Origin: a virus
Reading direction: 5' to 3' (one strand)
DNA: 64,000 nt
Virus record (IMG/VR): IMGVR_UViG_3300015171_000001
Span: 62,001 to 126,000 of that record
The notes below the pieces were generated by a model. The model did not search any database, was not told the origin of the DNA, and saw only the letters and a list, made by a program, of their open reading frames with translations. The position numbers and the translations under genes are program-made. This document shows positions 1 through 64,000 of the stretch, in pieces. How positions within the stretch are numbered: the first letter of the stretch is position 1; each line of letters begins with the position of its first letter.

Positions 1-1200
1 TTTCCTATAGATACAAGAAATTCTAGATATGTAATTTCTGCTGAATTGTTTGATGTGAATAGTGACCACGTTCCTATAACATTAGAAACTACTCAAAATT
101 TTGACCCTCTTGGGGAATCATTATTTATGCCATCGGCAAGTATATCAGAATCTCCTAATTATGTAGTAAATGCAACAAATGCTAGTTTTCAAAGTTTAAC
201 AGTATATCCAGGATTAACAAATTTATCTAATTTAATTGTTCAAAATATTACTGCAAATGGACAAGTCACATTTAATAATCAAGTCTATATTCCAGGAGGA
301 AATGCATTATTTACATCAAGTTGGGCCAATAATTCTATAAATTCAATTTCTTCATCATATAGTAGTGTTTCATCTTACACATTAAATTCAATTTCTTCAT
401 CATATGCATCAAGTTCTACTTTTTCAAATACCGCATCATTTTTATTAGGAACAATTGCATCTGCATCATATGCCACAACGTCTTCTTATTCTAATAATAC
501 AATTTCATCATCATTTGCATCTAATTCAAATTTTTCAAATACAGCATCTTATGCTTTAAATTCTGGCATTAGCATAATTGCTAGGTCATTCACTTCATCT
601 GTTACTTATATACCAACTACAGGGACGCGTTATGCTATTATAGAGGGCGTTGGTGGTGGTGGTGGGTCAGCAGGATCTCCTTCTACAAATTCAACAACAA
701 TAGTAGTCGGTGGTGGTGCTGGAGGAGGTGCTTATTTTAGAAAAGTAGCAACCTCTGCAGAATTAATTTCTGGAGCAGTTATAGTTATTGGAAATGCTGG
801 ATCGCCAGGTTCTAGTGGAGGCGGTGTGGGTGGTAATGGAGGAAATACAGTTATTACATACAGTTCTGTCACTCTTACAGCGGGAGGTGGGCAAGGTGGT
901 AGTTATAACAGCATTTCGGTAAACTGGGCTGCAATAGCAGGAAGTCAAGGAGGAGTTGCTACTGGCGGAGATGATAATTTTTCTGGAGGAGTTGGTGGAA
1001 CTGGTGCTGGATATGGAAATCAAGATTCTGGATACGGTGGAAATGGAGGAAGTAGTTTCTTTAGTGGTGGTTCTACAAGCGCAGAACCTGGAAATGGGTA
1101 TGGATCTGGTGCTGGTGGATTATTTATTGGGGTTAGTGGTGCAGCCACTCCTGGACTTATTGGGGGCATTGGTTATGTACGAATTACCGAATTCTTATAA
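1..1200 (+). CDS. Tail-fibre adhesin with glycine-rich tip, 5' partial
   Basis: The reading frame is open from base 1, so the true start lies upstream of the window. The visible 399 residues fall into two parts. The first has Ser/Ala-rich repeats of the SSSYASSST / NTASYALN kind, which also fill the fibre genes at 27.4, 33.9 and 35.6 kb. The second, after about window residue 215, is a glycine-rich domain with runs such as GGGGGSAGS, GGGGAGGGAYFRK and GNGGNT. Glycine-rich domains of this type form the receptor-binding tips of many phage fibres. I infer a distal fibre or adhesin that contacts the host surface. The partner protein and receptor cannot be read from the sequence. The domain assignment rests on composition and pattern, not on a database match. 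Confidence 0.7.
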   Translation, partial: FPIDTRNSRYVISAELFDVNSDHVPITLETTQNFDPLGESLFMPSASISESPNYVVNATNASFQSLTVYPGLTNLSNLIVQNITANGQVTFNNQVYIPGGNALFTSSWANNSINSISSSYSSVSSYTLNSISSSYASSSTFSNTASFLLGTIASASYATTSSYSNNTISSSFASNSNFSNTASYALNSGISIIARSFTSSVTYIPTTGTRYAIIEGVGGGGGSAGSPSTNSTTIVVGGGAGGGAYFRKVATSAELISGAVIVIGNAGSPGSSGGGVGGNGGNTVITYSSVTLTAGGGQGGSYNSISVNWAAIAGSQGGVATGGDDNFSGGVGGTGAGYGNQDSGYGGNGGSSFFSGGSTSAEPGNGYGSGAGGLFIGVSGAATPGLIGGIGYVRITEFL

Positions 1201-1233
1201 TAAAAAGTGGAATGTAATATATCAATAGTTAAT

Positions 1234-1243
1234 TATATTTATA
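1234..1243 (+). promoter_or_regulatory. TATATTTATA upstream element
   Basis: This is an exact copy of a 10-base element that recurs before many genes in this window. It lies 4 bases before the ATG at 1248. If it acts as a -10 type promoter box, transcription would start at or next to the start codon. Function is inferred from recurrence only. Confidence 0.5.
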
Positions 1244-1247
1244 ATAT

Positions 1248-1847
1248 ATGAAAATCAAAATTTCAGAATTAAAATCAATAATACGTGAATGTATTAATGA
1301 GGAAAAACAAGTTTTATACGAAGCAATGACATATGATCAATTAGTACATGCGACTAAATCCAATTGGCCTACTAGATTTGAAAATACAAAAAATGTAATA
1401 ACAGTTCCTCCAAAATTAGTTGTTTTAAAAAGTGGAAATGTTGATTTGCAATTCAATTATAGATCAACAACATCAAAAAGTGGAAATTCTCACTTGGGGC
1501 AAATTATTTTCTTTCCAAATAAAATGAGTGCAATAAATAAATTTGGTAATTGGTGGAAGAAAATAAAAGATCAATTTAATAGATTTATTGGAAAGTCTGT
1601 TCCTCCAAATGTATTAAATAATGATGATTTGAGAAAAATGAATTGTAAATGCACTTGTGATTGCGAAGATTTTTTATATAGAATGGAAGTTGCCAATCAT
1701 AAGAAAGATGCTTCTGATATTAAATATAGCAATGGAAAAGATCCTATAATAAGAAACCCCCAAATGAGACCAGGATTATGTAAACATCTATTGGGAACTT
1801 TAAAATATCTTATAAACAAAAAACCATTAGAATCTGAAATAGATTAA
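1248..1847 (+). CDS. SWIM zinc-finger-like protein with capsid-targeting-like leader
   Basis: This 199-residue protein begins with the recurrent leader MKIKISELKSIIRECINE, ending in an I-N-E site at residue 18. The C-terminal third has closely spaced cysteines (C133, C135, C137, C139; the last two as CDCEDF) followed by C178-K-H180. This resembles a SWIM zinc finger, C-x-C...C-x-H, a nucleic-acid or protein binding fold. The next gene starts 1 base after its stop and carries the same type of leader. No catalytic motif is visible. I infer an internal head protein that is packaged and processed; its role after that is unknown. Confidence 0.55.
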   Translation: MKIKISELKSIIRECINEEKQVLYEAMTYDQLVHATKSNWPTRFENTKNVITVPPKLVVLKSGNVDLQFNYRSTTSKSGNSHLGQIIFFPNKMSAINKFGNWWKKIKDQFNRFIGKSVPPNVLNNDDLRKMNCKCTCDCEDFLYRMEVANHKKDASDIKYSNGKDPIIRNPQMRPGLCKHLLGTLKYLINKKPLESEID

Positions 1848-1848
1848 T

Positions 1849-2454
1849 ATGAAACTTTCAAAATTAAAAACATTAATAAAAGAATGTATATTGGAAATTA
1901 AAGATTCCCAAAGTAATGTGGAATTATTTAAGAAAAAATATAATATATCTGATAATGACGAAATTTATGATTTATTTAAAAGATTTAATAAAAATCTTCC
2001 TAGATTAACAAACAAAGATATTTTCAAATATTCTTCTTTAAATGATCTTACCTCGGCATTAAATAATACTGAATCAACTATTAGTAAAACACAAAGCAAA
2101 ATAAATATTTCAAAAAATGAAGTTGAAAAAATATTTGATAATGAAGAATGTTTAGTTATTAAACCATTAACTCATAACGCAATTATGAAATATGGAAGTG
2201 GGACAAAATGGTGCATTACTAGTGAAGATGGTGAGCATTATAAACAATATTTGGATCTTGGAATCACTTTTTATTTTATATTATGCAAAAAACTTCTGAC
2301 CACTGATCATTTATATAAAATATGCGTTATTGTTTATCCAAATGATATGCGTAAATATAGAAATTCCTTGGATCAAATTATTGATTTTAATAAAATTTCT
2401 TTTCTAAATTTATCAGAATCAATTTTTAAATCAACTCCACATAAATTACAATAA
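1849..2454 (+). CDS. Unknown protein with leader and GTKWCI motif
   Basis: This 201-residue protein starts with the leader MKLSKLKTLIKECILE, whose I-L-E site is at residue 16. The middle is lysine-rich and probably helical. Around residues 115-145 it has YGSGTKWCIT followed by YLDLGITFYFILCKK. I have seen G-TKWC segments followed by a FYFI strand in other uncharacterised phage proteins, but no function is established that I know of. It is coupled to the preceding leader gene. By leader and position I infer a packaged or head-associated protein. Confidence 0.5.
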   Translation: MKLSKLKTLIKECILEIKDSQSNVELFKKKYNISDNDEIYDLFKRFNKNLPRLTNKDIFKYSSLNDLTSALNNTESTISKTQSKINISKNEVEKIFDNEECLVIKPLTHNAIMKYGSGTKWCITSEDGEHYKQYLDLGITFYFILCKKLLTTDHLYKICVIVYPNDMRKYRNSLDQIIDFNKISFLNLSESIFKSTPHKLQ

Positions 2455-2492
2455 TGCATTTTATTATAATTTCGTATTGATATATAATCTAT

Positions 2493-3104
2493 ATGTCGAT
2501 TAAATATAAAGATTTCTTAAAAGTTGCCGCCAATGATTTTTCTTGTTTTGCACCAAAAGTAGGATGGACTCCAAAAAAAGGAAAAAGAAAAGTTGGAGAT
2601 ATTTGGGAAGATAGAGGTGGAAGAAAGTGGATTCAAAAAAATGGATATGTCGCATCTTATAATGAACAAGCAGACTCTATAAGAGAACAATTAAAAAAAC
2701 TGTGCGGTGTATGTAAAAAAAATATAGATTATGGTTCTAGAAATGATGTCGCAATTTATAAAAGTACTGGTAATTGTTTTGATTGTCAAATTGAATATGA
2801 AACAAAATTGAGATTTGAAGGGAAATATCCATATTATGAGAAAAAAAAGATGACCCAAAATGAATTATCTGAATATTCTGAATTTAAACAAAAAATTAGA
2901 GAAGGATATTATTCCATAAAAAAGAAAGAAGAAAATGTTTTTTATGATATTACCGGCCTAGATAATACATTGTTAAATGAAGACAAATGGTCAACTGTTG
3001 ATTCACAAGCATTAAAAAAGAGTTACATAGAAGATTATAAAATTGTTTGTAAACATATGTATAAATTAAAGAAATACATAAAAGAGTTAGATAAACATTT
3101 GTAA
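2493..3104 (+). CDS. Cys-rich protein immediately upstream of the terminase
   Basis: This is a 203-residue basic protein. It has two CxxC pairs (CGVCKK near residue 71 and CFDCQ near residue 97), which suggests a zinc ribbon, preceded by VGDIWEDRGGRKWIQKNGY and followed by a lysine-rich helical region. Its stop is one base before the terminase ATG, so the two are probably co-translated. In T4-type phages the small terminase subunit (gp16) sits next to gp17, so this could play that DNA-recognition role. I see no sequence proof of that, and a separate DNA-binding function is equally possible. Confidence 0.45.
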   Translation: MSIKYKDFLKVAANDFSCFAPKVGWTPKKGKRKVGDIWEDRGGRKWIQKNGYVASYNEQADSIREQLKKLCGVCKKNIDYGSRNDVAIYKSTGNCFDCQIEYETKLRFEGKYPYYEKKKMTQNELSEYSEFKQKIREGYYSIKKKEENVFYDITGLDNTLLNEDKWSTVDSQALKKSYIEDYKIVCKHMYKLKKYIKELDKHL

Positions 3105-3105
3105 T

Positions 3106-6100
3106 ATGAGTTCACATGAACAAGCAATTAAAAATAAAATTAAGGAAGAGTATAGACTGTGTGCTCAAGATCCAATTTATTTCATAAAAAAATACGTTAA
3201 AATAGAACATCCTGGAAAAGGTGTTATCCCATTTGAACTTTTCCCATTTCAAGAAGATGTCCTAAATCAATTTAGAGGTCATAATAAAAATATCGTCTTA
3301 AAAGCAAGACAAATGGGTATATCCACAGTTACTGCCGCTTATTGTTTGTGGTTGATGGTTTTCTTTGATAATAAAAAAATTGTTTGTTTGGCTACAAAAC
3401 AAGATACCGCTAAAGAAATTGTTACCCGTTGTAAATTTGGTTATGAACATTTGCCAAGTTGGTTGAGACCACTTGCTATTGAAAATAATAAACTTTCATT
3501 GGAATTAAAAACTGGTGGGAGAATTGCTGCTGAAACTGCTGCTATTGACTCTGCCAGAGGTAAGGCTCTATCTTTATTAATATTAGATGAAGTTGCATCT
3601 ATGAAGGATGCTGATGAAATATGGACTGCTGCGCAGAGTGCAACGACCCATGGTGGAGGCAGAGCAATATTAATTTCTTGTGTTACCAAAGATACATATG
3701 TTTTTACAAACCAAGGAATAAAACAAGTTAATGATTTTATAAAACACAAAAATATTGGAGGATATAATATTGAAAATTATTCAATATTGGGAAAATCTAA
3801 ACAAAGGACCGGAAATTTGTTCAAAAATAATGGAATTTGCGATACTATAAAAATAAAAACAAAATTTTCTGAGTTAGAAGGAAGTTCTGAGCATAAATTA
3901 TGGGCTTATAAAAAATCGGAACTTAAATTTGGGTGGTATAAATTAAAAGATTTGTCTTTAGAGGATTTTGTTTCAATACAATATGGAATGAACATTTGGG
4001 GGGGGAATGATTTATTAGATTATAAAACAACAAACAGAATTTATAATAAAAATAATTATCATTTCGACAAAATTACTCCCGCTTTAGCATATTTTTTTGG
4101 ATTATATATCTCAGAAGGATATATTAGTAAATCTTGCAATAAGGAAGGAAAATCAACAAGTGCTCGTATACACATATCTTGTGGAGATCCAGAAATTAAA
4201 TGGTGTTTTGAAAAATTAAATATAAAATACCACGTTAGAAATAATTTACAATATACTATAAACTCGAAAAATTTATTAGAATTATTTGAATATGTAGGAT
4301 TTGATATATCAAGAAGAGCGCAAAATAAAATAATTCCCAAAAGATTATTAGAAATGAGCAGAGAAAATATGATATATTTGTTACGAGGGATTTTTGATGG
4401 TGATGGAACTGCTTCAAAAGGTAATGTGTCGATTACATCAACATCTTCTATATTAATTGATCAATTACGAATAATTTTAAATAATTTTGGAATATTATCC
4501 TCCAGATATGTCCAAGACATAACTAAAAAAAATTTAGTTAATAAAAAAAATATTAATCCAAGTAATTTGCACATTAAAGGAAATTATGATAGTCATATAT
4601 TAGAAATTTATGGAAAAAATGCTTTGCAATATTTTAATGAAATTGGTTTTTGTCTAACAAGAAAACAGAATAAAAAAGAATTATTATTAGCACATAATTT
4701 AAATAGATCTTCTACTTCCGACATTATTCCAAATTCTGTTAAACTTGTTAAAGAATTAGTGAGAGTTTCTAATAAAACTACCACTTTTATTTATAAAAAT
4801 AACGATATATTTTTAAATTGTATATGCAACAATATAACAAAATATAAAACAAACAATGTATCAAGAGAACTTGTTTTGAAATTATACGACTTATTTGGAA
4901 AAAATTTATCTATAGAAAATAAAATCGAATATGATAAAATATTGTCCAGTAATTTGTGTTGGGTTAAAATAGATAAAATATTATATGATAGAAAAGAAAC
5001 ATATGATTTTTCTTTGCCGGAAAATGATGACGATTTTTGGTGTCACTCAATAATATATAATGGATTTTTAGGACATCAAACTCCAAAAGGTATAGGCAAT
5101 TTTTATCACAAAATGTGGGTAGACGCAGAAAATGGGGAAAATGGTTTTAATGCAATTAGATTACATTGGAGATTGCATCCAGAATATGATCAGACTTGGA
5201 GAGATGAACAAACAAAAACTCTTGGAGAAAAGGCGGCAAATCAGGAGTGCGAAGGAATATTTTTAGGAACTGGACATACTGTTATAGATGAACAATTTTT
5301 AAAACATTATAGAGAAAATGTAGTAAAAGAACCTATTTCCAAAACACAAGTTGGAGAATCTTTATGGACTTGGAAATATGCAAATTATAGTAAACAATAT
5401 TTAGTATCTGCTGACGTGGCAAGAGGAGATGGAAACGATTTTTCGGCAGCACAAATAATAGATTTAGATAATTTGGAACAAGTTGCTGAATTTAAAGGAA
5501 AAATGCCACCAAAAGAATTTGGAGCATTTTGTATAGGATTGGCAAGTCAATATAATAATGCGGTATTGGTAATAGAAAATAATAGCTTCGGCCATACAAC
5601 AATACAAGAATGCATAGACAGAGAATATCCTAATTTATTTTATTCAACAAATGATTTGCAATTTGTGGATGTTGAAAGAAATATATCAAATAAATTAAAT
5701 AGAGATGATAAAAGATTAATTCCAGGACATACTACAACATCTAAAAATAGAGTTCCAATGATTTCTAAATTGGAAATGGCAATGAGAGAAAAATCAATCA
5801 TAATAAATTCTCAGAGAACTATAGATGAATTGACTACTTTTATTTGGAATAATGGAAAACCAGAAGCTATGCGCTCTTATAATGACGACTTAATCATGTC
5901 ATTGTGTATAGCACTATGGATTAGAGACACAGCGATAAGACTTAAAGTAGAAAAAATTTCCCTTCAAAAAGAATTATTATTACATATGGGGAAAACTAAA
6001 CTTAATAACGAAAGACCTAGACAAGATAATTATAGTACCGCAGATAAAACTACTTCGGGAACACAAATATATAGTATCGGCGTTATGAATAAAAAAGAAA

Positions 6101-6159
6101 ATCCATATATCTATAAAATGGGAAATGGACATACAGAAGATTTTAAGTGGTTATTATAA
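3106..6159 (+). CDS. Terminase large subunit (gp17-like) interrupted by an intein
   Basis: This is the ATPase-nuclease motor that packages DNA into the prohead. The 1017-residue precursor becomes about 550 residues after loss of the intein (residues 192-658), close to the usual family size. The ATPase domain has KARQMGISTVTA at residues 66-77, a deviant Walker A in the place of T4 SRQLGKT, and Walker B LLIL-D161-E162. The exteins join as RAILIS/TPKGIGNFYHKMW, restoring the conserved coupling motif of terminases. The C-terminal RNase H-like nuclease shows SADVARGDG (D770), VIENNSFG (E824) and YNDDLIMS (D927/D928), the expected acidic triad. The gene follows a small Cys-rich gene by 1 base and precedes a short leader gene and the portal. 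Confidence 0.93.
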   Translation: MSSHEQAIKNKIKEEYRLCAQDPIYFIKKYVKIEHPGKGVIPFELFPFQEDVLNQFRGHNKNIVLKARQMGISTVTAAYCLWLMVFFDNKKIVCLATKQDTAKEIVTRCKFGYEHLPSWLRPLAIENNKLSLELKTGGRIAAETAAIDSARGKALSLLILDEVASMKDADEIWTAAQSATTHGGGRAILISCVTKDTYVFTNQGIKQVNDFIKHKNIGGYNIENYSILGKSKQRTGNLFKNNGICDTIKIKTKFSELEGSSEHKLWAYKKSELKFGWYKLKDLSLEDFVSIQYGMNIWGGNDLLDYKTTNRIYNKNNYHFDKITPALAYFFGLYISEGYISKSCNKEGKSTSARIHISCGDPEIKWCFEKLNIKYHVRNNLQYTINSKNLLELFEYVGFDISRRAQNKIIPKRLLEMSRENMIYLLRGIFDGDGTASKGNVSITSTSSILIDQLRIILNNFGILSSRYVQDITKKNLVNKKNINPSNLHIKGNYDSHILEIYGKNALQYFNEIGFCLTRKQNKKELLLAHNLNRSSTSDIIPNSVKLVKELVRVSNKTTTFIYKNNDIFLNCICNNITKYKTNNVSRELVLKLYDLFGKNLSIENKIEYDKILSSNLCWVKIDKILYDRKETYDFSLPENDDDFWCHSIIYNGFLGHQTPKGIGNFYHKMWVDAENGENGFNAIRLHWRLHPEYDQTWRDEQTKTLGEKAANQECEGIFLGTGHTVIDEQFLKHYRENVVKEPISKTQVGESLWTWKYANYSKQYLVSADVARGDGNDFSAAQIIDLDNLEQVAEFKGKMPPKEFGAFCIGLASQYNNAVLVIENNSFGHTTIQECIDREYPNLFYSTNDLQFVDVERNISNKLNRDDKRLIPGHTTTSKNRVPMISKLEMAMREKSIIINSQRTIDELTTFIWNNGKPEAMRSYNDDLIMSLCIALWIRDTAIRLKVEKISLQKELLLHMGKTKLNNERPRQDNYSTADKTTSGTQIYSIGVMNKKENPYIYKMGNGHTEDFKWLL
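3679..5079 (+). other. Intein with LAGLIDADG endonuclease in the terminase
   Basis: This is a 467-residue in-frame insertion, precursor residues 192-658. It starts with Cys in CVTKDTYVFTNQG and ends in GFLGHQ, followed by Thr659 as the +1 nucleophile. Removing it gives the uninterrupted motif ILISTPKG. Two LAGLIDADG-type helices are visible, FFGLYISEGYIS and LLRGIFDGDGTASKG, so the homing endonuclease is probably intact. Splicing residues are all plausible: Cys1, penultimate His, terminal Gln. It sits in the conserved ATPase coupling motif, a site typical for phage inteins. Confidence 0.9.
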
Positions 6160-6194
6160 AGGTTTTACAAAAAATTTCTCGATATATATACTAC

Positions 6195-6584
6195 ATGTCT
6201 ATTTTTCAATTAAAAAAACTAATTAATGAACAACTTTCCCTCTTATCTGAGGACTTTGATCCAAATACCTACGCAGCTAATGAAAAATCTGCATCAGATC
6301 AAAAAACACAAAGAGCATCAGATATAAATAAAAAATTGGCAACTGAAAAAGATCCTCTAAATAAATTAAAATTACAAAAGGCTTACGCTCTTGCGATGAG
6401 TGATAAGTCAGAAGCAGATTCTAAATTTAATAAAAAATTGTCAGAAGGTTATAAAAAATCAGCATCAGATACAGATAATCAAATAAAAATGTATAATATC
6501 AAATTGCAACAACAAAAAAATAATCCCCAAAATAATAGCCCCGATAATCAACCAAATCAAAATAATAACAATCCAAATTCATAA
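6195..6584 (+). CDS. Small Lys/Asn-rich protein with leader
   Basis: This 129-residue protein starts at ATG 6195; an upstream in-frame start would overlap the terminase end and add residues with no leader character. The N-terminus, MSIFQLKKLINEQLSLLSE, fits the leader pattern with an L-S-E site at residue 19. The rest is hydrophilic, with three similar KSASD/KSEAD segments, predicted helical, and ends in a low-complexity Asn/Gln/Pro tail. It lies between terminase and portal, where T4-type phages keep head-assembly genes. I infer a prohead core or internal protein. Confidence 0.5.
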   Translation: MSIFQLKKLINEQLSLLSEDFDPNTYAANEKSASDQKTQRASDINKKLATEKDPLNKLKLQKAYALAMSDKSEADSKFNKKLSEGYKKSASDTDNQIKMYNIKLQQQKNNPQNNSPDNQPNQNNNNPNS

Positions 6585-6587
6585 GTT

Positions 6588-9500
6588 ATGGCAGAAAAAT
6601 CAATATTCGCAGCACTTAAAAAAATATTCTCAAATGATGTCATCGTTCGTAATGTCGGTGGTAAAAAATTAAAAATAGTAGATCCTTCTAATGTTCAATA
6701 TGCTCCAGATGCTAATTCATTAAAAGATCGTTTTAATAGATTAAGATCTTCTAATTACGGAATATATTCTAGAGATATGATCATGTCATATCAATCAGCT
6801 AGAATTGAACTTTTTCGTGATTATGATTGTGTTTCTGGAGATACAATTATTCCTCTTCCTGATGGAACTAAACCAACTATAAAGGAACTGGCGGAGAAAT
6901 ATAAATATTTGCCACAAGAAAAATTTTATGTGTATTCATATGATCACGAAACAGATTCTATTAAATTAGGAAATGCTTTTCATCCCAGATCTAAAGGAAT
7001 TAAGCCAACATTCAAAGTAATATTAGATAATGATGAACATATTATTGGAACAGAAGATCATTTATTTCTTTGTAAAAATGGAGAATATAAAAAATTAAAA
7101 GAGTTAACAACAGGAGAATCTTTAATGCCATTTTATCAAAAAGATTTTTATGATAAAGGATATAGACATTTATACAATTTTTCTAAAGGATGGCAACCAG
7201 AACATAATGTTGTAGCAGAACAATTTTATAATAGACCCGTTTCAGAAAATGAAGTTGTACATCACAAAAATTTTAAACCATTTTGTAATTTTCCAGAAAA
7301 TTTGCAAATAATGGATAAAAAAGCTCATAGACAATTTCACATGGATCTAAATAATAAAAAAATATGGAGCCCAGAAAATTATGAAAAGCAATGCGAAATT
7401 ATAAGAGAAGCTGTTAAAAAAAGACCCATTTATTCTTGGAATGGAAAAAGAAAAGGAGAAAATAATCCCTTTTTTGGCAAAAAACATTCCGAAAATAGTA
7501 ATTTGATTAGATCTAAAAAATTAAAAGAATTTTCAAAAACCAGAAATTATACTTCAGAAAAAAATCCAAATTTTAATTCTAATATAACATTTGATTTAAT
7601 AAAAAACTTTTGTATTGATTTTTATAAAAATAACGGGGAATTTATAACAAGAAAAGAAATTAGAAAAGAATTGTCTTGCGATGAATCTATCATAACAAAT
7701 AGATTGAAAAATAACAATTATGATTGGAACAAATTTAAAAAAGAAATAATTTATACATTAAATCACAAAGTAAAATCAATTGAATATTATGGAGAAATTG
7801 AAGTATTTGATATTTCTGTTGAAAAGTATAACAACTTCGCTACCAACAACTTATTCTTACATAATTGTATGGACCTCGATCCAATCTTGGCGGCGGCACT
7901 AGATATATTTTCGGACGAAAGTCTAACAGAAAATGAATTTGGAAAAATTCTTTCTATTAAATCAGATGATGAGAATATTAAAGATATTCTTCATAATTTA
8001 TTTTATGATATTTTAAATATTGAATTTAATTTGTGGAGTTGGGTTAGAAATATGGTTAAGATGGGAGATTTTTTCTTAAAACTTGATATATCGAGTGAAT
8101 ATGGTGTCTTCATGGTTCACCCATTAAGTTCATATGAAGTTAGCCGAATAGAAACTATTGATGATAACGGAAATATCGTTTATAAGTTTAGACATGATGG
8201 TTCTAGAGGTCAGGGTGAGTTGGAAAATTATGAAGTGGCACATTTTAGATTACTTTCTGACACAAATTTTTTGCCTTATGGACGATCTATGTTAGAGGGC
8301 GCAAGAAGAACATGGAAACAACTTTGTTTACATTCTAATTCAAACATATGGACATCCAATGGATATAAAAAGATAAAAGACATAGAAATTGGAGATATTG
8401 TTTATTCATATGATTATAAAACATGCAAAACAATTCCAACTAAAGTCAAAAATTGTTTAAAAACAGGAAACAAAAAAACATACAAATTAAAAACAAGAAC
8501 TAGAGAATTAATATTAACAGGAGAACATCCGGTTTTAGTTAAGGATGTAGAAAATAATTATTCTTATAAAAAAGCAAAAGAATTAACAAAAAAAGACTAT
8601 ATTATTATTCCTACTATTGAAGATAATTTTGAGGAAAATAAAAAAATATTAATAAATAATACAAATTATTGTGTTAAATTAAATGATTTGGGAATAAATT
8701 ATGTTAAAAATACTATAAATTCCGTAGGAATTATTAAAAGAATTAAAGATTTAAATGTAAACCACAACTTTAAACAAATCCATGCATTTTTACAAGGAGA
8801 TAAAACATTACCTATAATTATTTTTAATAAAATAAAAGAAGAATTTAAAATAAATTATTCTCATATAAATTATCATATTGTTGGAAGTAAAAGAAATAGT
8901 ATATTAAATAAAGATTTTAATTTCGTCTTAACTAAAGAATTTGTTAGATTTTTTGGATTTATGTTAGGAGATGGTTGGACAAAAAATAATAATGTTTCAT
9001 TTGCAAGAGGAATTTATGATAATAAAAATGATTTTTATACAAATATATTAAAAAACTATTGTGAATCGGTCACAGTAAAAATCGGAACAAAGACAAGACC
9101 AAATTATCCAGGAAGTGTTAATGGATATTCAAAAGAATTATCTCATATATTTAATGAACTAGGATTCAAAACTGGATTTCAAAATAAAGAAATTCCTAAT
9201 TGGGTTTGGAATTTAAGCAAAGAACACAAAAAAGAATTTATAAAAGGGTTATTTGATGCCGATGGTTCTTGGAAGTGGGGTATTATTGGATTATCAAATG
9301 AAAAATTAATAACTCAATATAAAATATTATGTCAACAAACAGGCATAATGTGTAATGAAGTTAAATTGTGTGGCAATCGATCCGAACCAAAAACAGACAA
9401 ATTTGGGGTGACTAGGCAACCAACTTATAAATTATATGTTAATTTTAATAATGAATTTAATTTAGATTTTCAAAAAGTTTGTAGTGTGGATGAGTTTGAA

Positions 9501-10808
9501 GAAAATTCGGAAGTGTGGGATTTGGAAGTGGATAATGAATTACATAATTTCATAGCAAATGGAATTGTTGTACATAATTGTTTATTAGAAGATGCTATGT
9601 TAATTCATAGAATCATGAGAGCACCTGAAAAAAGAATTTTCAAAATAGATATTGGCAATATTCCGGCTTCAGAAATTGATGGATTTATGGAAAAAATTGT
9701 TAATCAAATGAAAAAGGTTCCATATATGGACCCAAATACAGGTGATTATAATTTAAAATTCAATATTAATAACATGATCGAGGATTTCTTTTTGCCAGTT
9801 CGTGGTGGGGATAGTGGAACGTCTATTGACACACTTCCTGGTATGGAATTTACTGGAATTGAAGATGTAGAATATGTGAAAAATAAAATGATGGCTGCTC
9901 TTAAAATTCCAAAAACATTTTTGGGTTATGGAGAAGCTGTGGGTGGGAAGTCAACACTTGCTCAAGAAGATATTCGCTTTGCTAGAACAATTACCAGAAT
10001 TCAAAAAATAATTGTTTCTGAACTAACAAAAATCGCCATATTACATTTATATGTACAAGGATATAGGGACGCATCATTGGTTAATTTTGAATTATCATTA
10101 AGTAATCCGTCTACCATATTTGAGCAAGAAAAAATTGCTATTTGGTCTGATAAGATTTCTTTAGCTAAAGACATGATGGAATCTCAACTTATTTCCAAGA
10201 ATTGGATTTACAAATACATATTTGAACTTTCTGATGATGTTATTGAAGAAATGAAAGAAGATATTGTTAAAGATTCCCAAGAAGTTTTTAGATATAAGAA
10301 AATAGCTGAAGATGGTGAAGATCCTGCAAAAGACTTTACAAAACTTGGAAAAGAAAATAATGATGATGGGGATACTTCGGGAGGTGCCTCTACTGAACCA
10401 CCAAGTGACTTAGGTGGAGGAGAAGGATCAAATCAAGGTGAAGAGCCACCAACTCCAAACGAACCTACCACATCTAATTCTACGCCTCCTCCGCCTCCCT
10501 CCAATCCAGCAGGAGGAACGGGTGCGCCATTACAAGAAGAAAAAGATCCTAGGAATGGATTTCGATTAAGCAAAGACACTACTAGAAAGAATCATTCTGG
10601 TTTGGGAGAAGATCCATTAGGAAAATTACAAAAAGTTAGAGATACTAAACTAAAAAAGGATCAATCTAAGAATAGATATAAGAATAAATCTCCATTAGCC
10701 CTTGAGACATTAACCAACAGAAAAGTACTTAAATATAATACTATCTTAAAAGAAAAGATGAAAAGATTATCATTATTAGATGAAAATAACATTTTATCTA
10801 ACGATTAA
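6588..10808 (+). CDS. Portal protein (gp20-like) with two inteins
   Basis: The portal is the dodecameric ring at the head vertex through which DNA is packaged and ejected. The 1406-residue precursor reduces to about 642 residues after removal of inteins at residues 81-426 and 580-997. Extein joins give ELFRDYD/CMDLDPILAAALD and TWKQL/CLLEDAMLIHRIMRAPEK. The second join closely matches the T4 gp20 segment AL-IYRI-RAPERR-FYIDVGNLP; here it continues as RIFKIDIGNIP. The C-terminus is a Pro/Gly/Glu-rich linker followed by a basic end. A start near the terminase is expected from T4-type order. Both interruptions fall in conserved parts of the protein. Confidence 0.93.
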   Translation: MAEKSIFAALKKIFSNDVIVRNVGGKKLKIVDPSNVQYAPDANSLKDRFNRLRSSNYGIYSRDMIMSYQSARIELFRDYDCVSGDTIIPLPDGTKPTIKELAEKYKYLPQEKFYVYSYDHETDSIKLGNAFHPRSKGIKPTFKVILDNDEHIIGTEDHLFLCKNGEYKKLKELTTGESLMPFYQKDFYDKGYRHLYNFSKGWQPEHNVVAEQFYNRPVSENEVVHHKNFKPFCNFPENLQIMDKKAHRQFHMDLNNKKIWSPENYEKQCEIIREAVKKRPIYSWNGKRKGENNPFFGKKHSENSNLIRSKKLKEFSKTRNYTSEKNPNFNSNITFDLIKNFCIDFYKNNGEFITRKEIRKELSCDESIITNRLKNNNYDWNKFKKEIIYTLNHKVKSIEYYGEIEVFDISVEKYNNFATNNLFLHNCMDLDPILAAALDIFSDESLTENEFGKILSIKSDDENIKDILHNLFYDILNIEFNLWSWVRNMVKMGDFFLKLDISSEYGVFMVHPLSSYEVSRIETIDDNGNIVYKFRHDGSRGQGELENYEVAHFRLLSDTNFLPYGRSMLEGARRTWKQLCLHSNSNIWTSNGYKKIKDIEIGDIVYSYDYKTCKTIPTKVKNCLKTGNKKTYKLKTRTRELILTGEHPVLVKDVENNYSYKKAKELTKKDYIIIPTIEDNFEENKKILINNTNYCVKLNDLGINYVKNTINSVGIIKRIKDLNVNHNFKQIHAFLQGDKTLPIIIFNKIKEEFKINYSHINYHIVGSKRNSILNKDFNFVLTKEFVRFFGFMLGDGWTKNNNVSFARGIYDNKNDFYTNILKNYCESVTVKIGTKTRPNYPGSVNGYSKELSHIFNELGFKTGFQNKEIPNWVWNLSKEHKKEFIKGLFDADGSWKWGIIGLSNEKLITQYKILCQQTGIMCNEVKLCGNRSEPKTDKFGVTRQPTYKLYVNFNNEFNLDFQKVCSVDEFEENSEVWDLEVDNELHNFIANGIVVHNCLLEDAMLIHRIMRAPEKRIFKIDIGNIPASEIDGFMEKIVNQMKKVPYMDPNTGDYNLKFNINNMIEDFFLPVRGGDSGTSIDTLPGMEFTGIEDVEYVKNKMMAALKIPKTFLGYGEAVGGKSTLAQEDIRFARTITRIQKIIVSELTKIAILHLYVQGYRDASLVNFELSLSNPSTIFEQEKIAIWSDKISLAKDMMESQLISKNWIYKYIFELSDDVIEEMKEDIVKDSQEVFRYKKIAEDGEDPAKDFTKLGKENNDDGDTSGGASTEPPSDLGGGEGSNQGEEPPTPNEPTTSNSTPPPPPSNPAGGTGAPLQEEKDPRNGFRLSKDTTRKNHSGLGEDPLGKLQKVRDTKLKKDQSKNRYKNKSPLALETLTNRKVLKYNTILKEKMKRLSLLDENNILSND
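6828..7865 (+). other. Portal intein 1, HNH endonuclease type
   Basis: This is a 346-residue insertion, precursor residues 81-426. It runs from Cys in CVSGDTIIPLPDG to NNLFLHN, with Cys427 as the +1 residue. The middle holds an HNH-like core, VVHHKNFKPFCNFPENLQ then KKAHRQFH, and a NUMOD3-like DNA-binding segment, ENNPFFGKKHSENS. Unlike the other three inteins here, its homing endonuclease is HNH rather than LAGLIDADG. All terminal splicing residues (Cys1, His-Asn, +1 Cys) are present. Confidence 0.87.
8325..9578 (+). other. Portal intein 2, LAGLIDADG type
   Basis: This is a 418-residue insertion, precursor residues 580-997. It starts CLHSNSNIWTSNGYKKIKDI and ends NFIANGIVVHN, with Cys998 as +1. 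The block B-like TGEHPVLV is visible, as are two LAGLIDADG helices, FFGFMLGDGWTK and FIKGLFDADGSWKWG. Splice residues are canonical. It interrupts the conserved WKQL/CLLEDAM segment of the portal. Confidence 0.9.
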
Positions 10809-10836
10809 CAAATAAGTATATATTTATTTTAATAAT

Positions 10837-11718
10837 ATGCAAAAGATTAAACATTCCAAATTCCGTAACACAGGGATTCTATTTGAACTTCTAGTCAGAC
10901 AAGTTACTGCTGACATTTTAAATGGAAATGAAAATTCGAAAGCAAATTATTTTTTGCAAAAATATTTCAAAGAAAGCTACGAACTTGGGAAAGAACTTAA
11001 TTTATATCAATTAATATTAAAAGAGAACACGAAATCCGAAAACTTAGCAAATTGTTTTGTTGATATTATTTTGAAAGAAAGAAAGAAATTAAATAACGTT
11101 AAACTTTCGGAACAAAAATATAATTTAATAAAAGAAATAAAAGAGAATTATCCAATCGAAGATTTTTTAAATGGTAAGATTTCGAATTATAGACTTTTGG
11201 CGAGTGTATATAAAATATTTGAAGAATGTACATCAAATAAAAATTTTGATCCTAAAGAGTTATATGAATCAAAAATATATATTATTGAGTCTTTATACCG
11301 CAAACCTAGTAAGAAGATTGCATTAGATGAATTTAAAGAGAATTCAGAATTAATGGAAATTTATAAAAATCAAGATGAAGATTCAAAATTTCTCATTTAT
11401 AAATTATTAGTAGATTCATTTAATAAAAAATACAATACTGCATTTGATAATAATCAAAAAGCATTATTGAAGGAATATATTTATAATATTTCAAACACAA
11501 ATTCTCTCAGGGAATATGTTAATAAAGAAGTAAATTCTGTAAAGATAAAACTTCAAGAAAAATGTAATGAAAGTAAAGATAATACTTTAAAAATAAAATT
11601 AACTGAAGTTAATAAACAATTAGACAATTTAAAAGTCGGGTCAATAGTTAAAGATAATCAAATTATTTCATTATTAAATACTTACGAATTGATTAAAGAA
11701 TTAGAATTAAAAAAGTAA
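10837..11718 (+). CDS. Conserved-looking head-module protein, unknown function
   Basis: This is a 293-residue, lysine-rich, mostly helical protein beginning QKIKHSKFRNTGILFELLVRQVTADILNG. It lies directly after the portal and overlaps the next gene by one base (TAATG). A TATATTTATT element, close to the recurrent promoter-like motif, lies shortly before the start. In T4 the portal is followed by small prohead-core genes (67, 68). Position suggests a core or assembly role, but I see no recognisable domain and no leader sequence. Confidence 0.5.
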   Translation: MQKIKHSKFRNTGILFELLVRQVTADILNGNENSKANYFLQKYFKESYELGKELNLYQLILKENTKSENLANCFVDIILKERKKLNNVKLSEQKYNLIKEIKENYPIEDFLNGKISNYRLLASVYKIFEECTSNKNFDPKELYESKIYIIESLYRKPSKKIALDEFKENSELMEIYKNQDEDSKFLIYKLLVDSFNKKYNTAFDNNQKALLKEYIYNISNTNSLREYVNKEVNSVKIKLQEKCNESKDNTLKIKLTEVNKQLDNLKVGSIVKDNQIISLLNTYELIKELELKK

Positions 11719-12191
11719 TGAAAAAATATTCTTTAAAACATTTACTTGAGTCGGAAAATCTTGCTGAAGAACTGGAAGAAATTTCTGGAGCTTCTGCTGC
11801 GGGTGCATATAATACACCATTTGCATTTTCAAAAAATAAAAAAGGAAATGTTAAGGCGGCTGAATCTGAGGGATATACATTAGCAAAGAATGATAATAGA
11901 AATCAGATTAAATATGAAAGTACTTCAAAATTAATAGAAGGAAGATCTAGATATTTGAATTTCAAAGAGAGCGAAACTTATAAGAAACCTAGTGCAAAAA
12001 TTAGTTTTTGTATTAGAGAGATAAAGAAGATGATTAAAGAAGTAAATTATTTAACAAAAATTGGTACTAAACTAAAAGAAGAAACTAATAGTACTCCAGA
12101 TTTATATTGGAAAAGATCATTACAGGATTTACAAGAATTTGATTCATTGATTGAAGAATTAAAAAGAAATTTAGTTAGTTTCAGAAAATAA
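11718..12191 (+). CDS. Putative prohead core/internal protein
   Basis: This 157-residue protein starts MKKYSLKHLLESENLAEELEE, a leader-like amphipathic helix with several possible [L/I]-x-E sites, followed by a small-residue stretch ISGASAAGAYNTPFAF. The remainder is charged and helical. It is translationally coupled on both sides, with one-base TAATG overlaps. The position between portal and protease matches the T4 core genes. Function is inferred from position and the leader only. Confidence 0.45.
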   Translation: MKKYSLKHLLESENLAEELEEISGASAAGAYNTPFAFSKNKKGNVKAAESEGYTLAKNDNRNQIKYESTSKLIEGRSRYLNFKESETYKKPSAKISFCIREIKKMIKEVNYLTKIGTKLKEETNSTPDLYWKRSLQDLQEFDSLIEELKRNLVSFRK

Positions 12192-12592
12192 TGAGTGGAA
12201 TTAATTTACATAGTATAGTAAAAGAGATTCTTGATTCTCCCGTGGGTAATTCTGAAAAGAATGTAGATTTGTTAAATGCATATTCTGCTTTTATAAAAAA
12301 AATAAATGAATCCAAATCGGTTATTATTAATAATTTTCAAAACGGACTTAAAAAAACATTCATTAATAAAAGAATAAAAATTAGAGCGAAAAAATCTAAT
12401 CAATATAGTGTTGAACAAGAATATACTATATTAGTAAAAACTATCACTGTTTCTCCTTTTGAGAAAGAATATATTATTATTTTTAAAGATGATAAGAATG
12501 TCCCATATTACCTTTCTAATGATTTTAATCCAAAAATTATAGAAAGTTCTGTAAATTCTGCCCCAAATGTAACTTCTGGAGAAAATATTTAA
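12191..12592 (+). CDS. Unknown small head-module protein
   Basis: This 133-residue protein has an N-terminal helical part (SGINLHSIVKEILDSPV) and a C-terminal beta-rich part (YTILVKTITVSPFEKEYIIIFKDDK). It overlaps the preceding gene by one base and precedes the protease. I do not recognise a family. The position suggests a function in prohead core assembly. Confidence 0.4.
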   Translation: MSGINLHSIVKEILDSPVGNSEKNVDLLNAYSAFIKKINESKSVIINNFQNGLKKTFINKRIKIRAKKSNQYSVEQEYTILVKTITVSPFEKEYIIIFKDDKNVPYYLSNDFNPKIIESSVNSAPNVTSGENI

Positions 12593-12604
12593 TATTTATA
12601 ATTT

Positions 12605-14284
12605 ATGTCTAAATCATTATTAATCGAAGTCAGAGATTCAAAATTTACTTCTAAAAAAGAAGGAGATAAATTCTTTGTAGAGGGTATTCTTACTCATAAA
12701 GATGAAAAAAGAAATCAAAATGGACGAATTTATCCCGAAGAAACTCTTTTCAGAGAAGTTGAAAAATACAAGAATAATGTTATTAAAGAGAATAGAGCTA
12801 TGGGTGAACTAGACCATCCGGATTGTGTCGCAAGTGGTTCATTAATAATGACTTATGAAGGATGGAAGCCTCTAGAAAATATCAAAAATGATGAAATTAT
12901 TGCTACATTAAATATTGAAACTAATAAAATTGAATATCAAAAAATCACAGAAAAAATAGATCAAGAATATAAAGGAACGATGTATCGTGTAAAAGGAAGA
13001 AATATTAATATTTTAGTTACTCCAAATCACAGATTTGTTGTTAGAGATAGAAAAGGAAAATTGGGGTTTGATTGTGCTGAGAATCTTTATAATAGATTGC
13101 AAAATAATGAATATCCCCATTTATCAATTCCATCAAATTCATTTGGGTGGGACAAAGAGTCTCCAGAAAAATTTTTATTAAAAAGAGCCGAGAATGTTAG
13201 AAATGATTTAAGAGACAAATATAGTGAAGATATAGAAATAGATTTTTCTGTATGGATGGGATTTATTGGAATTTATTTAGCAGAAGGATATTTTAAAGGA
13301 TGTAGAAGAAGACAAGAATCTGTTAAAAAATCTGGATATTCTATTACTATTTCTCAAAATGAGGGAATTAAAAAAGATAAAATTAGAGAATTATTAAATA
13401 AATTTCCCGAAGAATTAAAGTGGAAAGAAGTAAAATGTGGATTTACCATCACAGATGCTAGATTACACAATTATGTTTCCAAATTAGGATCTTGTTATGA
13501 CAAATATATTCCACAAGAATTAAAAGAACAATCCATACCTTTATTAGAAGAATTATTAGAATTTTATTTTATTGGAGATGGAAGAGCACCAATTTATAAA
13601 GGACGTTCTTCTAAGGATGTATTTTCAACTTCTAAAAAATTAATAGAAGATTTACACGAAATTCTAACAAAAACCGGATGTTCTGGAAGTATTGCTGTGG
13701 AATATCCAAAAAAAGATTATAAATTTGCTGGGAGAATTATAAAAGCAAAAAATAAATCTCCATTATGGTTGTTGACTTTTAAAACAACTGGAGCAATTCA
13801 TATAGATCCAAGATTTTTAAAAATTGAAAAGGTTGATTATGATGGAAGAGTTTATTGTGTTAAAGTTCCAAATCAAACTTTTTATGCAATGAATGAAGGA
13901 AAATGTTTTTGGAGCGGCAATTCATCTGTAATTAATTTAAAAAATGTATCTCATAATATTGTTAGTTGTTGGTGGGAAGGTGATAGTTTAATTGGAAAAT
14001 TAGAAATTTTAGGAACTCCTTGTGGAAATATTGCAAAGGCTTTATTTGAGGCAGGTATTCCTGTAGGAATTTCTTCCAGAGCACTTGGAAGTGTTAAGAC
14101 TATCGGAGAAAATACTGTGGAGGTACAAGATGATTTAGAGCTTCTAGCATTTGATTTGGTCAGCACTCCATCTGCCAATGGAGCATATTTACAACCTCTC
14201 CACGAAGCAAAAGGAAACATAATAATTTTAGATAACAACGACAGAATAAATGAAATTATCAGAGAAATTTTAACAACAATATAA
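12605..14284 (+). CDS. Prohead protease (gp21-like) with an intein
   Basis: This serine protease matures the prohead by cutting core, capsid and internal proteins. The 559-residue precursor gives about 193 residues after removal of the intein (residues 74-439), close to T4 gp21. The N-extein has the catalytic-His motif GELDHP (His71), which the join places directly before SSVINLKNVSH. The C-extein has the Ser motif GIPVGISSRALGS (Ser490/491 in the precursor) and FDLVSTPSANGAYL. T4-type proteases cut after [L/I]-x-E; matching sites occur at residue 59 of the capsid protein and in the leader family described here. An AATATTTATA element lies 4 bases before the ATG. Confidence 0.9.
   Translation: MSKSLLIEVRDSKFTSKKEGDKFFVEGILTHKDEKRNQNGRIYPEETLFREVEKYKNNVIKENRAMGELDHPDCVASGSLIMTYEGWKPLENIKNDEIIATLNIETNKIEYQKITEKIDQEYKGTMYRVKGRNINILVTPNHRFVVRDRKGKLGFDCAENLYNRLQNNEYPHLSIPSNSFGWDKESPEKFLLKRAENVRNDLRDKYSEDIEIDFSVWMGFIGIYLAEGYFKGCRRRQESVKKSGYSITISQNEGIKKDKIRELLNKFPEELKWKEVKCGFTITDARLHNYVSKLGSCYDKYIPQELKEQSIPLLEELLEFYFIGDGRAPIYKGRSSKDVFSTSKKLIEDLHEILTKTGCSGSIAVEYPKKDYKFAGRIIKAKNKSPLWLLTFKTTGAIHIDPRFLKIEKVDYDGRVYCVKVPNQTFYAMNEGKCFWSGNSSVINLKNVSHNIVSCWWEGDSLIGKLEILGTPCGNIAKALFEAGIPVGISSRALGSVKTIGENTVEVQDDLELLAFDLVSTPSANGAYLQPLHEAKGNIIILDNNDRINEIIREILTTI
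12824..13921 (+). other. Protease intein, LAGLIDADG type, Gly-Asn terminus
   Basis: This is a 366-residue insertion at precursor residues 74-439. It starts CVASGSLIMTYEGWKPLENI and ends KCFWSGN, with Ser440 as +1. LAGLIDADG-like helices are FIGIYLAEGYFKG and FYFIGDGRAPIYKG. The penultimate residue is Gly instead of the usual His, a natural variant in some inteins. It separates the catalytic His motif from the rest of the protease, so the enzyme should be inactive until splicing. Confidence 0.87.
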
Positions 14285-14285
14285 T

Positions 14286-15536
14286 ATGAACGAAAATTTA
14301 AGAAAAATACTTAGCGAAATATCTTCCGGGACAACAGATGGAAGACTTGTAACAGACATTCCAGTTGTTAAAGAATATGCTTCTGTAAAAAGCAAAGATG
14401 GATTAACATTTTTATTGGGAACACAAATCAAAGATGCTTTAAAGAGCAATGAATTAGATTCATTATCAAATAGTTTAATTAATTCATTACAAATCAAGAG
14501 TGAGCAAGATTTAAAGAATTTTGCAGTAGAGACTAATTTCTTACAATCTAATGCTGGGTATAAAGAATTACTTGATAGTATGTCCACAATTTTATCTGGA
14601 AAAACAGAACAACCTGTAAATGAAGTTAAAGTAAAAAGAAATTTTGTTATTAACGAGAATTGGGATTCTGGCGAAGAAAAGAAAAAGGTTATTTCTAAAG
14701 AAGACCGTGGACAAATCTTAGAAACTATTAAGAAATTAAATTTTCATGGTAAGGATTTAAAACATGAATGTGATTATAAGGGATTATCAAAAACTTTAAA
14801 AAACATTTCTGCTGCAAATGAAACATTACTTGGAGAACAAGTTGATGGAGATTGGTTTGATGGACTTACAGTAAAAAGAAATTGTGTAAACTTAAATAAG
14901 CTTGTGGATGAATTTGAAAAAACTGCTAGAGAGTGTGATGTTTATCAACAAAGATTATTAGCTCTTTGGGATGAAGTAGGAACAATTCTTAGTCGTTATT
15001 ATGAAATTGAAGATTATTCCGAAACACCAGGAAATGAATCCATTCAATCTTTAAAAAGACCAGAAACAGTAGAAATTGATGAAGAATCAAATGATATTGA
15101 TGGTAATAGAGAAGATGATTGTAATACAGAAGATATTACTGCCACAAATTTTCGTGAAACTGGTAAGGATGAAGATGGTGATAATATCGAAGAAACTGTT
15201 GAAGATTCTGCCGGAATGGAATATCAAGATGCAGACGAAGATGAGGACAAATCATCTAGTTTATTTGAGACTATATTAAAGAAAATTCACAATAAATCAA
15301 TATTTAATGAGATTGCCGAAAAACAAAAAGCAAAGACAAAACCTACAGAAAAAGTTGCCAATAAACATAAAGAAAAAACTTCATTACATGTTTTAAAAAC
15401 CGCAAAAAATAATACCCATATTGTTTCTGGTATGACAAGACTGTCTGCTAGAAAACATTTAAAGACTATTGGATATAAGGACAAACAGTTAAAAGCAATT
15501 GAAGATAAGTCTAAGGCTAAATCTTCTTCAAAATAA
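14286..15536 (+). CDS. Acidic head-module protein with short leader
   Basis: This 416-residue protein starts 1 base after the protease stop. The N-terminus MNENLRKILSE ends in an L-S-E site at residue 11, compatible with protease trimming. The middle (residues 100-240) is helical, and residues 245-325 are strongly acidic, followed by a basic Lys-rich tail that could bind DNA. The acidic-then-basic layout resembles scaffold or internal core proteins of T4-type proheads. No enzymatic motif is seen, and the exact role is unknown. Confidence 0.45.
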   Translation: MNENLRKILSEISSGTTDGRLVTDIPVVKEYASVKSKDGLTFLLGTQIKDALKSNELDSLSNSLINSLQIKSEQDLKNFAVETNFLQSNAGYKELLDSMSTILSGKTEQPVNEVKVKRNFVINENWDSGEEKKKVISKEDRGQILETIKKLNFHGKDLKHECDYKGLSKTLKNISAANETLLGEQVDGDWFDGLTVKRNCVNLNKLVDEFEKTARECDVYQQRLLALWDEVGTILSRYYEIEDYSETPGNESIQSLKRPETVEIDEESNDIDGNREDDCNTEDITATNFRETGKDEDGDNIEETVEDSAGMEYQDADEDEDKSSSLFETILKKIHNKSIFNEIAEKQKAKTKPTEKVANKHKEKTSLHVLKTAKNNTHIVSGMTRLSARKHLKTIGYKDKQLKAIEDKSKAKSSSK

Positions 15537-15548
15537 GAAAAATAATTT

Positions 15549-15932
15549 ATGGAAATTACTAAGTCTCAATTAAAATCATTAATTCTTGAATGTTTAAAAG
15601 AAGATTGGGATTTGGTGGACAAAAAAGAAAAAATAGAGACAAAATCTATAATTCCTTCAGAATTTTCAATACCTTTATCTAAACAAGAAATTGATCAATT
15701 TGGCGAATATTTTAGAAAATCATTAATATGTGCTGCTGGATATAATCCAAGAACAAATATATTTGGAAAAGCTTTAAATATAAAAAAAGATATTACAACT
15801 AAAGATCCAGAGGATGCACAAGAAGAATATGCTAGAAAAATAGAAAAAGCTGTGTCGGAATTATCTTCAAGTGGGTTAATAAAATTAATGTTAACTACAT
15901 GCACTGAAGAAGATTTTGATCATATGTTTTAA
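15549..15932 (+). CDS. Small protein with capsid-targeting-like leader
   Basis: This 127-residue protein has one of the clearest leaders, MEITKSQLKSLILECLKE, with an L-K-E site at residue 18. The mature part would be about 109 residues, with an acidic N-terminal half and a helical C-terminal half (ARKIEKAVSELSSSGLIKLM). It sits between the protease and scaffold genes. No known domain is visible. The leader and position point to an internal head protein. Confidence 0.5.
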   Translation: MEITKSQLKSLILECLKEDWDLVDKKEKIETKSIIPSEFSIPLSKQEIDQFGEYFRKSLICAAGYNPRTNIFGKALNIKKDITTKDPEDAQEEYARKIEKAVSELSSSGLIKLMLTTCTEEDFDHMF

Positions 15933-15953
15933 TTAAATTACAAAAACACAACT

Positions 15954-16550
15954 ATGAAACTAACAAAAACACAACTTAAAAATTTAATAGCAGAATGTTT
16001 AAGAGAAACAACTGAAGAAATTCCTACATGGAAAGATGGTAATTATCAAGGAATGAAAGGAACTTCTTCAATAGAAGCAAAAAATAATGTTCCTACAAAT
16101 ATCAAAGAAGATTATGATTCTGTTAGAGTTAATGATGAAGTAGAAATAAAAGGAAAAGATATTGAGGGGAGTACTCGTTTTAATGGAATGGTTGGTATTG
16201 TGACAAGAGTTAATTCTGAATATATCGGAGTTATGTTTGGTAAAGAAATTCATCTTTTTCCTAAAAATAATGTCCAAAAAACTTCTCTTTTAGAAGGCGA
16301 ACCAACATGGAAAGATGGTAATTTTAAAGGAATGAATAGTAAAGAAGATAAAGTAGCTAAAAGTTGTGTTCCAAATAAAATTAAAGAAGGAAGTTTTGTT
16401 CCTACTTTAGAAACTGTTAGAGAAGATTTAATATATTTAAAAAGATCTATTGAAAAACGCGATAACCAAGAATCTCTGCATTTAGTCAATATGATATTAA
16501 AATATTTAGATAACGTGTCGTTTGTAAAAAATAATTTATATTTCTCATAA
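15954..16550 (+). CDS. Leader protein with KOW/SH3-like segment and internal repeat
   Basis: This 198-residue protein begins MKLTKTQLKNLIAECLRE (L-R-E at residue 18). A duplicated motif follows, PTWKDGNYQGMK near residue 24 and PTWKDGNFKGMN near residue 118, each leading to a V-P-N-K/T-IKE segment. Between them, VNDEVEIKG...NGMVGIVTRVNSEYIGVMFG looks like an SH3 or KOW-type beta barrel, a common nucleic-acid or protein binding fold. The last of the head genes before a longer intergenic region, it is probably an internal head protein. Confidence 0.5.
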   Translation: MKLTKTQLKNLIAECLRETTEEIPTWKDGNYQGMKGTSSIEAKNNVPTNIKEDYDSVRVNDEVEIKGKDIEGSTRFNGMVGIVTRVNSEYIGVMFGKEIHLFPKNNVQKTSLLEGEPTWKDGNFKGMNSKEDKVAKSCVPNKIKEGSFVPTLETVREDLIYLKRSIEKRDNQESLHLVNMILKYLDNVSFVKNNLYFS

Positions 16551-16780
16551 CATTAGTTAGAAATCAAATCATCTCTCTACATATTTGTTTTCTTTGGCTT
16601 GTTTTTATTATTCTTGTGGCAGTTATTTGACAAATTATTAATTTGTCAACATTTTTTAAATATATTAATGTTTTTGTTATTCATTAATATATTTATAATT
16701 CAATAACATGAAGTATTCATGTTCAAAATAAAATAAAATTTTAGAAATTCTAATAATTTCTTATAAAAAGAATAAACAAT
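16551..16780. promoter_or_regulatory. Intergenic region before the scaffold with hairpins and promoter-like element
   Basis: This 230-base AT-rich region has no gene. It holds a perfect 10-bp inverted repeat with a 3-base loop (16627-16636 and 16640-16649, arms TTGACAAATT/AATTTGTCAA). An exact TATATTTATA element is at 16688-16697. A second perfect 8-bp inverted repeat is at 16705-16712/16716-16723 (AACATGAA/TTCATGTT). These probably form the 5' control region of the scaffold-capsid transcript. The first repeat contains TTGACA and could be an operator or a weak terminator for upstream genes. Confidence 0.5.
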
Positions 16781-17992
16781 ATGAGTAAATCAAATTTATT
16801 AGCAGAAGCAATGGCCGACATCAAAGCATTGAGAGCCGTTGCATATGCTAATGCAAAAAGCGTTCTTGAAGAAGCATTCACACCAAAAGTGACTGAGATG
16901 CTTACAAAGAAATTAAAAGAAGAAGCAGAAATGGAAGAAGATGATAAAGATAAAAATCTCGATGAATCTTCTGACCAAGATGATGCTGATTACAAGAAAA
17001 AATCAAAGGGTCATTCCACAAAGAAAGAATTTTCTGATTCAGTTAAGACTGTTTCGGTTAATGAAACTTCCGATCAAGATGATGCTGATTATAAAAAGAA
17101 ATCAAAAGGACATTCTACTAAAAAAGAATTTTCTGATGGTGTAAAAACTGTAGTTGTTGAAAATGAAGAAGAAATTGCTTCAGATGATACAGAAACTCTT
17201 GATGACAAATCAGAAGTATCAACTGACGAAAATGAAGAAGGTTTACACAAAGATGTCAATGCTGAAATTGACGAAATTTTAAGAGAATTCGAAGGTTCAA
17301 CTGAAGAGGAATCTTCCGAAGAAGCTCCTGATGCTCTTGCTCAAGCCCCATCTGCTGAAAAGACTGATGTTTCTGCTCCTTCCGACGAAGAAGTTGAAAT
17401 TGATGTTACTCCAGAAGAAGGCGAATCCGAACACGTTGCTGAAGTGCCTGCTGAGGGTGATGGTGATAATGATGAGGAAAAACATAGTGAAGTTAATATC
17501 GACGAAATTCTTGCTGAGTTGGAAAATGAAAAAGAATATGCTCATCACAGAGGAATCGATGGTTCCGAAGAGAATTTGGAAGAACTTAATTCACTTAAGA
17601 CCGAAAATAAAAAACTAAAAACTGCTCTTTTAGAAATGAAAAAGCAAGTAAATGAAGTTAATTTACTAAACAGTAGATTGTTATATGTTGGGAAATTATT
17701 TAAGGAAAATTCCTTGAATATTAAACAAAAAGAACAAATCGTTGAAGCATTTGATTCTGCAAATACTTTGAAGGAGATTACATTGACCTTCAAACTTCTT
17801 TCAGAAACTTTCAAAGGTCATGTTCCTAAATCACCAACAATTAAAAGTTCAAAACAAACTATTGTCGAAGGTTTAGCTTCTAAAGTTATTACATCAACAA
17901 AACCAAATTTGATTACAGAATCTAAAGCTAATGCTGAAGATGTCTCACTTTCTCAACGTTTGCAAAAACTTGCGGGAATTAAAATCAAATAA
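16781..17992 (+). CDS. Prohead scaffold/core protein (gp22-like)
   Basis: This is a 403-residue, very acidic, coiled-coil protein directly upstream of the capsid gene, the T4 position of gp22. The C-terminal region LLEMKKQVNEVNLLNSRL, continuing to QIVEAFDSANTLKEI, resembles the conserved gp22 C-terminal helix. The N-terminus MSKSNLLAEAMADIKALRAV has an L-A-E site, and the chain contains many further [L/I]-x-E sites, as expected of a core protein cut to peptides during maturation. It carries a 33-residue tandem repeat (residues 64-129). It ends SQRLQKLAGIKIK. It should guide capsid assembly and then be degraded. Confidence 0.8.
   Translation: MSKSNLLAEAMADIKALRAVAYANAKSVLEEAFTPKVTEMLTKKLKEEAEMEEDDKDKNLDESSDQDDADYKKKSKGHSTKKEFSDSVKTVSVNETSDQDDADYKKKSKGHSTKKEFSDGVKTVVVENEEEIASDDTETLDDKSEVSTDENEEGLHKDVNAEIDEILREFEGSTEEESSEEAPDALAQAPSAEKTDVSAPSDEEVEIDVTPEEGESEHVAEVPAEGDGDNDEEKHSEVNIDEILAELENEKEYAHHRGIDGSEENLEELNSLKTENKKLKTALLEMKKQVNEVNLLNSRLLYVGKLFKENSLNIKQKEQIVEAFDSANTLKEITLTFKLLSETFKGHVPKSPTIKSSKQTIVEGLASKVITSTKPNLITESKANAEDVSLSQRLQKLAGIKIK
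16970..17167 (+). repeat. Tandem 33-codon repeat in the scaffold gene
   Basis: Two adjacent copies of a 33-residue unit occur (about residues 64-96 and 97-129), both containing SDQDDADYKKKSKGHSTK and then KEFSD-VKTV. The protein copies are nearly identical, while the DNA copies differ at many third positions. The duplication is therefore not brand new and the protein sequence appears to be under selection. Confidence 0.85.
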
Positions 17993-18019
17993 TTAAACAA
18001 CAAAACAAACAACAAAAAT

Positions 18020-19645
18020 ATGAGTATTAAGTCCTTATTAACAAACTCTAATTCTGCTCAAGATCGCTTGACTACAGAAACAAGAGCGTTACAATCAAAA
18101 TGGGCAAAGACTGGATTATTAGAAGGTTTATCAGAAATTGATAGATCTAATATGTCCGTGATCCTTGAAAATCAAGCTAAACAATTATTAGACGAAGCAA
18201 CCAGAACTGGTACTTCTGCAAATTCTGAACAATGGGCTGGCGTTGCTCTTCCATTAGTAAGACGTTTGTTCTCAGAAATCGCTTCTAAAGAATTCGTTTC
18301 AGTACAACCAATGAACCTTCCTTCGGGATTGGTATTCTATTTGGATTTCAAATATGGTACAAATCAAGCTGGTAATCCTGCTTTCTTGGGACAAAGCTTA
18401 TTCGGTGGAACAGGTATTAAACTTGGATCTACAGATTCAGCAGTAAATGGTCTTTATGGAACAGCACGTTATGGTTATTCAATGAATGATTATGTGAGTG
18501 CATCATTGTCATTAACAAGTGGTTCAGTATCATTTGATGATGTCGATTATAACTCTGCTTATAGTGCTTCAGCCATTGCTGGTCAATTAAGTAAAGTAAC
18601 TGTTGCTATCGGTGGAGACGCTGATCTTAATGGTGTTAGAGCATTTACTGTGTCTGGATCTGGTTTCTCAACCTATCTTCCACAATTCACAAAGGCTTCT
18701 AACGGTTTCGTAACATTCATTGTGTCAGGTTCTCCTTCCACAACCGCTACTGTTACTTATCAAGTTCAACCTGCTGACTTGTCAAGAGGTGACTTCGAAG
18801 ATAAAGCAACTGCTGCTGGTCCTGTTGGAAACAACTCTGGTGTTTATGCTGATATCGGCATTCCTGAAATTAACTTAGAAGTTAAGAGTGAAGCAATTGT
18901 TGCTAGGACACGTAAATTAAAAGCTGTTTGGACACCTGAACTTGCTCAAGATTTAAATGCTTATCACAGTATTGATGCTGAAGCTGAATTAACTGCTCTT
19001 CTTTCTGAGTATGTTGCTATGGAAGTTGACTTGGAAATTATTGACATGTTAGTTACTGCTGCTCCTGGACAAAACACAGAAGCTTGGAGTGCTATTATTG
19101 GTAATGAAATCATAAAGCAAGGCTACAATACAGATGGTAGTGCTACTTTCCAATATCAAGCTAACACAGCCACAAATCGTACTGCTTATGTAAAGTCCAC
19201 TTGGTATCAAACACTTGGTAACAAGATTCAAAAGGTATCTAACAATATTCACAAATTGACATTAAGAGGTGGTGCTAACTTCATCGTTTGTTCACCAGAT
19301 GTTGCTACTATTATCGAAAGTATTCCTGGATTCGTTCCTGATACTGATGGTGATAAGAGTAAATTTGCTATGGGCGTTGCTAAAGTTGGTGGTCTTTCAA
19401 ATCGTTGGACTATCTACAAGAATCCTTACATGACCGAGAACACCATGTTACTAGGATTCAGAGGAAACAACTTCTTTGAGTGTGGTGCTGTTTATAGCCC
19501 ATATATTCCATTGATTCAAACTCCATTAGTGTATGATCCTGTGAACTTTACACCTCGTAGAGGCGTGATGACTCGTTATGCAAAAAAGATGCTTAGACCG
19601 GAGTTCTTCGGCAAAATCTATGTAGGAGATTTAAATTATATCTAA
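18020..19645 (+). CDS. Major capsid protein (gp23-like)
   Basis: This 541-residue protein sits between the scaffold gene and a strong terminator, the T4 position of gp23. Codon use is less AT-rich than in the neighbours, as usual for a highly expressed protein. Residues 1-59 would be the N-terminal propeptide, ending NQAKQLLDE, with ATRTGTSANSEQWAGVALPLVRR following. This L-D-E site matches the [L/I]-x-E rule and the place where T4 gp23 is trimmed (after residue 65). The mature chain would be about 482 residues. The start is preceded by AAACAACAAAAAT with no Shine-Dalgarno. Confidence 0.88.
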   Translation: MSIKSLLTNSNSAQDRLTTETRALQSKWAKTGLLEGLSEIDRSNMSVILENQAKQLLDEATRTGTSANSEQWAGVALPLVRRLFSEIASKEFVSVQPMNLPSGLVFYLDFKYGTNQAGNPAFLGQSLFGGTGIKLGSTDSAVNGLYGTARYGYSMNDYVSASLSLTSGSVSFDDVDYNSAYSASAIAGQLSKVTVAIGGDADLNGVRAFTVSGSGFSTYLPQFTKASNGFVTFIVSGSPSTTATVTYQVQPADLSRGDFEDKATAAGPVGNNSGVYADIGIPEINLEVKSEAIVARTRKLKAVWTPELAQDLNAYHSIDAEAELTALLSEYVAMEVDLEIIDMLVTAAPGQNTEAWSAIIGNEIIKQGYNTDGSATFQYQANTATNRTAYVKSTWYQTLGNKIQKVSNNIHKLTLRGGANFIVCSPDVATIIESIPGFVPDTDGDKSKFAMGVAKVGGLSNRWTIYKNPYMTENTMLLGFRGNNFFECGAVYSPYIPLIQTPLVYDPVNFTPRRGVMTRYAKKMLRPEFFGKIYVGDLNYI

Positions 19646-19676
19646 TTGATTATCAATTACTTATAAACTGTTTTAT

Positions 19677-19710
19677 AAAAAAGAGCGATAGAAATATCGC
19701 TCTTTTTTTA
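19677..19710 (+). terminator. Rho-independent terminator after the capsid gene
   Basis: A 10-bp stem AAGAGCGATA / TATCGCTCTT with a GAAA loop is followed by a T-rich tract. It closes the head transcript and insulates the following mobile gene. Confidence 0.9.
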
Positions 19711-19738
19711 TTTTTAACCACTTTCTAGGAATTTGTTA

Positions 19739-19767
19739 TTGACAAATTTTTTATATATTGATATAAT
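19739..19767 (+). promoter_or_regulatory. Consensus sigma70-type promoter of the endonuclease-methyltransferase
   Basis: TTGACA at 19739-19744 and TATAAT at 19762-19767 are separated by 17 bases, a perfect sigma70-type match. The ATG at 19773 follows the -10 box by only 5 bases, so the transcript would be leaderless or nearly so. It lies right after the capsid terminator, which gives this mobile gene its own expression. Confidence 0.75.
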
Positions 19768-19772
19768 AATAT

Positions 19773-21773
19773 ATGATTAAAAATAATAATGAAATTGTTA
19801 TATCAGAAGAAGAATCTAAAATTTGTTTAATTGATAATAAAAAATTTGATTCTAGTAGAAAAATGATATGGTATGTTAGAAAAACATATAATTTATCCTT
19901 CGAAGATTATATTATTAAATATTATTATAATAATAACATTCCTACTTGTTTAAAAACAGGAAAACTTTTAACATTTAAAGCACATAAAACCGGTCCGTGG
20001 TTTTCTAATTATTCAAAAAACAATTTTCCAAGAAAAGAACATACTTTAGAAAGCAAAGAAAAAATAAAAAATTCTCTTAAGAAGAATACAATGATAAAAT
20101 ACGGAGTTGAGAATATTTTTCAATTGGATTGGTGTAAAGAAAAAATTAAAAATACTAATTTACAAAAATATAATGTAGACAATCCTGCGAAAAATAAAGA
20201 AATTTATGATAAAGTAAAAAATACTAATTTAGAAAAATATGGAGTAGATAATCCTAGAAAAAACAAAGAAATTAACAAAAAAATAGAAGATACAAATTTA
20301 AAAAAGTATGGGAAGCCTACAGTGTGGGGGACAGATCATTTTATTAAAGTTTTTAAAAAGAATTTTTTAAAAAAATATGGGGTAGATAATCCTATGCATG
20401 TTAAAGAATTTAGAGATAAATGTGCTGAAAAAATTAAAAAATACATGCTAGAAAATTTCTTAAAAAATAGAAATAATAGATCAAATACTAAACCAGAAAA
20501 ACAATTCATAGAATTTTTGAAACAAATTAATGAACCATATGTGCATCAATTTAAAACAAAGCATGGCATTATAGACTTTTACCTGCCTTCAAAAAAATTA
20601 TTTATAGAAATTGATGGAGATTATTGGCACAGAGAAATAAAAGAAAATTTGAATTATACTCAATTGTATAACTCCATTAGAGATTTTAATAAAAATAAAA
20701 ATATTAAAAAGCTAATAAGAATAAAAGCCTCTGCCGTTAAAAATTTAAAAACGATGGATGACATTTATAATAATCAATATTATCAACAAACTTCTTTAAA
20801 TTTTGATCAAAAGATATTAAATAAAGATTATAATATATGGAGCATTATAAATAAAGGAAAAGAAAAAGTTGAAAAAAGACTATATACATTAGTAAAATTT
20901 ATAAAATTATTTAGTCCGAACTTTCCAAAATATGTTTCTTTGGAAACCGATATTTTAAAAATATCTGAATATATTAAAAAATATATAATAGATGAAAATA
21001 ATATAGATTACTTTCATTGGAAAATACCTTCTATCGGGAATGGTTATTTAAAAAACATATTTGATTCATATTGGAAATCGTCATATAATAAGAGTATTTC
21101 GCCAAAAGATTTGTGGGAAAATGAAAAAATATTATATTCTATTATAAAATATAGAATAGGGTGTAATAATAGTGGAGAAGTATTTGATTTTTCTTTAAAA
21201 GAAATTCTTAAAGGAATGTCTGCACAAAGATATACAATATCTTTTTTTAAACCTTGTTTGGCTGCTCTTATTTATAAAAAATATTTGGGAAACAAAATAA
21301 CTCCTATAGTCTTAGATCCTTGTTGTGGATTTGGTGGAAGACTCCTTGGGTTTAAAAGTGTTTATTCTAATGGAATATATATTGGCTGCGAACCAAATAC
21401 AGAAACATATAATGAATTAATTATTCTTAGAAATAATATGGGATATGATGAGAGTACTGTAAAATTATTTAATTGTAAATTTGAAGACTTTCAATATCCA
21501 TTAGATAATATTGATTTTACATTTACAAGTATTCCATATTATGATTTAGAAATATATTCGGAAAAAATAGAATATTTGGATTTTAATGAATGGAAAAATA
21601 CTTTTATATATTCTATAGAAAATAAAACAAAAAATTGCTATATAAACGCACCTATAGATATTTGCGAAAAATTGGGATGGACAAATTGTGTGTCAAAAAT
21701 ATTTATAAATTCTTCTCATTTTTCTAAAGACAAAGAAAACAAAAAATTTGAAAACATTGTTAAATTAAATTAA
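19773..21773 (+). CDS. Homing-type endonuclease fused to a DNA methyltransferase-like domain
   Basis: This is a 666-residue three-part protein. Residues about 95-225 hold four to five repeats of the KYGVDNP type, DNA-binding modules common in phage homing endonucleases. Residues about 240-320 form a PD-(D/E)xK, Vsr/DUF559-like nuclease: KPEKQFIEFL, IIDFYLP (D268), LFIEIDGDYWH (E279, D281). Residues about 500-660 look like a SAM-dependent DNA methyltransferase: motif I VLDPCCGFGGR (D515) and motif IV FTSIPYYDLEIYS (586-590). The usual motif IV in this family is S/N-P-P-Y; here the first Pro is Ile. It is expressed from its own promoter in an insertion between capsid and neck genes. It may be a self-protecting homing element. 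Activity of either domain is unproven. Confidence 0.7.
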   Translation: MIKNNNEIVISEEESKICLIDNKKFDSSRKMIWYVRKTYNLSFEDYIIKYYYNNNIPTCLKTGKLLTFKAHKTGPWFSNYSKNNFPRKEHTLESKEKIKNSLKKNTMIKYGVENIFQLDWCKEKIKNTNLQKYNVDNPAKNKEIYDKVKNTNLEKYGVDNPRKNKEINKKIEDTNLKKYGKPTVWGTDHFIKVFKKNFLKKYGVDNPMHVKEFRDKCAEKIKKYMLENFLKNRNNRSNTKPEKQFIEFLKQINEPYVHQFKTKHGIIDFYLPSKKLFIEIDGDYWHREIKENLNYTQLYNSIRDFNKNKNIKKLIRIKASAVKNLKTMDDIYNNQYYQQTSLNFDQKILNKDYNIWSIINKGKEKVEKRLYTLVKFIKLFSPNFPKYVSLETDILKISEYIKKYIIDENNIDYFHWKIPSIGNGYLKNIFDSYWKSSYNKSISPKDLWENEKILYSIIKYRIGCNNSGEVFDFSLKEILKGMSAQRYTISFFKPCLAALIYKKYLGNKITPIVLDPCCGFGGRLLGFKSVYSNGIYIGCEPNTETYNELIILRNNMGYDESTVKLFNCKFEDFQYPLDNIDFTFTSIPYYDLEIYSEKIEYLDFNEWKNTFIYSIENKTKNCYINAPIDICEKLGWTNCVSKIFINSSHFSKDKENKKFENIVKLN

Positions 21774-22058
21774 TGCATTTAATTTAACAATTCCTTCTTC
21801 ATCAACATACTCCAAAACCTTTCCACTAGTAGAATTATAAATATTCAATAACACGACAGATTCCCTAGATTTTTTAGAATGTATTCCTTTATTAGATTCT
21901 GGGATATATATTTTCCTATGACAATTTGGGCATAACCAGATTCTATTCCAATCATCATTTTGTCCTTTTAACTCTCTAGGAACAATATGATGATAATCAA
22001 TTTTAGTTCTATCGTTGGTCGTGTAAGAACATTTAGGAAATTGACATTTATAACGCAT
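21765..22058 (-). CDS. HNH endonuclease
   Basis: This 97-residue protein on the minus strand has the HNH core DYHHIVPRELKG, then NRIWLCPNCHRKIY, with a preceding CQFPKC pair for a structural zinc. It converges on the endonuclease-methyltransferase gene, and the two 3' ends overlap by 9 bases. Its start is only 20 bases from the divergent start at 22079. It is probably a small free-standing homing or nicking endonuclease; a role in DNA packaging is less likely given its orientation. Confidence 0.8.
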   Translation of the reverse strand: MRYKCQFPKCSYTTNDRTKIDYHHIVPRELKGQNDDWNRIWLCPNCHRKIYIPESNKGIHSKKSRESVVLLNIYNSTSGKVLEYVDEEGIVKLNALI

Positions 22059-22078
22059 TTGATTATATATATTAAATT

Positions 22079-22816
22079 ATGGTTGAAAAATGTGATTTAG
22101 TAAAGGTTCTCAGTGAAAGTGATTTATCCGAAGCGGATATTGATAAAATAAATTCTTATATTAATAGTTTACCCGCCTTCCAAAAAGAAGAAAAGATTCA
22201 TAGAGAAAGTAGTTATACATCAAAAGATCCTGAAGTAACTGTTATTTCAAAAAATTTAGAAGAATCTATAAAAATAATAAAAGGGTTTAAAAATGATTTA
22301 TGTAGACCACTTGACAATTATCAACAAAAGTATTCTAAAGAAATTGACGAAGGAGATAATAAAATTGCTTTATTATTAGAAGAAGGTAAGAAAGAAGGAT
22401 ATGATGTCAATAATCCAAAAATAAGAGAACAATTATTAGAACAAGCTTTTACTGGAAAAGAATTGTTTGTTCCTACTTCAGAAACACCCATTCTAAATTT
22501 TCTATATTTTTCAATGAAGGAAACGGAAAATATTGATAGTGGTTATAGATTATTAAATGAAAGAAAAAAGAATGAAGACGATGAACATGCTATAAAGTTC
22601 TATAATAAGGATGATAAGCATGGAGAAGAATCTTTGCCAGACATGACAAAGATGGCATTTAAAACTGTTGATGTAGAAACATTTAAGAAAATTTCAAAAT
22701 TAAAATCATTAGCTACTAGTTTAAATACCCACGAAGCAGAAGCGTCTTTGAAAAAATGTAAAATATTGTGTGAAAAATATTATTTAGATTTTGATAAAAT
22801 TCCCGCGATTAAATGA
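22079..22816 (+). CDS. Unknown protein between capsid and neck genes
   Basis: This is a 245-residue, charged, largely helical protein without Cys clusters or membrane segments. The N-terminal region is acidic (LSESDLSEADIDKINSYI), and C-terminal helices end in CEKYYLDFDKIPAIK. It overlaps the next gene by 4 bases (ATGA). I do not recognise it. As part of the run leading to the neck gene it is probably a virion or assembly protein. Confidence 0.45.
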   Translation: MVEKCDLVKVLSESDLSEADIDKINSYINSLPAFQKEEKIHRESSYTSKDPEVTVISKNLEESIKIIKGFKNDLCRPLDNYQQKYSKEIDEGDNKIALLLEEGKKEGYDVNNPKIREQLLEQAFTGKELFVPTSETPILNFLYFSMKETENIDSGYRLLNERKKNEDDEHAIKFYNKDDKHGEESLPDMTKMAFKTVDVETFKKISKLKSLATSLNTHEAEASLKKCKILCEKYYLDFDKIPAIK

Positions 22817-23076
22817 ATATAAAGAGAAATATAGATTCTTTAGAGTTCTTTTGTAAGACAATTAAATGGCTTAGAGAAAACTACGAAAATTCTATAGAAG
22901 AAGCAGATTGCAAAAACATATGGTTATATTCAAATAGATTAGAGAATGAGTTAATATTTTCCCAAGAAATTTGTATGAATATAATCAATGATTTCTTTTT
23001 TGATAAACTCCCGGCGGATTTTCAAGAAGAAATATGGGAGTTTCATGTAGAAATATACAATGAATTAGATTACTAG
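22813..23076 (+). CDS. Small acidic unknown protein
   Basis: This is an 87-residue acidic protein rich in aromatic residues (FFCKTIKWLRENYEN, FHVEIYNELDY). It is translationally coupled to the preceding gene by an ATGA overlap. There are no recognisable motifs. Confidence 0.4.
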   Translation: MNIKRNIDSLEFFCKTIKWLRENYENSIEEADCKNIWLYSNRLENELIFSQEICMNIINDFFFDKLPADFQEEIWEFHVEIYNELDY

Positions 23077-23093
23077 TTCATATTTATTTTATT

Positions 23094-23381
23094 ATGGATA
23101 AAAAAGTATTAAATGAAAGAATGTTAGGTTTGGCAGGAGTAGTCCCTATGAGTTCTATGGGATTTCTTAGAACCCGTGATTTACCATCTTGTGATTTAAC
23201 TGGAATTTATAAAAAAGAAACACTTTATGAAGTAACAAAGGTTGGTCAAAAAGTAATTTCTCCTATTGGGAAATTATATGAAGTTGCTAATATTTTTGAA
23301 GGATTTATATCTTTAGAAACAAATACTTACGAAAAATTACATCAACAAAATCCATTACCTAAAGGTTGGAAATTAGAATAA
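23094..23381 (+). CDS. Small unknown protein with RMLGLAGV start
   Basis: This 95-residue protein begins MDKKVLNERMLGLAGVVP. The R-M/L-x-x-LAGI/V segment resembles the C-terminal RLQKLAGI of the scaffold. The C-terminal part looks like a small beta barrel (VGQKVISPIGKLYEVANIF). A CATATTTATT element lies shortly before the start. Function unknown. Confidence 0.4.
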   Translation: MDKKVLNERMLGLAGVVPMSSMGFLRTRDLPSCDLTGIYKKETLYEVTKVGQKVISPIGKLYEVANIFEGFISLETNTYEKLHQQNPLPKGWKLE

Positions 23382-23385
23382 AATT

Positions 23386-23967
23386 ATGAAAAAAGAAGAC
23401 TTAAAAAAACAAATTAAATCAATTATAAAAGAGCATTTTTCCATTGGAGGAGGTGTTATTTGTTTAAAACCAATTGGAACAGGAGGAAATCCATTTCCAA
23501 CAAGTAGATTGCCTGTATTAAAAAGAGATTTTGCAACTACAGAATTTTTGAAAAGTGGTCTTACTAAAGATTCGGTATGTGAATCAAACATTAAAAATGT
23601 AAAATTATTAGAAGCTATTTCAAAGATTGCAAAAACAGTTTCCAAGAAAGAATTAGTTAAAGAAGATATTGAAGAGATTGCATATAAAATTATCAAGTCT
23701 TATAAGAATGAAAATTATGCCAGTATTATTTCCGAATTAAAAAGAGAAATAGTTAAAAATGGATATAAAATTCTTAATGAAGGAAATCCGAAATCAGAAA
23801 AATTAATTAAAGAGGATGTTCTTCCTACAAATTCAACTACAGATATTAAAAATGTGAAAGACATTTTTTCGGCAGTTAAAAACAATCCAACAGAATGGTT
23901 AGATAATCAATCACAGGATATTAAAGATTCATTTGAAAGACTATATAATGTAAGTATTTCGCAATAA
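23386..23967 (+). CDS. Leader-type protein, unknown function
   Basis: This 193-residue protein starts MKKEDLKKQIKSIIKEHF, a basic amphipathic helix with an I-K-E site, matching the leader family except that the usual C/V-I-x-E end is replaced by HFSIGGG. The rest is helical and lysine-rich. It begins 4 bases after the preceding stop and is followed by another leader gene. Confidence 0.45.
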   Translation: MKKEDLKKQIKSIIKEHFSIGGGVICLKPIGTGGNPFPTSRLPVLKRDFATTEFLKSGLTKDSVCESNIKNVKLLEAISKIAKTVSKKELVKEDIEEIAYKIIKSYKNENYASIISELKREIVKNGYKILNEGNPKSEKLIKEDVLPTNSTTDIKNVKDIFSAVKNNPTEWLDNQSQDIKDSFERLYNVSISQ

Positions 23968-23972
23968 TAGAT

Positions 23973-24302
23973 ATGTTAAAATCAGAACTTATTACTTTAA
24001 TTAAAGAATGTATTTCTGAATCATATAATTTAAATTCATATGGAACACAGGTTATTGAGAATTCTGATATTGATAAAAAATTAAAAAAATTGGGATTTAA
24101 ATGGCATGAAGGAAGTCATGAATATATTTTGGATGTAAATAAGAATTTGAGATATACCTTTGAATTTTTTCAAGAAGAAACCAGTGCTTATAGAATTTCC
24201 CGCTTAACAAAAAATTCAGATTATAAGTATAATGTTCTAGTTCCTGACTCCGAAAGTTTTGAGAATTATGACGATGCTTTAAATTGGATGTCAAAGAAAT
24301 AA
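23973..24302 (+). CDS. Small protein with capsid-targeting-like leader
   Basis: This 109-residue protein has the leader MLKSELITLIKECISE (I-S-E at residue 16). The remainder is a compact alpha/beta sequence (KLKKLGFKWHEGSHEYILDV, YRISRLTKNSDYKYNVLV). It lies directly before the neck gene. No known domain is visible. It is probably packaged with the head if the leader works as inferred. Confidence 0.5.
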   Translation: MLKSELITLIKECISESYNLNSYGTQVIENSDIDKKLKKLGFKWHEGSHEYILDVNKNLRYTFEFFQEETSAYRISRLTKNSDYKYNVLVPDSESFENYDDALNWMSKK

Positions 24303-24306
24303 AATT

Positions 24307-25608
24307 ATGCCACAAGATCCAACACCATATCCAGCAGACTTAAGGGTAAGATGGCCAGGAAGTGGCTCAAATCCTTCAGGATCGACTCCATTTGGATTTT
24401 ATGATGCTGATACTCAATTCCAATATTTAGCACCAAGGGCGGCATCCTGGGCAGCAAAAATGTTAGGTTATCCAATCATTGATGTTGAAATGTTAGATGT
24501 TAATTTCTATGCTTGTTTAGAAGGAGCTATTAATGAATATGGAAATCAAGTAAATCAATTTAATATTATTAATAATATTTCATTGTTACAAGGACTTCCC
24601 ACTACCACAACAGTTTCTGGTCAAAATATTCAAGGGATGGGATTGTCTCAACAAATACAATTAGCACAAGGTTATGGAACTGAGGCTGGTGTTGGTGGAT
24701 ATGTTAGTTGGAAAACTGGAAGTATTAGATTATATCATGGAATACAACAATATGATTTACAATCTTTATGGGGGGATGTAATAGAAAGTGGAAGTAGAAT
24801 AGAAATTAAAAGAATTTTCCATTATGCTCCACCAGCTTCTGCTAGAATTTATGATCCATTTTCTATGACCGGAATGAGTTATAGTAATATTATGAATGAG
24901 ATGGGATTTGCTGGATTCTCGCCAGCCACTCAATTCTTAATGACTCCAATATTCGAGGATTTATTAAGAATACAAGCTATTGAATTTAATGATACTGTTA
25001 GAAAAAGTGCATATTCTTTTGAATTAGTAAATAATAAAGTTAGAATATTTCCCATTCCTACATTTGGAGATGGTGCTGCTTATTGTCATCCGTCAAGTGG
25101 AAGTTGTGATGGTGGTTATGGCGAGTTTGGAGATGGATTTGATGATTTTGCTGATTATAATGATTGGTATTATGGAAAAAGACTTCATTTTGAATATATT
25201 GTTGTAAATGATAGAAATCTCGCTGATGCAAATTTATTTCCATCACAACAATCTAGTGGAAGTGTAATATCCGATTATAGTAATGTCCCATATCAAATAA
25301 TTCCTTTCTCAAATATAAATTCTCCCGGTCAACAATGGATTTACAAATATTTCTTAGCAAACTGCAAAGAAGTTTTGGGAGCCATAAGACAAAAATATCA
25401 AACTATTCCTGTTCCTGGCGCAGAAGTTACTTTAGATGGTGCAGAATTAAGACAAGAAGCATCTGCGGAAAAAGCAGAATTAATTACACAATTAAGAGAA
25501 AATTTAGAGGCCACTACTAGAAAAAGTCAATTATCCACACAATCTGAAGAAGCTGATCAATTACAAAATGTTCTAAAAAAGATTCCAACATTAATATATG
25601 TAGGTTAG
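24307..25608 (+). CDS. Neck protein (gp13-like)
   Basis: This 433-residue structural protein probably forms part of the neck that closes the filled head and joins the tail. Recognisable stretches are AAKMLGYPIIDVEMLDVNFYACLEGAINEYGNQVNQ near residues 52-90, and WIYKYFLANCKEVLGAIRQKY then GAEVTLDGAELRQEASAEKAEL near residues 345-395. These match the pattern of T4-type gp13 as I remember it. The C-terminus is a charged helix. The gene follows small leader genes by 4 bases. A frameshifted, internally deleted copy lies at 29340-29828. Confidence 0.65.
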   Translation: MPQDPTPYPADLRVRWPGSGSNPSGSTPFGFYDADTQFQYLAPRAASWAAKMLGYPIIDVEMLDVNFYACLEGAINEYGNQVNQFNIINNISLLQGLPTTTTVSGQNIQGMGLSQQIQLAQGYGTEAGVGGYVSWKTGSIRLYHGIQQYDLQSLWGDVIESGSRIEIKRIFHYAPPASARIYDPFSMTGMSYSNIMNEMGFAGFSPATQFLMTPIFEDLLRIQAIEFNDTVRKSAYSFELVNNKVRIFPIPTFGDGAAYCHPSSGSCDGGYGEFGDGFDDFADYNDWYYGKRLHFEYIVVNDRNLADANLFPSQQSSGSVISDYSNVPYQIIPFSNINSPGQQWIYKYFLANCKEVLGAIRQKYQTIPVPGAEVTLDGAELRQEASAEKAELITQLRENLEATTRKSQLSTQSEEADQLQNVLKKIPTLIYVG

Positions 25609-25627
25609 GTAGGAACTTTTTAATTCT

Positions 25628-25637
25628 TATATTTATA
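25628..25637 (+). promoter_or_regulatory. TATATTTATA upstream element
   Basis: This exact copy of the recurrent element lies 4 bases before the ATG at 25642, between the neck gene and the next structural gene. Confidence 0.5.
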
Positions 25638-25641
25638 TAAT

Positions 25642-26121
25642 ATGGAAGAATTATTAGGTAGATATTTTTCAAACAGAGACAGAATGTACATAAATTCATT
25701 AAACTATGAATTATTACAAGATATTATTCAAACTGCTCTAGTTGTATATAAATTATTCCCAGAATATTCTAAAACAAATATGTATGGAGAATCCGAACCA
25801 ACTGAAGGAAAGGTATATTATCCTGGTGTTAAAATTGTTTTATTAATCGAACATCCTGATACAACTACAGAAGATGGTGATGCGGGTCCAGATAGAAAGA
25901 AACAAATGACATTTAAGTTCATGGAGCCATTATGTCAAGCAGTTTCATTATATCCAGAAATTGGAGATATTGTTTATTACGATCATCAATATTTTGAATT
26001 GAATAGTGTGACTCAGGAGCAACATCTTGCTGGAAATCCAGACAAGTCTTTTAGTATTATTACTACTGCACACCAAACAAAATATACAAAATTAAACGTG
26101 CAAGATAGACCAATGCAATAA
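25642..26121 (+). CDS. Head-tail connection protein, unassigned
   Basis: This 159-residue protein sits between the gp13-like gene and a probable tail completion gene. It is alpha/beta in character, with an N-terminal helical part (RDRMYINSLNYELLQDIIQTALVVYKLF) and a beta-rich remainder (GVKIVLLIEHPD, EIGDIVYYDHQYFEL). The T4 order suggests a gp14-like neck role, but I see no decisive motif. Confidence 0.5.
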   Translation: MEELLGRYFSNRDRMYINSLNYELLQDIIQTALVVYKLFPEYSKTNMYGESEPTEGKVYYPGVKIVLLIEHPDTTTEDGDAGPDRKKQMTFKFMEPLCQAVSLYPEIGDIVYYDHQYFELNSVTQEQHLAGNPDKSFSIITTAHQTKYTKLNVQDRPMQ

Positions 26122-26124
26122 TTT

Positions 26125-27351
26125 ATGAGTTGGCGTCCTAATTTAGATTCAGAATATGTTCCTTCTTTTCCATCAGAAAAAGAACATTCTCCTTCAGCAC
26201 CATTGACTCAGCCAAATGAGGTTCAATATGATAAAAATTTATCTAACAAAGAAGAATTTTATGAGAGAGAACATACAGTAAGAAGAGATACTGATAAGCA
26301 AAAAGATTTTTCTATCTCTATATTAGATATTGATACTACTATTTTGGAACATCTAGAAAGTAGACTAAATATTTCTGTCGATGATTCTGAGCAAAAAATA
26401 AAAGTTCCTATAATTTATGCCTCTCCCGAAAGATGGAAATCAATTAGAAAAGACGGATATATCAGAGATAAATTAGGCCAAATTCAAAGTCCATTAATTA
26501 CATTTAAAAGGACTACTATAGAAAGAAATGATCAATTAATTACTTTTAATAAATTTTTATCATATCCTGTTATAAAAAAGTTTTCTGAAAAAAATAGATA
26601 TGATACATTTTTTGTTGCTAATAACCAACAAATTCCGGTTAAAGAAATTTATAATGTAACAATGGCAGATCATGTTATAGTCACTTATGAATTTATAGCT
26701 TGGACAGACTATGTTATCCATATGAATAAAATTATTGAGATAATAAATTTCGCCACAGAAGATTATTGGGGAGACAAAAAAAGATTTAGATTTAGAACAT
26801 CTATTCAAAATTATTCATTTGAGACTGATTTGGTTAATGATACTGATAGAATTGTAAAATCAACATTTAGTATGATTGTGTATGCATATTTACTCCCAGA
26901 ACAAAGAGAAAATTTAAAATCAACAACACAAAAAGGATTTACAAATAGAAAAATTATTATTAATGCAGAATTAGATTCCAATTGTAATAAACCAAAGCAA
27001 CATAGAATTATAAAAGATGGAATTGAGTTTGTTTCTCCTATAAATGGATATGTGGGAAATATTGTTCCAACTTATGATTTTACTATATCTGATAAAGTTT
27101 TTAATGGGCAATATATTTCCGAAGATTCTAGTACATATACTTTAAAAATACCAGCAGCCACATTAATCAAATTTGAAAATTATTATTTAAACCCGTTTAA
27201 TTTAATTGTGGATGGGAAATTAGTAGAAAAATCATTTATAACCAGTTATGAACAAAGTGGTCAAGATTTTTATATTATAATAAATAAACAGATTTATACT
27301 GAAATTATTAATTCCGAATCAAAAATTGTGATTGCGGGAAAATTTGAGTAA
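26125..27351 (+). CDS. Probable tail sheath stabiliser/completion protein (gp15-like)
   Basis: This is a 408-residue protein. After a disordered N-terminus it has KVPIIYASPERWKSIRKDG and SPLITFKRTTIERND, similar in pattern to the VPI-Y-P-K and LPRM-F segments of T4 gp15. It continues with YEFIAWTDYVIHMNKIIEII and EDYWGDKKRFRFR, and a late beta-rich region. T4 gp15 caps the tail and binds the neck, and the gene lies where such a protein is expected. The assignment rests on remembered patterns and on order. Confidence 0.5.
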   Translation: MSWRPNLDSEYVPSFPSEKEHSPSAPLTQPNEVQYDKNLSNKEEFYEREHTVRRDTDKQKDFSISILDIDTTILEHLESRLNISVDDSEQKIKVPIIYASPERWKSIRKDGYIRDKLGQIQSPLITFKRTTIERNDQLITFNKFLSYPVIKKFSEKNRYDTFFVANNQQIPVKEIYNVTMADHVIVTYEFIAWTDYVIHMNKIIEIINFATEDYWGDKKRFRFRTSIQNYSFETDLVNDTDRIVKSTFSMIVYAYLLPEQRENLKSTTQKGFTNRKIIINAELDSNCNKPKQHRIIKDGIEFVSPINGYVGNIVPTYDFTISDKVFNGQYISEDSSTYTLKIPAATLIKFENYYLNPFNLIVDGKLVEKSFITSYEQSGQDFYIIINKQIYTEIINSESKIVIAGKFE

Positions 27352-27406
27352 ATATTTATTAATGTTATTCATTTGAAATCATTAATTAACATTTAATATT
27401 TAATTT

Positions 27407-27416
27407 TATATTTATA
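27407..27416 (+). promoter_or_regulatory. TATATTTATA upstream element
   Basis: This exact copy lies 28 bases before the ATG at 27445. Together with its flanks it shares TTATATTTATAACATAC (17 bases) with the element before the gene at 44619, so conservation extends beyond the 10-base core. Confidence 0.6.
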
Positions 27417-27444
27417 ACATACAACTTGAAAAAATTTATATAAT

Positions 27445-29019
27445 ATGATTCCTAATAGTAAATTAAAGATTTCACAATTACCATTTGCCAGTGGAAGCGA
27501 AATTACTTTTAGTGATTCTATACATTTAATAAAATATCCTCAAAAAGAAGGTAAGCAAGCCTATCTATCAGATGTTCAATCTTTATTTGGAAGTAATTTC
27601 ACAGCATCTTATTGTATTACCGCCGCTTATGCATTAAATGGTGGAAGTGGAGGAACTAATGCTTCTTATGTTATAACTGCTTCTGGAGCTAACAGCAATC
27701 TTACAGCATCGTATGCATTGACGGCAAGTCATTTTAGTGGATTGTCCCCATCAGGAAATTATTCAACAACTATTGGAGATGGTGTTCACAATACATATAC
27801 TATAATTCATGGATTGAGAACAGTTGATATATTATATTCTGTATTTGATACCGGCACTTTGCAATTTGTGATTCCAAATGTTTCTATTATTGACACAAAC
27901 ACAATCTCTGTTCATTTTTTTAATATTCCTACTACAAATCAATTTAATATTACTGTTACTGCCGGAAACATAGTATTAAATAATAGTGGAAGTGGAAATT
28001 CTGTTTCAGCTTCTTATGCAACAACAGCATCTTATGCATTAAATGGTGGGGGAGGAACTAATGCTTCTTATGTTATAACTGCCTCTGGAGCTAATAGCAA
28101 TCTTACAGCATCCTACGCTTTAACAGCTAGTTTCTTTTCTGGAATGCTTTTAACAGGATCTTTTACAAAATTAATTGGAGATGGAATAAATAATACATTT
28201 ACAGTAGTTCATAATTTAAATACTACTAATTTATTATTTTCTATGTATGATGTAGGAACACTACAAATTGTTTACCCCAATATAAGTATTTTAAATGTTA
28301 ATAGTGTAATAGTAAAGTTTTTTTCAGTTCCGACCACAAACGAATTTAGTTTAACAATTTCAGCAGGAAACACAACTTTCGGTTCTGGAGCAGTAACAGC
28401 TTCTTATGCAACAACAGCATCTTATGCATTAAATGGTGGGGGAGGAACAACAAATACTGGATCGTTTGTTGTGACTGCATCTGGAACTTCTGGTAATTTA
28501 ACAGCATCATATGCATTAAATTCAGTAACCGCATCATATAGTTTAAATGGAAATATTAATACTGGTTCATTTGTTGTTACTGCGTCTGGTACTACAGGAA
28601 ACCTTACATCAAGTTATGCATTGACTGCTAGTTATTTTTCTGGAAATTTTTCGGGTTCATACACAACATTAATTGGTGATGGGGTTCACAATTCATATAC
28701 AATTACACATAATTTAGGAACAAAAAATTTATTATTTGCAATGTATGACACAGGAACTAATCAATTAATTACTCCAGATGTAACATTTATAGATAACAAT
28801 AATATATTAGTTTCTTTTGGTACTGTACCATCTACTAATGAATATAGTTTAACAATTTCTATAGGAAATGAAATTTTTATTACTAGCACATCTACATCTA
28901 GTTATCTTGCGCCATTTAATGGTTCTGGTTCTTTGACTGGAAGTGCTGGGTCAATTGCAACATTTCTATTTGTGAATATAAACGGAACTAATTATAAAAT
29001 GGCACTATATAATTTATAA
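27445..29019 (+). CDS. Repetitive fibre-type virion protein
   Basis: This 524-residue, Ser/Thr/Asn/Gly-rich protein has three copies of a module of roughly 75 residues. Each contains TASYALTAS-FSG, an IGDG--N--T--H-L-T segment, a D-GT-Q---P strand and a P-TN-(F/Y) turn ending in GN. Linkers of ASYATTASYALNGGGG separate them. One copy of the same module ends the 33903 gene. The N-terminus (SKLKISQLPFASGSEITFSDSIHLIK) is probably the attachment domain. I infer a trimeric fibre or decoration protein. Confidence 0.6.
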   Translation: MIPNSKLKISQLPFASGSEITFSDSIHLIKYPQKEGKQAYLSDVQSLFGSNFTASYCITAAYALNGGSGGTNASYVITASGANSNLTASYALTASHFSGLSPSGNYSTTIGDGVHNTYTIIHGLRTVDILYSVFDTGTLQFVIPNVSIIDTNTISVHFFNIPTTNQFNITVTAGNIVLNNSGSGNSVSASYATTASYALNGGGGTNASYVITASGANSNLTASYALTASFFSGMLLTGSFTKLIGDGINNTFTVVHNLNTTNLLFSMYDVGTLQIVYPNISILNVNSVIVKFFSVPTTNEFSLTISAGNTTFGSGAVTASYATTASYALNGGGGTTNTGSFVVTASGTSGNLTASYALNSVTASYSLNGNINTGSFVVTASGTTGNLTSSYALTASYFSGNFSGSYTTLIGDGVHNSYTITHNLGTKNLLFAMYDTGTNQLITPDVTFIDNNNILVSFGTVPSTNEYSLTISIGNEIFITSTSTSSYLAPFNGSGSLTGSAGSIATFLFVNINGTNYKMALYNL

Positions 29020-29055
29020 GGTTTTTACAATATTTTAATTCTATATATTAAAAAT

Positions 29056-29334
29056 ATGAATACAATTAAATTTACAGAAGAAGAATTAAATAATTTAAAA
29101 GATATAGCAAATAAAACACAAAATTGTGTATTTAAATTTGGCCAAGTGTATATCGAAAGAGAAAAAATTCAAATTTCAATAAATGAATTGAAAAAATATG
29201 AAGATACTTTAAAAAAAGAATATGCACAAGTCCAAAAAGAAGAAGAATCTTTTCTAGAAAAAATAACCCAAAAATATGGAGAAGGTAATATTGATATAAA
29301 TACTGGAGAATTTATTCCAAATATAAAAAATTAA
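29056..29334 (+). CDS. Small coiled-coil phage protein
   Basis: This 92-residue protein is mostly one helix (IEREKIQISINELKKYEDTLKKEYAQVQKEEESF) ending in KYGEGNIDINTGEFIPN, a tail I have seen in other small phage proteins. It is probably an assembly or chaperone-like factor; no function can be assigned. Confidence 0.5.
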   Translation: MNTIKFTEEELNNLKDIANKTQNCVFKFGQVYIEREKIQISINELKKYEDTLKKEYAQVQKEEESFLEKITQKYGEGNIDINTGEFIPNIKN

Positions 29335-29339
29335 AAATA

Positions 29340-29828
29340 TGACAAATAAAAATGATTTTCAAATTAAATGGACGGGAGGTGGCTCAAATCCATCAGGGTC
29401 CACTCCATTTGGATTTTATGATACTGATGCTCAATTCCAATATTTAGCACCAAGGGCAGCATCCTGGGGCAGCAAAAATGTTAGGTTATCCAATCATTGA
29501 TGTTGAGTTAACAGATGTTCATTTTTATACTTGTTTTGAAGATGCAATAAATGAATATAACGAACAAATAAATCTAAACATAACAATATTTTCCAATAAT
29601 CCTATTCAAATTATTCCATTTAAAGACATAAATTTTGTTGGAAAAAGATGGATCTATAAATATTTCTTAGCAAATTGCAAAGAAATTTTGGGAATAATTC
29701 GCAGAAAATATCAAACTATTCCAGTTTCTTTTGCAGAAATAACATTAGATGGTAAAGAATTAATACGAGAGGCATCTGCTGAGAAAGAAAGATTAATTAT
29801 GAAATTTAAAGAAAATTGTAAGTTATAA
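29340..29828 (+). pseudogene. Decayed partial copy of the gp13-like neck gene
   Basis: Bases 29370-29500 are very similar at the DNA level to the start of the gene at 24307 (GSNPSGSTPFGFYD, QFQYLAPRAASW). In the intact gene the sequence reads GCATCCTGGGCAGC; here it is GCATCCTGGGGCAGC, one extra G, which shifts the frame. The second frame continues MLGYPIIDVELTDVHFYTCFEDAINEY and then jumps to QIIPFKDINFVGKRWIYKYF, missing over 200 internal residues of the parent. It ends KERLIMKFKENCKL. This is a duplicated, internally deleted and frameshifted relic just before the sheath gene. Confidence 0.85.
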
Positions 29829-29890
29829 TTTATAAAAATTGATAAAATATTTGTAATATTAAAAATTAATACATTTTGAAAATTAAAAAA

Positions 29891-29900
29891 TATATTTATA
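29891..29900 (+). promoter_or_regulatory. TATATTTATA upstream element of the sheath gene
   Basis: This exact copy lies 30 bases before the sheath ATG. The leader between them is ACAACAACAAAAAT-like, as for the capsid gene, and has no Shine-Dalgarno. Confidence 0.55.
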
Positions 29901-29930
29901 AATATTAACTTATAAAACAACAACAAAAAT

Positions 29931-32906
29931 ATGGCAACATCTCAAGACTTATCCTACAAACCAATTTCAAGACTAGTTTCTCCAATAGTGGCAACTAGAG
30001 AAATTGACCAATCTTTCCTTGCACAAGGGGTAGCAAATATTGGAGGTGCAATTGTTGGTCCTTTTGCTCAAGGACCTGGATTTACTCCAGTAACTGTAAC
30101 ATCTATTGCAGATTTTGAGGCACTTTTTGGTGTTCCAGATGGCACATATTATACACCATATACAGTTGAGCAATATTTGGCTCAAAGCAATATTGTTACT
30201 ATTGTGAGAACTGGTCAATTGGGTGGATATATTCAACAAAATCCAATATTGCTTCTTGCTCAAAGTGGTTCAACATCAAGACAGGCTGGATTGGGAATAT
30301 TTACTTCGTCTATTGGATATTGCACAATTACTACTGCTGGTGTGACTGGAAGTGTTACTGGCTCGGTTACTAGCACTTTCTTAAATGGTCCTCTTTCTGG
30401 AAGTTTATTCTCAATTCCAATTACTGCTTCTTTTGTTAGTGGAAGTGTTGGATATATAAGCGGAAGTTCAAAATTCTCATCTGGATCTATTCTTTATACA
30501 TTGCCAGCATCTACTGGAAATTTTGCAGGTAGCGTGTTTACTGCTTTTGTAAGTTCATCAACAGTTGGAAGTTCTATTAAATATAATATTCAAGGAAATA
30601 TTTCTGGAAGTTATGGTGCATTTATTCCAAATACATTCGTGGCTAATGGATCTACACCATTATTACTTGCAACATTAGCAAATTCTGCTTATGACTCCGC
30701 ACAAAATTTAAATGGATTTACGGGAAGTATATTAACTGCCGTAAATACTGGATCAATTGGTTCAGATTATTTCTTGTCACTAGCTGATTTAAATCCTATT
30801 ACATTAACTACATCAAGTTATGGAACTTATAGATTCTCATTAGATTCTACAAGTCCATCATGGTTAACTAATGTATTTAGCACAGATCCAACAGCAGGTG
30901 CAGTTGCGGTTGCTGCTGGTCAAAAAATAGATGCTGCTTATATTTATAATTATTTTGAAAATACAATTGATCAAGTTTTAGGATCGATGTTAACTAATGG
31001 AAATTATCAAGTAAAAATAGCAAATGCCGATGGTGTTTATTTTGATCCAGTTTCTTCACAATATTTACCAAATCAATCACTTAAATTTAGCGATGGTGTT
31101 CCCGGTGGTGGTGGTGGAGTAAATAATGTTGCTTGGAGTGCATATGACTTACGAGAAGCTGAAACCCCATGGATTAATTCTCAAAAAATCTCATCTTGGA
31201 GTGGCAGTGTTAGTCAATCATCTACAAGATATAATTTATTCAAAGTTCACACTCTTTCTGATGGAACTTCAACAAATACAAATTATAAAATACAAATTCA
31301 AAATGTTAAATTGGCTGGTCAAGTTCCAGGAAGTGATTATGGATTATTTGATCTTGTTGTGCGATCTTTTACAGATACAGACAGAAGACCATATGTACTT
31401 GAAAGATATTCTAATTTATCATTAGATCCATCTTCAGTAAATTATATCGCAAGAAGAATTGGAGATTCTTATAGTTCAATTGACTATAATGGAAAAATTT
31501 TACAATTTGGTACATATAATAATCAAAGTAAATATGTGAGAGTTGAAATGACTGTTTCTCCAATTCCAGTAACAGCAGTTCCTTATGGATTCGATTCTTA
31601 TGCAAGTCCTATTGGTGGTCAATATGCACATTCAATTCCATTGATGACATATACAAGTGCAAGTATTTATTCTAAACAACCAGGAAAATATTCAAGTGGT
31701 ATTGTTTTTCAACCTGCACCTGCTGGTGCTGATGCAGAATTATCCGCATTATATCCTGATGGTACTTCTCAAGGGGCTGAATTAGATAACTTACAATATT
31801 TTGCACCAATTCCAGAAAATTCAGTAACAGGAAATAATTATTTTGATTTAAATGATTTCTGTGGAATTCCTGCTGTATATAGTCCGTCTAATGAAAGTAC
31901 TAATATATTGATGAGAAATTTCACATTAGGATTTCAACAAGGATTTGACGGGGGTTCTCCTTCTATTCCTAAATTATTAGGAAATGATATTCTTCCTTCA
32001 AATACACAAGGATTAGACTGTACCTCAATTGTTTCCAGTGGAAGCGTTGCTTATAAAAATTGTTTAGATGCATTGTCAAATGCAGATGAATTTGATATTA
32101 ACTTATTAGCTACACCAGGAATTCTTTATAACTTACATCCGCATGTTGTAAACTTGGGGGTTAACATTTGTGAAAATCGTGGAGATGCATTTTATATCTT
32201 TGATATTTATGCAAATCAAACTGCTGGTGGAAACTCAATTGATAATGTTGTTTCTACTGCGGCTGAATTTGATACTAATTATGCAGCTACTTATTATCCT
32301 TGGATTAAAATAGTTGATACAAACACAAACCAAATAATAACAGTTCCTCCTTCAGTTGTGATGCCTTCTATTTACGCACAAAATGATAAAGTTGCTAATG
32401 AATGGAATGCACCTGCTGGTTTAAATCGTGGTGGAATTACTCAGGCTGTTGGTGTTGTTGATAGATTGACACAAACAGATCGTGATACATTATATGATGG
32501 CAGAGTTAATCCAATTGCTTCTTTTCCAGGAACTGGAATTGTTGCGTGGGGTCAAAAAACTCTTCAAGTATTGCCAAGTGCTCTTGATAGAGTAAATGTA
32601 AGAAGATTGTTGATTGCTCTTAAAAAGTTCATTGCAAGTTCTTCAAAGTATTTGTTATTTGAACAAAATGTCGCAACTACAAGAAATAAATTCTTAAGTA
32701 TTGTTAATCCTTATCTTGAAAGTGTTGTGCAACGTAATGGTTTATACGCATTCAGAGTTCAAATGGATGCCAATAATAATACGGCTGCATTAATAGATCA
32801 AAATATATTATATGGTAACATATTTTTACAGCCAACCAAATCCATAGAAATAATTTTACTTGATTTCCGTGTACTTCCTAGTGGAGCCGTGTTCCCAAAT
32901 GACTAA
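29931..32906 (+). CDS. Tail sheath protein (gp18-like)
   Basis: This 991-residue contractile sheath subunit opens with a typical sheath N-terminus, SPIVATREIDQSFLAQGVANIGGAIVGPFAQGP and DFEALFGVPDG. The C-terminal domain shows TYYPWIKIVD, PPSVVMPSIYAQND, NEWNAPAGLNRGGI and LPSALDRVNVRRLLIALKKFI, followed by NPYLESVVQRNGLYAFRV, all conserved in T4-type sheaths. It is longer than T4 gp18 (659), owing to a Ser/Gly-rich insertion around residues 100-300 that probably forms surface domains. A strong terminator follows. Confidence 0.93.
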   Translation: MATSQDLSYKPISRLVSPIVATREIDQSFLAQGVANIGGAIVGPFAQGPGFTPVTVTSIADFEALFGVPDGTYYTPYTVEQYLAQSNIVTIVRTGQLGGYIQQNPILLLAQSGSTSRQAGLGIFTSSIGYCTITTAGVTGSVTGSVTSTFLNGPLSGSLFSIPITASFVSGSVGYISGSSKFSSGSILYTLPASTGNFAGSVFTAFVSSSTVGSSIKYNIQGNISGSYGAFIPNTFVANGSTPLLLATLANSAYDSAQNLNGFTGSILTAVNTGSIGSDYFLSLADLNPITLTTSSYGTYRFSLDSTSPSWLTNVFSTDPTAGAVAVAAGQKIDAAYIYNYFENTIDQVLGSMLTNGNYQVKIANADGVYFDPVSSQYLPNQSLKFSDGVPGGGGGVNNVAWSAYDLREAETPWINSQKISSWSGSVSQSSTRYNLFKVHTLSDGTSTNTNYKIQIQNVKLAGQVPGSDYGLFDLVVRSFTDTDRRPYVLERYSNLSLDPSSVNYIARRIGDSYSSIDYNGKILQFGTYNNQSKYVRVEMTVSPIPVTAVPYGFDSYASPIGGQYAHSIPLMTYTSASIYSKQPGKYSSGIVFQPAPAGADAELSALYPDGTSQGAELDNLQYFAPIPENSVTGNNYFDLNDFCGIPAVYSPSNESTNILMRNFTLGFQQGFDGGSPSIPKLLGNDILPSNTQGLDCTSIVSSGSVAYKNCLDALSNADEFDINLLATPGILYNLHPHVVNLGVNICENRGDAFYIFDIYANQTAGGNSIDNVVSTAAEFDTNYAATYYPWIKIVDTNTNQIITVPPSVVMPSIYAQNDKVANEWNAPAGLNRGGITQAVGVVDRLTQTDRDTLYDGRVNPIASFPGTGIVAWGQKTLQVLPSALDRVNVRRLLIALKKFIASSSKYLLFEQNVATTRNKFLSIVNPYLESVVQRNGLYAFRVQMDANNNTAALIDQNILYGNIFLQPTKSIEIILLDFRVLPSGAVFPND

Positions 32907-32923
32907 TAATCAATAACTTATAA

Positions 32924-32960
32924 ACAAAAATGGAAACTGTAAAAAGTTTCCATTTTTGTA
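32924..32960 (+). terminator. Rho-independent terminator after the sheath gene
   Basis: A perfect 15-bp stem (ACAAAAATGGAAACT and its complement) has a GTAAAA loop; the 3' arm ends in a T run. Confidence 0.85.
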
Positions 32961-33002
32961 TATTAGTGGATATATTACAAATTTATCCATATATGTAAAT
33001 GT

Positions 33003-33856
33003 GTGGACAAATTACATATATTAAAAGAAGTTTTAGAAAAAAATAAAGAATGTTTTTGGATTGTGTTAAAATCTCACCATCCTTTATTATTTAATGAAAT
33101 CAACGATTTGTCTGGAAAAAATTTTTCGGAAAAAGTATATAAATTTTTAAATAATAATATCATTCCAAAATGTGAGTGTTGTGGCGGTAATTCTTCTTTT
33201 TTAAGTTTATATAAAGGATATTTAAAATATTGTTCTAATAAATGTAGAGGAAAGACGCAAACACAAAATGCGCAAAAAACATTAAATTGTGTTTTTTGTG
33301 GTAAAGAATTTTCAAAATTAAATTCAAGAAAAAACATAACTTGTTCTATTGAGTGTGCTAAAAATCATAGTGCTTCTAAATCAGTTAGAGATGTGTGTGT
33401 AATTAAACAAAAAGAAACAGTATTACAAAAGTATGGGGTTGATCATTTTTCAAAAACAAAAATGTTTTCAGAAAAATTAAAAAATACAAAATTAATAAGA
33501 TATGACGACGAAAACTATGTAAATTTTGTTAAAGCAAAAGAAACAAAATTGATTAAATATGGAAATGCTAATTTTAATAATAGAGAAAAATCAAATAAGA
33601 CCTGTTTAAAAAAATATAATGTTGACAGTGTTAGTAAAATTCCAGAAGTAAGAAAAAAAGCAGAAACAACAATGATGCTTAAATATGGAATTCATTGTGG
33701 ATTATGCTTACTAATGCAGTTGTTCATTTAACTTCCAAGGAAATTTGGGCTAAAGATAAAAATCGTGTGAAATTATTAGAATCCAAAGGATATAATGTAA
33801 ATATTATATGGGAGGATCATAATAATGAAAGTTTAAGACAATTTGATTTAATTTGA
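33003..33856 (+). pseudogene. Dead homing endonuclease gene
   Basis: The first frame (243 codons from GTG 33003) has two Cys-pair fingers (CECCGG, then YCSNKC; CVFCGKEF, then CSIEC) and KYGVDH/KYGNANF/KYNVDS repeats, as in the antisense endonuclease at 50-51.5 kb. It stops at 33731. The sequence then resumes in another frame as VHLTSKEIWAKDKNR and ESKGYNVNIIWEDHN, the typical end of a Vsr-like nuclease domain. The catalytic middle is missing. This is a frameshifted, internally deleted relic located between the sheath terminator and a fibre gene. Confidence 0.8.
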
Positions 33857-33874
33857 TCTAATATAAAATTAAAA

Positions 33875-33884
33875 TATATTTATA
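33875..33884 (+). promoter_or_regulatory. TATATTTATA upstream element
   Basis: This exact copy lies 18 bases before the ATG at 33903, directly after the dead endonuclease. Confidence 0.5.
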
Positions 33885-33902
33885 TACTAATTACAAAAAA
33901 CA

Positions 33903-34448
33903 ATGATTACTTCGAACAATCCAATAGACACATCAGTTTCCAGTTTCAAAATGATTGCAAGTCCACTTGGTGGGGATTTGTTTCCTATTTTGAGTCAAAT
34001 TACTGGGAGCGATTGGCAAAATTATAGTATTAGATATATTGATTTACATGATGCAATATTATCATCTGTTACATCTTCTATTGTTACTGGTTCTATTCAA
34101 AATGCTGTCAGTGCGAGTTATGCGGTTTTTTCAAGGACATCAAATTCTTCTAGTTTTTCTACAAATTCACAAACAGCATCAATTTCAATTACATCGAGTT
34201 ATGCATTGACTGCGAGTGGTTTTACAAATAGATCATATAATGCTTCTATTGGTGATGGTACAAGTCAAACATTTGTATTGGGTCATAATTTAGGGACAAA
34301 TAGTTTATTATATTCTATGTATGATGTAACTTCTTCACAAGCTGTAATACCGAGTTTAACATTTACAGACAATAATAATGCTTCTTTACATTTTTCTAGT
34401 GTCCCCGCCGCAAATCAATACAGCATTGTTTTATTTAAACCAATTTAA
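33903..34448 (+). CDS. Short fibre-type virion protein
   Basis: This 181-residue protein has an N-terminal domain like that of the 27445 gene (SPLGGDLFPILSQITGSDWQNYSIRYIDL), a Ser/Ala-rich linker (SASYAVFSRTSNSSSFS, TSSYALTAS), and one copy of the IGDG---TF-LGHNLGTN module found three times in that gene. It is a shorter paralogue, probably a fibre or decoration protein. Confidence 0.55.
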   Translation: MITSNNPIDTSVSSFKMIASPLGGDLFPILSQITGSDWQNYSIRYIDLHDAILSSVTSSIVTGSIQNAVSASYAVFSRTSNSSSFSTNSQTASISITSSYALTASGFTNRSYNASIGDGTSQTFVLGHNLGTNSLLYSMYDVTSSQAVIPSLTFTDNNNASLHFSSVPAANQYSIVLFKPI

Positions 34449-34450
34449 TT

Positions 34451-35551
34451 ATGTTATTAGAATCTTTATCAGAATATAATAAAAATTGTATTTCTAGATT
34501 TTGTTCATATTGTTTTAAAACTTTAAAGATTGAAAATCCTTGTAAAGTAATAATGTGTTCAGAAACTCCTAGTAAAACTAGTTTTGCATATTATGACCCG
34601 AACAACAAATCTTTAAAAGTTTCTTATAAAAATAGAAATTTGGCAGATGTTTTAAGAAGTATTGCCCACGAAATTGTTCATTATAAACAAGATTTATTGG
34701 GAATATTACATGAGAAGAGTGGAATTACAGGAAGTAAACACGAGAATCAAGCAAATTCTCTTGCCGGAATTTTAATGAGAAATTGGGCTAAAAAAGATCC
34801 TACTATATTTAAAACATTATTATCTGAATCAAATTCTGGTATTCAATCTAATGAAAAATATTCCAAAATAAAAGAATTAATAAAGCAAGAAGTAATTCAA
34901 GTATTAAAAATTCTTCCACAGAACGAATCATTTTACAATTTAAAAAAAAAGAATAAACAATATTCAGATATAATAGATGGGGAAGTTGGGTTAAAAGTAA
35001 AAGTTATTGATAGAGTTGTAAATTTTTATATTGTCGTTGAATTTGTTGATAATTTAAAATTGACCGACGATAATTTTATTTCTGGAATGTATTATGGAAA
35101 AGGAAATTCTATTTATTTAAAAATAAAAGCATATAATCCAGAAAGTAAAATATTTAAAGATGATATGTCTGCGATGGTTATTGGTGGGAAAAATTATTCT
35201 AAGTTTTTAAATTTAACTCCAAGAGATGTTATTTCCTCAAAAACATTGGAAAAAGTAACAGATCACGAAACAGTACATTATTTTAATGATAAAATAAATA
35301 AAGTGGATCATTCTAATGTTAAACCCCAAGACATAAATTCAAAATACAAATATCTTTCTGAACCAGAAGAAATTCTTGCATATACTGCACAATTGGTAAA
35401 TGATATTAAAAATTCACACGAGAAAACATTAGAAGATTTTCTTAAAAAATCCTCGTGGTGGTTAGAATATGAAAAAGAAGTTTTTCCAAAAAATCCAAAA
35501 ATTAGAAGTAAAATGTTATCAAAATTAGCAAATGCATGGAATGCTAAATAA
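34451..35551 (+). CDS. Double zincin-like metallopeptidase
   Basis: This 366-residue protein has two separate HEXXH zinc motifs. The first is H73-E-I-V-H77 in SIAHEIVHYKQD, with a candidate third ligand in HENQANSLAG (E98). The second is H272-E-T-V-H276 in VTDHETVHYFND, with EPEEILAYT (E307) as third ligand. The two halves are joined by a beta-rich region and appear to be two zincin domains in one chain. The N-terminus MLLESLSE also contains an L-S-E site. It follows the fibre gene by 2 bases. It may process virion proteins or digest a host barrier; the substrate is unknown. Confidence 0.65.
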   Translation: MLLESLSEYNKNCISRFCSYCFKTLKIENPCKVIMCSETPSKTSFAYYDPNNKSLKVSYKNRNLADVLRSIAHEIVHYKQDLLGILHEKSGITGSKHENQANSLAGILMRNWAKKDPTIFKTLLSESNSGIQSNEKYSKIKELIKQEVIQVLKILPQNESFYNLKKKNKQYSDIIDGEVGLKVKVIDRVVNFYIVVEFVDNLKLTDDNFISGMYYGKGNSIYLKIKAYNPESKIFKDDMSAMVIGGKNYSKFLNLTPRDVISSKTLEKVTDHETVHYFNDKINKVDHSNVKPQDINSKYKYLSEPEEILAYTAQLVNDIKNSHEKTLEDFLKKSSWWLEYEKEVFPKNPKIRSKMLSKLANAWNAK

Positions 35552-35575
35552 ATCAATTTCTAAATAATATTTCAT

Positions 35576-35585
35576 TATATTTATA
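35576..35585 (+). promoter_or_regulatory. TATATTTATA upstream element
   Basis: This exact copy lies 3 bases before the ATG at 35589, the start of the giant fibre gene. Confidence 0.5.
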
Positions 35586-35588
35586 GTT

Positions 35589-38500
35589 ATGTCGATTTAT
35601 ATTCCAAATCAAACAACTATTGCTGGAAACCTTACTGTACAAGGAAGTATTACTGCCTCATATATTCAAGGCACAGCTTCTTATGTACAAGGAACATCTT
35701 CATATTCAACTATTGCTAATTCAGCATCATACGCATCCAGTAGTACATTGTCACAGACATCATCATATGCTTTAAATGCTGTTGGTTTAAATTCAGGAAG
35801 TTTTACAGGATCATTTACAGGATCAATATTAGGAACATCGAGTTTTTCAAATTCTTCTAGTTATGCTTTCAATTCAAATTTATCACAAACTTCTAGTTAT
35901 AATTTAAATTCTATTTCGTCAAGTTATTCACTAAATTCAACGACTGCATCTTATGCATTAAATGCAGTAGGTTTAAATAGTGGATCATTCACTGGAAGTT
36001 TTTCGGGTAGTTTATTAGGAACATCTAGTTATTCATTATTATCTTTAAGTAGCAGCTATGCTTCTAGTTCTACTATTTCCCAAACGGCTTCTTATGTTTT
36101 AAATTCAATAAGTGCATCTTATTCACAAAATGCATTAACAGCTTCATACGCTCTTAATGCCATTGGATTAAATTCAGGCTCATTTACTGGTTCTTTCATA
36201 GGATCATTATTGGGAACATCTTCTTACTCAACTATTGCCAATTCTTCGTCTTATGCATCTAGTTCCACATTATCGCAAACTTCTAGTTATGCATTAAATG
36301 CTATTGGGCTAAATACTGGGAGTTTTACAGGATCGTTTACTGGAAGTTTATTAGGATCTAGTTCATATGCATTAAATTCCAATAATAGCATAACTGCATC
36401 ATATGCATCTAGTTCTATTTCTTCATCATTTTCGCAAACATCTTCATATACTAATGGAGGGGCAACGACAGGAAGTAATTCGTTTGTTGGAAATCAAACA
36501 ATAACAGGAAATTTAAATGTTATTGGGACGGCATCTATATCTGTAATTTATACAAATTATATAACAGCGTCTACTGAGTACAGTACGGGTTCAAATATTT
36601 TTGGAAATAGTCAAGCAAATACACATCAATTTACTGGAAGTGTATACATCACTGGAAGTTTAACTTCACCAAATATTACCGGATCTTTATTAGGAACATC
36701 TAGTTATGCAACTTTTTCAAATTCTTCAAGTTATGCTTCCAGTTCTACATTATCACAAACTTCTAGTTATAATTTAAATTCAGTAAGTTCATCATTTTCT
36801 ACAACGGCATCTTATGCATTAAATGCTGTGGGTTTAAATTCAGGAAGTTTTACGGGATCATTTACAGGAAGTATTAATGGTTCAAGCTCTTATTCATCAA
36901 ATTCTAACAATAGCATAAGTTCGTCGTTTGCATCGAGTTCTATATCTTCGTCATATACAGCAACCGCCTCAATTTCTTATAATGTTAGTGGTAGTGGAAC
37001 TGGTTCATTTACAGGATCGTTTTCTGGAACGCATACGGGGTCATATACTGGTTCTTATACAGGCTCATTTACGGGAAGTTTCACAGGATCTTTATCCGGC
37101 ACTTCTTCATATTCTATTACATCTTCTTATGCATTAAATGCTGTGGGTTTAAATTCAGGAAGTTTTACTGGTAGTTTTACTGGTTCTCACACAGGAAGTT
37201 TTAATGGATCAATGACGGGAAGTCATACAGGATCATTTACCGGATCTTATACTGGATCTTTTATTGGAAATCACACTGGATCATATACAGGAAGTTTTAA
37301 TGGATTAATGTCTGGAAGTTCAACTGGTTCTTTTACGGGATCTTATACTGGTAGTTTTACGGGAAGTTTTCTAGGAACCTCTTCATTTTCTTTAGTTGCC
37401 GGTAATTCAACAACATCATCCTATGCTTTAAATGCTGTCGGTTTAAATACTGGAAGTTTTACTGGGTCATTTACTGGATCTTTATTAGGATCTAGTTCTT
37501 ATTCATTAAATTCTAATAATAGCATAAGTTCAAGTTATGCATCGAGTTCAGTATCTTCTTCATTTTCACAAACCTCGTCTATTGGTTATAATGTTAGTGG
37601 AAGTGGAACGGGGTCATTTACAGGAAGTTTTACTGGAAGCTTTACTGGTATTATTACCGGATCATTACAAGGAACTTCATCATTTTCATTTAATTCAGTT
37701 ACTGCCTCTTATATATTAGGGGGAGCTACAGTTTCTTCTGCTTCTTATGCAACTTTCGCATCTAACGGAAGTGGCTCTTTTACTGGGTCTTTTTCTGGTT
37801 CTTTAACAGGAACATCTAGTTATGCAACGTTTGCAAATTCTGCATCATATGCATCTAGTTCTACATTGTCACAAACTTCCAGTTATAATTTAAATTCTGT
37901 AAGTTCGTCATATTCACAAACTTCTTCAACTTCTTCTTATGCATTAAATGCATTGAATTTAAATACAGGATCATTTACAGGAAGTTTCACCGGATCATTA
38001 TTAGGAACATCTAGTTATTCAATAATATCTTTGAGTGGTAGTTATGCTTCCAGTAGTACATTATCACAAACTTCTAGTTATAATTTAAATTCAGTATCAA
38101 GTTCTTTCTCAAATAATTCTATAAATAGCTTAACTTCTAGTTATGCATCAAGTTCAATATCTTCTTCATTTTCACAAACATCATCAATTTCTTATAATGT
38201 TAGTGGAAGTGGATCGGGGTCGTTTACCGGAAGTTTTACAGGATCACTATTAGGAACTTCTTCTTATGCATTAAATTCTTTAACTTCTAGTTATTCAATT
38301 AATTCAACAACTGCGTCATATGCCTTAAATGGTGGCTCTAGTTCAACTGGAAGTTTTACTGGTTCATTTACTGGAAGTTTATTAGGAACATCAAGTTATT
38401 CGTTAATATCTTTAAGTAGTAGTTACGCATCTAGTAGTACATTATCACAGACATCGTCATATGCTCTTAATGCAGTGGGATTAAATAGTGGATCGTTTAC

Positions 38501-39782
38501 TGGTTCATTTACTGGATCATTATTAGGATCTTCATCATATTCCATAACTTCTAGTTATTCTTCTACAAGCAATATATCAAATACTGCCAGTTATAATTTA
38601 AATTCAATTAGTGCATCTTATTCACAAAATTCAGACACATCATCTTTTTCAAATAATTTATTTGTCTCTGGAAATTTATTTATATTAAATTCTTCTTCAT
38701 TTGATAGCGGGTCGTTTATAACTGATGGAAGGGGAAATGTTTCAGGATCTTCATTTACAGGATCATTTAATGGAGTATTTACTGGAAGTTTATTTGGCAC
38801 ATCCTCAAATTCAATTAGTGCATCATATTGTGTTAATTCTATAACAGCTTCTTATGCATTAAATTCTAATAATAGCATAACTTCTAGCTATGCATCGAGT
38901 TCAATATCATCTTCTTTTTCACAAACAGCATCATATGTACTGAATGCAGTAGGTTTAAATAGTGGTTCTTTTACAGGAAGTTTTACTGGATCATTATTAG
39001 GTTCTTCAAGTTATTCAATAACAAGCGCATATTCATTAACTTCGAGCTATTTAAATACAACAATAATAGGAATTCAAGATTTTATTGATTTATTAAGTAC
39101 AGGATCTATTCTTGGTAATAACAATCAAATTATATCAAGTTCCTTATCAAATATTATTGGTTATAATAATTATATTTTATTGTCTCCATCTAGTTCCACT
39201 ATTGGATTTAATAATTCAATGAGTTTTGCGAGTAGGTCCTTCATAGTAGGAAATGGTAATAATATAAGTTCTGGAAGTAGTATTCATATATTTGGAAGTT
39301 CAAATAACATAACAACCGCAAGTAATTCTTATGTATTTGGACATAATATAACATTAACAAATATATCTAATTTAAATTATTTTACTGGAAGTACGCGGTT
39401 GGATGGTGGAATGGTTAAAACCGATGGATTTGGAAATGTATCGGGATCATCTTTTACAGGTTCATTTAATGGAAATTTAATAGGAACTGCCTCATATTCT
39501 AATTCATCAAGTTATGCATTCACATCTTCTTATGCATTAAATGCAGTGGGATTAAATACTGGCAGTTTTACTGGCAGTTTTACTGGATTAATGACTGGAA
39601 GTTATACAGGATCATTTACTGGATCATTCACGGGGTCTTTCACCGGAAGTTTATTGGGAACGGCTTCTTATGCATTAAACTCTAATAATAGTACATCTTC
39701 TTCTTTTTCACAAACATCTAGTTATTTTATTAGTCAATCTATACTAAACAATAATGCAATGTATTACGCAATAGCCCTTTAA
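35589..39782 (+). CDS. Giant repetitive tail-fibre protein
   Basis: This is a 1397-residue protein made almost wholly of Ser, Thr, Gly, Ala, Asn, Phe, Leu and Tyr. About eleven repeats of YALNA-GLN(S/T)GSFTGSF(T)GSLLG alternate with SSYASSSTLSQTSSYNLNS stretches; Tyr recurs at about seven- to eight-residue spacing. Near residues 1175-1260 the pattern changes to a 14-residue-like repeat (SNIIGYNNYI, STIGFNNSM, SFIVGNGNNI, HIFGSSNNI, YVFGHN), reminiscent of the YadA-type beta-roll. A short C-terminal tail follows. I infer a long trimeric fibre shaft with an embedded beta-roll. The DNA repeats are prone to recombination, so copy number may vary between isolates. Confidence 0.7.
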   Translation: MSIYIPNQTTIAGNLTVQGSITASYIQGTASYVQGTSSYSTIANSASYASSSTLSQTSSYALNAVGLNSGSFTGSFTGSILGTSSFSNSSSYAFNSNLSQTSSYNLNSISSSYSLNSTTASYALNAVGLNSGSFTGSFSGSLLGTSSYSLLSLSSSYASSSTISQTASYVLNSISASYSQNALTASYALNAIGLNSGSFTGSFIGSLLGTSSYSTIANSSSYASSSTLSQTSSYALNAIGLNTGSFTGSFTGSLLGSSSYALNSNNSITASYASSSISSSFSQTSSYTNGGATTGSNSFVGNQTITGNLNVIGTASISVIYTNYITASTEYSTGSNIFGNSQANTHQFTGSVYITGSLTSPNITGSLLGTSSYATFSNSSSYASSSTLSQTSSYNLNSVSSSFSTTASYALNAVGLNSGSFTGSFTGSINGSSSYSSNSNNSISSSFASSSISSSYTATASISYNVSGSGTGSFTGSFSGTHTGSYTGSYTGSFTGSFTGSLSGTSSYSITSSYALNAVGLNSGSFTGSFTGSHTGSFNGSMTGSHTGSFTGSYTGSFIGNHTGSYTGSFNGLMSGSSTGSFTGSYTGSFTGSFLGTSSFSLVAGNSTTSSYALNAVGLNTGSFTGSFTGSLLGSSSYSLNSNNSISSSYASSSVSSSFSQTSSIGYNVSGSGTGSFTGSFTGSFTGIITGSLQGTSSFSFNSVTASYILGGATVSSASYATFASNGSGSFTGSFSGSLTGTSSYATFANSASYASSSTLSQTSSYNLNSVSSSYSQTSSTSSYALNALNLNTGSFTGSFTGSLLGTSSYSIISLSGSYASSSTLSQTSSYNLNSVSSSFSNNSINSLTSSYASSSISSSFSQTSSISYNVSGSGSGSFTGSFTGSLLGTSSYALNSLTSSYSINSTTASYALNGGSSSTGSFTGSFTGSLLGTSSYSLISLSSSYASSSTLSQTSSYALNAVGLNSGSFTGSFTGSLLGSSSYSITSSYSSTSNISNTASYNLNSISASYSQNSDTSSFSNNLFVSGNLFILNSSSFDSGSFITDGRGNVSGSSFTGSFNGVFTGSLFGTSSNSISASYCVNSITASYALNSNNSITSSYASSSISSSFSQTASYVLNAVGLNSGSFTGSFTGSLLGSSSYSITSAYSLTSSYLNTTIIGIQDFIDLLSTGSILGNNNQIISSSLSNIIGYNNYILLSPSSSTIGFNNSMSFASRSFIVGNGNNISSGSSIHIFGSSNNITTASNSYVFGHNITLTNISNLNYFTGSTRLDGGMVKTDGFGNVSGSSFTGSFNGNLIGTASYSNSSSYAFTSSYALNAVGLNTGSFTGSFTGLMTGSYTGSFTGSFTGSFTGSLLGTASYALNSNNSTSSSFSQTSSYFISQSILNNNAMYYAIAL

Positions 39783-39792
39783 AAATAAAAAT

Positions 39793-41217
39793 ATGAGAAT
39801 CGTCATCAAAGATTATACCTTTAACAAAACATCAGGAACTATAACTTTCTCTGATTATACAACAATAACACAAGAAAATATATTCTTAATTGTTGATGCT
39901 ACAAATAATACAATAATATATCAAACTAATGCTAGTGGATTTGGTGGTACTGTTTCTGGTAATGTATTAACATTAATATATAATACAAATACATCTGCAT
40001 TCAATAACACAGACAAATTACAAATTTTTTATGAAGACACCACACCAGTGCAGCTTGTTAGTGGATCTTCGAGTGTTGTAATAAAAAACACTCAGCCAGA
40101 TGGCACGGAAAATGGGTTGCTTGTCAGACCTACAGGAAATACAAGGACTGTTACAGGGTCTTTAACAAATGGACAATTTTTGCAAATTGCTACTGCGGAT
40201 TTGGGTGGATTGGGAATAAATGTCAACGGATTGACTGGGTCTCTTTCTGTTTCAGCATCGGTAGACAGTATTAATTTTTCTTCACTTGGATTATTTTCTT
40301 TTTCTGGAGGAACGGGATCAGCTATAATATCGTTAAATGGAAATTACGAATGTTCCATTGGAAATACAAAAGTTGTACAAATTACAGCAGATAATGTTAC
40401 CGGATCTGTCAACTTAACAATGGTTGATACTCTATGGTCAAGACTTACAAAAGTATATCAATCCACTGCTGCTAATTTACAAACTGTTTCTTGGTTGTCT
40501 GATAGCTCTGGGAAGGGGATTACTAGTAATAGTGGATCATTAAATGTTTTTGTCAGCGGATCTATATTAGCAGCAAATGCTGCACAAGAAAATGGAAATT
40601 TGGCACTTATATTATCCGCATCAAATCAAAGTACTTCTTCTTTATTTCAAATATCATCTTCATTATCTAGTCTTGTTGGATTAAATAATATATATGGACA
40701 AAAACAAATGGTTAGTAGCAGTGCTGTCGTTATTGCTTCTGATCAAACCCCAATATCTATATCAACAGTATCTACGGCGTCGTCATTTACTCCGTTAATA
40801 ACTAGTGGATCTGCATACACTGCCAATCAATTATGTGGATCGGGATCTATGTTATTCACAAATGTCATAAGAAATAATTCCGGTCTATTAGAATCTATTT
40901 ATATTAATTGCAAATCTGTACAAACCACCGGACTTAAATTTTATGCATTTAATTCAAATCCGTCCAGCACAACCTGGAATGATAAAAGTGCGCCTTCAAT
41001 TAATGCGGCAGATTTTAATAAATTAATAGGGGTTTATTCTTTAAGTAGTCCAGATAGCGGATTAGGAACTCATACAAATTATTGTTTAGACGGTATTGGA
41101 AAATCTTTTTATATTTCAGGAAGTACATCATTATATGGTGTTTTAGTTGTGACAGGAACTCCTACATTTTTTAGTACATCAGATTTAATAATAACTCTAA
41201 ATATAGTAGAAGATTGA
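39793..41217 (+). CDS. Virion structural protein, fibre/baseplate-associated
   Basis: This 474-residue protein has an N-terminal domain MRIVIKDYTFNKTSGTITF then GGTVSGNVLTLIYNTN and TDKLQIFYEDTT, which I recall from virion proteins of marine and freshwater T4-type phages. The middle is Ser/Gly-rich and beta-like, and the C-terminal domain (ITSGSAYTANQLCGSGSM, TTGLKFYAFNSNPSS) looks like a beta-sandwich. It lies between two fibre-like genes. Its exact place in the virion is unknown. Confidence 0.5.
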   Translation: MRIVIKDYTFNKTSGTITFSDYTTITQENIFLIVDATNNTIIYQTNASGFGGTVSGNVLTLIYNTNTSAFNNTDKLQIFYEDTTPVQLVSGSSSVVIKNTQPDGTENGLLVRPTGNTRTVTGSLTNGQFLQIATADLGGLGINVNGLTGSLSVSASVDSINFSSLGLFSFSGGTGSAIISLNGNYECSIGNTKVVQITADNVTGSVNLTMVDTLWSRLTKVYQSTAANLQTVSWLSDSSGKGITSNSGSLNVFVSGSILAANAAQENGNLALILSASNQSTSSLFQISSSLSSLVGLNNIYGQKQMVSSSAVVIASDQTPISISTVSTASSFTPLITSGSAYTANQLCGSGSMLFTNVIRNNSGLLESIYINCKSVQTTGLKFYAFNSNPSSTTWNDKSAPSINAADFNKLIGVYSLSSPDSGLGTHTNYCLDGIGKSFYISGSTSLYGVLVVTGTPTFFSTSDLIITLNIVED

Positions 41218-41220
41218 TTT

Positions 41221-43863
41221 ATGTTATTTTCGGCACTCAGAAGATCATTGCTGATAGGCAAAGTGAATATTTTGTCTGGACTTTACGCACTAAATAGTGC
41301 TGTTACTCCATTTACCATGTCTTCGGTAATATCTGGAAATAACGTATTAACAAAATCGGGAATCGGAGCCATATCTTTAACTAATAACAATAATTCTTTT
41401 TCAAAAGGAATTGCTGTTTCATCGGGAATATTGGGAGGAACAAATTCTAATTGTTTGGGAAGTGGAACTGCTAGTATCTCAAAAAATGCACAGATACAGT
41501 TAGATTGTGGACAAGGTTCTTATACCTCAAGCATTCCGGCGTTTAATGGAAGTGGATCGTTGTTAATTACTGGGAATAACCAAATTCAAATCCAAAACAC
41601 AATAAATGGATTTTCGGGGGGAACTTTTGTTCTGGGGGGTGCAACATTAAATACTCCTCCCAATACATCAATTGCGTCTATTTTAGGGACAGGACAACTT
41701 TTTATAGATTCTGGGTCTGTTGTGAATATTAATTCACAAAATAACGGATTAAATGCAGGAAACACTCTTCTGTTCAGCGGAGTGTCTGGTTCTGGTACTA
41801 TTAATTTTAATGGAACCACAGGTGGGAATACTATACAAACCAAGCAAGTGAGTTCTAGTTTATTTGTCGGTACTATAAATATTAATCCTTCGGGGACTTC
41901 TGGTGTTGGAAAAACACAATTAAATTTTACATTAAATCCTTCCGCGTCTATTAATGTAGGAACTAATGGAACTTTATATGTCGTGAATGGAAATAATTTC
42001 CCAGGAAATATTATTTTAAATGGCGGAACTACTGGGGAGACATTGGGACAATTAAGGATAGAAACTTCTGGATCAAATATAACGGGAAATGTCATTCTTA
42101 GTGGAAGTGTGTCTACGGGAACAATTGGAAATAATGTTACCGGGGTAACGGTGATGATAAGCGGGCCTATTGTTGGAAATTTTAGATTAATCAAGACTGG
42201 CCCTGGGACAATTATATTTGGAGGCGGAAATACATATACTGGCGGAAGTAATGCAGCAAATCAAGGAACACTTATAAATCAAGGAGTTATAGTGGCAACT
42301 ACATTAAATAGTGTGACTGGAAGTGTTTCCTCTTCTAGTTTTGGAGTACCTACTTCGCCATCTGCAGGAACTATAAATTTGGGAAATGCTACATTGACAG
42401 GAAATTTAATAGTTATTAGTCCAGGAGAAACTACCGATAGAATTGTGAATTTGGGAGGATCTACTGGTGGTGGGGCTATATATAATAGCGGATCTGGATA
42501 TTTGAAATTTACAAGCGATCTTTCAATCACAGGAAACGGGACAAAAAGTTTTACTATGGGCGGTACGGGTCCTATGGAATTTGTGGGGGCGATAAGTGAT
42601 AATAGCCCTACAAACAAAACATATGTTACGAAATCAAATGCAAATACGGTAACACTTTCTGGGAATAATACATATACAGGAAATACACAACTATTAGGAG
42701 GGACATTAATGTTGGGAAGTGGAACTGCACTAGGTTCTGCTTCAAACAGTTGTTCTATAAATTTAAGTTCTTCTTTAGATTTAAATGGCCAAACAATATT
42801 GAATAATATTTTTACAACAGGAGCAACTCCAACAATAACAAATTCAAGTTCTTCAACGGCAACCATAAATTCAACAATTACTAATGGAAATGCCCCAATT
42901 TTTATTAGTGGTAGTAGTGGTAATATAGTATTACAAACAGTTACAGGAACTAGTGGATTAACTATTACAAAAAATGGAACAAATACTTTAATATTATCCG
43001 GTTCTTCAGATAATGCATTTTGTGCATTAAAAATAAATAACGGACTTGTTGTGTTAAATAAATCTGGATCAGGACATTCTTCTAACAATTTAACCTTGAT
43101 AAGTGGGACGGTGCAGTTTGGATCTAATAATGTTTCATTGTTAACAGGAACTGGTCAGTTGGCCACAACAACTATACATGGCGGAACATTTGATTTAAGT
43201 GGATCTACTGGAAACAATACCACATTAGGGTCTTTGAGTGGAAGTGGTGGTATTATAACAAATAATGGGTCTGTATCTTCTACACTGACTATTGGAGGAA
43301 ATAATGGTGGCGGAGCTAATTATGCAGGAACTCTTCAGAATGGAACAAATACATTATTTTTAACAAAAATAGGAACTGCGGCAATAACTATGTCTGGAAA
43401 TAGTACCCATACAGGATCGACTAGTATAACAGGAGGAGAACTACAAATTAACGGTTCTTTTAGTGGATCTACTATATTAATAAATGGAGGAAGATTGAGT
43501 GGGACGGGTTCGGTGGGTAGTGTAATTTTATCAAATACCGCAAATTCAGTAATTGTTGGGGGTCTTGGTACTGGAAGTTTTGGGTCATTACTTATGACTG
43601 GGTCTTTATATTTTTCAGGGTCTACTTGTGCGTTGGATGTGTATGGAAATGGGTCAACGGCGGCATCTTCAATAGCTGTTAGTGGATCTACTACATTGAA
43701 CAGTGCCACTATTAATTTTTTACAAACATTAAACACTGGGACTTATAATTTAATAACAAATACAGTATCGTGCGCGGGGCTAACTACAATAGGAACTAAT
43801 AATACTGGACATACCCCATCATGTTCAATAGTTGGGAATAATTTAATTGCTACGATAACATAA
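41221..43863 (+). CDS. Autotransporter-type beta-helix adhesin in a phage
   Basis: This 880-residue protein is built from repeats of the autotransporter-associated beta-strand type: LTKSGIGAISLTNNNNSF, LIKTGPGTIIFGGGNTYTG, VTKSNANTVTLSGNNTYTG, ITKNGTNTLILSGSSDN and LTKIGTAAITMSGNSTHTG, each followed by a GG-L-(I/V)--G strand. Such repeats form the right-handed beta-helix passenger of bacterial autotransporters. No signal peptide or outer-membrane barrel is visible, so it is not a secreted autotransporter; I infer a phage tail spike or fibre domain. Local GC is higher than in the neighbours, which suggests a different origin. Confidence 0.7.
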   Translation: MLFSALRRSLLIGKVNILSGLYALNSAVTPFTMSSVISGNNVLTKSGIGAISLTNNNNSFSKGIAVSSGILGGTNSNCLGSGTASISKNAQIQLDCGQGSYTSSIPAFNGSGSLLITGNNQIQIQNTINGFSGGTFVLGGATLNTPPNTSIASILGTGQLFIDSGSVVNINSQNNGLNAGNTLLFSGVSGSGTINFNGTTGGNTIQTKQVSSSLFVGTININPSGTSGVGKTQLNFTLNPSASINVGTNGTLYVVNGNNFPGNIILNGGTTGETLGQLRIETSGSNITGNVILSGSVSTGTIGNNVTGVTVMISGPIVGNFRLIKTGPGTIIFGGGNTYTGGSNAANQGTLINQGVIVATTLNSVTGSVSSSSFGVPTSPSAGTINLGNATLTGNLIVISPGETTDRIVNLGGSTGGGAIYNSGSGYLKFTSDLSITGNGTKSFTMGGTGPMEFVGAISDNSPTNKTYVTKSNANTVTLSGNNTYTGNTQLLGGTLMLGSGTALGSASNSCSINLSSSLDLNGQTILNNIFTTGATPTITNSSSSTATINSTITNGNAPIFISGSSGNIVLQTVTGTSGLTITKNGTNTLILSGSSDNAFCALKINNGLVVLNKSGSGHSSNNLTLISGTVQFGSNNVSLLTGTGQLATTTIHGGTFDLSGSTGNNTTLGSLSGSGGIITNNGSVSSTLTIGGNNGGGANYAGTLQNGTNTLFLTKIGTAAITMSGNSTHTGSTSITGGELQINGSFSGSTILINGGRLSGTGSVGSVILSNTANSVIVGGLGTGSFGSLLMTGSLYFSGSTCALDVYGNGSTAASSIAVSGSTTLNSATINFLQTLNTGTYNLITNTVSCAGLTTIGTNNTGHTPSCSIVGNNLIATIT

Positions 43864-43873
43864 CCCAAAAACA

Positions 43874-44092
43874 ATGACAACAATAACAACATCCGCTATA
43901 TTTACTATAGGACCAATAACAGACAATATGATAGACACTGTATCAGCCACAATATATTTATCTGGAACAAACATGACTTCTTTGAATATGACATTATGGT
44001 CTGGTCAAGATTATATTAATATTGGAAACTGGACAAATGACCAAGCTATTTCAAGAATTACTTCTTTATTAAATTCTGGCGCGGGTTCTTAA
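43874..44092 (+). CDS. Small protein after the adhesin
   Basis: This 72-residue protein, MTTITTSAIFTIGPITDNM then ISRITSLLNSGAGS, starts 11 bases after the adhesin stop. It has beta-strand and Thr/Ile-rich character like the structural proteins beside it. It could be a chaperone or a small fibre cap. Little can be said. Confidence 0.35.
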   Translation: MTTITTSAIFTIGPITDNMIDTVSATIYLSGTNMTSLNMTLWSGQDYINIGNWTNDQAISRITSLLNSGAGS

Positions 44093-44347
44093 TTATAATT
44101 AAAATAATTCTAAAATCGGTTTTAAGCGTTATAATTAATGAAATGGTGTCTTCATATTGAATTCTGTTAAAAATGTCACCTTGGTACATCCTGAGCCAAA
44201 TAAACGGCAGTTGACAACTGATATTAAATTGCAAAACAATGACACCTTGAAAAATGAATTATTTAATTTAAATAAATTTTTGTTTTTTATAAATTATTTA
44301 TTACTAATTATAAGAATATTATTAATTTATTATTATTAATTTATTAT

Positions 44348-44465
44348 TATTAATTTATTAATTTATTAATTTATTAATTTATTAATTTATTAATTTATTA
44401 ATTTATTAATTTATTAATTTATTAATTTATTAATTTATTAATTTATTAATTTATTAATTTATTAT
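44348..44465. repeat. Tandem octamer repeat, about 14 copies of ATTTATTA
   Basis: About 118 bases are made of perfect or near-perfect ATTTATTA units, flanked by the related ATTATTATTA. This is a microsatellite-like array that probably varies in length. Sequencing or assembly could also misjudge the copy number. Confidence 0.9.
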
Positions 44466-44599
44466 TATTAATACAAATAATTGTAAAATATAATAATTAA
44501 CGAGTCAAGTTAAAATAAATATTTATTGTGTTTTTTCTGAAAATTCCAGATTGAATTTTCCATATTTGAATTCCCAATCGTTGTTAATTAATTTAGAGT

Positions 44600-44609
44600 T
44601 ATATTTATA
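44600..44609 (+). promoter_or_regulatory. TATATTTATA element of the ART-like operon
   Basis: This exact copy lies 9 bases before the ATG at 44619. It is part of the 17-base stretch TTATATTTATAACATAC, identical to that before the gene at 27445. Confidence 0.6.
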
Positions 44610-44618
44610 ACATACGAT

Positions 44619-45899
44619 ATGATCAGAGAAAATACATTTAAAATATATGGGAATAATCTAAATCCAAAAATTTGGAAATCTGATGGGACTATAAAAACAG
44701 AAATTAGAGAAAAATTATTAGAAATTGCTGATAATTTTTATAAAGATTTAGAATTCAATTTTCCTTATTCAGATATTTTATTATTAGGATCTAATGCAAA
44801 TTATGATTGGAATGAATTTTCAGACATAGATTTGCATATTTTAATTGATAGTAAAAAACTAGGTATTAATGATAAATATATACAACCATTCTTGGATGGA
44901 TTGAAAGATAAATGGAATATTAAACACAAAATAACTTTACACGATATTCCTGTCGAAATGTATATTCAAAATATTGATGATAAAAATGCTGCTCTTGGAA
45001 TATTTTCTTTATTGAATAATAAATGGATTAAATTTCCAAAAAAACAAAAAATTTCATTTAATAAAGAAAAAGTAAAAGAAGATTTTAAAAATATAACTGG
45101 GATCATCAATCATATTATAAATAATAATGAATTAGAAAAAGGAAAAAAATTAGAAGATAAAATTTGGGAAATTAGAAAACAAGGATTGGGAAATAGAGGA
45201 GAATTTTCTGATGGAAATATTTTATTTAAATTATTAAGAAGTTCTGGTTATATTAAAAAACTTATAGATTTTACAAATAAGTCATATGATGAGAAAGAAT
45301 CTTTAAAAGAAAAAATTATTGGAGAAGGACTTAATGATCCACATATATTTAAAGCTATATTTATGGCAGGAATTCCTGGTGCCGGAAAAACAGAAGTATC
45401 AAAATATATTAAAGGTGGAACTGGATTGAAAGTAGTAAATATTGATATTTTTAATGAATGGTATTTGAAAAATAAAAAAGCAATTGATTTTGATAAATTT
45501 GATCAATTAATTAATTCTCAATTAAGTACATATATTCAAGGACATTTAGGACTTATTATAGATAAAACTTCCAGTGATTTTGATATGACATTAAAAACCA
45601 AAGAATCTCTTGAATTATTTGGATATGATACCGCTATGATATTTGTCACTGCTGATTTAGAAATAGCAAAACAAAGAGTAATTAATAGACAAAAAGAAAA
45701 TGGGAGAGAGGTAGATACTGATTATATTGATAAAGTCCACACAGCTTTGCAAAAAAGTATAGAGAAGTATACAAAAATTTTTAAAAATAATTTATTTATT
45801 ATAGATAATACAGAAAATATTGATTTTGGTAGATTAAATAAACAAGTTAATAAATTTATTAATTCCCCTGTTAAAAATCCTCTGAGCAAAATTAATTAA
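44619..45899 (+). CDS. Nucleotidyltransferase fused to a zeta-toxin-like P-loop kinase
   Basis: This is a 426-residue two-domain protein. The N-terminal half has a minimal nucleotidyltransferase motif, LLLGSNANYDWNEFSDIDLHI (Gly-Ser, then D-x-D), followed by a helical part. The C-terminal half is a P-loop kinase: FMAGIPGAGKTEVSKYI (Walker A), VNIDIFNEWY, IIDKTSSDFD and AKQRVINRQKENGR, as in zeta-toxin or polynucleotide-kinase-type enzymes. It is the first gene of an operon with four ART-like paralogues and has no leader. It may modify RNA, nucleotides or sugars in the infected cell. The pairing suggests a nucleotide-based effector system, but substrates are unknown. Confidence 0.7.
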   Translation: MIRENTFKIYGNNLNPKIWKSDGTIKTEIREKLLEIADNFYKDLEFNFPYSDILLLGSNANYDWNEFSDIDLHILIDSKKLGINDKYIQPFLDGLKDKWNIKHKITLHDIPVEMYIQNIDDKNAALGIFSLLNNKWIKFPKKQKISFNKEKVKEDFKNITGIINHIINNNELEKGKKLEDKIWEIRKQGLGNRGEFSDGNILFKLLRSSGYIKKLIDFTNKSYDEKESLKEKIIGEGLNDPHIFKAIFMAGIPGAGKTEVSKYIKGGTGLKVVNIDIFNEWYLKNKKAIDFDKFDQLINSQLSTYIQGHLGLIIDKTSSDFDMTLKTKESLELFGYDTAMIFVTADLEIAKQRVINRQKENGREVDTDYIDKVHTALQKSIEKYTKIFKNNLFIIDNTENIDFGRLNKQVNKFINSPVKNPLSKIN

Positions 45900-45900
45900 T

Positions 45901-46665
45901 ATGAAATTAAAAACACTTTTAACCGAAATTGAGTCTGAACAAGATCAAATATCAATTCTAAAAAAAGAATGCCCATTTGCTATTGAAATATATAAAAAAT
46001 TTAATTATTTGTTTTTTAGAGGATCAAAAAATGTTTCTGTATTTGAAAAAATAAAACCTCTAGTTAATAGATTATCAAGAGATTCTTCTAATGTTGCTAA
46101 TTTATTATTTGATAATAATAAAGACAATTCTTCCTATCAAAAAAGATCGAGTTCTATTATTTTTTCTGGAATTAAAAGAGTTGCTGAAATTTATGGGAAT
46201 GTACATGTGTTTTTTCCAAAAGGAAATGCAAAAATAACATTTTCTAAAAGTGATTTTATATATACAAAATTAATAAATGTTCCTATGATATTAGATACAT
46301 TTGGAAATGAGACTTTTAATTTTTTGTTTGATATTATAGCACCAGAACAAACAAAAGCAACTAGTTTTGAACAACTTGTTAAATATTTTAAAATAATAGA
46401 CACGATGGACAAAAAACATTTATCCGAAATGACTTTCTCCAATACTAAATTTCAAGAATTTGTGTATAAGCCGTTTATAAAAAATAATGTTAAAAATTCA
46501 TATGATTATTTTTCTAGTTTTGTTTCTAATAAAAATTTGAATTTCGTGGGGAATATATTAATGTCTGAATTGAATAATATAAAACATCCCGAATTGTGGA
46601 CACAAGAAGAAGGATATATGATAGATTTTAAACATTTTTATGATAATTTGAGAAATAAATTATGA
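45901..46665 (+). CDS. ART-like packaged effector candidate 1
   Basis: This 254-residue protein is the first of four tandem paralogues. The leader MKLKTLLTEIESE contains an L-T-E site. Shared motifs are YLFFRG (R40), R-SRDSSNVANLLFDNN, KRSSSIIFSG then A-IYG, and V-FPKGNAKITFSKSDFIY. The order Arg-Gly strand, later Ser-rich strand, then A-x-x-Y/F-G and a P-x-G turn resembles the R-S-E class of ADP-ribosyltransferases; the catalytic Glu is not clearly placed. It begins 1 base after the kinase gene. I infer a T4 Alt-like internal protein. It could instead be an unrelated fold. Confidence 0.5.
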   Translation: MKLKTLLTEIESEQDQISILKKECPFAIEIYKKFNYLFFRGSKNVSVFEKIKPLVNRLSRDSSNVANLLFDNNKDNSSYQKRSSSIIFSGIKRVAEIYGNVHVFFPKGNAKITFSKSDFIYTKLINVPMILDTFGNETFNFLFDIIAPEQTKATSFEQLVKYFKIIDTMDKKHLSEMTFSNTKFQEFVYKPFIKNNVKNSYDYFSSFVSNKNLNFVGNILMSELNNIKHPELWTQEEGYMIDFKHFYDNLRNKL

Positions 46666-47447
46666 TTAAGTTAAAAAATATACTCAGAGAAATTCAAGAA
46701 GTAGATCAACATGTTGCCTTGTTACAAAGGGATTGTGGATTAGCAATTCAAAAAATTGTAAATGAACATTTGGTATTTTATAGAGGAGAAAAGGGTTCTG
46801 AATTTTTTATAGAAAGGACCGCAAGACCTAGAGTTAGTTTGGATGGGCCCAATATAGCCAATTTATTATTTGATAACAATCCCGATAATGTACATTATAC
46901 AAAAAGAGGGAAGTGTTTGATTTTTAGTTCTAACCAAGAGACTGCTAAACAATTTGGTCATTTACATGTTTTTATTCCAAAAGGAAATCCTTCTATATCA
47001 TATATAAAAAGAGATTTTGTTGACTGTTATTTAATAAATCCTCCTCTAACAATATCCTATTTGGATAATATTAGCTATATTTTTCGTAAAATACTTGATA
47101 CTCCTGTAAAAATAAGGACAGTTGATTTCATAAAGAATGCTTGTAAATTTATAGATGATCATCCATTATTTAATGAAGAAGAAGAGGCTCTATCAATGTT
47201 AAAACGTTTGTATATGACCGAGGTGCATTTTACTGAGTGGATACTTCCTGTTTTATTGGGAGACGTAAAAAATTCTTATGAATATTTTTTGGAAAGCGCG
47301 TCTTATGAAAATATTTCAGACACAAATGGAAATAAAAATTTATCAGAATTTCGCAAAACTGATATATTTGACGAATTTTGGTCAGATTGTTCTGGTTATC
47401 TTATAAACAACGATTATTTTGTAAATTCTATTTTTCCAAAATTATGA
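46662..47447 (+). CDS. ART-like packaged effector candidate 2
   Basis: This is a 261-residue paralogue, overlapping its neighbours by 4 bases (ATGA) on both sides. The leader MIKLKNILREIQE offers L-R-E and I-Q-E sites. Core motifs are LVFYRGEKGSEFF (R41), RPRVSLDGPNIANLLFDNN, KRGKCLIFSSNQETAKQFG, VFIPKGNPSISYIKRDFV. The paralogues are strongly diverged outside these motifs, which suggests different targets for each. No signal peptide or membrane segment is seen. Confidence 0.5.
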   Translation: MIKLKNILREIQEVDQHVALLQRDCGLAIQKIVNEHLVFYRGEKGSEFFIERTARPRVSLDGPNIANLLFDNNPDNVHYTKRGKCLIFSSNQETAKQFGHLHVFIPKGNPSISYIKRDFVDCYLINPPLTISYLDNISYIFRKILDTPVKIRTVDFIKNACKFIDDHPLFNEEEEALSMLKRLYMTEVHFTEWILPVLLGDVKNSYEYFLESASYENISDTNGNKNLSEFRKTDIFDEFWSDCSGYLINNDYFVNSIFPKL

Positions 47448-48217
47448 AATTAATGTCCATTTTAAATAATATTAGATTAGTGGAATCTTATCAGCATATT
47501 GATATAAAGGATAAGTCAAATCATGATAATTTTATAAATGAATTTCATTCAAAATGTCAAGTGGCCATAAACAAATATAAAGAAGGTGTTAGATTTTATA
47601 GAGGATTTCCGGCTCCAGAAAAAGATATTGTATATTATATAGATCCCACAAATTATACGAGAAAAGCATCAGAAACGCATAATTATATAAATTTATTATT
47701 TGATAATAATGCAGAATTGGGTCATGTTGGTAAAAGAAGCAAATCTGTAATAACTTGTACAGATTTTGGACAATCAGATAGATATGGAAAATCATACATT
47801 ATTTTTCCAATAGGAGATCCATATATGTCATATGGAAAATCTCCAGACTTTTGGTATAACTTTGAGAACACAATTGGCCACGTCGATGTAGTAAATTCCG
47901 AAATTAAGAGTATTTTAACCGACGCGCATCAAGATACAAATGATTCGGATATTAATATATTAAAAAAATCATTGAGAAAAGCACAAGAAATTTTGAAATA
48001 TAGAGGGGAAGATGAAGAAGTTCAGTATTCTACAGAAGATTATTTTACCGAAGATAAAGATATAGTTGAGAATTTTTTTGATAGATTAAATCCACAAAAA
48101 AATGGAATAGAATCAAAAAAATTATCGACAATGGGAAGAATGACTAGAAAAGAAATTTGGACAGAAGTACCGTGTTATGCAATAGATTATTATAAAATAT
48201 ATCAAATATTACCATGA
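47444..48217 (+). CDS. ART-like packaged effector candidate 3
   Basis: This is a 257-residue paralogue. I chose ATG 47444 because it gives the leader MKLMSILNNIRLVE (L-V-E site) and the same ATGA overlap as its neighbours; an upstream in-frame start would add residues lying inside the previous gene. Motifs are VRFYRGFPAPE (R53), TRKASETHNYINLLFDNN, KRSKSVITCTDFGQSDRYG and IIFPIGDPYMSYGKSPDF. The Ile-Phe-Ser of the other copies is Ile-Thr-Cys here. The C-terminal half is acidic. Confidence 0.5.
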   Translation: MKLMSILNNIRLVESYQHIDIKDKSNHDNFINEFHSKCQVAINKYKEGVRFYRGFPAPEKDIVYYIDPTNYTRKASETHNYINLLFDNNAELGHVGKRSKSVITCTDFGQSDRYGKSYIIFPIGDPYMSYGKSPDFWYNFENTIGHVDVVNSEIKSILTDAHQDTNDSDINILKKSLRKAQEILKYRGEDEEVQYSTEDYFTEDKDIVENFFDRLNPQKNGIESKKLSTMGRMTRKEIWTEVPCYAIDYYKIYQILP

Positions 48218-48987
48218 AACTAAAATCTATATTAAAAGAAGTTATATCAAAACAAGAAGTTGAACAACAAAGTTCTTTAGCAATTCAAAAGGCTAGGGAA
48301 GGAGTTTTATTATTTCGTGGGGACAAATCAGAAGAAAAATTTTTCTATAGAGATCCATCAACTAGAGTTAGAAAATCATTGTCTGGTTATAATATTGTAA
48401 ATTTATTATTTGATAATAATCCACATTTAGAACATGCTCAAAAAAGAAGTAAGTCTATTATATTTTCAAGACAACAGGACATTGCTAATTATTATGGAAA
48501 TAAATACATTGTTCTTCCAACACAAGATCCTTATATTTCTTTTATTAATGAAGACTTTGTTTATATAAAACCAAAAATAAGTGGAAGCACTATGAATAAT
48601 AGTGCATTTGAATTACATTTATTATCTATAGCAAATATTTGTGGACATGATAATAGATTGTTTGATACATTTGATGAGGTTAGAGCATGTATTCAAAGTA
48701 TTGATAAAAATATAAAACCAATGAAATTTGATCGCACACAGAATTATTCAATACTTTGGAATTTTTGTTTAAAAAATAAAGGACATTTATTGCAATCTAT
48801 TTTTGAAGTATTTTCTCCAAAAGGACTTGGGGTAACAACAAAAAAATTATCTCAATTAACAAAGTCTGATAATTTCTTAGAAGGTTGGACTGAACAATCA
48901 TGTTGGTTTATTAATAATGTTGAATTAAAAAATGAGTTTGGGGTAAAATTTAAAGATAATAAAAAAACCTCGTCAAAATATGTTTGA
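48214..48987 (+). CDS. ART-like packaged effector candidate 4
   Basis: This 257-residue last paralogue overlaps gene 3 by ATGA. The leader MKLKSILKEVISKQE contains an L-K-E site. Motifs are VLLFRGDKSEEKFF (R35), TRVRKSLSGYNIVNLLFDNN, KRSKSIIFSRQQDIANYYG, IVLPTQDPYISFINEDFVY. Its stop lies within the -35 box of the next promoter (48984-48989). The four genes share length, gene order of motifs and leaders, so they arose by tandem duplication. Confidence 0.5.
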   Translation: MKLKSILKEVISKQEVEQQSSLAIQKAREGVLLFRGDKSEEKFFYRDPSTRVRKSLSGYNIVNLLFDNNPHLEHAQKRSKSIIFSRQQDIANYYGNKYIVLPTQDPYISFINEDFVYIKPKISGSTMNNSAFELHLLSIANICGHDNRLFDTFDEVRACIQSIDKNIKPMKFDRTQNYSILWNFCLKNKGHLLQSIFEVFSPKGLGVTTKKLSQLTKSDNFLEGWTEQSCWFINNVELKNEFGVKFKDNKKTSSKYV

Positions 48988-49011
48988 CAAGAAGTATCAA
49001 TTGGTTATAAT
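48984..49011 (+). promoter_or_regulatory. Sigma70-type promoter
   Basis: TTGACA at 48984-48989 and TATAAT at 49006-49011 have a 16-base spacer. The ATG at 49018 follows the -10 box by 6 bases, so the message would be essentially leaderless. Confidence 0.65.
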
Positions 49012-49017
49012 ATTTTA

Positions 49018-49182
49018 ATGAAATTTTATACGGGAATAGGTAGTAGAAAAACGCCTATTGATATTAAGACGTTAATTATTAATATTACTAAAACACTTGC
49101 CAATAATTCTTATATTTTAAGAAGTGGAGGTGCCGATGGAGCAAATTTGTTTTTTGAAGAAACTAGAAAAAAGTTTATGTGA
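49018..49182 (+). pseudogene. Truncated SLOG/Rossmann-type protein
   Basis: This 54-residue frame begins KFYTGIGSRKTPIDIKTL and ends ILRSGGADGANLFFEETRKK, the N-terminal nucleotide-binding part of a phage SLOG-like (DprA/LOG superfamily) protein that I would expect to be about 150-180 residues. The stop TGA overlaps the GTG of the next gene. The rest of the fold is absent, so it is probably a remnant, although it retains a good promoter. An alternative is a functional mini-protein. Confidence 0.55.
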
Positions 49183-49811
49183 AAGAGAATTTAAAAAAAG
49201 TTAAATTTCTTAGATTTGGTGGATTATCTCCAGTTATCCAATATGGATATGGAAATAATACTTTTCATGCACCACCAGCAAAAAAAGGTATTTATGCTTT
49301 CCCATATCCATTTATAGAATGGTTTTTGCTCGGGGGTAATTATGCAGATCCAAAAAAATCTATTGTAAAAAATCCAACAAATAGAATTCAATATCTTAGA
49401 GATAAAAAAGGAAATTTAATTGATACTAATCATCCCGATTATGAAAAACATTCTGCCTGTGACAAAAATTGGACGGCAGATAGAAGAAAAACAGAAGAAG
49501 ATGATTTTTATGGTGTTTTATATCGTCCAAGTTCTAGAAAAATTTTCGAGTATAAAGGCGACATTTGGCATCACTTAGAATGTAAAAATAATTTTGTGGT
49601 CAATAGACATAATGACTGGATTTTAACTAATTATAAAAACTATACAGATTGTTTATCAAAGCATATTCATAAACAAAAGTTTGATAGAATGCATGGCAAG
49701 TTTATGTGGTTAGATTCTAAAACTTGTTTTGGAGGAAATACAGTATTAAAAGCTCCACAATCTTTTTTTAATAAAGATGACATTGAGGTTTTTATTGAAA
49801 GAATAAAATAA
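49179..49811 (+). CDS. Unknown protein with aromatic-rich sequence
   Basis: This is a 210-residue protein starting at GTG 49179, overlapping the preceding frame. Recognisable but unassigned segments are YGYGNNTFHAPPAKKGIYAF, FYGVLYRPSSRKIFEYKGDIWHHL and KFMWLDSKTCFGGNTVLKAP. Tryptophan, His and Cys are well represented, suggesting an enzyme. I do not recognise a family. It may depend on translation of the truncated SLOG frame before it. Confidence 0.5.
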   Translation: MKENLKKVKFLRFGGLSPVIQYGYGNNTFHAPPAKKGIYAFPYPFIEWFLLGGNYADPKKSIVKNPTNRIQYLRDKKGNLIDTNHPDYEKHSACDKNWTADRRKTEEDDFYGVLYRPSSRKIFEYKGDIWHHLECKNNFVVNRHNDWILTNYKNYTDCLSKHIHKQKFDRMHGKFMWLDSKTCFGGNTVLKAPQSFFNKDDIEVFIERIK

Positions 49812-49814
49812 ATG

Positions 49815-49842
49815 TTGACTTTTTGTGAATTTATATTATAAT
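49815..49842 (+). promoter_or_regulatory. Sigma70-type promoter
   Basis: TTGACT at 49815-49820 and TATAAT at 49837-49842 have a 16-base spacer. The ATG at 49850 is 7 bases after the -10 box, again leaderless in layout. Confidence 0.6.
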
Positions 49843-49849
49843 AAATAAT

Positions 49850-50038
49850 ATGAATTATTTAAATGAAAGATTGTTGAGAATGTTTGTAGAAGATAGATTT
49901 TTAGAAGATATGAAGAAATTTAATATAATTTCTAAAGATATTATAAATTCTTTAAAGAATAAAATTATACACCACGAAGGTAATAGACGGTTGGTAGTTA
50001 ATAATAGAATAATCGAAGCATATCCAGAACTATTGTGA
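49850..50038 (+). CDS. Small unknown protein
   Basis: This is a 62-residue helical protein, MNYLNERLLRMFVEDRFLED then NRRLVVNNRIIEAYPELL, with its own promoter. Its 3' end overlaps the antisense endonuclease gene by 9 bases. No motif is visible; it may be an early regulatory protein. Confidence 0.4.
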   Translation: MNYLNERLLRMFVEDRFLEDMKKFNIISKDIINSLKNKIIHHEGNRRLVVNNRIIEAYPELL

Positions 50039-51523
50039 AATTGGATTGTTCCATATCCATTTAGAATCTCCACAATCCCATATTCTATCCCAATTGTTAT
50101 TTCTCATATTTTCCCATTCGGATAAATTTTCATCAAAATTATTGACAATATCTTTTAATTTGTTTTTTGTAAAATACATTTTTGGATATGCTTCTTTGTA
50201 ATCATCTGTGTAATAATATCTTGGAAGTGTATTGTCAAAAAATACAAATCCTAATTTTGAATAAACTTCCCCAGTAAAAAATCGGCGGTCACTAAAAGAT
50301 ACTACACTATTTGGATTATAATTTTTAATAAAATGTTTGAATATTTTACTAATCCCACCAATAATAATTGTATTTAATTTACAACAATACCTACTAACTT
50401 CCCATTCTATTTGTTGATTAAATTTGCTCTTACAAAGTGTCATTAAACTAACTAACTCGTCTTTATAATATAATCCCAACTTAACTCCACTCTTATCTTC
50501 ACCATTTAAATCATTGTTTTCTAGAAATGTACTACTATCAATATTATCCACTTCTTTAATTACACATTTTCTAGCACCTATTTTATTTGATATGTTGCCC
50601 AATTTATTATTTATAATAGATTTTATTATTTCTGTTTTGTTTTGCCAATCGTCACTCTGAATCTGTAATAAGGTAATTCCATTGATAATACATTTTTTTA
50701 ATTTGTTTAAATGATATACCTTATTCTTTTTTCCGCCAATTTCACTGTGCCAATATATTCCATTATATTCTAATGCAATTTTTTTTGTGGGTATATAGAA
50801 ATCTAATTCTTTTCCAGATAATATTTCTCTATCTCTTCTTGCAATAATTTCTTTTGTTGCCTCAGATAAAAATAAAAATAATTCATTCTCGGCTTTCATT
50901 CTATATGGATTGCATTTTTCACAAAATATGTTGTTTGTGTTGTATGCTGTAATATAAAAAGTCAAGTCGCATACATTACATTTAACTGGATATTTATTCT
51001 TCCAGTTATATCCTTTGTAGTCAGATATTTGAAAAAGTTCTGTCAGTTTTTCTTTTTTTAAAATAGATATTATTTTGTGATAATTATTATCTCTTCTAGT
51101 TTGATTTTCTTTTTTTTTAAAAGCCTCTACTTTTGCAGCATTATCTACTCCATATCTTTCCAATAAAGTAGATTCACATTTTTCTAGATTATTATAATTC
51201 TCGTCTCCATATCTTTCTAATTTGGTGGATTTTACTTTATTAATATAATCTGGATGTTTGCTATAATGGTCCACCCCATATTTTTCCAATAAAGATTTTT
51301 TTAAACTTTCTTTTCCGACATTACATTGCATGTGATGTCCACCATAATTTTTCAATAAAGTTTTTTTAACACCATCTCTATTTTTTTGTTTTATAATAGG
51401 ATTTGAACTAGAACACTTTTTAGAGCAAAATACTCTTTTTCTAATTTTTGGACTCTCAAAATTTATTCCACATGTTAAACATGGTTTAGTTTCATTGGTG
51501 TTTGGATCTTTTTTTCTAGGCAT
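50030..51523 (-). CDS. Homing endonuclease, Vsr-like with YGVDH repeats
   Basis: This is a 497-residue minus-strand protein; ATG 51523 (MPRKKDPN) is preferred over an upstream TTG. N-terminal Cys pairs (CLTCGI, VFCSKKCS) form a zinc finger. KYGVDHYSK, RYGDENYNN and RYGVDNAAK repeats are DNA-binding modules. Another Cys set follows (CNVCDL, CEKCNP). The nuclease core is ELDFYIPTKKIALEYNGIYWHSE, a PD-(D/E)xK Vsr-like fold. A C-terminal domain (LGLYYKDELVSLMTL, EVSRYCCKL, DRRFFTGEVYSKLGF) ends in WDRIWDCGDSKWIWNNP. It appears intact and interrupts the + strand run just before the tail tube gene. Confidence 0.8.
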   Translation of the reverse strand: MPRKKDPNTNETKPCLTCGINFESPKIRKRVFCSKKCSSSNPIIKQKNRDGVKKTLLKNYGGHHMQCNVGKESLKKSLLEKYGVDHYSKHPDYINKVKSTKLERYGDENYNNLEKCESTLLERYGVDNAAKVEAFKKKENQTRRDNNYHKIISILKKEKLTELFQISDYKGYNWKNKYPVKCNVCDLTFYITAYNTNNIFCEKCNPYRMKAENELFLFLSEATKEIIARRDREILSGKELDFYIPTKKIALEYNGIYWHSEIGGKKNKVYHLNKLKKCIINGITLLQIQSDDWQNKTEIIKSIINNKLGNISNKIGARKCVIKEVDNIDSSTFLENNDLNGEDKSGVKLGLYYKDELVSLMTLCKSKFNQQIEWEVSRYCCKLNTIIIGGISKIFKHFIKNYNPNSVVSFSDRRFFTGEVYSKLGFVFFDNTLPRYYYTDDYKEAYPKMYFTKNKLKDIVNNFDENLSEWENMRNNNWDRIWDCGDSKWIWNNPISQ

Positions 51524-51639
51524 ATATGTGTTTAGTTCTAATATAGCCAATATATTACTCTATTTTTCAAAACATGTCTATTTATTTTAATAATTATTAT
51601 TTATAATAGAACAAACAACTAAATTAACTTGACAAATAT

Positions 51640-52128
51640 ATGGCACAACTGATAGAATCCAATGAAATATTCTTTACGGCATTCGAGCCAAAAGTGAGTA
51701 ACCGCTTTATCATGTACATTGATGGAGTACCTGCTTTCTTGATCAAAGGCGTAAAAAGACCCTCAATCAATCTTAACACAATAAAACTAGACCACATCAA
51801 CATTTATCGTAAATTAAAAGGTAAAGCAGAGTGGGAAGATGTGTCTTTAACTTTGTACGATCCCGTATCACCATCTGGCGCACAAACAGTAATGGAATGG
51901 ATTAGATTATCACACGAATCGGTGTCGGGCCGAGATGGGTATGGGGACTTCTATAAAAAGGATGTATCTATTCAAGTATTAGGTCCCGTGGGAGATGTTG
52001 TAGAAGAATGGACCCTTAAGGGGGCCTTTGTGTCTGCTGCTGAATTTGGAGAACTTAATTGGGAAACCGGCGATCCAATCATGATTAATGTAACGCTCTC
52101 GATGGATTATTGCATACTTCAATTCTAG
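51640..52128 (+). CDS. Tail tube protein (gp19-like)
   Basis: This 162-residue protein forms the inner tube through which DNA passes. The length is close to T4 gp19 (163). Family-like segments are SNRFIMYIDGVPAFLIKGVKRPS, KLKGKAEWEDVSLTLYDPVSPSGAQ and LNWETGDPIMINVTLSMDYCILQ. Codon use is less AT-rich, as for the capsid protein, consistent with high expression. The tube gene is separated from the sheath gene by about 19 kb of fibre and accessory genes, unlike T4, where gp18 and gp19 are adjacent. A terminator follows. Confidence 0.88.
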   Translation: MAQLIESNEIFFTAFEPKVSNRFIMYIDGVPAFLIKGVKRPSINLNTIKLDHINIYRKLKGKAEWEDVSLTLYDPVSPSGAQTVMEWIRLSHESVSGRDGYGDFYKKDVSIQVLGPVGDVVEEWTLKGAFVSAAEFGELNWETGDPIMINVTLSMDYCILQF

Positions 52129-52166
52129 TTTTTTATGTGAGTTTTATAATCAATTACTTACAAAAT

Positions 52167-52204
52167 AAAAAGACCAAATTTTAATTAATTTGGTCTTTTT
52201 TATT
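52167..52204 (+). terminator. Rho-independent terminator after the tail tube gene
   Basis: A perfect 14-bp stem (AAAAAGACCAAATT and complement) with a TTAATT loop ends in a T tract. Confidence 0.85.
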
Positions 52205-52679
52205 AATTACTTGAATAGATTGCCGCGAGAGTGTCTTACAACATTTCACAAAATAAATAGAAAATTATTGTTTTTATAAGAAATTTGATCTATATATTTC
52301 CGAAAGTTTCAAGATTAAAACAAAAGGTTTTTGGATTTGATCACAAAAAATTTCAATTTTTTGCTCGTGTTAAAATTTGAGATGATCTTTTTAACAGATT
52401 TGATCGCAAGATCAAATCGGAGAGGAGCCTAGAGTCCCTCTTGTCCAAAGAAGTAGAATAAATTTCTATGAAATTTTCAACTCTGTGCTAGAGATGGTTA
52501 TCCAAATTTATATACTCCGAAATTTATTTTAGAAAACAAATATTAAAACAAAAATTATCCATATTTGATAAAGATCTTACTGAATGGGGAAACATGAAAT
52601 TGAATGGATATGATAGAATTTTGGACTGTGGCAATATTAAATACGAAATGATTTTTAATAGATTAATTCTATACTCTCA
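52205..52679. other. Degenerate region with a GNRA-type hairpin
   Basis: No intact gene lies here. A perfect 9-bp stem GATTTGATC/GATCAAATC capped by GCAA, a GNRA tetraloop, lies at 52397-52418. Nearby, GTTAAAA/TTTTAAC and AGAGG/CCTCT can form flanking stems. The local base composition (GGAGAGGAGCCTAGAGTCCC) is unlike the AT-rich surroundings. An endonuclease remnant follows. This could be a structured RNA or the decayed edge of a mobile element; I cannot fold it here. Confidence 0.4.
52507..52665 (+). pseudogene. C-terminal remnant of a homing endonuclease
   Basis: One frame reads YSEIYFRKQILKQKLSIF, then DKDLTEWGNMKLNGYDRI, then LDCGNIKYEM. It aligns with the C-terminus of the intact minus-strand endonuclease (YPKMYFTKNKLKDIVNNF, DENLSEWENMRNNNWDRI, WDCGDSKW). 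Upstream the frame is closed by a stop near 52489. This is the tail end of a related gene, on the + strand. Confidence 0.8.
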
Positions 52680-52689
52680 TATATTTATA
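52680..52689 (+). promoter_or_regulatory. TATATTTATA upstream element
   Basis: This exact copy lies 7 bases before the ATG at 52697. Confidence 0.5.
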
Positions 52690-52696
52690 TGAACAT

Positions 52697-53950
52697 ATGC
52701 CATTATTATCGTATTATTCTATATTGTCTGGAGGAAAAATAATTTCAATTATATCTGGTGGAGGAAATGGGGTGACATTTAGCCCAACCAACTCTGGAGC
52801 CAATATTACACTTCATAACGGCAATATCACTGCCACCGACACAGTTAACTCAACTAATAGGGCGATGTCGTATCTTACAAGTACAATAACTAACTTACAA
52901 AAGGTGTACCTAGAGTTTACTGTAAATATAGCAGGGTCCACAGTTGGTTCTCCTTATATTCCTCCAATTATAGGTGTATCAGATAACATCACACTCAACA
53001 ATACAGCATATCCAGGAGGTTTCTCAAATGGTTTTGGCATAGAAGGAGGGAATGGAGGTCAATTTAGTGGCACTGTATCAGAACCATCCGGTAATCCGAC
53101 AATAACAATGGCAAATGGAGATGTGATAGGATTGGCTATTAACGGTGTGACTGGAAATATATGGCTTAGTAAAAATGGCACGTATGTTTTATCAGGAAAT
53201 CCAGCAACAGCGACCAGTCCATCTTTTAATTTCTCGCCACCTCCGTCAAATTATTATCCATGTGTGGGGTTAATATCAGACGGCACCAACGCAGGTAATA
53301 TAAGTTTGAATTCAATATTAATTTACACCCCTCCTAGTGGATTTGTTTCTTTGACAGCAGCAACTCCCGTAATAGCTTTTGATGGAGCACACACTAATAT
53401 ACAAGGCATATTGACAAGTTCAGAATCGGTATTTGCAATGCAATCAGTTGGTGGATATATAAATTCCTTTATAAACTATGGAGCATCTAGTGGCAAAAGG
53501 TACATAGAATTTAAGATTCTATGTACTAATAGCGTCACTTGCGCAGTGGGAGCATCTACTTCCAGAAATTTAACCACTCAAATTGGGAATGTTGCCAATG
53601 GGTTTGCGGTTTATAATGCAGGCAGTGGAATAGGACAAACTGGACTTACTAACGACAATAACGCACCTTCCTACACTACTAATGACGTAGCAATGATAGC
53701 AGTTGATTTCTCATTAGGATACGCTTGGTACGGAAAAAATGGAACTTGGTTAACAAATACTGGAGGTGTTGGCAATCCAGTTTCTGGAACAAACCCATCA
53801 TTTAATGGGGCGAATTTACAATCTGGTACTTGGTATCCTGGTGCAACTGTATCTGCCGGGACATCTACTCCTATAGTCCAAGTATACGCCCCTGCTTCTT
53901 CCTGGAATTATACTCGCCCCACAGGATTCTTAGGTTGGGACGGAAGTTAA
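52697..53950 (+). CDS. Virion protein with two SPRY-like domains
   Basis: This 417-residue protein holds two similar halves. The first has KVYLEFTVN, IIGVSDN, GFGIEGGNGGQ, DVIGLAINGVTGNIWLSKNG and YYPCVGLISD. The second has KRYIEFKILC, VGAS, GFAVYNAGSG, DVAMIAVDFSLGYAWYGKNG and WYPGATVSAG. This order of strands, with the -W-SKNG/WYGKNG signature, is that of SPRY (B30.2) beta-sandwich domains, often found in phage tail and fibre proteins. I infer a surface or receptor-binding protein. GC is higher than in the neighbours. Confidence 0.6.
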   Translation: MPLLSYYSILSGGKIISIISGGGNGVTFSPTNSGANITLHNGNITATDTVNSTNRAMSYLTSTITNLQKVYLEFTVNIAGSTVGSPYIPPIIGVSDNITLNNTAYPGGFSNGFGIEGGNGGQFSGTVSEPSGNPTITMANGDVIGLAINGVTGNIWLSKNGTYVLSGNPATATSPSFNFSPPPSNYYPCVGLISDGTNAGNISLNSILIYTPPSGFVSLTAATPVIAFDGAHTNIQGILTSSESVFAMQSVGGYINSFINYGASSGKRYIEFKILCTNSVTCAVGASTSRNLTTQIGNVANGFAVYNAGSGIGQTGLTNDNNAPSYTTNDVAMIAVDFSLGYAWYGKNGTWLTNTGGVGNPVSGTNPSFNGANLQSGTWYPGATVSAGTSTPIVQVYAPASSWNYTRPTGFLGWDGS

Positions 53951-54016
53951 TAAATTAAATTAAATTGGAAAAATTTTTATATTTAAAATTTAATTAGTAT
54001 TCTATTTATTTAGATA

Positions 54017-55078
54017 ATGATAAAGAAAAAGGTTTTATTTATTTTAAAAAGTAGAGAAGAGCCATTTTCAAAGAACGAAGAAATAACTTCGAAAAAGCAA
54101 TTAAGTAGTGGATTATTTAATTCTGCTAATTTTGTTAATACATTTTTACAATCCTCCGAAGAATTTGAAAGTAAATTAGTACATGTTAATGACAATAATT
54201 GCATTGATAGAGAAGTTTATTTATATAGACCCGACATTGTTATTATTGAGGCATATTGGGTAGTGCCGGAAAAATTCGAAATTCTCCAAAAGCTACATCC
54301 AAAGGTAAAATGGATAATTAGAAATCATAGTGAGGTAGCTTTTTTAGCAAATGAGGGAATTGCATTTGATTGGAGCATTCGGTATGTAAATTATGATAAT
54401 GTATATTTGTCTTGTAATGCAAAACAGACATATTTAGATTTTGTAAATATTTTAGAGAATGTTTATGTAGATAAAAAAGATATTAAGAATAAAGTTTTAT
54501 ATCTTCCTAATACATACCCGATTGATTTTTGTGGTATAAGTACTAAACAGAAAGAATCGTTGGATATAAGCTGTTTTGGAGCGATTAGACCATTAAAGAA
54601 TCACATGGTTCAAGTTATTGCCGCAATTAGATTTGCAAACATGTTAAATATGTCTTTAAATTTTCATATTAATGATGGAAGAATTGAAATGAAGGGGGAT
54701 AATATATTAAAAAATATTAAATCTGTATTTAATAAATGTTCACGGCATAAATTAATAGAACATGATTGGATGGATCATTCTAAATTTAAAAAGGTTATAA
54801 AAAATATAGATATTGGATTACAGGTATCCTATACAGAGACATTTAATATTGTTGCGGCAGACCATGTTTCCTCTGGAGTTCCTGTTGTTGCAAGTAATAA
54901 TGTTCCTTGGTTATTAGGAGATTTTCCATATTACGAGAATGACTCGACATTAATTGCTGATAAATTATTTGATGTTTATAATAATAAAGAGTCATATTTA
55001 ATTCACCAACAAAATAGATTAAAAGGTTGGAATGATAATAGTGAAAATATTTGGAAACAAATATTATCTAATATATAA
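54017..55078 (+). CDS. Glycosyltransferase, GT-B fold
   Basis: This 353-residue protein has the C-terminal nucleotide-sugar domain of GT4-like enzymes: LDISCFGAIRPLKNHMVQVI, HDWMDHSKFKKVIKNIDIGL, then YTETFNIVAADHVSSGVPVVAS (the E-x7-E-like region). The N-terminal half, with KKKVLFILKSREEPFS and YRPDIVIIEAYW, is the acceptor domain. It probably glycosylates DNA bases, virion proteins or host surface sugars. Its place among tail genes favours virion protein or surface modification, but this is open. A hairpin follows the stop. Confidence 0.7.
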   Translation: MIKKKVLFILKSREEPFSKNEEITSKKQLSSGLFNSANFVNTFLQSSEEFESKLVHVNDNNCIDREVYLYRPDIVIIEAYWVVPEKFEILQKLHPKVKWIIRNHSEVAFLANEGIAFDWSIRYVNYDNVYLSCNAKQTYLDFVNILENVYVDKKDIKNKVLYLPNTYPIDFCGISTKQKESLDISCFGAIRPLKNHMVQVIAAIRFANMLNMSLNFHINDGRIEMKGDNILKNIKSVFNKCSRHKLIEHDWMDHSKFKKVIKNIDIGLQVSYTETFNIVAADHVSSGVPVVASNNVPWLLGDFPYYENDSTLIADKLFDVYNNKESYLIHQQNRLKGWNDNSENIWKQILSNI

Positions 55079-55108
55079 GTGGGAAGTTAATATTATTTTA
55101 ACTTCCCA
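55079..55108. terminator. Hairpin between convergent genes
   Basis: A perfect 12-bp stem GTGGGAAGTTAA/TTAACTTCCCAC with a TATTAT loop starts right after the glycosyltransferase stop. The flanks are AT-rich but without a long T tract. It may end transcription in both directions. Confidence 0.6.
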
Positions 55109-55121
55109 CATAAATAACTAA

Positions 55122-55361
55122 TTATTTATTATCATGATGTTCGTGATGTTCTCTATCATGTTTTTCTTCTCTATCTTTTTCTCTTTGTCGTTCTTTTTCT
55201 CGTTCATGCTCGCGATCTTTATCATATGATCTATGATGACATCCTCTATCATGATGGTGTTGTGTGTAATAGTCTCCAAAATCAAGATCGACAGATTGTG
55301 ACCAACTGCCAATTGTTGATAATGCGAGCATCATCGTACTTATTATTAATATATTTCTCAT
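55122..55361 (-). CDS. Small secreted His/charged-rich protein
   Basis: This is a 79-residue minus-strand protein if started at ATG 55361; upstream starts would spoil the signal peptide. MRNILIISTMMLALSTIGSWSQS is a convincing signal peptide, with likely cleavage near SWSQS. The mature part has HHHDRGCHHRSYD and a highly charged Glu/Lys/Arg tail (EREKERQREKDREEK) ending EHHEHHDNK. This suggests metal or nucleic-acid binding outside the cytoplasm. Its orientation opposes all neighbours. It may be an accessory (moron) gene that acts on the host envelope. Confidence 0.5.
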   Translation of the reverse strand: MRNILIISTMMLALSTIGSWSQSVDLDFGDYYTQHHHDRGCHHRSYDKDREHEREKERQREKDREEKHDREHHEHHDNK

Positions 55362-55434
55362 ATTTTTATATTTCGTTACCCAAACCATTTATTTGATTTG
55401 TTGATAAAATCCTATCATGGTTTGTTTATTTTTG

Positions 55435-55488
55435 ATATGGGGTATAGTACCCATATTGGATTAACCGGACACAATTTGTCCATTTTTT
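55435..55488. promoter_or_regulatory. Inverted repeat and terminator-like hairpin
   Basis: A near-perfect inverted repeat ATATGGGGTA/TACCCATAT lies at 55435-55456, operator-like. A GGACA/TGTCC hairpin at 55467-55481 is followed by ATTTTTT and looks like a small terminator on the + strand. Both lie upstream of the divergent pair 55361 (-) and 55564 (+). Function is inferred. Confidence 0.35.
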
Positions 55489-55548
55489 CTAATTTAAGAT
55501 CCAATTATTGAAAAAAATTGATAAAAATCATTTTTATGATATAATTTT

Positions 55549-55558
55549 TATATTTATA
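55549..55558 (+). promoter_or_regulatory. TATATTTATA upstream element
   Basis: This exact copy lies 5 bases before the ATG at 55564. Confidence 0.5.
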
Positions 55559-55563
55559 TTTAT

Positions 55564-55986
55564 ATGTTATTTTTTAATGAAGAAACTGATGTTGCTATAT
55601 TTAAGTCCAAATGGCGTAAACCATTTTCTATTCTTAATAAGATAAATCCTATATGGTGGTTTTTAAATGAAGACGATCCTACGCCAACACCAGATTATGC
55701 ACCAACCAATCCACAATGGTTAAGAAATACACAGTGGAACTTAAGAAATCCTCTTCACAATTTTACTTTTTATGTAATAGGAGTCAGTGATAGAGACAAT
55801 GTTCGTTTTGGAAATTCTCCAACAAATGTTTTTGATAAAAAATTAAAGTGGACATGGAGCGTAACTTATGTAAAATATTTATATCTTCCATTTATAAGTT
55901 ATGTTGGATCTTCGATGGCATGGTATATTGGGTGGAGAGATGGTGGTAATTTTGGATTAAAAATAACAAGTGCCAGCAATGTTTAA
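55564..55986 (+). CDS. Unknown aromatic-rich phage protein
   Basis: This 140-residue protein is rich in Trp, Pro and aromatic residues: KWRKPFSILNKINPIWWFLN, NLRNPLHNFTFYVIGVSDRD, FISYVGSSMAWYIGWRDGG. The pattern RNPLHNF-FYVIG followed by WYIGWR-GG-FGLK is one I recall from uncharacterised phage proteins. It may be membrane-associated, though no long hydrophobic segment is present. Function unknown. Confidence 0.45.
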   Translation: MLFFNEETDVAIFKSKWRKPFSILNKINPIWWFLNEDDPTPTPDYAPTNPQWLRNTQWNLRNPLHNFTFYVIGVSDRDNVRFGNSPTNVFDKKLKWTWSVTYVKYLYLPFISYVGSSMAWYIGWRDGGNFGLKITSASNV

Positions 55987-55991
55987 AATTT

Positions 55992-56645
55992 ATGCCGAAG
56001 AATATAATTAAAAAATTTGAAAAGGAATATGGTAAAGATAAGGGGAAATCTATTTATTATGCCACGGCCAACAAATTAAAAAGAAATCCAGAAACATTTA
56101 AGAAAGATATTTCAGAAAGCAATAGCTCAATGGAAGTTCCTCAGATTTCTGGAGATGTGGTAAAGTTTATTACAGGAAAATCAAAAGAAGAATCTCAAGA
56201 TATTTACATGAAATATATTCTTCCAAGGTCTGTCGAGATTGAAAAAGAAATTAAAAACGCAACGGGAGCAGATGAAAAACATGATATTATGCATAAAATA
56301 GTTAAGAAAATATTGTTAGATAAAGGTGTTATTAAAGATAATTCCCTTAAAGAATCAGAGTTAAAAAAGCACATTAAAACAATTATTAAAGAAGTTTTAT
56401 TAGAAACTGATGTGAATAATGCAGAAGAAAAAGAGGAAGTTAAAATTGGAAAAGATATTTTAATAAGATGTGGTAATATTCTTAAATATAATGATTTGGA
56501 TGAAGTTGAGGATGTAGAAAAAATACAGGAGTTAGCTAAAAAATTAATAGAAATACATGGTGAAAAAGTAAAACAAGATTTTGATCCAACTGGAAGACTT
56601 AAAAATTATCATCTTGGATTTAAAAAAGGAAACAATCAATTATAA
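55992..56645 (+). CDS. Protein with an internal copy of the leader motif
   Basis: This 217-residue protein has an N-terminal domain KNIIKKFEKEYGKDKGKSIYYATANKL, seen in other phage proteins. An acidic helical region follows. Near residues 125-141 it contains ESELKKHIKTIIKEVLLE, which matches the N-terminal leaders of other genes, including the I/V-x-E end (L-L-E). The C-terminal part (about 75 residues) would be freed if the prohead protease cut there. It may be a fusion of a cytoplasmic domain with a leader-type protein. Confidence 0.5.
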   Translation: MPKNIIKKFEKEYGKDKGKSIYYATANKLKRNPETFKKDISESNSSMEVPQISGDVVKFITGKSKEESQDIYMKYILPRSVEIEKEIKNATGADEKHDIMHKIVKKILLDKGVIKDNSLKESELKKHIKTIIKEVLLETDVNNAEEKEEVKIGKDILIRCGNILKYNDLDEVEDVEKIQELAKKLIEIHGEKVKQDFDPTGRLKNYHLGFKKGNNQL

Positions 56646-56673
56646 AAATTTTTAAAATATACTTATACATAAT

Positions 56674-57948
56674 ATGAAACGATCAGAATTAAAAGAATTA
56701 GTAAAACAGGTAATTTCGGAGCAAAAATTTAAAGATGCTCCAAAGGATAAAAAAGTAAAACCAGAACCAACAATTTCAAAAAATGATATTGGACAGGAAA
56801 AAGCTGTCAGAGAATTTCTATCATCAAGAAAGAATTATACATCACATTGTGAGCAATTGGAAGATGTTGCTAAATCATTAAAAATAAATGTTAAAGATAA
56901 GACTGGAAAGAAATTATCAGATGCTATTATAGATGAATTAAATAAGGATAAAAAGAATGTATCAAAGGTTTTCAAAGCTCTTAAGAGTAAGAAATTAATA
57001 ACAGAATCTATAGATCAATTGATAGTTAATAAACATTTGAGATTGATTAAAGTGGTATTATTTAAAATGGGCGCAGTCAAAAATCCTATGGAAGTGGATG
57101 TTAAAAAGGACATTTCTTATTATGTTGAACCAGAAGATTTTACTGAATTTTGTGAAAAATTAAAACTCACTCCTCCAATGTATGATGATTCATTATCAAT
57201 TGACGAATATGCTAATTTGTGGGCCGAAGAAGATGAAGAAAAAAACACACCAGAATCAACTTTAAAAACTCCAGAAATTAGCCCAGAAGAAAGAGAAGTA
57301 AGAAGATTTTTATCTACAAGAAAAGATACAAATAATCATATTGAACAACTGTTGCAAATATCTCATTTACTTGGAATAAGTGTAAAGGGAAGTGATATTG
57401 ATGATTTATTTAAAGTTATTTCGGATAAATTAGATCAAGATCCAATTTCTATTGAAAAAGTATTTGATTTTTTAAAGCAAACAAAATTGATTAAAGAAAT
57501 TAAAAAAATATCTTTAATAGATTTAAGAAATATTATTAAAGAAGTGATTTCTTCTGAAATGGAAGAATCCACGATTAGGAAACCTAATAAACCATACCCA
57601 AGGATTGCTGTTGGACACGAGGCACACGAAACTTCCACAACTAGAAGTTCTTTGGAAAAAGCTAAAAAATTAAATAAAATATATGGGAAACCTACAGAAA
57701 TTTATTTACAATCTATGCCGCCAGAAGAAAAAGGACCTTTATTTTTAGTCACTGCGACATATGGTGATAAACAACACTCTTTTGAAGGATTTTCTTGGGG
57801 ATATAAAGGAGAAGGTTCGTTAGGATTAAAAGAATATTTGTTAAGTGTTGGAATTCCAGAAGGTATTGATAAAATTTATGAGTTTGATCAGAAATCAAAT
57901 TATTTATATACCAATGAAGATGGATCATGGCATCTAGAAAGAGAATAA
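56674..57948 (+). CDS. Leader protein with duplicated domain
   Basis: This 424-residue protein starts MKRSELKELVKQVISE (I-S-E at residue 16). Two copies of a domain of roughly 75 residues follow: KAVREFLSSRKNYTSHCEQL...KVFKALKSKKLI, and REVRRFLSTRKDTNNHIEQL...KVFDFLKQTKLI. An internal leader-like segment, IDLRNIIKEVISSE, lies near residue 285. The C-terminal domain has HEAHETSTTRSSLEKAKKLN and PLFLVTATYGDKQHSFEGF. Several potential cleavage sites would release separate pieces in the head. It overlaps the next gene by one base (TAATG). Confidence 0.5.
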   Translation: MKRSELKELVKQVISEQKFKDAPKDKKVKPEPTISKNDIGQEKAVREFLSSRKNYTSHCEQLEDVAKSLKINVKDKTGKKLSDAIIDELNKDKKNVSKVFKALKSKKLITESIDQLIVNKHLRLIKVVLFKMGAVKNPMEVDVKKDISYYVEPEDFTEFCEKLKLTPPMYDDSLSIDEYANLWAEEDEEKNTPESTLKTPEISPEEREVRRFLSTRKDTNNHIEQLLQISHLLGISVKGSDIDDLFKVISDKLDQDPISIEKVFDFLKQTKLIKEIKKISLIDLRNIIKEVISSEMEESTIRKPNKPYPRIAVGHEAHETSTTRSSLEKAKKLNKIYGKPTEIYLQSMPPEEKGPLFLVTATYGDKQHSFEGFSWGYKGEGSLGLKEYLLSVGIPEGIDKIYEFDQKSNYLYTNEDGSWHLERE

Positions 57949-58301
57949 TGAAAATTGGTATTAAAGAATTAAAGCAAATTATTAAAGAAGTTATTTCTGA
58001 AAATAATTTGGGAGAAATGGTTCATAATTCAAGAACTGGTGTTGATTGGATTGGAGAAATGGAAAAGGCGGTCAATGCCGCACCACAACTTAATAATAAT
58101 CAAGAATTAAAAAAAGTCTTGTTAAAAGCAATTGATGAACTTCATATTGGATCATTAAGAGGAAAATCAGACAAACTTCAAAATTGGTTAAATCTATTAA
58201 AGAAAACATTATCTTCTCCAAATTTTCAAAAAAACTGGAGAGTTTATAATTCAGAATTGACTAATTTTGCCGCCGCCATCACAAAATTTGCTCGTTCTTG
58301 A
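57948..58301 (+). CDS. Small protein with capsid-targeting-like leader
   Basis: This 117-residue protein starts at ATG 57948, in the TAATG overlap, so the leader MKIGIKELKQIIKEVISE begins the chain (I-S-E at residue 18). The rest is helical (NNQELKKVLLKAIDELHIGS, KSDKLQNWLNLLKKTLSS). Its 3' end overlaps the antisense zincin by 51 bases. It is the last leader-type gene in the window. Confidence 0.5.
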   Translation: MKIGIKELKQIIKEVISENNLGEMVHNSRTGVDWIGEMEKAVNAAPQLNNNQELKKVLLKAIDELHIGSLRGKSDKLQNWLNLLKKTLSSPNFQKNWRVYNSELTNFAAAITKFARS

Positions 58302-58991
58302 AAGCCTTTGTTTCTTTAAGAGATATTGTATCCTAAATTTTTCACTATTTATTAGTGGAGATTGTAGTTTAAAACACTTGTTGCAATAGTTATCGTATTG
58401 TCGCATAGAAAACTTAAAATCGTCGCTTAGAATAGGCACTGTGCATGAATATGCGTTAATCTCATCTAGATAGTTATCCTCACACACAAAAAAATAATCA
58501 GATTCTTTCATGTGAGTTAATATTTGGTTTGTAACATGTTTATATGTTTTGGAAAACATGTGTTTCATAATTCTTTTTTTGTAACACGGATAAATATTAT
58601 ATATCGCATGAACATATTCGTGTTCTAAAACCAGATAATTTCCAGCACCAATATCAAATACCCCTATCAAATAACATCCTTCTTTGTAGATTCTTTTTAT
58701 ATATTTTTCTTTTGTGGTCAATTCATTATCATTAAATAATTCAAAAAATTCTTTCATGCACGATGCTGGAATATTATAACCCAATACTCTGGTTTTCCAG
58801 TTTTTGATATTTTCGTATTTTTTGAATCCTTTCTTGAAGAATTCTTTTATAGTGAATTTGTGATGCAATAATTCTGCATTGTGGGATTCATAAAAAGCAG
58901 ATATTCTAAATAACGATTGATTCATATCTTCTGGATTATAAAAATCAAGAACTTGAATCTTTTCATCATGAATCATTGTTAAAACTCGCAT
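58251..58991 (-). CDS. Zincin-like metallopeptidase, antisense
   Basis: This 246-residue protein has H124-E-Y-V-H128 in YLVLEHEYVHAIYNIYP and a likely third zinc ligand E177 in YLDEINAYS, the HEXXH...E-x-x-A/Y layout also found in both halves of the 34451 gene. Cys residues near the C-terminus (CNKC) could bind another metal. It is one of few minus-strand genes and may belong to a separate transcription unit. The substrate is unknown; host or virion protein processing is possible. Confidence 0.6.
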   Translation of the reverse strand: MRVLTMIHDEKIQVLDFYNPEDMNQSLFRISAFYESHNAELLHHKFTIKEFFKKGFKKYENIKNWKTRVLGYNIPASCMKEFFELFNDNELTTKEKYIKRIYKEGCYLIGVFDIGAGNYLVLEHEYVHAIYNIYPCYKKRIMKHMFSKTYKHVTNQILTHMKESDYFFVCEDNYLDEINAYSCTVPILSDDFKFSMRQYDNYCNKCFKLQSPLINSEKFRIQYLLKKQRLSRTSKFCDGGGKISQF

Positions 58992-59076
58992 AAATTCAAA
59001 ATATCACATTTTATAAAAAATGTAAAGAACTTTATTTTTGAATTATTTTATTAAATAATTCGTATATATTAGAATC

Positions 59077-59925
59077 ATGAGCACACAACCAACGATAGTT
59101 CCAATTCAGTCTCCAAGTAAAAACGCACCTTCTTATATTCCTAATCAACCAAAGCAAGAGGAGAAAAAGAAAAATACTAAAGTTTTTAAATTACCAAGTC
59201 AAGGATATTTTTATCCAGAAGAATCACCATTAGCAAGTGGAGAAATTGAACTAAAATTTGTCACTGCAAAACACGAAGATATTTTGTCAAGTCAAAATTT
59301 TATTAAAAAGGGAATTGTTATTGACGAATTTTTGAAATCTGTTATTTTTGATCCAAAAATTAAACTGGAAGATCTTTTGGTCGGTGATAAGAATGCTATA
59401 TTTGTATTTGCCAGAATTCTTGCATATGGAAAGGATTATGAAATTAAACAAAAATGTCCTGCGTGCGGAGAAGAAAATCAAGTTGTGGTAGATTTGGATA
59501 AATTATCTGTCAAGGAAATTGACTTTGAAAAATTTAAAAAGAATGTTAATTTATTTCAATACACTTTTCCTAATTGTCAAAGAGAAATTTTATTTAAATT
59601 ATCGACCCACAAAGATGAGCAAGATGTTGATGTTGAACTAAAGAGTTTGGCTAAAGTAACTAAAAATAGTTCTTCACCAACAGTTACTACAACATTGAAG
59701 AAAATGATCGTTTCTGTTGATGGAAAAGAAGATAAGGGATATATTAAATCTTTTATTGAAAAGGAACTCCCATCGGTTGATAGTGCTGAGTTTCGAAAAT
59801 ATCTTAAGACTTTTATGCCAGACGTTGATATGACATATGATTTTACTTGTGATTCGTGTGGTCATACTCAAAAACTATCCATCCCAATTGGGGTTAATTT
59901 CTTGTGGCCAGATGTTAATAGTTAA
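59077..59925 (+). CDS. Baseplate hub protein (gp26-like) 1
   Basis: This 282-residue protein has the pattern KVFKLPSQGYFYPEESPLASGEIELKFVTAKHEDIL and VGDKNAIFVFARILAYG, which I recall from gp26-like hub proteins of T4-type phages. Two Cys pairs (CPACGEENQ and CDSCGHTQ) probably form a zinc ribbon. The N-terminus (1-40) is Pro/Gln-rich. It is followed after 2 bases by a paralogue, a small membrane protein and the tape measure gene, a sensible hub and tail-length module. Confidence 0.65.
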   Translation: MSTQPTIVPIQSPSKNAPSYIPNQPKQEEKKKNTKVFKLPSQGYFYPEESPLASGEIELKFVTAKHEDILSSQNFIKKGIVIDEFLKSVIFDPKIKLEDLLVGDKNAIFVFARILAYGKDYEIKQKCPACGEENQVVVDLDKLSVKEIDFEKFKKNVNLFQYTFPNCQREILFKLSTHKDEQDVDVELKSLAKVTKNSSSPTVTTTLKKMIVSVDGKEDKGYIKSFIEKELPSVDSAEFRKYLKTFMPDVDMTYDFTCDSCGHTQKLSIPIGVNFLWPDVNS

Positions 59926-59927
59926 TT

Positions 59928-60857
59928 GTGGGATATCCGACAGACATAATTTCACTTCCAAGTGAAGGATATTTTTATCCAAAAAAAAATCCATTGTCTA
60001 CAGGTACAGTTGAGGTTAAATATTTGACTGGAAATCATGAGGAAATTTTATCAAATAAAAATTTGATAAAAAAAGGATTATCGGTAGATATTGTTTTAAA
60101 AGATATTATTGTTGATAAAAATATTCCATATGAAGATATTTTGGTCATGGATAAAGAGGCTTTGATATTGGCCTCCAAAATGTTAAGTTATGGTGGGAAT
60201 CAGAAGTATAACATAAGATGTCCCAATTGTGAAAAAGAAATGGAAGTATCAATAAATTTATATTCATTTGAATCTAGTTTGTTTAATTTTTCCTGCTTTG
60301 AGAGAGGGAAAAATTTTAATTATTGTGAATTACCTTCTGGAGATATTATTTTTTATAAATTTCCAACAATTGCAGATGAGAGAAAATATTATGGGAAAGA
60401 AAAGACAGATTTTTTAAAAACAATAATACTTGCGGTCAATGAATCAAAAAATAAAAAAGTAATATCGAAATATATTGATACCGAGTTTCTTTCTAAAGAT
60501 AGTTTATATTTCAGAAAACATTTGGAAGTTAATTCTCCAGAAATAAATTCCAAATTTGGATTTAATTGTTCTGCGTGTGAATATGTTAAAACAATGAAAA
60601 TGCCTTTGGGAGATGTGTTTTTTAATTTAGATGAATATTATAGACTTAACTTACATGAAGAAATTTTTTCTCTGTGTTATTATGGTCAAGGATTTGAAGA
60701 AAAAAGTGTTTATGAAATGCCAGTTTATAAGAGAAAGTTGTATTTGCAGAAGTTGAAAGATACTAAGGATAAAGAAAATGAACAAAATAATTCTTCTGAA
60801 CCAAAGAAAAGTTCACAACCAAGTTCGGTAAATGTACCTAAACATTTTCACAAGTAA
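59928..60857 (+). CDS. Baseplate hub protein (gp26-like) 2 with gp51-like tail
   Basis: This 309-residue paralogue of the preceding gene starts at GTG 59928. It shares ISLPSEGYFYPKKNPLSTGTVEVKYLTGNHEEIL and the two Cys pairs (CPNCEKEM and CSACEYVK). It adds a C-terminal extension, YRLNLHEEIFSLCYYGQGFEEKSVYEMPVYKRKLYLQ, which looks like the T4 gp51/hub assembly helper pattern (H-EIF-L...-MP-Y-R-FY). The Ser/Lys-rich end is disordered. It probably forms or assembles the hub with copy 1. Confidence 0.6.
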   Translation: MGYPTDIISLPSEGYFYPKKNPLSTGTVEVKYLTGNHEEILSNKNLIKKGLSVDIVLKDIIVDKNIPYEDILVMDKEALILASKMLSYGGNQKYNIRCPNCEKEMEVSINLYSFESSLFNFSCFERGKNFNYCELPSGDIIFYKFPTIADERKYYGKEKTDFLKTIILAVNESKNKKVISKYIDTEFLSKDSLYFRKHLEVNSPEINSKFGFNCSACEYVKTMKMPLGDVFFNLDEYYRLNLHEEIFSLCYYGQGFEEKSVYEMPVYKRKLYLQKLKDTKDKENEQNNSSEPKKSSQPSSVNVPKHFHK

Positions 60858-60875
60858 ATAATATTAAAAAAAGTA

Positions 60876-60908
60876 TTGACTTTTTTTATTTTTGTCGTAT
60901 ATTATAAT
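60876..60908 (+). promoter_or_regulatory. Sigma70-type promoter candidate
   Basis: TTGACT at 60876-60881 is followed by TATATT (16-base spacer) or TATAAT at 60903-60908 (21-base spacer, less favourable). The ATG at 60910 again directly follows. Confidence 0.45.
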
Positions 60909-60909
60909 A

Positions 60910-61290
60910 ATGTATATAATATTTCTTATAATTGTTGCTTCCTATCTAATACTTATTCGTGTCCAAGATGGCACATCGCCGAAATTATCTGAGAGATTGT
61001 CAATGACAGATCCAGAACATAGAAAATTGTATTATGAGGCAAAAGAAGCTAAAGATATTGCTGATAATGATGTTAATAATTGTCCAGGAAAAACATATCA
61101 AGAAAGAAAAGATAATCTTCTGAAATATTGTCGGGAAGAATTAAGTCCTGAACGCATGATGGAAATACAAGTTAGAACTATGAGTAAAGATTCGTGGGAA
61201 GCTTACGAAAAAGAACATCCACTTATATTTATTAAATATGCAAATATGTTAAATGAAATTTTAAAAGATAAATCAAAGTGGCTGATATAG
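60910..61290 (+). CDS. Small membrane-anchored protein
   Basis: This is a 126-residue protein if started at ATG 60910 (an upstream TTG is also in frame but lacks support). MYIIFLIIVASYLILI is a single N-terminal membrane segment or uncleaved signal, followed by a charged cytoplasmic or periplasmic helical domain with one Cys pair (NNCPGKTYQ and KYCREEL). It overlaps the tape measure start by 13 bases. Possible roles are superinfection exclusion or tail assembly; unproven. Confidence 0.5.
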   Translation: MYIIFLIIVASYLILIRVQDGTSPKLSERLSMTDPEHRKLYYEAKEAKDIADNDVNNCPGKTYQERKDNLLKYCREELSPERMMEIQVRTMSKDSWEAYEKEHPLIFIKYANMLNEILKDKSKWLI

Positions 61291-64000
61291 ATAATAAAAA
61301 TATAAAAAATGCAAAAGATGTTGCTGATAATATAGATTTATCAAAAAACGCATCTAAAGCCATTGCTAGTTATTGGGAAATTATTTCCAATAAACTAGGA
61401 ATTTCTTCGGACAAATCGTCAGAAATTGCTAAATTGGCAAAAGACCATTCTAATTCTCAAGAAAAATTTAATTTATTAAAAGCTAAAGAAAATGATCTTG
61501 TTGAGAAAATTGGAAAACAATCAAATAAAGAAGAATTAAATATTAAAGAGTTGATTAAACACAAACAAGAACTTTTAAAAAATACACAATCTAATATAGA
61601 ATTTGATAAGAAATCCCACGAAGAAGGAAAATTATCAGAAATTGATCATGAAAAATTGATAAAAGATATTCAAAAAGAAATGGATATAAAGAAAGAAATA
61701 GAAATTTTGCAATTATCAACAAAAGAATCCTTGACTCAACAAATAATAGATACAAAAATTTTATCAAAATCTCAGAAGGATATATCCGATAGGTTACAAA
61801 ATCAATTAAAATCTGTCAAAAAACAAGATGAATTACAAAAAAGTATTATTGGGCATGTTAGTAATATTTCTGGATCTTTTGGAGAAGTTGGAAAGTCTTT
61901 AGAAGCATTGGGTATTATTATAGAAGGAGTTATTGCAAATCCTTTGACTATTATTTTAGTATTATTGGGAATGGCAGTAAAATTATTTGTTGATCTTGAT
62001 GCAGCAGGGGGAGAATTATCAAAGACTACACACCTTCTCCAATCTCAGACAGTAGATTTAAAAAAACAAATACAGGATATAACTGTAGAATATTCTAAAT
62101 ATGGTATAACAGCTTCGGATGTTGCTAAAACTCAGGCAGGTATATTAGAATCAACAAATGATAATAATTTTGCTACATTAAAAACTGCAGCCTCAGTTGC
62201 ATTAATGGATAAAAGATTGGGAGTCTCTGCAGAAAGTTCTACTGATGTATTGTCAATATTTAGAGGAATGAGTGGGATGTCTAGCGATGCCGCACTTAAT
62301 TTGTCTGCACAGACAATACAAATGGCAAAATTGGCACATGTCGCCCCTGGTAAAATATTTGAGGATATTGCAAAATCTTCTGGAAAGGCATTGGTGTATA
62401 TGAAAGGAGATGCTACTGCATTAGTTAAGGCCGCAATAGAAGCCAGACGGTTTGGTTCGTCTTTAGATGCAGTAGCATCCAGTGCAGATAGTTTACTAGA
62501 TTTTGAAACTTCTATTAATTCAGAAATGAATTTGTCTCAAATGTTGGGAAAAAATATAAATCTTCAAAAAATGAGAGAACTTGCATTTAATAAAGATTTG
62601 GGGGGATTAGCAAAAGCACAATCTGAATTTTTAAGAGAACAAGGTGGATTGCAAAATATGAATGTATTTGCACAAAAAGCAGCAGGACAAGCACTAGGAC
62701 TCACTCTTGAACAAATGACAAAAATAAATGACCAAAACGCAATCCAAGATGATTTTGCTAAAGAAATGGCCGAAGCAAAAACGAAAGATCCTGTTCATTA
62801 TGCAGAAATGGATAAGTTTCAAAAGGATCAAATACAATATGAAAAACAAAAGGCTGATTTAGGAAAAAAATCAAAACTTTCTGGATATGAATCCTTAAAA
62901 CAATTAGCCGAACAAGAAAAAACTCAGACTCAATTAGCAGATATGCAGGCAAAATTTAATGGACTGGTGGCGAAGTTAGGTGCAGCATTATTACCAATTG
63001 TATCTAAAATAATACTCCCATTATTACAAAAAATAACTGATGGAATCACATCATGGACTGGATCTACAGAAGATTTTTCTAAAGCACTCGACGACAATAT
63101 TTCCAAATATAAGTGGTTATTAAAACTTATATATGAAATCTCAATTGGTGTATTTAAAATTTCTTCTTTAGTTGTATATTTTGTATTATTAGGAAAAATA
63201 TTGTCTAGAATTGGAGTTTTTGGTGAAGAGTTTACGGAAACAATTTTGAAGTGGGTTGAAAGTATAAAAAATGTATTTTCGTGGTTTTCTAAAATATTTA
63301 AATTTATTCCAATTATTGGAAAATTTGGTGCGGCATTTTTAGAAGCTATTCCTGGGTTGGGAGAAATTATAATAGCCATTCAAACAATTTGGTCTGTTAT
63401 TTCAAATGTTATTAAAAATTGGGACACATTGAAACAACAACTTATGAGTGGGGATATTGCTGGTTTATTCAAAACAATTGGAAAGATTATATTTGATACA
63501 TTAACGGATGTTTTATTTTCTCCATTTGTTAGTTTATTAAATTGGGTCGGAAGTTTTTTTGGTGTTAAACTTGGAGATATTTCCTTGAGTGCAGTTAAAG
63601 GATTATCAAAATTAATTTACGTGTATGCAATAGAACCAATTATAGATATTGGTCAAGCATTTATTGATATGTTCAAAAATATTTACAATGCGTTTAAATC
63701 TGGAATTTGGTCTGGAATTGGAGCACTAATATTAGAACCATTTAAATTTATCGCAAAAGCTTTGTACGATTGGTTTATTTCCCCATTTGTTAATGTATTA
63801 GATTGGATTGGGAGCTTTTTTGGTGCGCATCTAAAAGATTTTATTTTGGATGGATTAAAATCGGCAGGGAATTTAGCATATGATATTTTAATACAACCTT
63901 TTATGGATGTATGGAATTGGTTAAAGAAAACATTTTTTGGCAATTCGCCATCCGAATTAGGATTGTTGATTGTGAATGGCATAGGGGCCATAGGTGGATT
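61278..64000 (+). CDS. Tape measure protein, 3' partial
   Basis: This is an open frame from GTG 61278 to the window end, at least 907 residues. It sets tail length and may help DNA cross the membrane. The N-terminal third is a long, Lys/Gln-rich coiled coil (LIKHKQELLKNTQSNIEF and DELQKSIIGHVSNI). Then come a hydrophobic segment EGVIANPLTIILVLLGMAV and a domain with GVSAESSTDVLSIFRGMSGM and AAIEARRFGSSLDAVA. Later repeats are tryptophan-rich hydrophobic stretches (SPFVSLLNWVGSFFGV, SPFVNVLDWIGSFFGA) and KTFFGNSPSELGL, a common ending of tape measure repeats. Following the hub genes supports the call. Confidence 0.8.
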   Translation, partial: MADIDNKNIKNAKDVADNIDLSKNASKAIASYWEIISNKLGISSDKSSEIAKLAKDHSNSQEKFNLLKAKENDLVEKIGKQSNKEELNIKELIKHKQELLKNTQSNIEFDKKSHEEGKLSEIDHEKLIKDIQKEMDIKKEIEILQLSTKESLTQQIIDTKILSKSQKDISDRLQNQLKSVKKQDELQKSIIGHVSNISGSFGEVGKSLEALGIIIEGVIANPLTIILVLLGMAVKLFVDLDAAGGELSKTTHLLQSQTVDLKKQIQDITVEYSKYGITASDVAKTQAGILESTNDNNFATLKTAASVALMDKRLGVSAESSTDVLSIFRGMSGMSSDAALNLSAQTIQMAKLAHVAPGKIFEDIAKSSGKALVYMKGDATALVKAAIEARRFGSSLDAVASSADSLLDFETSINSEMNLSQMLGKNINLQKMRELAFNKDLGGLAKAQSEFLREQGGLQNMNVFAQKAAGQALGLTLEQMTKINDQNAIQDDFAKEMAEAKTKDPVHYAEMDKFQKDQIQYEKQKADLGKKSKLSGYESLKQLAEQEKTQTQLADMQAKFNGLVAKLGAALLPIVSKIILPLLQKITDGITSWTGSTEDFSKALDDNISKYKWLLKLIYEISIGVFKISSLVVYFVLLGKILSRIGVFGEEFTETILKWVESIKNVFSWFSKIFKFIPIIGKFGAAFLEAIPGLGEIIIAIQTIWSVISNVIKNWDTLKQQLMSGDIAGLFKTIGKIIFDTLTDVLFSPFVSLLNWVGSFFGVKLGDISLSAVKGLSKLIYVYAIEPIIDIGQAFIDMFKNIYNAFKSGIWSGIGALILEPFKFIAKALYDWFISPFVNVLDWIGSFFGAHLKDFILDGLKSAGNLAYDILIQPFMDVWNWLKKTFFGNSPSELGLLIVNGIGAIGG

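Follow-up and report, generated by a model that had tools for sequence, protein, structure and literature searches.

A gene lying behind the major capsid gene of a phage joins, in one chain of 666 amino acids, a homing-type nuclease to a DNA methyltransferase-like module, and members of the same methyltransferase family are fused to several other classes of homing-type nuclease in other phages. The gene occupies positions 19773-21773 (+) of the window, the 64,000-nucleotide stretch of viral DNA that was analysed, and starts 128 nt past the end of a gp23-type capsid gene (18020-19645), in agreement with the initial annotation, which had described an insertion after the capsid gene. The reading favoured here, with somewhat better than even confidence, is that of a free-standing, intron-less homing gene of the EDxHD/Vsr-like type that carries its own DNA amino-methyltransferase and protects its intact target with it. 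The features of the locus are as follows.

18020..19645, + strand: gp23-type major capsid gene (MCP); Pfam Gp23, 1.6e-72
19677..19708, + strand: intrinsic terminator of the capsid gene; 14-pair stem and T run
19739..19767, + strand: consensus sigma-70-type promoter of the fusion gene; TTGACA-17-TATAAT, 12/12 match, 17-nt spacer
19773..21773, + strand: homing endonuclease-methyltransferase fusion gene; 666 aa
20046..20465, + strand: NUMOD-like helical YGVDNP repeats, aa 92-231; Pfam DUF7487 over aa 146-288, helical in the model
20466..20780, + strand: predicted EDxHD/Vsr-fold nuclease, aa 232-336; Foldseek 3r3p (2.6e-4), then Vsr (1cw0/1vsr)
20805..21242, + strand: helical N-terminal part of the methyltransferase module, aa 345-490; common to stand-alone relatives, from the model
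21243..21770, + strand: predicted class I SAM-methyltransferase core, aa 491-666; fold matches
21315..21341, + strand: motif I, DPCCGFGGR (SAM loop), aa 515-523; nearly invariant
21378..21398, + strand: motif II region, YIGCEPN; nearly invariant
21525..21551, + strand: motif IV, TSIPYYDLE (FTSIPYYDLE is aa 584-593); TSIPY in 24/25 distinct full-length members
21765..22058, - strand: small HNH nuclease gene, 97 aa; Pfam HNH, 2.4e-7

Behind the capsid terminator, at whose position relatives show another hairpin, lies the promoter that the initial annotation had credited to the fusion gene. Its match to the consensus is perfect, as claimed; however, the TATAAT element ends 5 nt ahead of the ATG, so that a transcript would be leaderless if the promoter is used, the region is AT-rich (31 promoter-like sites against 22 expected), and most relatives of the gene lack the consensus promoter. 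Because of the leaderless start and this absence from relatives, the promoter is given little weight. An Rfam search found no intron or RNA element around the fusion gene. The convergent HNH gene overlaps its 3' end by 9 nt and constitutes a second nuclease in the slot, and more homing-endonuclease-like matches, corresponding to the repeat/Vsr part, occur in the same phage genome (G000:C1 112696-113391, -; 95123-95665, +).

The N-terminal half of the protein matches Pfam DUF7487 (1.8e-18) and a PHROG homing endonuclease (5.6e-20), which gives substance to the YGVDNP repeats that had been noticed in the sequence. The number of these NUMOD-like repeats differs among fusion members, and they would serve in DNA binding. 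Folded by itself, the nuclease part reached a pLDDT of 88.8, and its best Foldseek match was I-Bth0305I (3r3p, E 2.6e-4), with Vsr next; a sequence profile also matches 3r3p (7.5e-6). Residues D268, D281, H286 and D304 are invariant in 22 members, and E242, E279 and K307 are nearly so, a set that contains the three residues (D268, E279 and D281) on which a Vsr-like nuclease had originally been proposed and extends them by E242, H286 and D304, among others. By its modelled fold and its conserved acidic and histidine residues, this half fits an EDxHD/Vsr-like homing endonuclease, and cleavage of DNA is predicted. A profile match to Mom (8bv8, E 0.0036) was weak, and a PPR identity, the sole outcome of a single-sequence PDB search with the full protein, was dismissed as a chance match.

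An AlphaFold2 model of the full protein, built from 22 relatives, has a mean pLDDT of 83.9, with the nuclease and methyltransferase parts mostly above 90. Class I SAM methyltransferases are the best PDB matches of the full model, one of them being a type I restriction-modification methyltransferase subunit (3lkd), and pithovirus methyltransferases named as N4-cytosine enzymes are among the matches to viral structures; the global TM-scores of the fold matches are low because the query is multi-domain. The initial annotation had placed a methyltransferase domain in the same chain as the nuclease, while allowing that it might prove to be another Rossmann enzyme or to lack SAM-pocket residues. The fold search ruled out the former, and the residues of motifs I, II and IV, with DPCCGFGGR and TSIPY among them, are conserved. 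The C-terminal domain, with its motif I and motif II acid, fits the class I SAM-methyltransferase fold in the model and is predicted to methylate DNA. No separate target-recognition domain is present in the window protein past the methyltransferase core.

Motif IV of the gp23/Vsr clade differs from the amino-methyltransferase pattern (N/D/S)PP(Y/F/W): TSIPY is found in 24 of the 25 distinct genes, TSTPY in the other one, and TSIPF in L078, which stands outside the 25-gene count. The isoleucine had raised the thought that the methyltransferase may be altered or non-catalytic. A DNA- or SAM-binding module devoid of catalysis, aiding target recognition or gating cleavage, would agree with the replacement of the first Pro of S/N/D-P-P-Y in nearly the whole clade and with the lack of a separate recognition domain, yet it is highly improbable: the SAM-loop and motif IV residues are strongly constrained, fusions with other nucleases mostly keep TSPPY/TCPPY, and SIPY is an active motif in Erm/KsgA enzymes. 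The motif (N/D)PP(Y/F/W) is characteristic of monomethylating N6-adenine enzymes, and (A/S/N)(L/I/V)P(Y/F) of dimethylating enzymes such as KsgA and Erm, in which the small hydrophobic residue permits the second methylation (PMC6787224, PMC3814359). SIPY fits the dimethylating N6-adenine motif and is not a sign of decay, and the window enzyme is predicted to dimethylate DNA adenine. Purifying selection acts on both halves of the protein: in four pairs, three of them with dS near saturation, dN/dS is 0.08-0.17 in the nuclease half and 0.10-0.23 in the methyltransferase half. The methyltransferase is the best conserved part, at a mean pairwise identity of 47%, ahead of the nuclease (37%) and the repeats (32%). 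With motif IV fixed and both halves constrained, a degenerate methyltransferase is unsupported.

When the whole protein and the C-domain were used as queries, some 25 distinct full-length fusions were recovered from IMG/VR and a further one from phage LR756508 (484 kb); the relatives are nearly all metagenomic contigs, and no cultured phage carrying the fusion was found. Among cultured phages, those closest in capsid protein, the Flavobacterium immuto phages (52%) and Microcystis phage Mel-JY01 (51%), have no such gene annotated behind the capsid gene. Twenty-four distinct full-length fusions, that of the window included, start 75-359 nt 3' of a gp23-type MCP, and the MCPs of the other carriers are 40-65% identical to that of the window. 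Where the contig reaches upstream, all recovered fusion genes but one sit 3' of the MCP, with another nuclease-like gene between the two in LR756508 (L057) and other genes between them in L080. The exception is L078 (3335-6945), whose fusion gene is flanked by an unassigned 449-aa ORF and, on the other side, by a tail-tube-like gene. The capsid (1555-3147) and fusion (4987-6990) frames of L080 are broken by TGA only, several of these codons falling at conserved Trp, and its fusion gene has three in-frame TGA codons where relatives have Trp or another aromatic residue. L080 is probably a phage that reads TGA as Trp, in which the mobile gene would have adapted to the recoding, and the placement of TGA at Trp or aromatic positions suggests that the gene has long resided there. 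In L004, a Mom-family DNA-modification gene (6893-7672, -; Pfam Mom, 1.2e-43) adjoins the post-capsid slot, and similar minus-strand ORFs occur in L170-L186, also in relatives without the fusion.

The fusion gene is mobile and bears the genomic marks of a free-standing homing gene, namely a patchy distribution with empty sites and horizontal movement. This mobility, previously assumed, became evident when capsid junctions were compared with those of phages lacking the gene, which present clean empty sites: 2053 nt in L006 correspond to about 64 nt in L192 and L156, and 1996 nt in L004 to 21 nt in L180/L176. The slot is filled by a GIY-YIG gene in L157 and L174 (the domain was confirmed in the like gene of L150), and zinc-finger homing genes are also found in it in other phages. 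L006 keeps a 3' remnant of a GIY-YIG gene behind its fusion gene, which indicates that one homing gene replaced another. On an MCP tree, a quick tree with some long branches, the fusion label undergoes 17 gain/loss changes, at least 13 of them forced by supported branches. Identities of the fusion and of the MCP disagree within pairs of carriers, at 88% and 68%, respectively, for L001/L004, 45% and 86% for L004/L067, and 36% and 80% for L084/L096; at the DNA level, the cassette of L001 and L004 is mostly 84-93% identical (67% in one window of the alignment), as against 54-84% for the capsid gene and 61-66% downstream. The empty sites and the tree conflict rule out a normal, vertically inherited head gene. 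T4 segD sits between genes 23 and 24 (PMC2988022), in the same gap, and the post-capsid slot can thus be regarded as an old homing-gene slot.

The methyltransferase family, METHYLTRANSFERASE, is not confined to this nuclease. Its partner is a LAGLIDADG nuclease in L113, L110, L063 and some fifteen further contigs. In L099 it shares one chain with homing-associated HNH repeats and a PD-(D/E)XK-like nuclease, and in L236-L250 it is joined to a MucR-finger/Vsr-like nuclease, which was assigned by motif only. In L100 (2438-4691), the HNH-repeat/PD-(D/E)XK-like nuclease and the methyltransferase are encoded behind a capsid gene by two genes that overlap, that of the nuclease coming first. The LAGLIDADG fusions, in every contig reaching upstream, and both HNH-repeat loci lie directly 3' of the major head protein phrog_2522, a different family from the gp23-type MCP. 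A large protein upstream of the MucR/Vsr-like fusions has a tail-sheath-like start, with no library match confirmed, and is left unassigned. The fusion loci of L092 and L091 are near-identical, with an N-terminal finger region out of frame in one of them, through degeneration or sequencing error. Fusions with these other nuclease classes mostly have TSPPY/TCPPY at motif IV. On a quick methyltransferase tree, whose deep branches are weak, the gp23/Vsr fusions form one clade (support 100), the LAGLIDADG fusions fall into two groups, and the MucR/Vsr-like fusions are nested with one of these LAGLIDADG groups; together with the several nuclease classes, this tree suggests that nuclease modules were probably exchanged or gained on more than one occasion, with the methyltransferase retained.

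The C-domain also has stand-alone relatives, in Bacteroides phage DAC16 (which matches aa 322-612 of the window protein by tblastn), in Vibrio phage 2.058.O, in Twort-like staphylococcal phages and in many contigs; they carry TSPPY or SSPPY at motif IV, and none adjoins a capsid gene in the records examined. Bacterial and archaeal genome contigs yielded only two distant stand-alone relatives, and a host restriction locus was rejected on this ground. Such stand-alone TSPPY genes away from capsid genes, and the frequency of orphan methylases in phages (PMC9957025), would suit an anti-restriction role, in which an orphan methyltransferase hides phage DNA from host restriction and the homing nuclease merely spreads it. 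This role is distinctly unlikely for the fusions, since the repeated linkage with several nuclease classes, in one chain or in overlapping genes, and a motif IV that changed to SIPY in the gp23/Vsr clade alone suggest that the functions of the two halves are linked.

In the favoured reading, a self-protecting homing gene, the two halves would act on the same DNA. During co-infection with a related phage lacking the gene, the repeats and nuclease would cleave that phage's DNA at a conserved sequence around the capsid 3' end or in its vicinity, and, with the carrier genome as repair template, the fusion gene would be copied into the slot behind the capsid gene. Judging from this slot, the capsid gene probably holds the cleavage site; other free-standing homing enzymes are able to cleave at distances of hundreds to thousands of bp. 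Insertion beside the target would leave the carrier's own target intact and uninterrupted, and changes in its sequence would not easily shield it. The methyltransferase, assumed to be guided by the same DNA-binding repeats, would methylate this target, most likely at adenine N6 and possibly twice, and carriers and newly converted genomes would then be spared from cutting by the attached nuclease. The site of cleavage, the methylation and its specificity, and the protection that follows are thus predictions from architecture and context. The initial annotation had spoken of protecting an occupied site; with a free-standing homing gene no site is occupied, since insertion takes place next to the target, and it is because the target stays intact that its modification would be useful.

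Target polymorphism is another way to escape self-cleavage. No position of the capsid gene separates carriers from non-carriers (the largest frequency difference is 0.47), and a carrier-specific capsid allele was rejected as the source of immunity. Near the capsid 3' end, the carrier L006 and the non-carriers L157, L192 and L156 share a 100-bp stretch at 98-100% identity; with this near-identity and no separating position, sequence-based immunity is not visible. An intron in the intact neighbouring target provides the protection in the case of F-CphI (PMC6083498). Modification is not obligatory in the slot, since GIY-YIG and zinc-finger homing genes reside there without a methyltransferase. 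The combined observations suggest selfish genes that methylate their own cutting site for safety from themselves.

The same self-protection step is common to another reading, in which the protein is a single-chain restriction-modification unit that cuts co-infecting relatives, in superinfection exclusion or interference competition, methylation shields the carrier, and homing is secondary. Nuclease and methyltransferase share one chain in Type IIC enzymes (PMC4081073), interference competition by a phage homing enzyme is on record (PMC11620839), and the capsid genes of carriers are so diverged that repair from a carrier would be poor. Nevertheless, a weapon of this kind is unlikely to be the main role of a gene that clearly moves between phages, displaces other homing genes and resides in a homing-gene slot, and the window protein has no match to PADLOC models.

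A broader proposal, quite unlikely to hold as a whole, describes a class of self-immunising homing genes, built repeatedly from unrelated homing nucleases and one methyltransferase family, concentrated behind capsid genes, and placing N6,N6-dimethyladenine at the gp23/Vsr homing target. So far, the avoidance of self-cleavage with an intact target has been answered case by case, through target polymorphism or an intron in the target. If self-protection by methylation is true, a modification domain built into the enzyme would offer a general way out of self-cleavage, it would account for homing genes beside the most conserved phage genes, and homing endonucleases and restriction-modification would form one continuum. 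The fusions would also offer single-chain cutters of long sites, each paired with its own 'off' mark, and would make it possible to test directly whether enzymes with an Erm-like motif IV dimethylate DNA adenine.

No description of homing endonuclease-methyltransferase fusions as a class was found in the open-access full texts searched, a collection that lacks most subscription papers. The individual parts have clear counterparts. I-Bth0305I and related EDxHD (Vsr-like) enzymes with NUMOD repeats resemble the window protein in nuclease fold, in a repeat-based DNA-binding part and in being encoded by mobile phage genes, but I-Bth0305I is listed among group I intron enzymes, whereas the window gene is free-standing and has a C-terminal methyltransferase. 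The free-standing Seg/Mob enzymes of T4-like phages are likewise intergenic, patchy and beside conserved genes, segD being in the same slot; segD is a GIY-YIG enzyme in opposite orientation to genes 23/24, and no methyltransferase is mentioned for Seg/Mob enzymes (PMC2988022), unlike the window protein. In Type IIC/IIG enzymes (PMC4081073), too, one chain carries a PD-(D/E)XK-related nuclease at its N-terminus and an amino-methyltransferase behind it. The window protein has TSIPY in place of their gamma-class NPPY/F/W motif IV, homing-type NUMOD recognition, a Vsr/EDxHD core, mobility and a slot behind the capsid gene. It would work like a Type IIC enzyme but is not filed as one, given the difference in motif IV.

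The nearest published case is the Taj_79-type methylase, into which a LAGLIDADG nuclease is inserted (Gosselin et al. 2023, PMC9957025), and which, like the LAGLIDADG fusions described above, combines a nuclease and a DNA methyltransferase in one phage protein. The nuclease of Taj_79 was read as a selfish insertion inside the methylase in one group of related phages, and its authors weighed a restriction-modification role and thought it unlikely (PMC9957025). Here, in contrast, the nuclease lies ahead of a methyltransferase that is not interrupted, it belongs to one of several classes, and the gene as a whole is found behind capsid genes. Collaborative homing by F-CphI (PMC6083498) presents the same problem as the window gene, a free-standing enzyme whose intact neighbouring target needs guarding from self-cleavage; F-CphI guards its target by an intron, and the window gene probably by methylation.
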